A DNA stretch of 35,956 nucleotides, taken from a virus. The stretch spans positions 1 through 35,956 of IMG/VR virus record IMGVR_UViG_3300035698_024727. The stretch is one strand, 5' to 3'. The notes under the pieces are model-generated. The model worked only from the letters and a program-made list of their open reading frames with translations, had not been told where the DNA came from and ran no database searches. Positions 1 through 35,956 of the stretch are shown one piece after another. The position numbers and the translations under genes are program-made. Position 1 is the stretch's first letter; every line of letters starts with the position of its first letter.

Positions 1-1504
1 CAGCTATACCCATTCCCACTTCCCCATCATCAAGAGAGACAGTTGGACTAAATGCTGTTATTGGAGATGAAGAAAAACTCTTGCTTGAAGATGAAGAACT
101 GTTACTACTTGAAGATGAAGAGCTTGAACTATTGCTACTTGATGAAGAACTATTGCTACTTGATGAAGAACTATTGCTACTTGATGAAGATGAAGAACTA
201 TTACTACTCGATGAAGATGAAGAACTATAGCTACTTGACGAAGAACTATTACTACTTGATGAAGAACTATAGCTACTTGATGAAGAACTATAGCTACTTG
301 ATGAAGAACTATAGCTACTTGATGAAGATGAAGAACAACTAGAACTGGAAGTGCTAAATGAGCTAGAACTGCTGCTGGAACTAACTGAATGACTTGAAGA
401 AGATGAACTCATGCTGCTTGAAGATAAGGAGCTAGAAGAACTTCCAGTGGTCATTATCATTGTTCCTGATAAATTATCTTGCCCTCTAAATGTTCCAACA
501 TAATGACAAGCAAGCAAAACATCAGTCGCTTTAGTGACATTAATGTTGAGATTAAAATATCCAGTAACAGGATCTGAACTGCCCTTACCATAGATCGTTA
601 ATTCATCCACGGAAGAAGCGACAACTGTGCATTTTTTTCTTACAATTTCTCCTCTCCAGTCTTTAACAAACCCCCATATAGAACTCGATGAAATAATTTC
701 AATATCCAATTGAAGAGCTGCTTTACCGCCATAAGCACTTACTGAAGAGCTGCTTAAGCTTAAAGAACTAGAAGATAAGCTTAAGCTTAGAGAACTAGAA
801 GATGAGCTTAAGCTTAGAGAACTAGAAGATGAAGAAGATGAAAAGCTCAATGAAGAAGATGAAGAGCTTAAAGAGCTTGAACTGGATGAAGAGGAAAAAG
901 AAGAGGAAGATGAAGAGCTCAAAGAGTTTGAACTGGATGAAGATGATGAAGATGAAGCTTCTTCATAAGTTATATGCAACTCAGCCTTTTCTGAAGCACT
1001 ACTATAATCGTAAGTAGATGGATTGTAATAATGACCAAACGCAGAATTAACATCTTGGATAAGAATTTGAATAGCACTTCCAGAAGAAAATCCAACCCTA
1101 TTAACTATTTCCTGAATTACAACAGTCAGATCCGGTGAATCGTACTGAACACCATCTGTCCAAGTTCCCGCAGGATCCCAATTAACATACTCAGTAGTTT
1201 TATCAAGAGCTACCCACTCAGCCCCACTGGTCGGTGCTACTGCGTCATCTATATCATTTGCATAAATGCGAACATGAACTGTCTTGCTCTTTGTACTATT
1301 ACTGGTGAATTTAATATACGCATTAGATATTGTGTCCCCTTGACCTATTGTTACATTATTGAACCGTATAAAAGAATTCCCACCTTCATTAGCATATCTA
1401 TCTCCTAGAACTAGATTACCACCAGTATTTTCAAAGCTAGTACCATCAGGCTTCATAGTCCCGTCATCGGCATTTGCTGCTGGATAGAATATACCTGATC
1501 CCAT
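1..1504 (-). CDS. Modular poly-serine-linked structural protein, probably a tail fibre or tip appendage (3' end cut off)
   Basis: Translation runs from an ATG at 1504, overlapping the previous stop by one base (TAATG), to the window edge without a stop, giving about 501 residues. Residues 1-180 form a beta-rich domain ending in AELHITYEEA, which resembles DNRLRE/CBM96-type jelly-roll modules. A serine-rich linker follows at about 182-255. A second compact domain at about 256-355 contains DWRGEIVRKK and YFNLNINVTKATD. A second serine tract at about 356-480 has SSSSSYS and SSSSSNS repeats, and then sequence beginning PITAFSPTVSLDDGE. Its place at the end of the tail module suggests an exposed appendage with flexible linkers between binding domains. 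That role is inference; the domain order and the serine tracts are read directly. It could also be a decoration protein. Confidence 0.7.
   Translation of the reverse strand, partial: MGSGIFYPAANADDGTMKPDGTSFENTGGNLVLGDRYANEGGNSFIRFNNVTIGQGDTISNAYIKFTSNSTKSKTVHVRIYANDIDDAVAPTSGAEWVALDKTTEYVNWDPAGTWTDGVQYDSPDLTVVIQEIVNRVGFSSGSAIQILIQDVNSAFGHYYNPSTYDYSSASEKAELHITYEEASSSSSSSSSNSLSSSSSSSFSSSSSSSSLSSSSSSLSFSSSSSSSSLSLSSSSSSLSLSLSSSSLSLSSSSVSAYGGKAALQLDIEIISSSSIWGFVKDWRGEIVRKKCTVVASSVDELTIYGKGSSDPVTGYFNLNINVTKATDVLLACHYVGTFRGQDNLSGTMIMTTGSSSSSLSSSSMSSSSSSHSVSSSSSSSSFSTSSSSCSSSSSSSYSSSSSSYSSSSSSYSSSSSSNSSSSSSYSSSSSSSSNSSSSSSSSNSSSSSSNSSSSSSNSSSSSSSSSNSSSSSSKSFSSSPITAFSPTVSLDDGEVGMGIA
108..341 (-). 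repeat. Tandem 21/27-base repeats coding for Ser-rich linker
   Basis: About nine copies of an ACTAT(A/T)(G/A)CTACT-like core recur every 21 bases, or every 27 where an extra GAAGAT is present. On the coding (minus) strand each unit gives five or more serines with one Tyr or Asn. Unit lengths are multiples of three, so gain or loss of copies would keep the frame. No unique spacers lie between the units. Confidence 0.85.
751..831 (-). repeat. Three tandem 27-base repeats in the first poly-Ser linker
   Basis: Three adjacent 27-base copies, two identical and one with a few changes, each contain AGCTTAAGCTTAGAGAACTA on the plus strand. They code for a nine-residue unit rich in serine with alternating Leu-Ser. 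They lie in the first serine linker of the appendage protein. Confidence 0.85.
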
Positions 1505-1929
1505 TACTTAACTCCCATTTTCCACCCTGAAGTTGCCGTTCTTCCCATCCCCTCTTTTCCAAACGGGAATCTTCTAACAGTGATATCGCCAATTTTATAC
1601 TTCATTCCTTTTGCAGCGATAATCGTAATCCTATATGAAGTTACTTCTCCGCCTACGCAACCAAGCCCATACATATGACCAACTAAAGTACCTTGACTAT
1701 TAATGGGCTTACTTGCTCCAATAAAAAAATTATACTTATCATATCCTTCTAGCCGAATGATATCATTGCTACTAGGGAGAAAAAGATCCAAAGACTCAAG
1801 ACCTCGGCTAGGACACTTCAACCATCCAGGAGCTTGAAATGTTCCCCCTTCAAATTCTGTTCCATTTCCTAGCTGCACTGCGTATGTTGGTTTCGATTTG
1901 AAATTTACTATTCTATCTGTTAAATCCAT
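1504..1929 (-). CDS. Unknown structural protein, 141 aa
   Basis: The protein begins MDLTDRIVNFKSKPTYAVQL and ends GWKMGVK. It has no signal peptide or membrane segment and reads as a mixed beta protein rich in Gly and aromatic residues. A GGAG site lies eight bases before the ATG. The stop overlaps the ATG of the poly-serine protein by one base, so the two are probably translationally coupled. From its place in the distal tail cluster it is probably a small virion or appendage-attachment protein. I do not recognise the family. Confidence 0.6.
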   Translation of the reverse strand: MDLTDRIVNFKSKPTYAVQLGNGTEFEGGTFQAPGWLKCPSRGLESLDLFLPSSNDIIRLEGYDKYNFFIGASKPINSQGTLVGHMYGLGCVGGEVTSYRITIIAAKGMKYKIGDITVRRFPFGKEGMGRTATSGWKMGVK

Positions 1930-1956
1930 TAATCTATCTCCAGCTGATGATTAAAA

Positions 1957-2595
1957 TTATTGATATGTAACATAAATACAAAGCACGGGATTTGCGGAAA
2001 AAGAATTAGCCGTACTAGGAACAAGCAATCTCATATTCCAATAAACCATCTGCGGATTTGTTATAGGTCCAGTATCCAATGCAATACTATTAGACCCTCC
2101 AGAGCCAGCGAGGGGAGTTCCAGACCAACTATCTCCAGGAACTGCCTGAGTTGTAGACACGGCCCTTATCATTGAATTCGCAGGAGTTCCATTTCCGAGG
2201 ACTTCAAGGGTGTATGTAGAAAGAGAAGTAGAATCCCACGCTTGAAGAACAGGAGCCGTATTTGATGTTCCATCAACATAAGCCCCATATACATATTGAT
2301 AATTTCCTCCTGAACCGTCATCCGCATTAGATCCAGCAAGATAAATTCTCTTCCACACACTCGCCTCATACTTGCTCACGCAATGCTTTGGAACCTCAAC
2401 ACTTCCAGATTCAGGAATTTTAAATACTTCCTTCGTGGAGTTAGCATCCCCATCATAAACTGAGGATGCTAAAAAAGCAATTTTATCATTGATGGGGTCA
2501 AGTGGTTTCCAATTATCATCGCCACTTGACCCGCCATCATTCTGAACATGGTTTCTTGAATTATTATATAGAATTGTTATTACAGGAGCTGTCAT
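1957..2595 (-). CDS. Unknown tail-region structural protein, 212 aa
   Basis: It begins MTAPVITILYNNSRNHVQND and ends NPVLCIYVTYQ. The protein is rich in Ser, Thr, Gly and Asn, lacks membrane segments and is probably mostly beta strand, with a repeated GSGG-type loop composition (DDGSGGNYQYVYG, AGSGGSNSIALD). A GAGGAAG ribosome site precedes the ATG by six bases. It sits between two other structural-looking genes of the distal tail block. The composition fits an exposed virion protein, but no family is recognised. Confidence 0.6.
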   Translation of the reverse strand: MTAPVITILYNNSRNHVQNDGGSSGDDNWKPLDPINDKIAFLASSVYDGDANSTKEVFKIPESGSVEVPKHCVSKYEASVWKRIYLAGSNADDGSGGNYQYVYGAYVDGTSNTAPVLQAWDSTSLSTYTLEVLGNGTPANSMIRAVSTTQAVPGDSWSGTPLAGSGGSNSIALDTGPITNPQMVYWNMRLLVPSTANSFSANPVLCIYVTYQ

Positions 2596-2613
2596 GATTT
2601 CTTCCTCTAACGA

Positions 2614-3597
2614 TTAAGCGCCTTCTGTATAGAGCTTAAATTTCACAGTATTTGAAGTCTTTGCAGAGGTGCTTGCAGGAACAATTTCTTTAATCCATAT
2701 TCCTGCTGAACTGTGAACAGTTGTAAACGTAACAGTTTCACCTGTCTGCCATGTTCCACCCCACCCTGCAGAACTAAGAACAAAGTAATAAGCTCCACCT
2801 CCCGCACTTGCATTAACGGGAGAGAAATTAGAAGCTGTAGATCCAGTTCCAACTGAACCTGTATTTGCTCCAGAAACTATGAACGTAGTGGCCGCAGTAA
2901 ATGTAATCGTCCAATCATCACTAACTGTACCAATGTTATTCATTGCTACTGGATAAGTAACTTCATCATACGTACCGGAAGCCGTAGTTTCTGCCCAATC
3001 ACTTGTGGAAGTAATAAGACTTCCAAGATCAATCACTCCTGAAACAAGCGAATTCTGACCAGAAGGATATGTACTCCGAACACTTGATGTTGTAACAATC
3101 GTGGCAGTATTACCAAGCCAAGTTACGCCGCCTGATCCTGCAATGGTTAAGAACTCTTCACCGCCGCTGTTATCTGTAATCCTAATCATGGAACCATTGT
3201 AAATTCCATTATTGATATCAAAGATTGCATCAAAGGTAGTGGCGTCTGTAGAAACTGCACCATCAAGATATCCTGTGCCCATCCACTCTGTATAATCATC
3301 AGCTTCTGCCTGTGTGTCAATATCCGTTCCTGCCTTCAAACGAAAATAATCACCGCCTGTTGATTTGGATGAAATCCATAGTCTGCTGTTAGCTGCGGTT
3401 TCATTTAAAGCATTCTTATTTCTGAAAAAGAATTTTCTATACTTCGTCACCCCTGCGGTCCTGTCTGCCTGCGAAACATTGGAAAACATGTTGTTGAGTA
3501 CATTGCTCGACACCTGAGTATAACTCTGTCTTCCTCCGTTAGCTTCAGCATCACTAATTGTGACACTCTTCATTAACAAAAGATCAGTTCCTTCCAC
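2614..3597 (-). CDS. Unknown phage structural protein, 327 aa
   Basis: I chose the GTG at 3597 because AGGAGG lies eight bases before it; a GTG three codons earlier abuts the ribosome site and is less likely. The N-terminal part includes VLNNMFSNVSQADRTAGVTK followed by YRKFFFRNKN, then a Gly/Thr-rich beta domain. After about residue 200 comes a second beta-sandwich-like segment with TISFTAATTF-like composition and a GAGYYFVLSSAGWGGTWQ-like stretch. There are no catalytic motifs or membrane segments. It lies in the distal tail cluster, so a baseplate or appendage role is likely by context only. Confidence 0.6.
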   Translation of the reverse strand: MEGTDLLLMKSVTISDAEANGGRQSYTQVSSNVLNNMFSNVSQADRTAGVTKYRKFFFRNKNALNETAANSRLWISSKSTGGDYFRLKAGTDIDTQAEADDYTEWMGTGYLDGAVSTDATTFDAIFDINNGIYNGSMIRITDNSGGEEFLTIAGSGGVTWLGNTATIVTTSSVRSTYPSGQNSLVSGVIDLGSLITSTSDWAETTASGTYDEVTYPVAMNNIGTVSDDWTITFTAATTFIVSGANTGSVGTGSTASNFSPVNASAGGGAYYFVLSSAGWGGTWQTGETVTFTTVHSSAGIWIKEIVPASTSAKTSNTVKFKLYTEGA

Positions 3598-3677
3598 GAT
3601 AAACACCTCCTAAGTTATTTCAGTTAATACCCCAAATGCTTTTAATTTACTAATTGCTCTACCAACAAATATATTAA

Positions 3678-4100
3678 TTAAGCTTCTTCACCGACCAGTT
3701 TATACTCAACAACATTTCTGCCATATGTTTGAACATAATCAAGGATGACGATCTTGTACGTTGGAATATAAAGGTACACCAATTCTGAATCAATCGTTTC
3801 ACTTCCCAAATCTTCAAACACCACTCTTGACTGCGTACTCTTTTCTGCAATGGGAATATAATCAACAAAATCAATTATCTTCCTCAAAGCGACTCGCTTC
3901 TTTATTTCTTCAATTTGTGTCTGTGTTAGCCCGGATATTTCAATGCTGAGTTTTGTTCCATTGACATCAACATCGACAATGCCTCCGCTTATAGCTCTCT
4001 TAAAAGACCCGAGCTTAATAAAGGTGTGGCTATACGTTTCAGGATTCACATCTAAAGTTAGATCTGCAATCATTATATTTGATAGGTATGCGCCTGACAT
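3678..4100 (-). CDS. Small tail protein (distal tail or hub-like), 140 aa
   Basis: It begins MSGAYLSNIMIADLTLDVNP and contains GSFKRAISGGIVDVDVNGTK followed by LSIEISGLTQTQIEEIKKR. The pattern of a short beta domain with an ISGG turn and a following SGL helix start is reminiscent of small distal-tail (Dit-like) proteins, but this is a loose resemblance. AAGGAG precedes the chosen ATG by ten bases. An ATG five bases earlier opens a frame that closes at once. The gene follows a GIY-YIG homing endonuclease gene, and its ribosome site repeats the one in front of that endonuclease. No membrane segment is visible. Confidence 0.5.
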   Translation of the reverse strand: MSGAYLSNIMIADLTLDVNPETYSHTFIKLGSFKRAISGGIVDVDVNGTKLSIEISGLTQTQIEEIKKRVALRKIIDFVDYIPIAEKSTQSRVVFEDLGSETIDSELVYLYIPTYKIVILDYVQTYGRNVVEYKLVGEEA

Positions 4101-4105
4101 GACAT

Positions 4106-4116
4106 TGAATCTCCTT
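4106..4116. repeat. 11-base direct repeat, left copy, at the homing endonuclease boundary
   Basis: TGAATCTCCTT here is identical to bases 4985-4995. The two copies bracket the GIY-YIG gene. On the minus strand it is AAGGAGATTCA, the ribosome site of the following tail gene. Confidence 0.7.
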
Positions 4117-4118
4117 AC

Positions 4119-4982
4119 TTATTTTCTCATTTGACTATAAACTTTTTCCATCTTATCTCTAAAATCAGGATTCTTCCACCTTTCTTGCATATTCTTTCTT
4201 TGCTTTTCTTTATATTCAGGCAAACTAATTGCTGCCTTTCTTTTTTCCATAATTTCTTTTCTTTTTTCTTTATCCTTCCACATATTTTTTGATTTTATAG
4301 AAATATTTTTTCTTCTCGTATCGGTATAGCTTTTTTTTCTAGATTCTAAAGTTTTGCTTCTCCATTCTTTATCTTTCCACAATTCTTTAATTCGCGCTGA
4401 ATGCTCTTTTTTTCTATCGACATTCCATGCTTTTTTTGATCTATCAGAAATTCTTTTTAATTCTTCTGGGTCAGAAAGCCTTATCTCCCATGTCTTTTTT
4501 ACATTCTCTTTATGCTTTTCACTTTTAAGATATGGAAGAGTCCCCAAATTATATCCAGAACTAGGATCACTCCACGCTTTTTTTAATCCAAGACTTTTCT
4601 TTTTTTGAATTTCTCTACTAAAAGCCATCTCTTGTTCGCCATTCGTTAAGTTCGTTAATGAACCTGTTTTTAAATCTATTCGTCCCACGGCTTTAATTAG
4701 CTTACTTTCAAGCTTAAATGCGGATACTTGATCCATATTAACTTTAATTTTCTTAACAATAGGTTCTTTGCCTGATTTTCTAATTGCATTAATTTTTTTC
4801 TCAAATAAAAAAGATGGAATACTTGCATGTTCAAGATGTCTTTTCCACCGTCTTCCACATCCTTTCCCAATATAAATAAGTTCAAACTTAACTTTTATCC
4901 TCCCTTTATTTCCAAACTTATATTCATATTTTCCAGGCTTTCTTGGGTCCATATATGCGTAAACGTAATGTTTATTTTTCAT
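4119..4982 (-). CDS. GIY-YIG homing endonuclease, free-standing, 287 aa
   Basis: I start at MKNKHYVYAYMDP because AAGGAG lies just upstream; an 18-residue longer reading lacks this support. The GIY-YIG domain spans about residues 1-120: YVYAYMD, then FELIYIGKGCGRRWKRH carrying the Y-I-G and the Arg, and a later Glu in ESKLIKAVGRIDLKTG with SLTNLTNGE. Residues 130-287 hold several short basic helices built on W-K-(D/N)-x-(E/D)-x-R, resembling NUMOD3-type DNA-binding repeats. It would cut a homing site in an allele lacking the insertion. It sits between two tail genes, is AT- and Lys-rich unlike its neighbours, and is flanked by an 11-base repeat, all signs of a mobile gene. Confidence 0.88.
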   Translation of the reverse strand: MKNKHYVYAYMDPRKPGKYEYKFGNKGRIKVKFELIYIGKGCGRRWKRHLEHASIPSFLFEKKINAIRKSGKEPIVKKIKVNMDQVSAFKLESKLIKAVGRIDLKTGSLTNLTNGEQEMAFSREIQKKKSLGLKKAWSDPSSGYNLGTLPYLKSEKHKENVKKTWEIRLSDPEELKRISDRSKKAWNVDRKKEHSARIKELWKDKEWRSKTLESRKKSYTDTRRKNISIKSKNMWKDKEKRKEIMEKRKAAISLPEYKEKQRKNMQERWKNPDFRDKMEKVYSQMRK

Positions 4983-4984
4983 AA

Positions 4985-4995
4985 TGAATCTCCTT
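4985..4995. repeat. 11-base direct repeat, right copy, and ribosome site of the GIY-YIG gene
   Basis: This copy is identical to 4106-4116. On the minus strand it supplies the AAGGAG in front of the endonuclease ATG at 4982. The interval between the copies holds the whole endonuclease gene. Confidence 0.7.
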
Positions 4996-5007
4996 TGCAG
5001 ATTCCCT

Positions 5008-5085
5008 TTAAAAAAAACTTGTAGCAGAGGAGTCAAAGGAATCTCCCTTTTCGGTGATCAACCTAGCTACAAGAAGTTCTGACAT
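5008..5085 (-). CDS. Short ORF before the GIY-YIG gene, 25 aa; possible severed gene start
   Basis: An ATG at 5085 preceded by AGAGGAAGAT opens MSELLVARLITEKGDSFDSS and ends ATSFF before a TAA. It occupies most of the space between the tail-tube-like gene and the endonuclease. The ribosome site is good, but 25 residues is too short to judge. It may be a real small peptide, a leader, or the 5' remnant of a gene displaced by the mobile element. It does not clearly match the start of the following tail gene (MSGAYLSN). Confidence 0.35.
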   Translation of the reverse strand: MSELLVARLITEKGDSFDSSATSFF

Positions 5086-5093
5086 ATCTTCCT

Positions 5094-6263
5094 CTAGTTT
5101 TGAATCAATATAAAAAACGTATCAGGGCCATATGAAAAGAATGGCACTGAATCAATAATAAAATCATTGTCTCTTAAAATATGGAGCATTGTTCCATATC
5201 TTGCATTGTTAAAGGCAAACACATATGCTTTGCTAAACTGTCTCGAATCACACATGGTTATTGAAACATTCTTAAAATCGTTGCCAATATATGAATTATA
5301 TGCTTCCAGGCTTTCCTCAACTAAGCTGAATTGTCCATACGCTGAAAAAGATCCAACAAAAAAAGACCCCATTGTTGAGTCAAGAAATTTTCCTGGACCA
5401 GGATTCAAGGTGTTTGACACTTGAAAATATAACTTCTCCACATCTAACCATTGATTCATGCAATAGCAGTTAATATCATTAAACGATACAAGTGATCCGT
5501 TATCCGTAGCTACTGATTGAGACGACAAGGTTATGACATCTGTATTAATGCCTGACATTTCAAATGAAGAAGTGATATCATTCTGTCCCGGCTGAGCATT
5601 AAACACATAATCCGAGAACAAAGTGCCGTTAAATTTAAAGAGATCACCTTCTCGCTCTATCATGGTCGTTAAGCTTTCGGAGAGAGAGTAGCAATACCCG
5701 TCTCGGTACCGATAAATAATATCTATCGAATTGCCTCCGCTAGCAATTACCCCATACACTAGGTCCTGCGCTACGTGCGGAGCGGCTGTAGTGCCTTCTG
5801 AGGCCCTCGTAGATGCTGTTGCCCCGCCACTACTGATTGTAGTTACGGCTATATATTCTCCACCAACAATAATACCGTTAACATTATCAAACTCACCCGA
5901 CTTGTATTCCGTTATGGTAAATGTTTCAGAAGTGGCGTCAAGATCGCCTGCCAACATGCCCGTAACGATATTCCAATGTTCAGAACTTTTTGCAAATGCA
6001 TATCCATCAATGTTGACCTTCTTGCCAACAAGAACTTCATACAGAGTGTTCCATCCTAAATTATCATATGTGAGTTCCAAAGCTATTCTTCCTGCTGAAG
6101 ACTTCACTCCTGCATATCTGCTTTTAGGCGTAGGTTGATTAAACTCTCTAAGCTTACTATAATTAACATTTGTTATCACATCATCAGATAACAAGTCAAC
6201 TGTAAAATCTTGAGTTGTTGCATCCACTCCAAACAAAGGTTCTTTTGCGAAAGTAAAATACAT
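5094..6263 (-). CDS. Second tail-tube-fold protein, downstream of the tape measure, 389 aa
   Basis: The start overlaps the tape-measure stop (TAATG). The protein shares a pattern with the tail tube at 13739-15721: RYAGVKSSAGRIALEL here against RITGVESAGGPTEVEV there, each followed by an aromatic helix (LGWNTLYEVLVG against RGFETWFKHALG). Later, GSFSAYGQFS with VSITM matches GSVNVEFDDL with VSMVF, and IIDSVPFFSYGPD matches IILTDFPYIALYDD. The central MIEREGDLFKFNGTLFSDYV followed by a PGQNDITSSFEMSG run is a classic tail-tube hairpin pattern. I infer a tail-tube fold at the distal tail, perhaps a tube-to-tip adaptor or a distal tail protein. No membrane segments or enzymatic motifs are visible. 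Confidence 0.65.
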   Translation of the reverse strand: MYFTFAKEPLFGVDATTQDFTVDLLSDDVITNVNYSKLREFNQPTPKSRYAGVKSSAGRIALELTYDNLGWNTLYEVLVGKKVNIDGYAFAKSSEHWNIVTGMLAGDLDATSETFTITEYKSGEFDNVNGIIVGGEYIAVTTISSGGATASTRASEGTTAAPHVAQDLVYGVIASGGNSIDIIYRYRDGYCYSLSESLTTMIEREGDLFKFNGTLFSDYVFNAQPGQNDITSSFEMSGINTDVITLSSQSVATDNGSLVSFNDINCYCMNQWLDVEKLYFQVSNTLNPGPGKFLDSTMGSFFVGSFSAYGQFSLVEESLEAYNSYIGNDFKNVSITMCDSRQFSKAYVFAFNNARYGTMLHILRDNDFIIDSVPFFSYGPDTFFILIQN

Positions 6264-9200
6264 TAATTCAACCTTGTAAGTCTTTCTTGTTCAAGTTCTT
6301 CTCGCAATCCGCGAAGCACAGAAGCTTGCCCTGTGACAGGAAATTCTTTCCTGCGACCTTCCTTCTCAACAACAATAGTTATGGACCCGTAATTTGCGCC
6401 TTCTTCAGAAGCCGGTGTCTCCACTACAGATCCTGCAGTTGTTGCGACAGGAGCTTCAACATCTCCACCACTTTGAAAAGTCTGAGCTCCTTGGTTAGAT
6501 GATCTTTCATAAGCATCCATGCCCTTTTTAGAAATAACATATGATCCAACTGGAAGGTAAGTTGATATCTTGTCAACTCCTCGCCTTCCATTAAATGTAG
6601 AAACCATTTCAGGGATTGCAGAAGTAGTACCTCCAGCATTAAGTCTATTAAGGGCCGCCATGTTATTTTGAGCAATGTTTGGAGGTATATAACCTTCTCC
6701 GTGAGAAACTCTAGCAGGAACAAAGCCTCCTTGCGCTAGACCTATCGCTCCTCCTTGATATACTTTTTTAGGAATTTTATCTCCAGTAACTTTGACTTTA
6801 ATATTTAGAGTGTGAGGCTGATTTGTCAGAGCATCAATTACTTTTTTAAGTTCATCTGCTTTTGCTTTTGCTTCTTCAAGAGATGAATAAGTTAAATTAA
6901 TTCCAGTTCCTGCAGCAGTCTGTAATTCAGCAATGGAAGCTTTCGCTGCTACAAGAATCGTATCAAGATTTCTTATTTGTTCAGAAATCCTAGTTCCAAG
7001 AGTTCCGGCAGTGTTTGCAATTTTCGCATCAACATCATCAAATTTTATTTTAAGTCCATCAATAGTTTTCTTATACGCTGTATCTAATCGATCTAACCTT
7101 CTTTGCTCGCCAGTCGTATATTTATCTTTGTCTGCTGCTGCTGCTGCAATCTTTGCTTTTTCTTTATTGTATCTATCTTCAACTGCTTTTTCAATTCCTT
7201 CATATGCTGTTCTTTCTTTTTGCATTTTCGCCAAAGCTTGTTCAGTAAGCTTCACTTTATCTCCCGCTGTAGTTTTAGCCTCTTTTGCTTTTGCAAGATC
7301 AGCAGCAGCAGAAGCATTTGCAGCAGAAGCAGCGGCTTCATGAATGCCTTTTAGCTTCTCAATTTCTACAATCTCATCCTTAATGGAATTTACAACATCT
7401 CTTTTGGCCTTTTCTAACTCATATCCTGTCTTTTTTCCTGCATCTCTAAGCCTGTTCAACTTATCCATAAACAACTGAGTTTTCTTTTCAGCAAGACTAA
7501 GTTGCTTTGCGGCTCCCGTAACACTAATATTTATTTTAACATCCTGCAGACCCAACAATTTTATTCGTAAAGAATTGACATATGTCTCAAGTTCTCTAAT
7601 GGCTCCTGAACCTTCCGTGTTGAGTTTCTTTATTTCTTGCAACAGCTTATTAAATCTAGCTGGATCAGCCGCTCTATTAAACGAATAAAGCCTGGAAGTT
7701 AATGATTTTACATCTTCTGAAAATTTGGTTATTGATTTTGATCTATTCGCACGTTCCATCGTAGCTGCTACTCTAGCCACAGTTATACTCATTGCTTGAG
7801 TAGCTTTGCCGTTTTCGTCAATAGGCCCTTTTGCTTCTTTAAGGGCTTCTGAATATTCTTTATAACTTTTTATACTATCTAATATGGCAGCTTTATTCTT
7901 TTTATAAAGCTGTTCATTTTTTTCAATTGATTTTACTAATCTATCTCTCGTTTTTACTAATTTTCCAACTGCTACCATTTCTTCTTTTATTTGATCTGTT
8001 ATTTCATACTGCTCTTTTTTGAGCTCCTTCATTCTTGCAATAACTTCTCCAAGAGTTAAAGTAAGTTCTTCGTGCCTTTTCATTTTATCTTCAATTGATT
8101 GAGAAACTACTTTGATAGCATTTCCAGCAACGATTTCAGAAGTGACTAATGCATCTAATTCTAACTTCATTTTGCGTATCGCTTCAGCCCTTCTTAATAA
8201 AGCAGGAATTGATTTTTCAGCAGCATCTTTAAATTTAATCAACTGTTTAATTAAATCTCTAGGAAGATTCGGTGTCTTAAGGGCTGCCGTTAAACGCTCA
8301 ACACTCTCTCTTGCTCTCCCTAGCTGATTATTAATCTCTATTGTTTCTTTTTCTATATAGTTTGCTGTTCCGCCAAAAGCAATTTGCGAAGCTTCCATTG
8401 CTTCTTTCATTTTATTCCATGCTTCTGTTAGACTTAAAGAAGAAACCACCTTTTCCCATAAAGTGGTTTCTTTAACTATATCCTTCATTTGTTCTCTCAT
8501 TAATTGAAATTCCGCTCTTAAAAGCTGAACCTTTTTGGCCTTTAAAGCCTCCTCCTGAATTACTTGATATTCTTTTAACCTCAAACTAAGCTTTTCTATT
8601 GTTTCTGTGAAATCACTCGTTTCCGATATGGTGATCGCCAATACATTAGAAACATCAAGAAGACTGTTTTGCCAACCATCAGAAGATTCACTAGCGGCAT
8701 CAATTTCTTCTCGTAACTTTTTAAAAGCTTCCGTTGATTGTTTAATTGCTACCATTTCGCCTTTTAAGGTTTTAATTTGATCACGAAGTCGCTCTTCCCA
8801 TTTAGTCATATATGTTATTAACGAAATGATTGCAATGAATATTCCTGCAAAAGCAATTGATTTTAAGACTCCGCTTAAAGCCATGAAAGCATTTTTCAGG
8901 CCATTAACTACAGATCCTGCTTTACTCATAATGGGGATTGATTTTCCAATAGAAGCATTTGCTGCCTCTTGAGAAACTTGTCCTGCTTTAAAGGCAGTTG
9001 TCACTTCCCCCATATTAGTTTTTAGCTTACCATAAGCTTTTCCTAATTTCCCTGTTTTTTCTTCAACCTCTAAGGTTTGCCTTCCAAAATCAGCAACAGA
9101 GGAACCCATCCTAGAAAAAACATTTATAATCCAACTCGCAACAGCTCCTAAGTTCCTGAAGGCTAATCCTAATGCAATAATTCCACCGCCAGAGCCTACA

Positions 9201-12200
9201 ATTTTAACAAGAAGCTTTAACAGCCCTCCTGAAAGACCATTGAATTCAACAATAGCATTCGAAGATGCATTAAAAATACTGATGAAATTTTTCATCATTT
9301 CAACTACTGGAACTAATCCATTTTTAAGAAGTATTTCAATTTTCGTGGCTGCAATTCCTGCTTGATCAGCAATATTATCAAGTCTCATTTTTCTCATTGC
9401 AGCAGCAGCACCTTCTGCACTATTTTCAAGATCAAGAGTGTATTCATTCAACTCATCCATATACTGAATAAGAACCAACATTGGCTCAGCGCCACGAAGT
9501 CCAAGGCGAGAAAAGATTTTGTTTAAGTCGTTAACTGTCCATGCATTCTTTTTCATTTGAGCATTCATGTCTTTTAAGATCTTCATGAAATCAAGAGGCT
9601 TAGACATGTCAATTTTTATATTAAAAGCTTCTTCCCACTTAGGAGCCTCTTTCGCTATGCGAGAAAGAACAACACGCATTCCTCTACCAGCAGCACCCGC
9701 CTTAATTAAATGATCATGAAGTGTGGCTAAAATACCAAGCTGCTGAGTCAAGGAAATATTAGCAACTTTAGCAGATTGGGCCATAAACTTCAAGCCATCT
9801 CGAATCTGAATCATTTCAGCCTGATGAGCATCAAATGTCCTAACTAATAAATCATTAATCTTTTGAAATTTTTCAGTAAGAGAGGCAGATTCAACAAGCT
9901 TGGAATTGTAATCGCTAAATGTATTTGAAATAGTCTTAACTACTCCATCAACTTTAACAATTTGATCTCCAAAATTATTGTAAAGACCCGCGACTAAATT
10001 AGTAATGTTCTCCATATCAGCTTCAGTGCCGACGATATTATCCATCGTAGAATCCAAAGCAGCAAGAGATTCATTAAGCTGTAACCCTGCAGAACCTAAT
10101 TGATAAAGAGCTTCACCAACTTCTTCTGCAGAAGATCCTAATTTCATTCGCATTCTATCAACAGCTTTTGTTAGGTAATCTTGCATTTCTGCAGTTGTCT
10201 TTGTTTCGTCCCTAATAGTTCTCATTGCTCTTGCAACAGCAGTTTCAGTTTCAGCAACTGAATCAAGTGCCTTCTTAAACCTGTCAAGCGTGCCGAAGAT
10301 CAAAACAAATCCTGCCATCCATGCAGCCTGACTAATAATCATATTAGCAAACCCAGATGAACTAAGTCTACTCATTGCTCTGTTCGTATCTCCTACTTTT
10401 TGTTCAGCTTGCTGAAGTTGATTATTAAGAACTGCAAAATTCGCTTGGGCAATTCTTGCATCCGCAGAAAGGATTTTAAGCTTCGTATCTAAATGAGTAA
10501 ATCCTTTGCTTGCACCTCTTCCAGCAGCTTGCATAATTGCCATTCTTCTAGCAACAGTTTCAATAGCTGCACTATGAGCAATTACAGCAGCTCTTGCATT
10601 TTCAACTTTCTTTCGAAGAATAGATTGAGAATTTGCCAAATATGTAGAAGCAATTACTAATTCTCTTTCTTTCATAGCAAGAGATGAAATTGTATTATTT
10701 AAATCACCCATCACTTGCTTCGTAAACTTAGCTGCATCACTAAAAACCATAAGTGACATCGCTGCTTTTTGAGCTGATAAAGCCAATGTCGTGAGTTTAT
10801 GTCCTGGAACAGCAAGTATCGCTCCGGTTTCTTTAAGGACAGCATTTGCATATTCCATTGCTTCTGAAAGAGAAATCACACCTCTTCTAGCTAAACGATT
10901 AGCAGCGTTAAATTCTCCGTATGCCTTTCCAAAGCTAGAAACTCTCGCTTGAGTTTTTTCCAACACAGAAATGTATGCTGCATTTCCAGTAACAGATTCA
11001 GACCATACCTTGAAATTGATTCTTCCAAACTTGAGAAGAGTATTCTCCATTGCTCTAATGGATTCTCTTTGACCAGCTTCTAATTTTTCATATGTAATTC
11101 CAAGTTTTTTAAGGTCCGCAACGGATCTTTCGACAGCTTTCTTAATGGCCGTAGATATGCCATTAACTGTTCCGGCTCCTGTCTTTCCTTTTCCAAGAGC
11201 CATCATGCTCTTATTAACTGTTTCTCGCAACTTAACAAATTGCTTAGCTATTGACTGTAAGCTTTCATTCGTTTCACTTTCAAGTCTTTCTGCGTCTGTA
11301 ACTAGCGTCTTAAAAGAAGCTCCCGTGTTCCTAGAAGCACTCGCTATTTTGTTAAACCTATCTTCCATTCCTTTCATGGCCCATGCAGCTTCATTCATTT
11401 TCTTTATTTCGCCATGGACTCTGCTGATTTCTTGACCTGCTAATCTAATCTTATAGATCATTTCCTTGGTGACACCAAAGCTGGTAGCAAGCTTGTCGCC
11501 ACTTAATTCTCTAAACTTAACTGTGAGCTTATCCAGTTCTCGAAGGTAAAGTTTTGAGCTTTGGATTGACTTTTCAAAATTGCCAATACCTTTAGCTTCA
11601 GAAAGAGTCTGAATCTTCCTTAATGCATTTTCAAACTTAGACATCACTTTAATACTTTTATCAGCAGCAACGGAAACATCAAAATAGTCATTGGCAAGTT
11701 GATCCAGCCCAGATTCTCTTCTGTTATATGCTTGGACTTTGGCAAGTTTCTGTTGAGCCTCAAAAAGCTTCTTAGAAGCTTCAGTAGCCACAACCAGAGC
11801 AAGTCCTTGGCTCTCTAAAGATAGAATCATCTTTTGAGAAGAAGCAATCATTACTCCATTTGCATCAGCTAATCTAATAATTGATGTAGCAGCATTCTTG
11901 CTGAATTCTGCAACTAAACTTTCAGATTCAGCAGTCAAAAGAAGCTGTTGATTTCCTCTTTCAAGCAAAAGCTGCATTTTCTTTATAGGCGGAGATACTC
12001 TTTGGAGCGACTTGGAAAGAATAACTGTTTGGCGGGCTAATTCTTTTTGCTGATTAGATGTGTCTAAAAGAACTGAAGCAAGTCTTACATTATTTCCTGA
12101 TAATTCTTTATAGTACGCAGAAGTTTTATATAAAGCTTGATTAAACTGAGTTACAGATGCATTAGCTATCTTAACATTATTTGATATATCCAACAAGCCT

Positions 12201-12532
12201 CTTGCAAGATGGCCTGTCATGTCAGATGTATGCTTTCCTTGCTTTATTAAATCTCCGAGAAGCTTAATGGTTTTTTTAGTCATCCCTTGAAGGTTTATTT
12301 GTGACTTCCCAGCTTTTCCTAATCCACCCAGAGACTTAGCAACGCTATCGATCTCATTCTTTAATCCTTCAGTTGATTTTTTGGTGGAATTAAAGCCCTG
12401 ATTAATGCCTTTGACAGTTTTCTTAACTTCACTATGAATTTTTTGAACCTGATTAGTGAGAGCTTTAGCTTCAGCATTATTTCGCTCAACCCTTAACCTC
12501 ATTATCACATCCATATATCTGTCATCAGCCAT
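6263..12532 (-). CDS. Tail tape measure protein, 2089 aa
   Basis: It sets tail length and is ejected at infection. The first 750 residues are long helical, coiled-coil-like sequence. At about residues 754-1090 lies a TP901-type core: ETETAVARAMRTIRDETKTT, then SSAEEVGEALYQLGSAGLQL and a GRGMRVVLSRIAKEAPKW segment. Hydrophobic stretches occur near residue 1111 (GGGIIALGLAFRNLGAVASW) and 1221 (SIAFAGIFIAIISLITYMTK). More coiled coil follows, and a C-terminal part near 1930 has GGFVPARVSHGEGYIPPN, common in tape measures. No lysozyme or peptidase domain was seen. By the usual 0.15 nm per residue, the length would fit a tail near 0.3 micrometres. The gene follows the chaperone-position genes, as expected. 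Confidence 0.95.
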   Translation of the reverse strand: MADDRYMDVIMRLRVERNNAEAKALTNQVQKIHSEVKKTVKGINQGFNSTKKSTEGLKNEIDSVAKSLGGLGKAGKSQINLQGMTKKTIKLLGDLIKQGKHTSDMTGHLARGLLDISNNVKIANASVTQFNQALYKTSAYYKELSGNNVRLASVLLDTSNQQKELARQTVILSKSLQRVSPPIKKMQLLLERGNQQLLLTAESESLVAEFSKNAATSIIRLADANGVMIASSQKMILSLESQGLALVVATEASKKLFEAQQKLAKVQAYNRRESGLDQLANDYFDVSVAADKSIKVMSKFENALRKIQTLSEAKGIGNFEKSIQSSKLYLRELDKLTVKFRELSGDKLATSFGVTKEMIYKIRLAGQEISRVHGEIKKMNEAAWAMKGMEDRFNKIASASRNTGASFKTLVTDAERLESETNESLQSIAKQFVKLRETVNKSMMALGKGKTGAGTVNGISTAIKKAVERSVADLKKLGITYEKLEAGQRESIRAMENTLLKFGRINFKVWSESVTGNAAYISVLEKTQARVSSFGKAYGEFNAANRLARRGVISLSEAMEYANAVLKETGAILAVPGHKLTTLALSAQKAAMSLMVFSDAAKFTKQVMGDLNNTISSLAMKERELVIASTYLANSQSILRKKVENARAAVIAHSAAIETVARRMAIMQAAGRGASKGFTHLDTKLKILSADARIAQANFAVLNNQLQQAEQKVGDTNRAMSRLSSSGFANMIISQAAWMAGFVLIFGTLDRFKKALDSVAETETAVARAMRTIRDETKTTAEMQDYLTKAVDRMRMKLGSSAEEVGEALYQLGSAGLQLNESLAALDSTMDNIVGTEADMENITNLVAGLYNNFGDQIVKVDGVVKTISNTFSDYNSKLVESASLTEKFQKINDLLVRTFDAHQAEMIQIRDGLKFMAQSAKVANISLTQQLGILATLHDHLIKAGAAGRGMRVVLSRIAKEAPKWEEAFNIKIDMSKPLDFMKILKDMNAQMKKNAWTVNDLNKIFSRLGLRGAEPMLVLIQYMDELNEYTLDLENSAEGAAAAMRKMRLDNIADQAGIAATKIEILLKNGLVPVVEMMKNFISIFNASSNAIVEFNGLSGGLLKLLVKIVGSGGGIIALGLAFRNLGAVASWIINVFSRMGSSVADFGRQTLEVEEKTGKLGKAYGKLKTNMGEVTTAFKAGQVSQEAANASIGKSIPIMSKAGSVVNGLKNAFMALSGVLKSIAFAGIFIAIISLITYMTKWEERLRDQIKTLKGEMVAIKQSTEAFKKLREEIDAASESSDGWQNSLLDVSNVLAITISETSDFTETIEKLSLRLKEYQVIQEEALKAKKVQLLRAEFQLMREQMKDIVKETTLWEKVVSSLSLTEAWNKMKEAMEASQIAFGGTANYIEKETIEINNQLGRARESVERLTAALKTPNLPRDLIKQLIKFKDAAEKSIPALLRRAEAIRKMKLELDALVTSEIVAGNAIKVVSQSIEDKMKRHEELTLTLGEVIARMKELKKEQYEITDQIKEEMVAVGKLVKTRDRLVKSIEKNEQLYKKNKAAILDSIKSYKEYSEALKEAKGPIDENGKATQAMSITVARVAATMERANRSKSITKFSEDVKSLTSRLYSFNRAADPARFNKLLQEIKKLNTEGSGAIRELETYVNSLRIKLLGLQDVKINISVTGAAKQLSLAEKKTQLFMDKLNRLRDAGKKTGYELEKAKRDVVNSIKDEIVEIEKLKGIHEAAASAANASAAADLAKAKEAKTTAGDKVKLTEQALAKMQKERTAYEGIEKAVEDRYNKEKAKIAAAAADKDKYTTGEQRRLDRLDTAYKKTIDGLKIKFDDVDAKIANTAGTLGTRISEQIRNLDTILVAAKASIAELQTAAGTGINLTYSSLEEAKAKADELKKVIDALTNQPHTLNIKVKVTGDKIPKKVYQGGAIGLAQGGFVPARVSHGEGYIPPNIAQNNMAALNRLNAGGTTSAIPEMVSTFNGRRGVDKISTYLPVGSYVISKKGMDAYERSSNQGAQTFQSGGDVEAPVATTAGSVVETPASEEGANYGSITIVVEKEGRRKEFPVTGQASVLRGLREELEQERLTRLN

Positions 12533-12546
12533 GTTGGAATCTCCAC

Positions 12547-12990
12547 CTATTTAGTTTCTTTAGGTTGCATTTGGTTTTCGGATACTGCTCTCTCAGAAAC
12601 AACAAAATTCCTTATTTCAAAATATAACATACTTTCTTCAAACAAAGTTTTCCCGGTTGGTAACACCCCTGTTTCTTCTGACCAATCAACGAGCTGAATT
12701 AAAAATACTGCTCGCGGGCTTATCATTGACTTAGGGCATCCGGGCGTCCTATATTCCCCTAGCTGAAACTCGGACTTGTTACTCTTCCATCGTACCTTAC
12801 TGCCACAGGTGGGGCAACCAAATCCCGATCCTTTACGCTTCCTCTCGAGGTCCTCAAATGGTATCGGGCCGCACGTTGGGCATATACCTTTCTGTATCCA
12901 CCCACAGTTACGGTCCTCTTTGAGGTTTCTAGTTGTCTCGCAAACTTCACAATCAAAAGAATCAACTTGCTTAATATATTGTAGAGCCAC
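12547..12990 (-). CDS. Zinc-ribbon protein in the second tail-chaperone position, 147 aa
   Basis: The start used is a GTG at 12990 with AGGTGG just upstream. Residues 14-60 carry CEVCETTRN, CGWIQKGICPTCG and CPTCGSKVRW, giving paired CxxC motifs that should bind zinc. The second half (FLIQLVDWSEETGVLPTGKT) reads like the helical end of proteins often found between tail assembly chaperone and tape measure. The same frame stays open upstream to 13038, giving LIEELRLAIRWGVALQYIKQ, a convincing amphipathic helix. The real product may therefore start further upstream (CTG at 13026 overlapping the chaperone TGA) or arise by a -1 shift from the chaperone gene. No standard slippery heptamer was seen. 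A role in tail assembly is inferred from position. Confidence 0.6.
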   Translation of the reverse strand: MALQYIKQVDSFDCEVCETTRNLKEDRNCGWIQKGICPTCGPIPFEDLERKRKGSGFGCPTCGSKVRWKSNKSEFQLGEYRTPGCPKSMISPRAVFLIQLVDWSEETGVLPTGKTLFEESMLYFEIRNFVVSERAVSENQMQPKETK

Positions 12991-13022
12991 GCCCCACCTG
13001 ATAGCGAGACGCAGCTCTTCTA

Positions 13023-13430
13023 TCAGTCCGAGTCTGCGCTACTTGACCCACGAATATAATCAGCAATTTCGCCTCGCCTCTCAGTGGGGATCTTGTTCAG
13101 ATTACGATCCATAACTGCAGAAGCTTTTTGTTTGCTGAGGCCCGAAGGATCTTCCCAATCAACTTCTGTTTCTTCATCATAAAAAAAGTTTTTCCAACCC
13201 ACCAATCCTTGTCGCAGAATTTCAATTTCCTGCGTACCCGCCCGGAGCAGTTCCTCTCTTTTGTTGCCAAATCCTTTTGCAGTATACACTTGATCAGTGA
13301 TTCGTGCTGACATATTCACATCCAGGAACTTACACAGAAAAACGAGGCGTTCATCGGCAGGAACATCTTCCTGTCCCGGAGGTTCAAACTCGTTTACTTC
13401 GTTAGCCCGTAATCCATAAATTTTTCCCAT
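13023..13430 (-). CDS. Tail assembly chaperone, 135 aa
   Basis: I start at ATG 13430 (MGKIYGLRANEVNEF), with AAGGAG seven bases upstream. ERLVFLCKFLDVNMS is followed by EIEILRQGLVGWKNFFYDEE, the 'GLvGWkN' motif frequent in siphophage tail assembly chaperones. The tail rich in Asp/Ser (SSSADSD) ends the gene. Such chaperones bind the tape measure and guide tube polymerisation. The location between tail tube and tape measure is classical. The frame stays open upstream to a GTG at 13664 that also has a strong ribosome site, which would add 78 mostly hydrophobic and basic residues. I cannot tell whether that longer form is made. Confidence 0.7.
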   Translation of the reverse strand: MGKIYGLRANEVNEFEPPGQEDVPADERLVFLCKFLDVNMSARITDQVYTAKGFGNKREELLRAGTQEIEILRQGLVGWKNFFYDEETEVDWEDPSGLSKQKASAVMDRNLNKIPTERRGEIADYIRGSSSADSD

Positions 13431-13664
13431 GCTAAAATCTCCTTTCAAAAAAAGTGAAGAGAATAAATGGTTTAAAAGACTTATTGCTCCTGCTTTCCAA
13501 CTTCTATGTGATCTTTTATAAATTCTGTAAAGCGCAGGAGTAATAAAGCCTTTCTCAAAAATGACCCACCCTAAAAACTTCCCTATACGATAATGAAACA
13601 TAATCAATTCCATATAGGGAGTCCAAAACAATAACATAATACTGCGCTGAATTTTTCTTACCAC
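13431..13664 (-). other. In-frame upstream extension of the chaperone with its own ribosome site
   Basis: GTG at 13664 is preceded by AAAGGAGGAACT, as good a ribosome site as any in the window. The frame runs without a stop through 78 residues (VRKIQRSIMLLFWTPYMELI, then GKFLGWVIFEKGFITPALYR) into the chaperone at 13430. The stretch is hydrophobic with basic residues. A chaperone with an N-terminal extension of this type is unexpected. It may make a longer isoform, or the stretch may be a leader that happens to stay in frame. Confidence 0.4.
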
Positions 13665-13691
13665 AGTTCCTCCTTTCCAATGAAGAGGATA

Positions 13692-13720
13692 GGGGGGAGG
13701 GGGTTTATATACCTCCCCCC
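13692..13720 (-). promoter_or_regulatory. GC-rich RNA hairpin between tail tube and chaperone genes
   Basis: GGGGGGAGG at 13692-13700 pairs perfectly with CCTCCCCCC at 13712-13720 around an 11-base AT-rich loop. No run of U follows on the transcribed minus strand, so it is not a classical intrinsic terminator. It may limit read-through or protect the 3' end of the abundant tail-tube message. Confidence 0.6.
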
Positions 13721-13738
13721 CGTTAGTGGTGGCTAGGG

Positions 13739-15721
13739 CTAAACATAAGGAACATTCGATACAATAGTCACCCTCATCTCCGGAATATCATTCACATCAT
13801 CGTACAGGGCGATGTAAGGAAAGTCCGTAAGGATAATGCTATCATCAGCATTCGTAGGCGTTGTTCCATTAAACTCAACATTCGGCTGGAGGACAGTCAA
13901 TTGGTACTGCGTAGCACTGTTCCCTAGAGCAGTGGTACTAATGTACGAACTGGAGGTAAACACCATCGACACGCTGACTGCTGTTCCATTTATAAACTTC
14001 CGGTACAGATCCAAGTCATCAAATTCAACATTGACGGACCCTTCCATATTCCTCTTCTGCTCAGGAAGTTTGGCTCTTGTGCGATGACCAAGATGATACT
14101 TATCACCATAAAGGTTATTGTTGATGGTACAATTCCACCCCATGATATCAGAAGCAGCACCATCAAGAGAAAGAACGCCCTCGTATCCGGAGAAAGCATC
14201 GATCGTGGGATAGGAAGCAGAGGTTGAAGCTTTAATGGTTTCAAAATACCATTCGTCATCAGAAATCAGAGCAGTGTTATCAGGAAAGAAAACAGTAAAC
14301 CCGGAATCAACATTTGCTCCAGTTCTAACCTCGGTAGCAAGTGTAGCCGATGTAGTTGCGAGGTTGGCATAAGACCCCCCCGCCGTTTTCTTAAACTCAA
14401 GAGTTGCTGTGCCGGGAACACCCCCGGTGATGACTTTAACATAGAACCTTACAGAATCTCCTCCATCAGACCCAATGTAATCACCCCATGTAACCGGAGC
14501 CGATGTAGTAAGAGTTGTATCGAAATTAAAGATTACATATGTCGTAGGCGTAATGTCTGTAGCGATGATGGTAAGAAGATTAACGGTACTTGCATTCGGA
14601 GAAGCATAATCCTGAATCTGGCAATCAATGTACGACAGATTATCAAGATAGGTAACAAGTCCGCCTAGTTTTTGAAGGTTATGAACGATCCCAGTATCAG
14701 GATCAACATACGGCTCGCTGATATTATGAACGATATCTTCTGTCGTTCCATCTATGGCGAGAATAATTGTGTTTTCGGAATTGTCAATTGCAAGAGTCGC
14801 ATTTGACTGTTCACCAATGTACCTAATCTTGAAAGCATTTTTTGCATTGCCCGTATTCGTAGACAAAGCATTGGGAGTTCCAGCAGTAGTTCCACCTTTA
14901 GCCATAAAGGTAAAGCCACCCATGAAGAACCCTCCAGTTTCTGCTGTAAGCTCAGCTTGATCAACTTTTGATCCAGCATAAGTAAATGCAGCAATATCAC
15001 GACCCATCTCAATAGACATCCCCGAAGGAAGTCTCGCCCCACCTTGAATCTGGTGAGAAAAGCATCCCCATTCCGTACCAACAACCCAAAGACTGTTCGG
15101 GGTATTGAGTAGGTCAATTGTATCAAGTTCTTGCAAGCAATTACTGTCATCAGTTGCCAACAGATAGTCACTTGCATGAATGGTCGTTTGTCTTACTCCT
15201 TGCTGAAACTGATAAGGACTGTACGCAGCAAGGTTCGCATGAGCATTGATCCCGGCCATCACTTCGCCAATCGTATCATATGACACATTGGTGAGATCAA
15301 GGGTTAAGGTTGCGCCGTCAACAAGAGTTACAGAAAGCTCTGTTGCTACTCCAGCAGTATGTGTGATTGTAAGATCACACGTTGTTTCGTCGGGATTCGT
15401 GCTTTCAATAACAAAAGCATTATCGAGTCGAGTAGATGCAACGGCTCCAAGAGCATGCTTAAACCATGTCTCGAACCCTCTTGGACCAACCTCAACTTCT
15501 GTGGGACCTCCCGCTGATTCAACTCCAGTAATTCTTTTATGGACAGCTCGGTCAGCACGGAGCGCACCGGAAACCAATGCTCCGATGTCAGAAACGACAC
15601 CTTCGCTATTAATCTCCACGAAGTTATCCGGGGTCTGCTGCGTACACCCCCAAGCTCCTTCCTCCGCAAAACCAAGTTGACCTCTAGCTCCAATTGCAGG
15701 ACCTACATATAATGCACACAT
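13739..15721 (-). CDS. Major tail tube protein with inserted domains, 660 aa
   Basis: It begins MCALYVGPAIGARGQLGFAE and shows features common to siphophage tail-tube proteins: RITGVESAGG with RGFETWFKHALGAV near residue 80, and, near the C-terminus, GHRTRAKLPEQKRNMEGSVN, LDLYRKFINGTAVSVSMVF and FPYIALYDDV. The middle, about residues 100-480, is unusually long and beta-rich, with several Ig-like or decoration-type stretches (ATLTLDLTNVSYDTIGEVMA, NATLAIDNSENTIILAIDGT). The length is well above the 150-400 residues common for tube proteins, suggesting surface-exposed insertions. Its ribosome site (GGAGGGATAA) lies within the 3' end of the upstream homing endonuclease gene. Its first codons share a 13-base repeat with the sequence in front of that gene. 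Confidence 0.82.
   Translation of the reverse strand: MCALYVGPAIGARGQLGFAEEGAWGCTQQTPDNFVEINSEGVVSDIGALVSGALRADRAVHKRITGVESAGGPTEVEVGPRGFETWFKHALGAVASTRLDNAFVIESTNPDETTCDLTITHTAGVATELSVTLVDGATLTLDLTNVSYDTIGEVMAGINAHANLAAYSPYQFQQGVRQTTIHASDYLLATDDSNCLQELDTIDLLNTPNSLWVVGTEWGCFSHQIQGGARLPSGMSIEMGRDIAAFTYAGSKVDQAELTAETGGFFMGGFTFMAKGGTTAGTPNALSTNTGNAKNAFKIRYIGEQSNATLAIDNSENTIILAIDGTTEDIVHNISEPYVDPDTGIVHNLQKLGGLVTYLDNLSYIDCQIQDYASPNASTVNLLTIIATDITPTTYVIFNFDTTLTTSAPVTWGDYIGSDGGDSVRFYVKVITGGVPGTATLEFKKTAGGSYANLATTSATLATEVRTGANVDSGFTVFFPDNTALISDDEWYFETIKASTSASYPTIDAFSGYEGVLSLDGAASDIMGWNCTINNNLYGDKYHLGHRTRAKLPEQKRNMEGSVNVEFDDLDLYRKFINGTAVSVSMVFTSSSYISTTALGNSATQYQLTVLQPNVEFNGTTPTNADDSIILTDFPYIALYDDVNDIPEMRVTIVSNVPYV
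15697..15709. repeat. 13-base direct repeat, copy within the tail-tube start
   Basis: CAGGACCTACATA is identical to 16575-16587. On the minus strand it encodes Tyr-Val-Gly-Pro in the first codons of the tail tube. The two copies flank the homing endonuclease gene. Confidence 0.75.
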
Positions 15722-15727
15722 AAGTTG

Positions 15728-16561
15728 TTATCCCTCCATCTTATGAATAGGAATCTTACACATTCCAACTTTAGAAATGTCTGTACTTCCATGCTTAGAA
15801 GTTAATATCGAAAAATCAATATCTTCATTTTTGCAAAATTTCTTTGCAGCTTTAAATTTTGCTTTATTCATTTTTGCATTAATGAAGTTTCTAGGTTTAA
15901 CTTCCATCAATTCTTGAGAATCATCTGTATATGTTACAAGAATATCTGGAATGTAATGTCTCTTCTTTCCATCAATAGAATACTTAATGGCAAATGGTTC
16001 AACTTCATAAAAAGCCACTTTACTTAGTTGTTCCAATATTTGATAAGCATAGAGCTCATAAGAGGAGCGATAAGAAACATATTCTCCATTTTTCTGAGAA
16101 TAAAATTCTCCTTGATAATGCTTATTGCGATTAACGGATCTCCTACCTTCCGCATACGCCTTTGCAAGTCCTTCTGAAACTCGTTCCTTATGTTCGTCCG
16201 TTAGATGCGTTTCTACTTGAGCTTTTCTTATAACTTCTTTTGTTTCATCAAGATGTGATTTACCATAAAAGGGATTACCAGAGCTCTTGCGATGCGAAGA
16301 CCAAAGAGCACTAAGCTCAGGAGAAGTTTTTTTTCCTTTATGAACTTTACTCATTGCTTTTTTCATTTTCTTAGCCTTCTTTTTACCATGAACTTCTTCC
16401 CAGGTTTTTCCCTTAAGGCTCCTTAAGTATTTCGCCCCATTCTCGTAAGTCTTAAGATATTTTATGTGATGATTATGAATAAATCTTTGACCAGGAAGCC
16501 GTACTCTTTTTTTGCATCCACATTCACAAAAATCACATTCGGATTTGACAAATTTTGTCAT
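15728..16561 (-). CDS. Homing endonuclease with NUMOD3-like and TnsA-like PD-(D/E)XK domain, 277 aa
   Basis: The N-terminus has a Cys cluster CDFCECGCKKRVRLPGQ and RFIHNHHIK, seen in many phage homing endonucleases. A basic linker follows (EEVHGKKKAKKMKKAMSKV) and NPFYGKSHLDET, NUMOD3-like. Residues from about 165 form a TnsA/PD-(D/E)XK nuclease: YRSSYELYAYQILEQL with its Glu, then GKKRHYIPDILVTYTD with the catalytic Asp and QELMEVKPRN with the E-x-K pair. It would cut an uninserted tail-tube locus. The ATG overlaps the stop of a 12-codon tail-tube fragment (ATGA), and the gene ends just six bases before the intact tube gene. Confidence 0.85.
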   Translation of the reverse strand: MTKFVKSECDFCECGCKKRVRLPGQRFIHNHHIKYLKTYENGAKYLRSLKGKTWEEVHGKKKAKKMKKAMSKVHKGKKTSPELSALWSSHRKSSGNPFYGKSHLDETKEVIRKAQVETHLTDEHKERVSEGLAKAYAEGRRSVNRNKHYQGEFYSQKNGEYVSYRSSYELYAYQILEQLSKVAFYEVEPFAIKYSIDGKKRHYIPDILVTYTDDSQELMEVKPRNFINAKMNKAKFKAAKKFCKNEDIDFSILTSKHGSTDISKVGMCKIPIHKMEG

Positions 16562-16596
16562 TTCAAAAAACCTTCAGGACCTACATAGAGAGTCAT
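16558..16596 (-). pseudogene. Remnant 5' end of the tail-tube gene (12 codons)
   Basis: An ATG preceded by GGAAGGAG opens MTLYVGPEGFLK and stops at the TGA that overlaps the homing endonuclease ATG. The first residues match the start of the tail tube (MCALYVGP). A 13-base DNA match underlies the shared YVGP. It looks like a severed or duplicated tube start, now acting as the leader peptide for the endonuclease. Confidence 0.6.
16575..16587. repeat. 13-base direct repeat, copy upstream of the homing endonuclease
   Basis: CAGGACCTACATA is identical to 15697-15709 and lies within the 12-codon tail-tube remnant. Confidence 0.75.
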
Positions 16597-16691
16597 AAAA
16601 CTCACATCTCCTTCCTTAAAATAGGAAAGTAATTAACTACAGTAAGTGTTTCTTATCCAAACGATAAAAGGATCCTACCATCCTCTTATTT

Positions 16692-17174
16692 TTATCCTCT
16701 AACAACATCAGAGGTATAAAGCTTTTTTGCTAACAAGTTAATGGTTCCTCCAGCAATGACCCTCGTTCCTTTTGGTTGAAGGCCAAACCTTGCGCTTATG
16801 ATTTCTGAACCAAGCTTCGGAACAAATTCATTCAATGTAATGTTCCGTTTCAGTAGATCAGAAACTTCCCAAAGAACATATGTGATTTCATTGCGCTTTG
16901 TTTCTTCCGTGAGATCTGCATGATAATACTTAATCTCAATATTCATATGTATAGTATATCTTATTCTGGACATATTCTGCGATGTTCTGATTTGATCCTT
17001 TGAGCCATCTATAACCACCACAAAGCACGGACACACAGGGTTTAATACATCTTCTTCATAAAAGTTTCTTATGATCCTGTTATTCTCCGCAGGAAATTTC
17101 TTCAACACTTCTATCGTGTTGAGTACAGCATCTCTGAAATAATTGTCTTCGCCTCTGTAATTAATTACGGCCAT
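16692..17174 (-). CDS. Tail terminator (tail completion) protein, 160 aa
   Basis: It begins MAVINYRGEDNYFRDAVLNT. RIRYTIHMNIEIKYYHADLT looks like the central strand pair of lambda gpU-like or HK97 gp11-like terminators, and ITYVLWEVSDLLKRNITL is the expected helix. It has no membrane segments. Order supports the call: connector, HK97-gp10-like, this gene, tail tube. A terminator caps the tail tube when the tape length is reached. The family call rests on size, position and strand-helix pattern rather than on a signature motif. GGAGAGG precedes the ATG. The downstream gap of 95 bases before the remnant tube start holds no gene. Confidence 0.6.
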   Translation of the reverse strand: MAVINYRGEDNYFRDAVLNTIEVLKKFPAENNRIIRNFYEEDVLNPVCPCFVVVIDGSKDQIRTSQNMSRIRYTIHMNIEIKYYHADLTEETKRNEITYVLWEVSDLLKRNITLNEFVPKLGSEIISARFGLQPKGTRVIAGGTINLLAKKLYTSDVVRG

Positions 17175-17177
17175 GAC

Positions 17178-17843
17178 TTATTTCCCTCTCCTAAACACTT
17201 TACCAAAAAGCTTCTTAACATTCACTACAATTTTATTCCCAATTGAAGCAGCCCCACCATAAGCTCCAAGTTCACTTCTAATTTCTCTCCATGCAGCATC
17301 TCCGAGGTTTTTAAGAAGCATATCTTTCTTAGCTTCTTCTAAGGCTAAAATCCCTTCTTTAGGGACTATTCCTCTACGAACAAGATACTTCTGGAAAATA
17401 TGAGGATAACCAATTCCATCATCACCCTCTGCAAAAGCATCTAATTCAACTCCGTACCTAAAAGATCCATTCTCAACAACCATTGGGCCTAGAGACGTTC
17501 CTATCTCAGTGACGATTCCCGGCTCTTGCGAATTTTTAAGATCAGTCAAAAAAGTATGTGTTCTATCTCCTACCTTGTCCGAATCGTTAGGGAGCTTAAC
17601 AACTCCCTTATGAGTTGAAACTCCCTTATTCTGTCGCCTTCTTGATTTACGCCATGCAACAGTCTTAGGGCGAACAGTGAACGAAGAAATGTGAGCCGCT
17701 CTTGTCTGCATTTCATTTTTAATTTCACTCTCAATTTCCGACCATATAGAAGGTGGAAATTTACCGAGCTTATTAAGTATCCCCTTGCCGATATCTAATC
17801 CGGCAGCGTCAAACTCTACGATCATTTCAGCAGAACCAAGCAT
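17178..17843 (-). CDS. HK97-gp10-like neck protein, 221 aa
   Basis: It begins MLGSAEMIVEFDAAGLDIGK and has IWSEIESEIKNEMQTRAAHI followed by SFTVRPKTVAWRKSRRR. The pattern of an early long helix then a basic loop and a later RYGVELDAFAEGD segment resembles HK97 gp10-type neck or minor tail components, though it is larger than the typical 130-150 residues. The C-terminal part (VNVKKLFGKVFRRGK) is basic. It lies between a connector and a tail terminator, where such a protein is expected. The ATG is two bases past the TAG of the preceding gene, with GAAAGG as a modest ribosome site. Confidence 0.6.
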   Translation of the reverse strand: MLGSAEMIVEFDAAGLDIGKGILNKLGKFPPSIWSEIESEIKNEMQTRAAHISSFTVRPKTVAWRKSRRRQNKGVSTHKGVVKLPNDSDKVGDRTHTFLTDLKNSQEPGIVTEIGTSLGPMVVENGSFRYGVELDAFAEGDDGIGYPHIFQKYLVRRGIVPKEGILALEEAKKDMLLKNLGDAAWREIRSELGAYGGAASIGNKIVVNVKKLFGKVFRRGK

Positions 17844-17845
17844 TG

Positions 17846-18604
17846 CTACCTTTCGTACTGTTTGTTTGTGGCATCAGGCAACTGAGTAATTTCAATAATT
17901 CCATCACCTACTTTTGCATCTCCAAGTACAGTGATTAAAGCAACCCTAGATTTCCACCTAGGACCTGCCCCATGCCCTGATAAATATGCTTTAAGAGAAT
18001 CATCCGCAGCAGTTTTCCACTTGTCTACCGGGGACTCATTATCTGGAAATAGTCCGGCATGGATTGAGTTAAAGATATCCCAAGCAGTCCACCTAATGCA
18101 TGCGAAATTTACACCATCGGGAATAACTTCACTCGTACTATCGTAGAATCCAACGCTACTGAGGGTTCCATACATGTGTTCAAGATGAGCATTAATCCTC
18201 TTCGTATTATCTACGATGAAATCATGACCATCATCATTACTAATATCAGAAGCAGCCGTGATGTAACACTTGTCTCCTGTATTTGCAGAACCTTCCCAGT
18301 CTGAAGAGGCAACGCTAAACATCTCATCCAGAGTAAAAGTTTCGGTCATTGCGCCTGTGCCAAGCCGACCAACAACATCTCCAGTTACAATATAAGAGGT
18401 GGAATCAGTAAATTCAAATGCATATGTTTCATGCGAGGCGAAGGCGTCATTGAATGACACGTTGCCGAGAACTATGCTCCCTGTATTACGGGAATCCATT
18501 TTCAGGTCACGATAAGCTTCAGAGAATCTTACCTTCGACTCCTTGTTAATTACTGAACGGAGCAGCCTTTTGACATCCGTAAGGGAACAATAGATTCTAG
18601 ACAT
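17846..18604 (-). CDS. Head-tail connector (gp6-like adaptor) with inserted beta domain, 252 aa
   Basis: The N-terminal SRIYCSLTDVKRLLRSVIN is typical of gp6-like/DUF1320 connectors, with the usual later helices FACIRWTAWDIFNSIHAGLF and DSLKAYLSGHGAG. Between them, residues 40-120 form a beta-rich stretch (YAFEFTDSTSYIVTG, ETFTLDEMFSVASSDWEG) not present in short connectors and probably an insertion exposed at the neck. The ATG overlaps the stop of the Lys-rich gene by one base. The gene ends in TAG, showing that TAG works as a normal stop in this genome. Confidence 0.65.
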   Translation of the reverse strand: MSRIYCSLTDVKRLLRSVINKESKVRFSEAYRDLKMDSRNTGSIVLGNVSFNDAFASHETYAFEFTDSTSYIVTGDVVGRLGTGAMTETFTLDEMFSVASSDWEGSANTGDKCYITAASDISNDDGHDFIVDNTKRINAHLEHMYGTLSSVGFYDSTSEVIPDGVNFACIRWTAWDIFNSIHAGLFPDNESPVDKWKTAADDSLKAYLSGHGAGPRWKSRVALITVLGDAKVGDGIIEITQLPDATNKQYER

Positions 18605-18846
18605 TATTCGTCACTCTCAACCTTTTTTTTCTTTTTCTTGATGATCTTTTTCTTTTTAACGACTTTCGCCTTTTTTTGTTTTTCTTCAGGAAGTAACCTT
18701 CTGACGTTGCCAGACCTTATTTCAATCTCTGCAACCTCGTCAGGGAGGGGAATCACTGTGCCAACCTTCGGCTCAAATGATTTGCCCTCCCTAACTCCTT
18801 TAATACGATATCTAAGGTTTCTCTTTCGTACTACGAATTTATCCAT
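18604..18846 (-). CDS. Small Lys-rich head protein, 80 aa
   Basis: It begins MDKFVVRKRNLRYRIKGVRE and ends in a run of lysines before VESDE. AAGGAG lies before the ATG. The N-terminal 50 residues look like a small beta-barrel (FEPKVGTVIPLPDEVAEIE), often seen in short phage proteins between capsid and connector genes. The basic tail may bind packaged DNA or another head protein; that is inference. It is translationally coupled to the connector gene. Confidence 0.65.
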   Translation of the reverse strand: MDKFVVRKRNLRYRIKGVREGKSFEPKVGTVIPLPDEVAEIEIRSGNVRRLLPEEKQKKAKVVKKKKIIKKKKKKVESDE

Positions 18847-18887
18847 GCTCTAATTCTCCTTGATGTTATATATCAGAGAAACGGGTT

Positions 18888-19064
18888 TTAATTGTGGAGA
18901 ACGTCAAGGATCTGGAGAAAGCTCGTGCCATCTGCACAAAAGCTAAATCCAAGACCAGAGTCAAAATACATCCTTCCCTGCTTTGCCGGAGGAGCAGTCC
19001 TCGGCTTAAAAGAAATGAAATCCATCTTTGTGTCACCCCACAAGTACCTTGCATTTCCTGCCAT
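18888..19064 (-). CDS. Small head-region protein, 58 aa
   Basis: AAAGGAG lies six bases before the ATG at 19064. The product begins MAGNARYLWGDTKMDFISFK and ends in DGTSFLQILDVLHN. The pattern GRMYFDSGLGFSFCADGTSF is a compact beta motif resembling short structural elements at the ends of phage fibre or decoration proteins. It has no signal peptide or membrane segment. Good ribosome site, position between the major capsid and Lys-rich genes, and lack of any other gene in this gap support it as real. Its role is unknown. Confidence 0.65.
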   Translation of the reverse strand: MAGNARYLWGDTKMDFISFKPRTAPPAKQGRMYFDSGLGFSFCADGTSFLQILDVLHN

Positions 19065-19139
19065 GTTATTCTCCTTTCTATGTGAATTTAATCAGAGGTT
19101 AGCTCCGAACCATATAGGCTTCACCGAAAGATTCAATGT

Positions 19140-20081
19140 TTAATCGTCAGCGGCCTCTCCGGTGGCGACCCTTTTATACATATATCCTGCGCTCGAGTTG
19201 GTGATCTTCGGCGAATAAACTTTATTCACCTTTACAAATTCACCTTCACGATCATCATCACGCCAACGCACAACCTTGAAGCCCCGGCTTACGAACGTCC
19301 TACCGAGCGTCAGGTTGTCTCCAGGATTAACATAACACATGGGCACACGGTACTTCATGATGTACTCATATGTAGATGTCTGACCCTCATCAGCACTGTT
19401 CCACAAGCCGTCTGCGATGATGACTTTCATCTTACGCAAGGTGGCCGGAAGGGCATCGCCGGTGATCAGCTGATTTGGTTGATATTTCAAAAGTTCACGA
19501 ATGACCGGATCCTGAGTAATGGCCTCAGACACTTCAGTTGTGAAAGAAATCTGATTCGGCCGCTTTCCAATAAGCTTTGAAATCTTAACGATGGCTGAGG
19601 AAAGGTCTCCCAGAATGTCGGGATCGGTACCACCAATCCATGCGGTGGTGGATGTAAGGTTGGAGTAAAGCGCACCAGCTTCAAGGCCGGATGTGCCGAG
19701 GAGCAATGCCCAAATATCAATTTCCTGCGAAAGAGTTACTTTTTCCGTAAGGAAGTTTGTGGCATCAATTTTCGGCCTAACAGGAGCGTCAGCATTCTGC
19801 ACTGCCCTGTCGGTAACGATGTCCTTGATTGCTCTTTCATACGTTGAGTAAGTTCCCTCATCATATGTCAGCGTGGCTTCTTCCGTGATCGCGCCATCAG
19901 CTTTCTTGGGCGCACCCTTGAAGAACCCGTCCTTGTTAAAGATACGATACTTGTCGGACTCTTTCTGAACAGAGTACTCTGGGAGATACTGACCTCCGAC
20001 GAATTCGTTATTGGTATAACGAACCGCAAGTCCTGTTAGAAATTTATCGTCGCGAACATTACCTTTTTGCACATTATACAT
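19140..20081 (-). CDS. Major capsid protein, 313 aa
   Basis: It begins MYNVQKGNVRDDKFLTGLAV and has a canonical GGAGGTGATAG site before its ATG. DNFLTEK-like helix sequence (KIDATNFLTEKVTLSQEIDI), then DILGDLSSAIVKISKLIGKR with PNQISFTTEVSEAITQDPVI, match the P-domain pattern of many HK97-fold capsid proteins. The C-terminal FKVVRWRDDDREGEFVKVNK followed by SAGYMYK also fits. Length is typical. It follows protease/scaffold and decoration genes, the expected order. GC content seems higher here than in the AT-rich mobile genes, as expected for a core gene. Confidence 0.85.
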   Translation of the reverse strand: MYNVQKGNVRDDKFLTGLAVRYTNNEFVGGQYLPEYSVQKESDKYRIFNKDGFFKGAPKKADGAITEEATLTYDEGTYSTYERAIKDIVTDRAVQNADAPVRPKIDATNFLTEKVTLSQEIDIWALLLGTSGLEAGALYSNLTSTTAWIGGTDPDILGDLSSAIVKISKLIGKRPNQISFTTEVSEAITQDPVIRELLKYQPNQLITGDALPATLRKMKVIIADGLWNSADEGQTSTYEYIMKYRVPMCYVNPGDNLTLGRTFVSRGFKVVRWRDDDREGEFVKVNKVYSPKITNSSAGYMYKRVATGEAADD

Positions 20082-20132
20082 GGTTCTATCACCTCCAGAT
20101 CATATTGTTTGTTGCGGGGTTAATGGACAAAT

Positions 20133-20612
20133 TTACCCAATGTACCCGACACCATTTCCTCTCATAAGAACAGGAATGATATCACCATTATCGCCGTCAT
20201 TCAAGGCGATGCCAAGAATACCACGAAGAGTACCTCCTCCAGTAAGGGTTTCCGGCTTAATGAGGCCCACTTCGCCATCATCAGAACCAATAACATTTCC
20301 ACGAGTGACAGACTCAGCACACTCACATTTAACAATCGGCCCGCAAGATACCGAAATCATCTCACCGCTCTTAGCATCATGAAGTGCTACTCCCAGAACT
20401 ATAACCGTTGTATCTCCAGCAGCATATACTTTTGCTTCCCGGAAATTCGTACCAATAGCAACAACATCGCCTTCAAGAATGGAAAGAAGACCTTCCATTG
20501 CTCCCTTGTTTGCGCCTCCCCTATCATCATCACCTTCACACAGAAAGTTCTGAATAAAATCGTTGGGAGACCACCCATAAGTATAACCAGTTGATTCAGT
20601 TGGCAGTGCCAT
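20133..20612 (-). CDS. Capsid decoration protein, DUF2190-like, 159 aa
   Basis: It begins MALPTESTGYTYGWSPNDFI. The motif series LLSILEGDVVAIGT, VIVLGVALHDAKSGEMISVS, CECAESVTRGNVIGSDDGEV and LRGILGIALNDGDNGDIIPV is the repeated small-barrel pattern of DUF2190/head-decoration proteins. They trimerise on the capsid surface. Position directly before the major capsid gene supports this. AAAGGAGGTG precedes the ATG. No insertion or truncation is seen. Confidence 0.75.
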   Translation of the reverse strand: MALPTESTGYTYGWSPNDFIQNFLCEGDDDRGGANKGAMEGLLSILEGDVVAIGTNFREAKVYAAGDTTVIVLGVALHDAKSGEMISVSCGPIVKCECAESVTRGNVIGSDDGEVGLIKPETLTGGGTLRGILGIALNDGDNGDIIPVLMRGNGVGYIG

Positions 20613-20680
20613 GTTAAAAACACCTCCTTTATATAGAAAAAATTCAAAAAAAATAATTCACTGCTTAAACAAAGGTTTGG

Positions 20681-21439
20681 TTACTCGATCTTTCCTTCCT
20701 TAGAAAAAACCACGAGGGCTTCTTCGAAAGTTACTTTGTTATCTGCAGCATACTTTTCAACATCCTCAATGGAGGCTTCCTTGGGACTTCCGGTTGGCGT
20801 TCTTGGAGATTCAGACAATTCCGTATCCACAAATCTATGTTCGGTCGGAATGGATGTGAATACATCTTCAATTACATCCATAAAGTCCTTAATGACATCT
20901 TTCTTTGTATCGCCTTCACCTTCGGACAAGGTAATGCTGAATTCTTTCGTACCTTCGGAAAAAGCAATATTCCTGATCACTTTAATGGTTGCCGGGAATA
21001 CTCCGAGGCCTTTAAGTGATTCAAGCTTTTTATCTAAAGAAAGCTGATGCTTGTCATCATTCAGAACCTTGTTGGATTTCATCAAAGACTTGACAGTATC
21101 GGAAAGAGTTTTCACATCGTCGGAAAGAGTTTTCACGGTGTCATTACTTTCCGTAAGCTGTCGGTTAACTTCTTCCAGCTTGGAAGCATCATCGCCATCT
21201 TTCTTTTTCTTCTTGTCTGCAGCAAGAGCAGCAGCATCATCATCCTTGGATTTTTTATCGTCCTTTTTCTTTTTGGCATCATCCTTGAATGATTTAATCT
21301 CCACTGCAATGGTGTCAAGCTTTACACCGAGAGCTTCCATTTCCTCTTTGGTTCCTTTGGCAGAATCGTCTTCAAGTTCTCTAATTTTTGCCTCAAGATC
21401 CTTTTGCGCTTTCTGCAGTTCTTCGAGAGTTTTTTTCAT
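20681..21439 (-). CDS. Nested internal-start scaffold protein, 252 aa
   Basis: Inside the protease gene, ATG at 21439 (MKKTLEELQKAQKDLEAKIR) is preceded by AAGGAGGTGA, a near-perfect ribosome site at a spacing of about eleven bases. Translation from here gives the coiled-coil scaffold alone in the same frame, as in lambda C/Nu3 and other protease-scaffold pairs. Separate scaffold would be needed in excess over protease. The sequence shows the site; the use of it is inferred. Confidence 0.65.
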   Translation of the reverse strand: MKKTLEELQKAQKDLEAKIRELEDDSAKGTKEEMEALGVKLDTIAVEIKSFKDDAKKKKDDKKSKDDDAAALAADKKKKKDGDDASKLEEVNRQLTESNDTVKTLSDDVKTLSDTVKSLMKSNKVLNDDKHQLSLDKKLESLKGLGVFPATIKVIRNIAFSEGTKEFSITLSEGEGDTKKDVIKDFMDVIEDVFTSIPTEHRFVDTELSESPRTPTGSPKEASIEDVEKYAADNKVTFEEALVVFSKEGKIE

Positions 21440-22063
21440 TGACTTATTCACCTCCTTGTTAGATTCTGAAGATCCTTCCTCAGTAATCTCTTCGAGTTCA
21501 ATCATTTCCCCATCCTCACTTAGAGACACGGGGAGCATACCTTTAATAAATGGACGGTTTGTGAGACCACCTCCTAATACAGTTGGTCCATGTGAAATCT
21601 TCGTTTCTTTTTCAACAACCTTTCCGTCTTCACCCTCCTCATCTTCAAAATCATATTCAGTGTAATCATCGGTATACTCAATGGAAAAGTACCGAAACTC
21701 TTTATCCTTTACCGACTGTTTGCCCCTTGCGGTCATTGACACGTTTGCCATAAGGTCGCCATTTTCAACAAACAACTTATTAACCCATGCAGCAGCACCA
21801 AAATCTGGCTGATGTTTAAAGTCAAAAGCTATTTCGGGATTAGGCAGATCAGCTTTAAAGTTCTTGATCATGCCTTCAAAGAATGTGGCGTCAAACTTCA
21901 TAACACCCCACCATGGATGGCGAAACTTACCGGCTTTTAAAACTTGGATATCAACAGAGCCTTTATCTGCAAAGGTTTTTGAATCAAGGAAGGAGCTGGA
22001 AATTGAAGAACAAAACTTCCGAAAGGGTTTCTCTTTTGTATTTTCTTTCTTCTTTGGTTTCAT
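20681..22063 (-). CDS. Capsid maturation protease with C-terminal scaffold (Mu-I-like), 460 aa
   Basis: Residues up to about 200 match Mu-like I protease proteins: KAGKFRHPWWGVMKFDATFF, PEIAFDFKHQPDFGAAAWVN, FRYFSIEYTDDY and ISHGPTVLGGGLTNRPFIKG. After that comes an acidic, Lys/Asp-rich coiled coil (ELQKAQKDLEAKIRELEDD and following), the scaffold, ending with a short helical domain that may bind the capsid. The enzyme cleaves scaffold and itself during head maturation. The start is uncertain: ATG at 22063 has a weak ribosome site, and a TTG at 22147 would add 28 residues. The portal gene usually upstream is missing here; glycan genes precede instead. Confidence 0.78.
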   Translation of the reverse strand: MKPKKKENTKEKPFRKFCSSISSSFLDSKTFADKGSVDIQVLKAGKFRHPWWGVMKFDATFFEGMIKNFKADLPNPEIAFDFKHQPDFGAAAWVNKLFVENGDLMANVSMTARGKQSVKDKEFRYFSIEYTDDYTEYDFEDEEGEDGKVVEKETKISHGPTVLGGGLTNRPFIKGMLPVSLSEDGEMIELEEITEEGSSESNKEVNKSMKKTLEELQKAQKDLEAKIRELEDDSAKGTKEEMEALGVKLDTIAVEIKSFKDDAKKKKDDKKSKDDDAAALAADKKKKKDGDDASKLEEVNRQLTESNDTVKTLSDDVKTLSDTVKSLMKSNKVLNDDKHQLSLDKKLESLKGLGVFPATIKVIRNIAFSEGTKEFSITLSEGEGDTKKDVIKDFMDVIEDVFTSIPTEHRFVDTELSESPRTPTGSPKEASIEDVEKYAADNKVTFEEALVVFSKEGKIE

Positions 22064-22390
22064 AAACAAATATCTCGTAAGGCTTAGGGTTGAGTAAAAG
22101 AAAAAAAAGACGCGCCCATTAAGCTCTTGAATGAAGGTAGGTTTCAAACTTCAGGCTTTAGACGCAAACCTTTTATTTTCCGATGCAATCGCAAATACGA
22201 CTTAACTCTTCACCCCCTTTCAAAAAGTGGCCTTTAAAGATTATGGATAAGAAACGAGTAATAGCAGTTTACTATACAAAATGCAAAATGCAAAGTTTTT
22301 TTCTTATCTCAAAATGCAAAAATCACAAATCACAAGTCTCTTTACAATGAAAAACTTTTTTAATAAAATTCTTCTTTGTCGACAAAAGGA
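22064..22390 (-). promoter_or_regulatory. Gene-free stretch before the head genes; likely promoter or processing region
   Basis: This is the longest gap in the window. On the minus strand it holds TTTGCATTTTGCATTTTG directly before TATAGT, a possible -10 box without a good -35. It also has repeated AAAATGCAAA units on the plus strand (22278-22320), GTGATTTGTGATTTTTGC, and AAAGGGGGTGAAGAG, a ribosome-site-like sequence with no ATG after it. A perfect 12-base palindrome is at its upstream end. I infer a control point before the protease, scaffold and capsid genes. No convincing gene is present. If the TTG start at 22147 is used, the protease would extend to there. Confidence 0.35.
22375..22386. 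repeat. 12-base perfect palindrome at the end of the glycan island
   Basis: TTTGTCGACAAA is its own reverse complement. It sits directly after the stop of the last glycosyltransferase gene and is followed on the minus strand by an A/T-rich run. It could be a protein-binding site or, with the flanking bases, a weak hairpin. Confidence 0.4.
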
Positions 22391-23311
22391 CTATTTAGGC
22401 GGATTCAAATCCCACCACTTTTTTACTACATCAAGCTCAGCTGGAGATATGTACTTCTCGTCATAATATTTGACCTCAGGTGGAACCATAGTATCTTTAA
22501 ATTTCCACCACCATCCATGTTCTGCATGAGTATGCCGGAACCCGGCCACATCGTACCATGCGCCATGCCCCTTTTCATGCATCTGCTCATTCTTGGGATT
22601 CTCAACAGTAACTACTTTAAGGCCAAGATCCTTAATAGCTCTGCCCATGCGACCCTCGCAGTTACCATAATCTTGACACGTGCGCTCGTACGCCTTTAAA
22701 GGGATAAAACCATCTTTAAAATGCTTCATCATTGCTTGAACTGCTTCTGTCCTTCCAATGAAACCTGTTGAATTGAAGATAGGTCTTGATCCAGGTTCAT
22801 CCCACCATCCTGCTGCTATGAAATCAGCATCCTGCTCCTTCATAATATCAAGCAGCTTAAATATGCCATCCGGCTTTTCAATAATGCAATCACCATTGGC
22901 ACTGTAGATGTATTTAAAGTCCTTCATGGCCGACAGCCCTAGCTCCAAAAGCCAAAAATAGGGGTAAAGTACACCCCCCCATTTCTGGTGAGGCCCCATA
23001 ACAAGACAGTTCACTTGGTCAATTACCTCTCTGCTTGGCATGACTTGGTCCCACAGGATATCTTTTCTTTCAGGATCAAAATAATTATCATATGCCAACG
23101 TAACCCAAAGCCGAGTCGCTGCATGAGATTCTACGGAGGCTTTAAGAAAGCCACGATTCCCTGGATGCGAAGTTAGCAGGATACCCATTTCTTTGAGATA
23201 CTTAAAGGCCACATGCTTGTCGCACCATGTGAACCTTCTCGACAAAACCTTGTAATCACTGCGATCCTGTGCATTTGTTAGATCCCTCATGTCAATTCTT
23301 CTAAAGCTCAT
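22391..23311 (-). CDS. Glycosyltransferase (GT-A-like), 306 aa
   Basis: I start at ATG 23311 with AAGGAGG six bases upstream; the ribosome site overlaps the end of the previous gene. The protein has FKYIYSANGDCIIEKPDGIF, matching YILHVNSDCIWEKPEGL in the upstream paralogue. The Asp of this segment sits where GT-A enzymes keep their DxD metal site. FIAAGWWDEP, FNSTGFIGRTEAVQAMMKHF and the end rich in His/Trp (FRHTHAEHGWWWKFKDTM) suggest a sugar-nucleotide-dependent enzyme. Donor and acceptor are unknown. It would act in the cytoplasm. The stop is TAG. Confidence 0.65.
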   Translation of the reverse strand: MSFRRIDMRDLTNAQDRSDYKVLSRRFTWCDKHVAFKYLKEMGILLTSHPGNRGFLKASVESHAATRLWVTLAYDNYFDPERKDILWDQVMPSREVIDQVNCLVMGPHQKWGGVLYPYFWLLELGLSAMKDFKYIYSANGDCIIEKPDGIFKLLDIMKEQDADFIAAGWWDEPGSRPIFNSTGFIGRTEAVQAMMKHFKDGFIPLKAYERTCQDYGNCEGRMGRAIKDLGLKVVTVENPKNEQMHEKGHGAWYDVAGFRHTHAEHGWWWKFKDTMVPPEVKYYDEKYISPAELDVVKKWWDLNPPK

Positions 23312-23313
23312 CC

Positions 23314-24357
23314 CTATCCTCCTTGATTGCAAGCTTGCATTATTCTTTCGAACCTGTTATCTTCTCCTGCAAAAACAGGCTTCGCCCCATAATATTCAAT
23401 TGGCTGGAAAACTCTATCGTACCAACTGTCTTCATTATGATCAAATGCTTGATACAGGTACCTTCTGTCTCTTGTTTCATAATACTTTAATAAAGAATCA
23501 CTAAATCCAGGACAAACCTTTCTCATATGTTCTACATCAATGTATTCTAAATTGGGAGCTTCTCTTCTTTCAATTAAGCATGTCAAGAAGATTGCTCCTA
23601 AATTCTGATACCCTACAAGTTCTTTCCAGGTCGATGGCTGATCATATCTAGAATAATGATCAACGGAAGATTGATCTAATTCCATGGGTTGTTCAGGAGC
23701 GACTTTCTCTTTTAGCGCTAGATTCCGAACAGCCATAGTGAGAAGCTCTTCAGGGCTATAAGAACCCAACACAGGGGGTGAAATAAAATCTAAGGCAAAG
23801 TCAAATGCTTTATGAAAAGCCTCTACTTTATATATGACCGCACAGGTATGAATATTATTTTCCTGAGAAGAGATGGACATAAGATCATCTTCACCAAGCA
23901 TATCTTTTAAATCCTGTAACCCTTCAGGCTTCTCCCAAATACAATCTGAATTAACATGAAGAATATATTTAAAATTGCTAAATGATCTGACTATAGCTTG
24001 AGCATACTTCAAGAGCCATAACCATCCATCTCTCTTATCGCTATCATATGTTACATGTTTAAATACCCAATTATGAGGAATTTTCCATATATCCAAATCA
24101 GGCATTTTTTCTTTAAAGGAATTGTCTGAATTTTCCCAAGGCTTTACGGGATTATCATAAGCACAGAGTACATATGCTCCAGATTTTACATAACTCTTTA
24201 ACGCAGACTTCATAAATGGTAAATGCCCCCACCATGAAGTGACGATTATCGCCGTATCCATTTGACAAGGTTTATCATTTTCGTCAAACGACAAATCAAA
24301 CCAATTAGGATGAATACTATAATCCCAACCCGAAGGCGAAGCTTCAGTTAGATCCAT
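23314..24357 (-). CDS. Glycosyltransferase (GT-A-like), paralogue of the next gene, 347 aa
   Basis: Residues from about 33 (MDTAIIVTSWWGHLPFMKSA) look like the start of a GT2-type nucleotide-binding fold, then SGAYVLCAYDNPVKPWEN, and FKYILHVNSDCIWEKPEGLQ with the putative metal-binding Asp. The core resembles 22391-23311, so the two are probably a tandem duplication with diverged ends. The ATG and its GAGGAGATATA ribosome site lie within the last codons of the HNH endonuclease gene (14-base overlap). It ends in TAG. A role in making a phage-specified glycan is inferred from the cluster. Confidence 0.65.
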   Translation of the reverse strand: MDLTEASPSGWDYSIHPNWFDLSFDENDKPCQMDTAIIVTSWWGHLPFMKSALKSYVKSGAYVLCAYDNPVKPWENSDNSFKEKMPDLDIWKIPHNWVFKHVTYDSDKRDGWLWLLKYAQAIVRSFSNFKYILHVNSDCIWEKPEGLQDLKDMLGEDDLMSISSQENNIHTCAVIYKVEAFHKAFDFALDFISPPVLGSYSPEELLTMAVRNLALKEKVAPEQPMELDQSSVDHYSRYDQPSTWKELVGYQNLGAIFLTCLIERREAPNLEYIDVEHMRKVCPGFSDSLLKYYETRDRRYLYQAFDHNEDSWYDRVFQPIEYYGAKPVFAGEDNRFERIMQACNQGG

Positions 24358-24913
24358 TATATCTCCTCGTTAAAGCTTTTTTTCTTAGAACATTTTTCGT
24401 CTTTTCAGAATGATGATTTCCATAAAAAGAATTTTTATCACCAATTCTTTTTTTAGCCAAATCACTAAGCTTTTTTCTGTGACTCTTAGTCCAATTTAAT
24501 CCATTTTCTTTTGCATGTTCTGCATTTTTTTTATGAGTAACAATTTCTAATCTAGAAAGATCATTAATTGTTTTATCCCCCATTGGATTATTATGATTAA
24601 TCTCCTTACCTTGAGGAATTTTTCCAATCCACGTTTCATACATTAAACGATGAAATTGTAAATTTGGAAAATGAACTTTATTCAAAAATAAACCAATTTT
24701 ATAATATCCATATCTATCTTTAACTTTTTTTATAACTTTACCTAAATAAGTATTACTCCGGGCTTTTTTTATTCGAATCACAACTCCATCTCTAGACATT
24801 GCATAATCTTTAAAAATATAAAAAATCTCCCCTTTCCATATCCTAGGGTGCCTCCACTTTCGCTTTTCAATTTCAGTATAATTTAAATCACTCACCAATT
24901 CTGAAATCTTCAT
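24344..24913 (-). CDS. HNH homing endonuclease with NUMOD-like tail, 189 aa
   Basis: Residues 25-80 (WKGEIFYIFKDYAMSRDGVV, with IRIKK after) look like a NUMOD4-type start. The HNH core follows: FHRLMYETWIGKIPQGKEIN, with HNNPMGDKTINDLSRLEIVT and HKKNAEH carrying the paired His/Asn residues. The end has NSFYGNHHSEKTKNVLRKKA, a NUMOD3-like element. It is AT- and Lys-rich. Its start overlaps the methyltransferase stop (ATGA) and its end overlaps the glycosyltransferase start by 14 bases, so it is fitted seamlessly between two glycan genes. It would act on uninserted copies of this junction. Confidence 0.85.
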   Translation of the reverse strand: MKISELVSDLNYTEIEKRKWRHPRIWKGEIFYIFKDYAMSRDGVVIRIKKARSNTYLGKVIKKVKDRYGYYKIGLFLNKVHFPNLQFHRLMYETWIGKIPQGKEINHNNPMGDKTINDLSRLEIVTHKKNAEHAKENGLNWTKSHRKKLSDLAKKRIGDKNSFYGNHHSEKTKNVLRKKALTRRYNGSN

Positions 24914-25590
24914 TTCATTCTCCCACTTTTCCTAAACTCATTTTCATTTATTGAAATTCTTCTCACAACAGTCAATCCAGCATTCCAAAACCCAAAAGGA
25001 AGAGTTAAAACATCAGCTAATGGATTTCTTTCCAATTCTTGTCTAAATTTATATCCATCTCCACTTCTATTTTCAGCCGTTTCTTCTTTATCAACTGGAA
25101 ATAAATCATGAAGAAAAATAAATCCATTATCTTGAATTAATGAAAAAATGTTTTCAAAGTCCGCCTTGACTTTATCATACATATGATCCCCATCGATAAA
25201 ACCAATGGCAATTTTTGTAAACTTAACTTCTTTAAAAAAATCATCAGAAGATCCTGCGTATAAGACATTTGAATCATCAAAAAAATCACCCACGGTAAAA
25301 AGATTCTCATAGTCTGAGACTTGGAGGTCACAATGATAAATTTTTCTATTATATTTTCGAGAAAGATACGTTAGCCCAAATGAACTCTCACCTATACCAA
25401 TCTCTACAATATCTCCTTGTAGCCAAAATAACACATAATCTATAAAAATATATAAAAATCCCCACCTATCCCACCCATATTTCTTCATAAACGGAATAGG
25501 AGCTCCTTCAACAAACTCTATTTCTTTCTTAAGTTCTGCTGATCCAGGGTGAGGCGGATTACCTGCAAAATCGCTTGGTTTCAAAAACAT
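24910..25590 (-). CDS. Class I methyltransferase (Methyltransf_24-like), 226 aa
   Basis: I use ATG 25590 (MFLKPSDFAGNPPHPGS) because GGAGGAG lies six bases upstream; an ATG six codons earlier overlaps it. DIVEIGIGESSFGLTYLSRK is a SAM-binding motif I, YHCDLQVS the acidic end of strand two, and FIDGDHMYDKVKADFENIFS with GFIFLHDLF a motif typical of Methyltransf_24 proteins acting in sugar or polyketide pathways. The protein lacks a membrane segment. The substrate is probably a sugar of the phage glycan, which is inference. It overlaps the previous gene by 32 bases. Confidence 0.7.
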   Translation of the reverse strand: MFLKPSDFAGNPPHPGSAELKKEIEFVEGAPIPFMKKYGWDRWGFLYIFIDYVLFWLQGDIVEIGIGESSFGLTYLSRKYNRKIYHCDLQVSDYENLFTVGDFFDDSNVLYAGSSDDFFKEVKFTKIAIGFIDGDHMYDKVKADFENIFSLIQDNGFIFLHDLFPVDKEETAENRSGDGYKFRQELERNPLADVLTLPFGFWNAGLTVVRRISINENEFRKSGRMK

Positions 25591-26092
25591 ACTCTTCTCC
25601 TCCGTCATTAGTTACAGTGGGCCGGTCTTTTTCATCTGAATAGAATTGAAAACTACTAAACTCATCTTTAATGAGCCAAGAATACCTATGATCTATATCA
25701 TGAATAATATGCATGAAATTCCATTCATAGCATTCAGTTAAAAGAATAAGCCCCAATCCCCTGCCAGCATTTCTAACGTGGAGGGTTAATCCATTTGAAC
25801 TAAAATCTAAAGCATCGCCAGCAGTTCTAATCTGCTTACTAAGATCCTTGCATTCAAGCACTATGCGCTTTACGCTGAATGATGAAGTGCATGCTAATCT
25901 TCTTGGAGTCGGATCGCTCATGTATGCTTCTTCTCCGATGTAAAAATACTTAGCCATTTCTATAGTAAAAAGATCCTCAGTAAATCCGTCACTTTCTGCA
26001 CCGAAATGCCGTTGTCTATCATAAGGAAATGGACTATGCATGATGCTTTTAATAAAATTTCCAAGACGTTCATTCTTGATATCTATTATCAT
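25559..26092 (-). CDS. Unknown protein in the glycan island, 177 aa
   Basis: It begins MIIDIKNERLGNFIKSIMHS and contains IVLECKDLSKQIRTAGDALD and FMHIIHDIDHRYSWLIKDEF. It has no signal peptide and no obvious membrane segment. No nucleotide-binding loop or catalytic motif was recognised. The 3' end overlaps the methyltransferase by 32 bases, so the two are probably expressed together. GGAGAC precedes its ATG. A role in glycan building or in binding a product is possible by context only. Confidence 0.5.
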   Translation of the reverse strand: MIIDIKNERLGNFIKSIMHSPFPYDRQRHFGAESDGFTEDLFTIEMAKYFYIGEEAYMSDPTPRRLACTSSFSVKRIVLECKDLSKQIRTAGDALDFSSNGLTLHVRNAGRGLGLILLTECYEWNFMHIIHDIDHRYSWLIKDEFSSFQFYSDEKDRPTVTNDGGEEYVFETKRFCR

Positions 26093-26096
26093 ATGA

Positions 26097-26393
26097 TTAG
26101 TCTCCGTTATTTAAACTTTTATCAATCCTATCTTTCAGAGCCTTTCTTTCTTCTTTAATGTCGTCATAGGTATCTCTTGCATCAGCATCATTAGGATTTT
26201 CTTTTACAATCCTCTTATAATCATAATACTACTGAGTCACTTCTCTGTAATCACTCATATCCATCTTTAAATAAATCTTTCTCTTTTCTTGAGTTAACTC
26301 TTCGCAACTTATATATCTATCATCTATAAGCCAAATGCCAAACACGAATGTTAACACGACCCCTACAGAACCTAAAATCTTAAGTATTTTCAT
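26097..26393 (-). pseudogene. Small membrane protein gene broken by an in-frame TAG
   Basis: ATG at 26393 overlaps the previous stop by four bases (ATGA). It opens MKILKILGSVGVVLTFVFGI, a clear N-terminal membrane helix, then a charged region ending YREVTQ at codon 54. Codon 55 is TAG (26229-26231), after which the frame continues YYDYKRIVKENPNDADARDT to ERKALKDRIDKSLNNGD and a TAA at 26097. Both halves look coding, so it was one 98-codon gene. TAG ends several other genes here, so it is not globally reassigned. Explanations are a nonsense mutation, local read-through, or a sequence error. The 54-residue first part would still make a membrane peptide. Confidence 0.6.
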
Positions 26394-26986
26394 AGCGTCA
26401 CCTTTTTCATCACAGTCAAACTAGGAAACAACCCATACGTGCCATAGATGTAATTCTCTTTAATTATGGGATTAGAACCAAGAACAGGGCGAATAGGAGC
26501 TCCCTCATACTTTTTCATCCATTCAACATTATCCCTTTCTTCAGACCCTCCCTCAAATAAGAACAGCCCGCAGTGCCTTATCTTTGGAGTCCAATGTTCT
26601 ACCATATGCTTAATCACTCCTCCAGTATTACTAATGTCCACATGAAGAAAATCAACTGAGTCATCCTCATATTCTCTGTGAACCAAAAAAGCATCTGCTT
26701 TATGGAGTGTTACATAGTCTTCAACTTTAGCTGCTCCCAATGCTACCTGAACCATTTCCATGTTTCCATGCTTATACGGATAATCATCCCATAGATCATA
26801 AGCATGAAGGTGGCCTATGGAGCCTTTAATTTCATGCGCTTTCCGTAACCCTCTGCCTATAGAAAAAGCACTATACCCATCAAGGATTCCAAGTTCAACA
26901 GCCATCCTTGGAGGAAATGAAAAAACTGTATTCTCAAAAATCTTGCTAAACGAATTCCGCCTATACGAAGACCGAATTACCTCCAT
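26390..26986 (-). CDS. Methyltransferase-like Rossmann protein, 198 aa
   Basis: RMAVELGILDGYSAFSIGRG resembles the SAM-binding loop of TylF/Methyltransf_24-type proteins, followed by HLHAYDLWDDYPYKHGNMEM and VDFLHVDISNTGGVIKHMVE, with the acidic residue expected after strand four. The C-terminal part (GLFPSLTVMKKVTL) is a short strand pair. A GGGAGG ribosome site precedes the ATG, within the end of the aminotransferase. It probably modifies a sugar or lipid-linked sugar made by the island. The catalytic assignment is moderate, as motif I is not canonical GxGxG. Confidence 0.6.
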   Translation of the reverse strand: MEVIRSSYRRNSFSKIFENTVFSFPPRMAVELGILDGYSAFSIGRGLRKAHEIKGSIGHLHAYDLWDDYPYKHGNMEMVQVALGAAKVEDYVTLHKADAFLVHREYEDDSVDFLHVDISNTGGVIKHMVEHWTPKIRHCGLFLFEGGSEERDNVEWMKKYEGAPIRPVLGSNPIIKENYIYGTYGLFPSLTVMKKVTL

Positions 26987-26987
26987 G

Positions 26988-29201
26988 TTACCATCCTCCC
27001 TTTATAATATCAACAATCCGTTCTCGGTCTTCCCTACTGACCCACCATCCCACAGGGATAGAAACATGTCTGTGGATTATGGATTCAAGTTGCGGAAGAT
27101 GAGTTTTAAATTCTTTAACACACGAATGTTGATCATTCCTTGCATGAACTTGCGAAACAGCAACTCCATGTTCTCCCATCTTACGGGCAAAACCTGGAAG
27201 ATCATCAACGAGAATTGTAAATAGCCAATAGGAAGAGCCTGAGTTTTCTGTATAATCAAGCAAATCAAGCCCCGGAATATTTGAAAGATGAACCTTATAA
27301 TATGCCGCATTCATTCTTGCAATGTCCAAATTCTTATCTACAATCTCAAGATTTGAAAGACCAATGGTTGCAGCTATATCATTCATATGAAACTTAAATC
27401 CAGCCTCTACTATATCAGCCTCGCAATTATGAACTATGCAGGAAGTTGTGGCAAAATTCTTAAATTCATCCTCAACTTCTAAACAATAAACTATCTCAGT
27501 GCCATCTTCATATTTTTTTATTTCTACCTGATTTACTCCTAGAGTTGAAGAACCATCTCCCCATAATACAGTATTGAATTTTTCTTTAAAATTAAAATCT
27601 TTAAATTTTTGTTTTCTCATAAACTCTGGAATGTAAGGGCCTATGTCTTCGAGAACCCTTTTCATTCCTTCTATTTGGAACCCTATTTTATTATAACCTT
27701 CTCCCGTTGTAAACATATGGCATTCATACCCTTTTTCATTTAGGAGCTTAACAAGCCACAAAATATCATTAACTGAAAAGCTACAAGTGGAAATTTCCCC
27801 AATGAACCTTCTGCCAAATTTTTGTGTATCCCAGGAAAGAACTCTTCCATCATCCATGAACCACGTGGCTAATAAAAGCTTGGAAAAATATTTGGAAATT
27901 AACTTTTTGGGAATAATTCTATCTTTATTTTTAGAATAAAAAAACTTTCTTAGAGATCCAATATATGCATTTAGCCGAGTATAATAAGAAACTCCTCCAT
28001 TTGGATTATTCCTTTCAGGCTCAGGACCTCTTTCGTTGAAGGAAACTCCAAGTCCTGATAGCGAATCATGTTTCAATAATGCATACTCTTTTTGAAAAAT
28101 GGAATGTCCTTCTTGCAAAATTGCTAACACTGTATCTCCATTTTTTGAAAATGTTTTTGAAACAATAGTCGCATCCCCCAACATTGAACCAATAATAATC
28201 TCTTTTTGAATCTTTGAAGGATATGGAAACGGAGAAATCACTTTATCTCCAGTATTCAAACTTCTTGCTTCAACAAAGCCACTTCGCGTTAAAACTTTAT
28301 GATCTCCAGTAACGATAGCGCTCTGATTATTTGACACTTTTTTATTTTTAATTTCATAAAAATCTCTTCCATTTCTTTTGTTCTTAAAGATATTTTTAAC
28401 CTTCCCAGTTACAATTTCATTAGAACTAAGATCAACTATTTCAATCTCCCCTCTATATCTCTCATTGTATAGGGTGGAAATTTTTTTTCTAGGTCCAGGC
28501 TTATTTGGGATAATGATTTTAGTTTTAGAATGTAGACACCTCATATTAATCCTGCTTGATTCTCTATCTATACCGTACCACCGCAAAAGCTTTGCTCGCT
28601 TAAGTTTCTCTGGAGAATTCATAAACAAGGCTCCTCCATCTCCAGTATTTAGATGCTTAATTGCCTGGAAAGAAAACATGCAATAATCAGAATCGTTACA
28701 TCGGCCTATTGGATCACCACGAAAAATAGATCCAAATGCATGAGCAGCATCTTCAATGATGACGACATTATTATTTGCAGCAATCCCATGAAGAATTTCC
28801 ATGCTACACGGCAAGCCTCCCCAGTGAACAGCCATGATTGCTTTTGTCTTAGGGGTGATCTTTTTCTCAACAGAATATGGATCTATATTTAAAGTGAACT
28901 CATCCACATCAGCCCATACAATCTTGGCTCCCGTGGCAAGGATAGGAGCATTCGTAGCAAAACAGGTAAGAGGCGTTGTGATGACTTCGTCTCCAGGGCC
29001 AATATTTTCCATTGCCAAAGCAAGGCTGAGACCATGCGTTCCGGCAGACAAAGCCACCATATTACTATTTTCCATTCGGGCCTTGAGTTTATTTTCAAAC
29101 TCCCTAACCTTTGGCCCTTCTCCAATCCACCCTGAATGCATGGTTCTGATCAGAGACGCATTCACTTCAGTGTTCATTGCTACTTTAAAAAGAGGTATCA
29201 T
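26988..29201 (-). CDS. DegT/DnrJ/EryC1-type sugar aminotransferase interrupted by an intein, 737 aa precursor
   Basis: The host protein is a PLP-dependent aminotransferase that makes amino sugars from keto-sugar nucleotides: HSGWIGEGPKVREFENKLKA, LSAGTHGLSLALAMENIGPG, IEDAAHAFGS, and FSFQAIKHLNTGDGG with the Schiff-base Lys (residue 182). Residues 222-592 are an intein, after which the aminotransferase resumes CEADIVEAGFKFHMNDIAAT and ends at 737. Without the intein it is 366 residues, normal for the family. The insertion is directly before the conserved GFKFHMNDIAA segment. AAGGAG precedes the ATG. No partner sugar dehydratase is in the window, so the donor sugar would come from the host or another phage gene. 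Confidence 0.9.
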   Translation of the reverse strand: MIPLFKVAMNTEVNASLIRTMHSGWIGEGPKVREFENKLKARMENSNMVALSAGTHGLSLALAMENIGPGDEVITTPLTCFATNAPILATGAKIVWADVDEFTLNIDPYSVEKKITPKTKAIMAVHWGGLPCSMEILHGIAANNNVVIIEDAAHAFGSIFRGDPIGRCNDSDYCMFSFQAIKHLNTGDGGALFMNSPEKLKRAKLLRWYGIDRESSRINMRCLHSKTKIIIPNKPGPRKKISTLYNERYRGEIEIVDLSSNEIVTGKVKNIFKNKRNGRDFYEIKNKKVSNNQSAIVTGDHKVLTRSGFVEARSLNTGDKVISPFPYPSKIQKEIIIGSMLGDATIVSKTFSKNGDTVLAILQEGHSIFQKEYALLKHDSLSGLGVSFNERGPEPERNNPNGGVSYYTRLNAYIGSLRKFFYSKNKDRIIPKKLISKYFSKLLLATWFMDDGRVLSWDTQKFGRRFIGEISTCSFSVNDILWLVKLLNEKGYECHMFTTGEGYNKIGFQIEGMKRVLEDIGPYIPEFMRKQKFKDFNFKEKFNTVLWGDGSSTLGVNQVEIKKYEDGTEIVYCLEVEDEFKNFATTSCIVHNCEADIVEAGFKFHMNDIAATIGLSNLEIVDKNLDIARMNAAYYKVHLSNIPGLDLLDYTENSGSSYWLFTILVDDLPGFARKMGEHGVAVSQVHARNDQHSCVKEFKTHLPQLESIIHRHVSIPVGWWVSREDRERIVDIIKGGW
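27426..28538 (-). mobile_element. LAGLIDADG intein within the aminotransferase, 371 aa
   Basis: Residue 222 is Cys, starting block A (CLHSKTKIIIP). Block B is VTGDHKVLTRSGFVEARSLN with the T-x-x-H pattern. Two LAGLIDADG helices are IIIGSMLGDATI and LLLATWFMDDGRVL, with an Asp at each catalytic position. The C-terminal blocks are VYCLEVEDEFKNFATTSCIV and a final His-Asn (591-592), followed by Cys 593 as the first downstream residue. All residues needed for splicing and two-site cutting appear intact, so it should be active in both. It can home into intein-free alleles. Confidence 0.92.
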
Positions 29202-29211
29202 AATGATCTCC

Positions 29212-29850
29212 TTAATAAACCCTTCGTAGGTATCCTCCGGGGTTAAAAGTAAAAACTAGCTTCTCGCAAGTGTAATCAGTTGCGAAGTTATGGTTCTCAA
29301 TTAAAAAAGCTTCAACGGCTGCTGCGGGGCCGCGATCTTTATGCTTCCACGTTACAGGATTATTGATATGCGTATCCTCAACGATCATGTAAGATCCCGG
29401 AGTAACAAACCCCTTGTAAGCATCAAGCTCAGCAGCGACATACTTTTCACTGTGCCATGAATCAAGAAATACCATGACCTTATCACACTTAGGCACTCGC
29501 TCTCTCACGGCTGAAAGAACAGAACTGCTAATACTTTCCCCTGTAAGAAACTGAATCCTCCAAGCAAAATGGTGATCATCTACCTGTGCAAAATCAACAT
29601 GCTCCAGAGTCTTATCAACAGAAATAACTTCTCCATAACCAATGAGATTAAGGATAGAGGCGAAAAATAAAGCTGACCCTCCTGCTCTTGCTCCAGTTTC
29701 TATGATTAAATCTGGCTTAACCTGGAATATAAGCTCTTGCATGACCAGGAGATCACATGGATTCTTTTGTATGTTTACTCCTAGCCATGAAGTTTTTTCC
29801 CACAGCCGGTTCTCTTCATAACGAATATGATACGCATCAGATATCGCCAT
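29212..29850 (-). CDS. CmcI/rhamnosyl-O-methyltransferase family protein, 212 aa
   Basis: Two adjacent ATGs stand at 29853 and 29850. The second is six bases from GGAG, so I use it; a longer reading would overlap the fusion gene by 113 bases. WEKTSWLGVNIQKNPCDLLV, then QVKPDLIIETGARAGGSALF and GEVISVDKTLEHVDF form the SAM-binding region. MVFLDSWHSEKYVAAELDAY with VTPGSYMIVEDTHINN matches the acidic metal/SAM-binding end of CmcI-type enzymes. Members methylate or hydroxylate sugars and antibiotics. Here it most likely methylates a sugar hydroxyl in the phage glycan. It has no membrane segment. Confidence 0.75.
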   Translation of the reverse strand: MAISDAYHIRYEENRLWEKTSWLGVNIQKNPCDLLVMQELIFQVKPDLIIETGARAGGSALFFASILNLIGYGEVISVDKTLEHVDFAQVDDHHFAWRIQFLTGESISSSVLSAVRERVPKCDKVMVFLDSWHSEKYVAAELDAYKGFVTPGSYMIVEDTHINNPVTWKHKDRGPAAAVEAFLIENHNFATDYTCEKLVFTFNPGGYLRRVY

Positions 29851-32653
29851 CATTTTCTCCAGTAATAGTTCTAATCCAACTCTTTGGGTTATAGGATCCA
29901 ATAGCATGCTGGAAAGCTGCTTTGCCCATAATCCTCCTTGTTGGTTCATGATTTAGTAATTTAAAGAGTTCAGAAGATTTATCAAAATCATTATACAGAA
30001 AACCTGTACCTTCGACCACTCTGTCTTTTGGTCCGGAATGGTTATTGGCAACAACAGGAAGGCCCGCTGCCTGAGCTTCCATGACAACCTTTGGCCCCAT
30101 ATCATGATACCCTTCTGGCAGATCATACCAGAAGATATTTCCCAGAGCAAGAAAGTCCTTCACTTGGGGCTGATTCTTTTTATGAACAATAACTCGCTCT
30201 CCATGATCTTCAAGAAACGAAGGTCCTGGCATGAGGCGAATCGTTGCATCAGGAAAGGCTTCGAGGATGGCCCTGATCTTATCATTAAAGTCCTTTGCAT
30301 ACTTGGCATCGTTTTGAGAAGAATGTCTAACGATCTTCATAGATCCTCCATAATCAACCTTAACACTTTCATATTCGCTGAGGTCAGTTGGGGGAGGAAG
30401 AATGGTAGGAGAAATACCATAAAAGGTATCGCCAGAAGCCTCCATATACTGCACAGTGAATGCATCGTTTAAGGAACTGTTTAGAAAGATATACTTATCC
30501 CACCCCCGAGTCCAAGGGATCTTGCCGATTTCACCAAGCCTGAAGTTAATAGCCATGACCTTGCGTTTTGCCTGAACCGCCTCCAATGCCCTTACTACGC
30601 CCTCTTTGTTAAATTCCCATACCCAATCATTAGTGTATAGCATGAAGACGTCACACGGATGGCTTAGAGTGGTTAATGAGCTTGTGGTAAGTATATTATG
30701 ATTACCAATTTTCCTAAATGTACCAGATGGGCTTGGACCAGGATGGACATACTCAACTCGCCATCCCATTTCATGAAAAGTGTTCATTATCCATGTAGTG
30801 CTTCTTTCTGCTCCACCTTCACCTCTACCGTTGAATAGCATCCTAAATACTTTTGTATCATCTCCCGCAGCAATGGGAGGAATCGGAACTTCAGGAGAAA
30901 TTCTAGGTTCATGGACTCCTTTCTTCATCCACGCGTGAAAGCGATGCCCTCCCTTTACAGGACCTTCAAAGCCTTCTTTCAAATACTTATCTTGCCATTT
31001 TTTCTCGTATTCCCTTCCAGCATCATGAACTAGAACGATATCTGCACGCTCAGAAGCAATCTTCGTTGACATCTCTCTAGACGGACCACCGGGAGGACCA
31101 TCAACAATAGCAAGATCAAAGTGGACATCATCCCCGAGGTTTAATACTTTGCCGTTCCACGCATGAAGATCAAATTTATCGCTAGCGCCTTTTCCAATAA
31201 GAGACTCCATCCAATTATCTCTAGTCTCGAATGACACAACCCCCATTCCTCTATCGGTAAGCAAAAAAGAAGAAAGCCCTGGACCAAATTCCATTACAGT
31301 TTTAACATCATATTGATCACAAGTCTTCCTGAGAAATTCCCAATCCATATCCGTAATACAAGCACCGCCCCACTCAAACCCCCACTTTGCCGGATCAACA
31401 AAATCTTCTTCTTTTTTGAATTCGTGCAAGTCTTTCTTGGGCGTAAGATTGGCTTTCACCATTGGCATTGTAATTTTTTTAGATATGAGATTAGGAAGAG
31501 TAGGAACCCTAGGAGTATCAAAAAATAGCCTTCCTCCCTGATAATATTGATCAAATGCTTTGATGACATCATAAGTGTCGATTATATCAACACACCTAGG
31601 AAAGCGTTGCCCGTTTTCTTCTATGATGGTGGGGCAAGTTTTTTCAAGATCGCAATGCCAACAAGCTTTATCCGCAGCACAAGGTAAGCATCCATCAGTG
31701 CAGAGATACTGATGTCCGGGAAACCTAGTGAACCGAGCAGGCTCTCTTGCTCCTGCGATAACTACGCATGGCATTCCAAAAGCAGCAGCAAGATGCATCT
31801 GAAAACTCACAAGTCCCATTGAGCCTTCGGCAAAGTAAAACAATTTAAACAGTTTTCTTATTCCATCATCCCTGCCCTGTGTCTCACCAATCATATTAAT
31901 TATATTCGGTCCTTCAAGTTTCGGGTGCTTATGCTCTTTTGCCCCTATTTGAACAAACTTCATTCCAGGATATTGAGCTACAATCTCCTCCCATCTCTTA
32001 AAAGGATAGGTCTTAGCTGTCCAGTCGCCCTTTTCGCCAGCCACAATGATCCAATATGGAGGCTTGATAATAGGTTCAACTGTCTCCTCTTTGGTCATCC
32101 ATATATCAGGCTTAATTGGACCTTGTGGAAATTCAATGCCAAGCTTCTCTTGAATGCTTAAACGAAAAGCATTAGCAAAATGCCGATCATCCCTATTGCT
32201 TGCATTCGTTAGAGCGCCTGGACCAATCTCTATAATGTCTGCATTTGCATTAGTTAAACTGCGATCTAAGTATGGATTGTTATCCCAGATATGCATGGCG
32301 GTAGATTGAACGTTGATGGGCCAATCAGGAAAGGCAGATTTAAAATCACGAATAGCACAGGTGAACATAAGTATGTCACCTATAGCTTGACGATTCTTAA
32401 ATATTATAGGCTTCCGTTCTGCAGCAGTCTCTTTATGTTCAGGCGTGAAATTCATTCCAGAAATAGAAATGAGATCCTTGATGATCTCTTTTGTAGTTTC
32501 TTCTTTACCATCAAGGTGATGGTGGACATGTCCATCTGTGAACTTGATAGATGTTACTGATTCTGAAGCCACTCTAGAAATGCAGTCTTTGTTTTTGAGA
32601 ATTTCACTTGCCATTCCACGCAAGTAGGTGTTTAATCTGCTATGTTTACTCAT
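29837..32653 (-). CDS. Fusion of GT9-like, methyltransferase-like and GT4-like domains, 938 aa
   Basis: AAGGAG precedes the ATG. Residues about 80-360 are a GT9 (heptosyltransferase-like) domain: IFKNRQAIGDILMFTCAIRD, WIIVAGEKGDWTAKTYPFKR, AEGSMGLVSFQMHLAAAFGM, then a Cys-rich loop (CTDGCLPCAADKACWHC). Residues about 410-600 hold a Rossmann domain: VKTVMEFGPGLSSFLLTDRG, with VHFDLAIVDGPPGGPSRE and DIVLVHDAGREYE, like a SAM- or nucleotide-sugar-binding fold. Residues about 610-938 are GT4-like: MLFNGRGEGGAERSTTWIMN and MGPKVVMEAQAAGLPVVANN, with the Glu of the ExxxAGLPVV motif. Three enzyme modules in one chain would allow two sugar additions and a modification. Substrates are unknown. Confidence 0.75.
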   Translation of the reverse strand: MSKHSRLNTYLRGMASEILKNKDCISRVASESVTSIKFTDGHVHHHLDGKEETTKEIIKDLISISGMNFTPEHKETAAERKPIIFKNRQAIGDILMFTCAIRDFKSAFPDWPINVQSTAMHIWDNNPYLDRSLTNANADIIEIGPGALTNASNRDDRHFANAFRLSIQEKLGIEFPQGPIKPDIWMTKEETVEPIIKPPYWIIVAGEKGDWTAKTYPFKRWEEIVAQYPGMKFVQIGAKEHKHPKLEGPNIINMIGETQGRDDGIRKLFKLFYFAEGSMGLVSFQMHLAAAFGMPCVVIAGAREPARFTRFPGHQYLCTDGCLPCAADKACWHCDLEKTCPTIIEENGQRFPRCVDIIDTYDVIKAFDQYYQGGRLFFDTPRVPTLPNLISKKITMPMVKANLTPKKDLHEFKKEEDFVDPAKWGFEWGGACITDMDWEFLRKTCDQYDVKTVMEFGPGLSSFLLTDRGMGVVSFETRDNWMESLIGKGASDKFDLHAWNGKVLNLGDDVHFDLAIVDGPPGGPSREMSTKIASERADIVLVHDAGREYEKKWQDKYLKEGFEGPVKGGHRFHAWMKKGVHEPRISPEVPIPPIAAGDDTKVFRMLFNGRGEGGAERSTTWIMNTFHEMGWRVEYVHPGPSPSGTFRKIGNHNILTTSSLTTLSHPCDVFMLYTNDWVWEFNKEGVVRALEAVQAKRKVMAINFRLGEIGKIPWTRGWDKYIFLNSSLNDAFTVQYMEASGDTFYGISPTILPPPTDLSEYESVKVDYGGSMKIVRHSSQNDAKYAKDFNDKIRAILEAFPDATIRLMPGPSFLEDHGERVIVHKKNQPQVKDFLALGNIFWYDLPEGYHDMGPKVVMEAQAAGLPVVANNHSGPKDRVVEGTGFLYNDFDKSSELFKLLNHEPTRRIMGKAAFQHAIGSYNPKSWIRTITGENDGDI

Positions 32654-32696
32654 CAGATTAGTTCTCCTTTATTTAATTGTAGTTAAAGGGTGAAGT

Positions 32697-33011
32697 CTAA
32701 TCGTTATCCGGAATATTTCCAGCAGCACGAACCGCTGCAAAGAACGGAAGCATAATGGCATCATCCAGCTTAGATACGGACCCGATTACATATCTTTCTC
32801 CAAAATCAAGAACGGTATCTACAACAACTTTGATCTCCGTGCCGCCGCCAGTCTTCAGAACCGCCCAGATAGCATCATCAACGGTATTGTCAGATTTAAG
32901 GATGAAAGCGCCGACTTTCTCGTTAAGGTTGCCAACCAATTTCAATAACAGTTCTGGGGTCAAAAAACCCATCACCATTCTCACCGCATACATAATCATC
33001 ATGCTTTTCAT
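32697..33011 (-). CDS. Unknown small protein, 104 aa
   Basis: It begins MKSMMIMYAVRMVMGFLTPE, an N-terminal stretch rich in Met and hydrophobic residues that may be a membrane-active helix, followed by a helical domain (VGNLNEKVGAFILKSDNTVD) and an end DDAIMLPFFAAVRAAGNIPDND. It is placed between the YiiX-like hydrolase and the glycan island. TCCAGGAG-like sequence (GGAGGAAT) lies before the ATG. No family is recognised. It may be a membrane-associated protein in the lysis cassette. Confidence 0.55.
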   Translation of the reverse strand: MKSMMIMYAVRMVMGFLTPELLLKLVGNLNEKVGAFILKSDNTVDDAIWAVLKTGGGTEIKVVVDTVLDFGERYVIGSVSKLDDAIMLPFFAAVRAAGNIPDND

Positions 33012-33034
33012 AACAATTCCTCCAGTTTAATTGT

Positions 33035-33661
33035 TTACAGAACTTCGTCTTTACTATCCCAAATAACAGAAACATTTTTAGCTCTAGACAAACCTGTTGG
33101 GGAAATATATTTAATTCCCAACCCAAGTAAATCTTCGTCACTATACTGAAGCCTTTTCTCTACATCACATGATACAACCAATTCAGAGCAATACAAAGCC
33201 TTGATTCCATATTCAAACTTGACATCATATTTTACACCTTCGAACGCCCAACAAGCTTCAATAATCGTGGGTATATAATCTAACGTCCAATCATCACATC
33301 TAAAGATAGTCACCCTAGTCGATTCCTTGCACACATCAAAAAAGGTAGACTTGGTAAAGTTGGTATGAGTCATTTCAGCTATTTCAAATTCTTTATCTTT
33401 CGACACACAAAGAGAAGCATGGGACCACTCTCCAGGAATCAAAACAGAAGTCAGCTTCCACTTATCATTGCTCAGAATAAAGTCTCCCGGCATCAGCTTG
33501 GCATAACCACGATGATACTTCCATCCCTTGAAAGATGTATAGTATAACGTAAACCGGATATATGGAATAATGTGTAGAACAACATATGAATACCAACTTG
33601 ACTGATACAACATCAAGATCAACTTACGAAGAGTGAATTTCTTTATTATACTAAATATCAT
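33035..33661 (-). CDS. Permuted papain-like hydrolase (YiiX/C92-type), 208 aa
   Basis: MPGDFILSNDKWKLTSVLIP then EWSHASLCVSK carries the His, EFEIAEMTHTNFTKS has the acidic residue, and ALYCSELVVSC carries the Cys, in the permuted order His...Cys used by YiiX/YaeF and NlpC/P60-type permuted enzymes. An N-terminal hydrophobic segment (MLYQSSWYSYVVLHIIPYIR) may anchor it to a membrane. Such enzymes can cut peptidoglycan cross-links or lipid-linked amides. Its position one gene after the endolysin suggests a lysis or cell-wall role. The start overlaps the stop of the basic protein by four bases (ATGA). Confidence 0.7.
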   Translation of the reverse strand: MIFSIIKKFTLRKLILMLYQSSWYSYVVLHIIPYIRFTLYYTSFKGWKYHRGYAKLMPGDFILSNDKWKLTSVLIPGEWSHASLCVSKDKEFEIAEMTHTNFTKSTFFDVCKESTRVTIFRCDDWTLDYIPTIIEACWAFEGVKYDVKFEYGIKALYCSELVVSCDVEKRLQYSDEDLLGLGIKYISPTGLSRAKNVSVIWDSKDEVL

Positions 33662-33855
33662 GATTTTTCCTCCTTCTCAGCTATTGCATTTTGATACTTT
33701 GCCCACCTTGCATAATCCTCACGTTTTCTTCTACGCGCTTCCAGCTTGTCTCTGCGTTTCCTATCTCTGCGTCTTCGGATAGGACCAACCAGATCTATAC
33801 AGTATTCAATAGCATAAACTCCCGTCCATTTCTTCCATTGGTCTTGAGTTGTCAT
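33658..33855 (-). CDS. Small basic protein in the lysis cassette, 65 aa
   Basis: MTTQDQWKKWTGVYAIEYCI is followed by a very basic helix (PIRRRRDRKRRDKLEARRRK) and AIAEKEEKS. The start overlaps the endolysin stop by one base (TGATG). AAGGC/GAGAAGG lies nearby. Both overlaps with neighbours suggest tight translational coupling. The charge suggests binding to membrane, RNA or DNA; no family is recognised. Confidence 0.6.
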   Translation of the reverse strand: MTTQDQWKKWTGVYAIEYCIDLVGPIRRRRDRKRRDKLEARRRKREDYARWAKYQNAIAEKEEKS

Positions 33856-34262
33856 CAGCCTTCTCTCATCTGTTCAGCCAGTAAACTCACCCGGCTCCCA
33901 CATTGTTCGGCCCATTTCGAGTCAAGCATTTCTTCTGCCGCCACATGGAAGTGGCCCTTTTCAATCGCTGCCAACATTTTCTGGAACCTCATCACACCTT
34001 TCAGCCCCATGTTGAAAATCATCTCAACGAGAACCCTTTTCTGAACAATACCACACGCCTTTATGACCTTAATCGGTAACTGGCAGAACCCATCTACAGC
34101 TCTAGCTATATCGGTCCTGAGAAGCATTTCAGCTTCACTGACTGATATACCTACAGCCTCTAGGTTGCGACCATGGCCTATCGTTAAGAACCCCGTAGGG
34201 CATCTGTAGGGCTTGAGTCGTAATCCTTCGTGGGACTTGATTTGTTCTCTGAGGATTTCCAT
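33855..34262 (-). CDS. Endolysin, GH24 lysozyme, 135 aa
   Basis: KSHEGLRLKPYRCPTGFLTI with GHGRNL is the T4-lysozyme signature. Catalytic Glu12, then Cys21 in the position where T4 has Asp20, and Thr27 follow the E-x8-(D/C)-x5-T pattern known in many phage lysozymes, so it should be active. RVLVEMIFNMGLKGVMRFQK and EMLDSKWAEQCGSRVSLLAE match the C-terminal helices. It cleaves the beta-1,4 bond between MurNAc and GlcNAc. There is no signal-anchor helix, so a holin is needed. GGAG lies five bases before the ATG, and the gene start overlaps a small ORF by 79 bases. Confidence 0.93.
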   Translation of the reverse strand: MEILREQIKSHEGLRLKPYRCPTGFLTIGHGRNLEAVGISVSEAEMLLRTDIARAVDGFCQLPIKVIKACGIVQKRVLVEMIFNMGLKGVMRFQKMLAAIEKGHFHVAAEEMLDSKWAEQCGSRVSLLAEQMREG

Positions 34263-34375
34263 GTCTCTCCGTCTTGGGAAAGTGAGTGGATTTTAACTTC
34301 GTGCTGCATCAACATAGTCTCTATTTTCTTGAAACGTGCTTCATAGCCATTTGACTTCTTCTCAGATCCTGCCAT
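34184..34375 (-). CDS. Small charged helical protein overlapping the endolysin, 63 aa
   Basis: The ATG at 34375 overlaps the previous stop (TGATG) with GGAGGGGG upstream. The first 40 residues (KKSNGYEARFKKIETMLMQH and EVKIHSLS) look like one amphipathic helix or coiled coil, the rest is Ser/Lys-rich (ENKSSPTKDYDSSPTDALRG). The 3' end covers the first 79 bases of the endolysin gene in another frame. Short coiled-coil genes next to holins are common in phage lysis cassettes, but the function here is unknown. Confidence 0.5.
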   Translation of the reverse strand: MAGSEKKSNGYEARFKKIETMLMQHEVKIHSLSQDGETWKSSENKSSPTKDYDSSPTDALRGS

Positions 34376-34800
34376 CAGTAAGCCCCCTCCACTTCAAACT
34401 TATCCGAATCCGCCGTTACTGTTACCGTTCGAAGATGGTTGACTTGATAGGTGGCTGAAATATGCATATGGTAAATCCCACTAGGCACAAACTCTGGTAC
34501 TTTTGCATAAACGGTTTTGCAATGATGACCTACTGGAAAATTGCTGTTCGGATTTGATGCGAGTAAAATAATACAGCCGTCCACCAGTTGCCGAGAGACA
34601 CTAATGACAGGGTAAGCCGTCTTTTTTGTGTAGTCAATCTCGTAAGCCATCACGTCCCCAGCCTCCACGGTCGAACTCACAATACGAACGCCATGAATGT
34701 CAATGGGGGTGTATGGTCTAAAGAGCAAGATAGAAACGTACAGGTAAATAGAAAGAGCCATTATAAATAAAATCTTCCCAGGCTCTGATAGATTTCTCAT
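34375..34800 (-). CDS. Membrane-anchored protein of the lysis cassette, 141 aa
   Basis: MRNLSEPGKILFIMALSIYL with YVSILLF is a single N-terminal membrane helix; the remaining 110 residues are beta-rich (VEAGDVMAYEIDYTKKTAYP, VPSGIYHMHISATYQVNHLR), an Ig-like domain probably in the periplasm. There is no lipobox. It overlaps the holin candidate by four bases (ATGA) and the next ORF by one. Anchoring plus an outer domain would fit a spanin-like or lysis-control role, but no hallmark is present. It could equally be a superinfection-exclusion protein. Confidence 0.6.
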   Translation of the reverse strand: MRNLSEPGKILFIMALSIYLYVSILLFRPYTPIDIHGVRIVSSTVEAGDVMAYEIDYTKKTAYPVISVSRQLVDGCIILLASNPNSNFPVGHHCKTVYAKVPEFVPSGIYHMHISATYQVNHLRTVTVTADSDKFEVEGAY

Positions 34801-35036
34801 GGTATTACCACCCCTCCAGTTTCAGATGAGCCCTCAGCCAATGGATGCCTGTGGGTAAATAACTTATTATTATTACTTTGGAGAATAGGGAATCTTTCAT
34901 CGCAAACGACCTTGTCCTGCTTACAACCCAATTTTTTTGATATTCCATTCATCCAATTCTTTCCCAAAAATCCAATAACTATAATCAAAAGAGTATTTAA
35001 TCCCCACAATATCTGTAACATGTGTGCATCAGCCAT
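34797..35036 (-). CDS. Small single-pass membrane protein, holin candidate, 79 aa
   Basis: I start at ATG 35036 (MADAHMLQILWGLNTLLIIV): GGAGG lies five bases upstream and the ATG overlaps the barrel gene stop by one base. One membrane helix (LNTLLIIVIGFLGKNW) is followed by a charged tail with several His and Asn. It precedes the endolysin by three genes. A short protein with one membrane helix fits a class III-type holin, antiholin or similar; its identity cannot be decided from sequence. Confidence 0.55.
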   Translation of the reverse strand: MADAHMLQILWGLNTLLIIVIGFLGKNWMNGISKKLGCKQDKVVCDERFPILQSNNNKLFTHRHPLAEGSSETGGVVIP

Positions 35037-35656
35037 TAGAACCTCCAAGCCAATCCAAGGTTTGTGGTTACACCGTCTTCACGTTCACCAGATTGCAAGA
35101 AACTCACATAAGTAATCCCCAAAACCCCAAACAGCCCTTTCCAAAGCCGCTGCTGAAGTTTGACCCCTGCCGCCCACACATTATTCGGAGTGTTGTTTTC
35201 TTGAAAGAAATATGTCAATTCAACTTCCGTGTTTCCGTCATTATATCCACCTCCAACCGTTGGCTGATTCCCGTGCTTCTCCCACCGAAATCCACTCAAG
35301 AAGTCTGACCAGTAACCTGAGTAAGTATAGCCAAGTTTGGCATAGAATGACTTCCAGACATATCCACGGAGGTTTAAGCTGACCCCATACGTCCGGCCTG
35401 ACATAGCTGACTTCTTTTTTTCGATCAAGTAGTCTCCAACGGCCCGTAGCTCTAAGAACTTCCACCTACCGCCCAGCATAGTTTCAACTCCGATACCTGG
35501 AGAGTAACCCGCTGAGGATGCAAACGATGCTTTGATTCCGGTTTGGGCAAGCCAGGAGAAGTCCGACTCTGCATTCGCTACTCTGATTATTGCAAACAAG
35601 CAGATTAAGAAGCATAGGATGGACAGTAGTAGTAGGTCAGTACGTTTGTGTTTCAT
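35036..35656 (-). CDS. Putative outer-membrane beta-barrel protein, 206 aa
   Basis: I start at ATG 35656 (MKHKRTDLLLLSILCFLICL), one base after the previous stop. Residues 1-29 are a signal peptide ending near AIIRVANA|ES. The mature part has alternating aromatic strands: GIKASFASSAGYSPGIGVET, TYGVSLNLRGYVWKSFYAKL, NTEVELTYFFQENN, WAAGVKLQQRLWKGLFGVLG, and it ends NLGLAWRF, with the terminal Phe expected of barrel proteins for BAM assembly. An 8-stranded barrel is likely. A phage copy may alter the host outer membrane, for example to block other phages. That role is inference. It implies a Gram-negative host. Confidence 0.65.
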   Translation of the reverse strand: MKHKRTDLLLLSILCFLICLFAIIRVANAESDFSWLAQTGIKASFASSAGYSPGIGVETMLGGRWKFLELRAVGDYLIEKKKSAMSGRTYGVSLNLRGYVWKSFYAKLGYTYSGYWSDFLSGFRWEKHGNQPTVGGGYNDGNTEVELTYFFQENNTPNNVWAAGVKLQQRLWKGLFGVLGITYVSFLQSGEREDGVTTNLGLAWRF

Positions 35657-35657
35657 T

Positions 35658-35956
35658 TTATTCCCAACCATTCCGCTTGATAATATCCCGTACTTCTTTC
35701 GTCAGCTTATAAAGGAACAGTTTAGTTGATGCCAAATCCGTGATATTGTTTGTAATGTAAGTCGCAATCTGAGCATCAGTCTTACCTGCCAGGATAGACG
35801 TTTTCATGTCCTGTTCTGCCGTTGCCAGATTTACAGCCGTGTCGCTGTCTGCCTCAGTCGTGTCATTGGCCGCTTTTATTGCAGCAAGGACTTTGGCTTT
35901 TGTCGGCTTGCCTTTTATCTCGACATAATTGTACTGGTAGAAAGTTTCAGCAGGTA
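35658..35956 (-). CDS. C-terminal 98 residues of an unknown protein (5' end off window)
   Basis: The frame is open from the right edge to a TAA at 35658-35660. Visible residues include PAETFYQYNYVEIKGKPTKA, then KVLAAIKAANDTTEADSDTA and KTDAQIATYITNNITDLAST, ending EVRDIIKRNGWE. It is helical, with no signal peptide visible. Neither family nor function is recognised. The next gene starts one base after its stop. Confidence 0.6.
   Translation of the reverse strand, partial: PAETFYQYNYVEIKGKPTKAKVLAAIKAANDTTEADSDTAVNLATAEQDMKTSILAGKTDAQIATYITNNITDLASTKLFLYKLTKEVRDIIKRNGWE

Follow-up and report, generated by a model that had tools for sequence, protein, structure and literature searches.

Sequence signs of probable one-sided homing by a TnsA-like endonuclease gene at the start of a phage tail tube gene

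The 35,956-nucleotide viral record IMGVR_UViG_3300035698_024727 of IMG/VR (the whole stretch analyzed is called the window below) carries what its sequence identifies as a free-standing NUMOD3/TnsA-like homing-type endonuclease gene, lodged between a stranded tail tube gene start and the intact tube gene. Comparison with related loci leads us to favor, with some reserve, the reading that one-sided homing took this gene into the tube gene, directly behind codon 7, and the start now used by the tube gene was probably brought in with the endonuclease.

Transcription order on the minus strand is g3, a 95-nt leader, a 12-codon ORF, the endonuclease gene, and the tail tube gene (Table 1). The product of the 12-codon ORF (16596-16558) is ATGACTCTCTATGTAGGTCCTGAAGGTTTTTTGAAATGA, which is native tube sequence for about 7 codons. 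As the initial annotation had it, the ORF ends where the endonuclease begins, its TGA overlapping the endonuclease ATG (16561) as ATGA. The severed start has kept its Shine-Dalgarno sequence, GGAAGGAGA, and the ribosome site of the endonuclease itself is weak (TGAAGG). The intact tube gene starts as ATGTGTGCATTATATGTAGGTCCTGCA (15721), 6 nt past the endonuclease stop codon, with TGGAGG 11 nt upstream of the start and within the last endonuclease codons; the claim that the tube gene takes its ribosome site from the endonuclease 3' end was thus borne out. From these signals we infer that both genes are expressed. The stop/start overlap is the same kind of arrangement as that at T4 mobE, which PMC2988022 describes as suggestive of coupling.

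Table 1 Features of the g3-tail tube junction in the window
Feature	Coordinates	Strand	Basis or remarks
g3, upstream neighbor	16692..17174	-	Product of 160 aa without a family match; its 3' end INLLAKKLYTSDVVRG is intact
Native tube leader plus severed ATG	16594..16691	-	Alignment with L002/L003 leaders adjoining the tube start; hairpin covariation
Severed native tube start, 12-codon ORF MTLYVGPEGFLK (stop)	16558..16596	-	None in relatives
Repeat copy 1, CAGGACCTACATA (minus strand TATGTAGGTCCTG)	16575..16587		Sequence repeat
Homing-type endonuclease, 277 aa	15728..16561	-	PF08722 E=3.4e-17; PDB TnsA chains E=5.9e-9
Replacement ribosome site of the tube gene, ATGGAGGGATAACAACTT	15722..15742	-	Last endonuclease codons plus 6-nt gap
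Repeat copy 2, within intact tube gene	15697..15709		Sequence repeat
Intact tail tube gene, 660 aa, MCAL-type start	13739..15721	-	PF18906 E=1.8e-28; phrog_290

The endonuclease consists of an N-terminal Cys/His cluster, a NUMOD3-like segment, and a C-terminal TnsA-like nuclease. The match to PF08722 scored 63.2 bits (cut-off 26.5), and PDB TnsA chains matched at E values of 5.9e-9 and 2.4e-6. Residues E169, D206, E220, and K222 (E...PD...ExK) align with TnsA and are invariant in the three endonucleases aligned. NUMOD3 is weak in the window protein (14.2 bits, below the cut-off of 20.4) and strong in its homologs from L014 (57.8 bits) and L087 (105 bits). No Tn7-type partner, TnsB or TnsC, was recognized on reading the window ORFs, six of whose proteins were scanned against Pfam, and the protein is therefore regarded as a relative of the TnsA nuclease domain rather than as part of a Tn7-like transposon. 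Kinship of the nuclease domain extends to the T4 gp4-like head-completion proteins as well (phrog_218, E=8e-19). Phage matches of the endonuclease were set aside, being weak and mostly to such proteins, which have the nuclease domain in common. The window protein ends about four residues beyond its homologs (HKMEG), and hence the tube ribosome site may be former tube leader now read as endonuclease codons.

The window contains at least four endonuclease genes. An HNH endonuclease with NUMOD3/NUMOD4 motifs is encoded between sugar- or methyl-transferase-like genes (24344-24913, minus), and a DegT/DnrJ-type aminotransferase is interrupted by an intein with a LAGLIDADG endonuclease (26988-29201, minus). 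A GIY-YIG endonuclease gene (4119-5036) has at its 5' end a match to the int-alpA RNA (RF02996, 52.4 bits; 5004-5073, minus), beside which no integrase was recognized in the window. A HEARO RNA (RF02033, 115 bits) lies at positions 130-341 of the phage contig L005, close to the g3-tube gene cluster.

Two scans gave a few dozen (more than 30) loci encoding relatives of the tube protein, designated by L numbers. g3 is syntenic with the tube gene in these relatives: with the exception of L014 and L008, in every locus having the tube start on the contig a short leader separates g3 (or a g3-like gene) from that start. The gap is 20-150 nt in relatives, versus 460 nt in the distant L050 (a 35% relative). 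An endonuclease gene of this family occupies the g3-tube junction in the window, L014/L109, and L087/L008, and is absent from the other tube loci with g3. The 12-codon ORF was looked for in relatives lacking the endonuclease, and none of the more than 30 other tube loci has it. The stranded leader in the window aligns with the leaders that directly precede the tube start in L002 and L003, which are the tube sisters of the window on a supported tree as well as its best leader matches. The 12-codon ORF is therefore the native tube start on its native leader. Deletion of the 878 bp between the two 13-bp repeats yields MTLYVGPAIGARG, an L003-type allele; the rebuilt empty site reads MTLYVGPAIGARGQLGFAEEGAW, as in L003. 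This allele together with the relatives places the insertion just after tube codon 7, in keeping with the proposal of the initial annotation that the endonuclease entered the 5' end of the tube gene.

Several wider searches gave nothing to add to these comparisons. There was no tube relative among 50,697 annotated phages, a scan of viral contigs for the severed junction gave nothing, and no endonuclease-bearing donor genome was found. A match in a genome collection (L090) was discarded as a probable mis-binned scaffold with an ordinary start. No co-conversion edge was seen in sliding tube-gene identity to L002 and L003, because these two are about equally distant from the window.

The native leader contains a conserved hairpin with the loop GGTAGG at 16674-16679 and a stem at about 16666-16687 (minus). 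The GTAGG sequence is invariant in 13 of 13 leaders (window, L002-L008, L016, L017, L022, L026, and L090). In the eight leaders having a clean 7-bp stem, six of the seven pairs change on both sides and 100% of the cells pair. The hairpin, which has no Rfam match in the sources scanned, is possibly a translational operator, and in the window it now precedes the endonuclease rather than the tube gene. A second conserved element, GGAAGTACA...GTAAGCTTCC, lies just 5' of the tube Shine-Dalgarno sequence in L005-L008, L016, L017, L022, and L026.

The direct repeat reported beneath the residues shared by the two starts was confirmed, the same 13 bases being present at both positions 878 bp apart. Only three other 13-mer pairs lie within 1.2 kb of each other in the window, a count that leaves out the initial 1.2 kb, which is of low complexity, and one short repeat near 21.1 kb present in overlapping copies. 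The 13 bp are private to the window phage and identical at four synonymous positions. Given the codon usage of this phage, the chance that two codings of YVGP arising independently coincide at each of the four codons is about 0.018, and such agreement was found in 5 of 171 natural allele pairs. The likeness of the two starts thus exceeds chance, but it extends no further than the 13 bp and MT-L versus MCA-L; codons preceding the repeat are different, and divergence is abrupt on both sides of it. As four-codon agreement rarely arises by chance, the 13 bp speak for a recent common origin or for a donor and recipient that were very close.

The codons that precede these 13 bp indicate another allele. 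The severed start reads ATG-ACT-CTC (MTL type) and the intact start ATG-TGT-GCA-TTA (MCAL type). Both are natural alleles: MTL starts are found in L003, L016, and L018, and MCAL or MCSL starts in L002, L022, L005, and L006. The proposal that the first codons of the target were duplicated therefore fits the identical 13 bp but not the codons that precede them. Start type changes at least three to four times on the tube tree, where its clustering is no stronger than that of shuffles (135 of 500 were as low), and the sisters L002 and L003 differ in start type. Naming a donor clade from start type was consequently ruled out, since the character is labile and unclustered and the start too short for a tree.

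Related endonuclease genes at the same junction provide further comparisons. In L014 a 43% identical endonuclease gene sits cleanly between g3 and the tube gene without a leader ORF; L109, which comes from another sample, matches L014 without a difference over 779 bp. The gene of L008 is 58% identical to that of the window. L008 and L087, a contig from a related sample, overlap by 87 of 87 bases, and the locus they form is two contigs joined by only those 87 bp. Their combined order is an intact g3 ending in INLLVKKLCTIDVDNG (stop), the endonuclease gene, a severed g3 3' end, the native leader, and the tube gene; g3 is the natural target of the related endonuclease gene there. The severed end, INLLARKLYYCDVES (stop), lacks a start; it most resembles L016 and L007, which are the sisters of L008, and so is native. 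The intact and severed ends are 62% identical over 48 nt. Read in this way, the L087/L008 locus mirrors the window, with a native 3' end displaced downstream in place of a native 5' end displaced upstream. In each case the displaced end of the target gene has been kept, as the tube start with its leader in the window and as the g3 end in L008. When flanking repeats were sought in endonuclease relatives further removed, no other clear case of a displaced gene end emerged.

The tube gene of L008 has a 68-nt out-of-frame deletion (L008 580-620) that begins right after GGGCCAGC and follows codon 8, with the remainder of the gene open from an ATG in another frame. This deletion, which may be an assembly error, starts within about 3 nt of the break in the window (GGTCCTG|AAGG), and tube residues G7, P8, and A9 are invariant in the alignment. 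The presence of two independent breaks at one conserved codon, in the phages having the two most similar endonucleases, marks a candidate cut site and suggests that the enzymes cut the tube gene there.

One-sided phage homing events with illegitimate repair and microhomology junctions have been observed (PMC2988022). In the mechanism that we favor, the enzyme would cut an endonuclease-less genome at the G-P-A codons, and the break would be repaired from a donor carrying the endonuclease ahead of its own tube gene. The tube side would be repaired by homology, so that the donor ribosome site and first codons (MCAL) would arrive with the endonuclease. On the other side the endonuclease 5' end would be joined illegitimately to the broken end of the recipient, an event that would strand the native leader and start (MTLYVGP). 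The displaced start would then serve as a loading ORF of 12 codons that passes translation on to the endonuclease gene across the ATGA overlap, and the tube gene would be translated from its new ribosome site. That the intact start was imported is made probable by the MTL versus MCAL types and by the low identity of the two g3 ends in L087/L008. Against one-sided homing, the 13 bp fit duplication of a single allele better (chance agreement being about 2-3%) unless donor and recipient were close kin. Moreover, as start type is labile, the intact start could have changed after insertion.

The main rival to a replacement start imported with the endonuclease is a 13-bp target-site duplication, which we consider unlikely although it has to be weighed seriously. 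A staggered cut, made as two offset nicks, in an MTL-type tube gene would have been filled in around a captured endonuclease cassette, duplicating TATGTAGGTCCTG, and the 3' end of the element would have supplied, or later evolved, the codons ATGTGTGCATTA. Such an event would account for the shared stretch being exactly 13 bp long, confined to this phage, and free of synonymous differences, with abrupt divergence on either side, and it would suit TnsA-type nucleases, which act strand by strand (as in Tn7). However, the codons that precede the repeat conform to a type found among natural alleles (ATGTGTGCA, as in L022), and drift would hardly have produced them. There is also no recent duplication in the related L087/L008 case, and 13 nt is long compared with the overhangs of 5 nt or less that homing enzymes usually leave.

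Tandem duplication of the leader and tube start, the endonuclease having entered between the copies afterwards, would give two starts in the same order as found. This was rejected as highly improbable: the intact copy has no second leader and is preceded by endonuclease sequence instead, and no relative has tandem starts. An assembly artefact joining two strains is likewise very doubtful. The contig is metagenomic, and assemblies break in genes rich in NUMOD3 (the contigs L008, L087, and L109 all stop within one), but repeats are few in the window endonuclease, no reading frame is disrupted, and the junction is ATGA-coupled. Finally, a normal intergenic endonuclease preceded by a chance or unrelated leader peptide, for which L014 with its intergenic endonuclease and no leader ORF might be cited, is barely credible and was rejected because the leader ahead of the 12-codon ORF aligns as the tube's own and the ORF carries the tube LYVGP with 13 identical bases.

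The closest known parallel to the end replacement proposed here is found in fungal mitochondria, where mobile ORFs bring foreign gene ends with them and displace the native ones, as at Allomyces macrogynus atp6 and Glomus atp6, atp9, cox2, and nad3 (PMC3630166). In both settings a free-standing endonuclease lies at a gene end and the displaced native end on its other side, and the end now fused to the gene is a replacement in the fungi and probably one here. The fungal cases described in PMC3630166 involve 3' ends, LAGLIDADG or GIY-YIG enzymes, and mitochondria, whereas the present enzymes are TnsA-like, reside in phages, and would have swapped a 5' end in the window and a 3' end in L087/L008; the displaced start of the window also keeps its ribosome site. 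Among phage systems, the T4 seg/mob genes treated in the accessible text of PMC2988022 are similarly promoterless, lie between conserved phage genes, can show stop/start overlap, and are presumed to move by intronless homing. They differ in being GIY-YIG or HNH enzymes that are usually cleanly intergenic, and that text describes no displaced gene end. Aeh1 mobE in nrdA and T4 mobA in gene 39/60 are also endonuclease genes inside a conserved gene. These insertions leave two working half-proteins (PMC2988022, PMC5009743), whereas the window tube gene stays whole because a second start has been supplied. No phage endonuclease supplying a replacement 5' end was found in the literature searched, the coverage of which was incomplete.

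More tentatively, it is possible that a TnsA-like phage endonuclease gene family spreads by one-sided homing and regularly swaps 5' or 3' gene ends. A displaced start with its ribosome site would then become a loading ORF driving the endonuclease gene, and the replacement end would both keep the essential gene working and remove the cleavage site. If the window arose by one-sided homing, it shows a way for a selfish gene to invade an essential structural gene at its most conserved start and leave the host alive, namely by supplying a spare start and borrowing the stranded one. Two mirror-image cases in one phage group would then document from nature how phage homing can end in one-sided repair, and they would predict a cleavage site open to testing. 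They would extend the gene-end swapping of fungal mitochondria to phages, to another nuclease fold, and to 5' ends.
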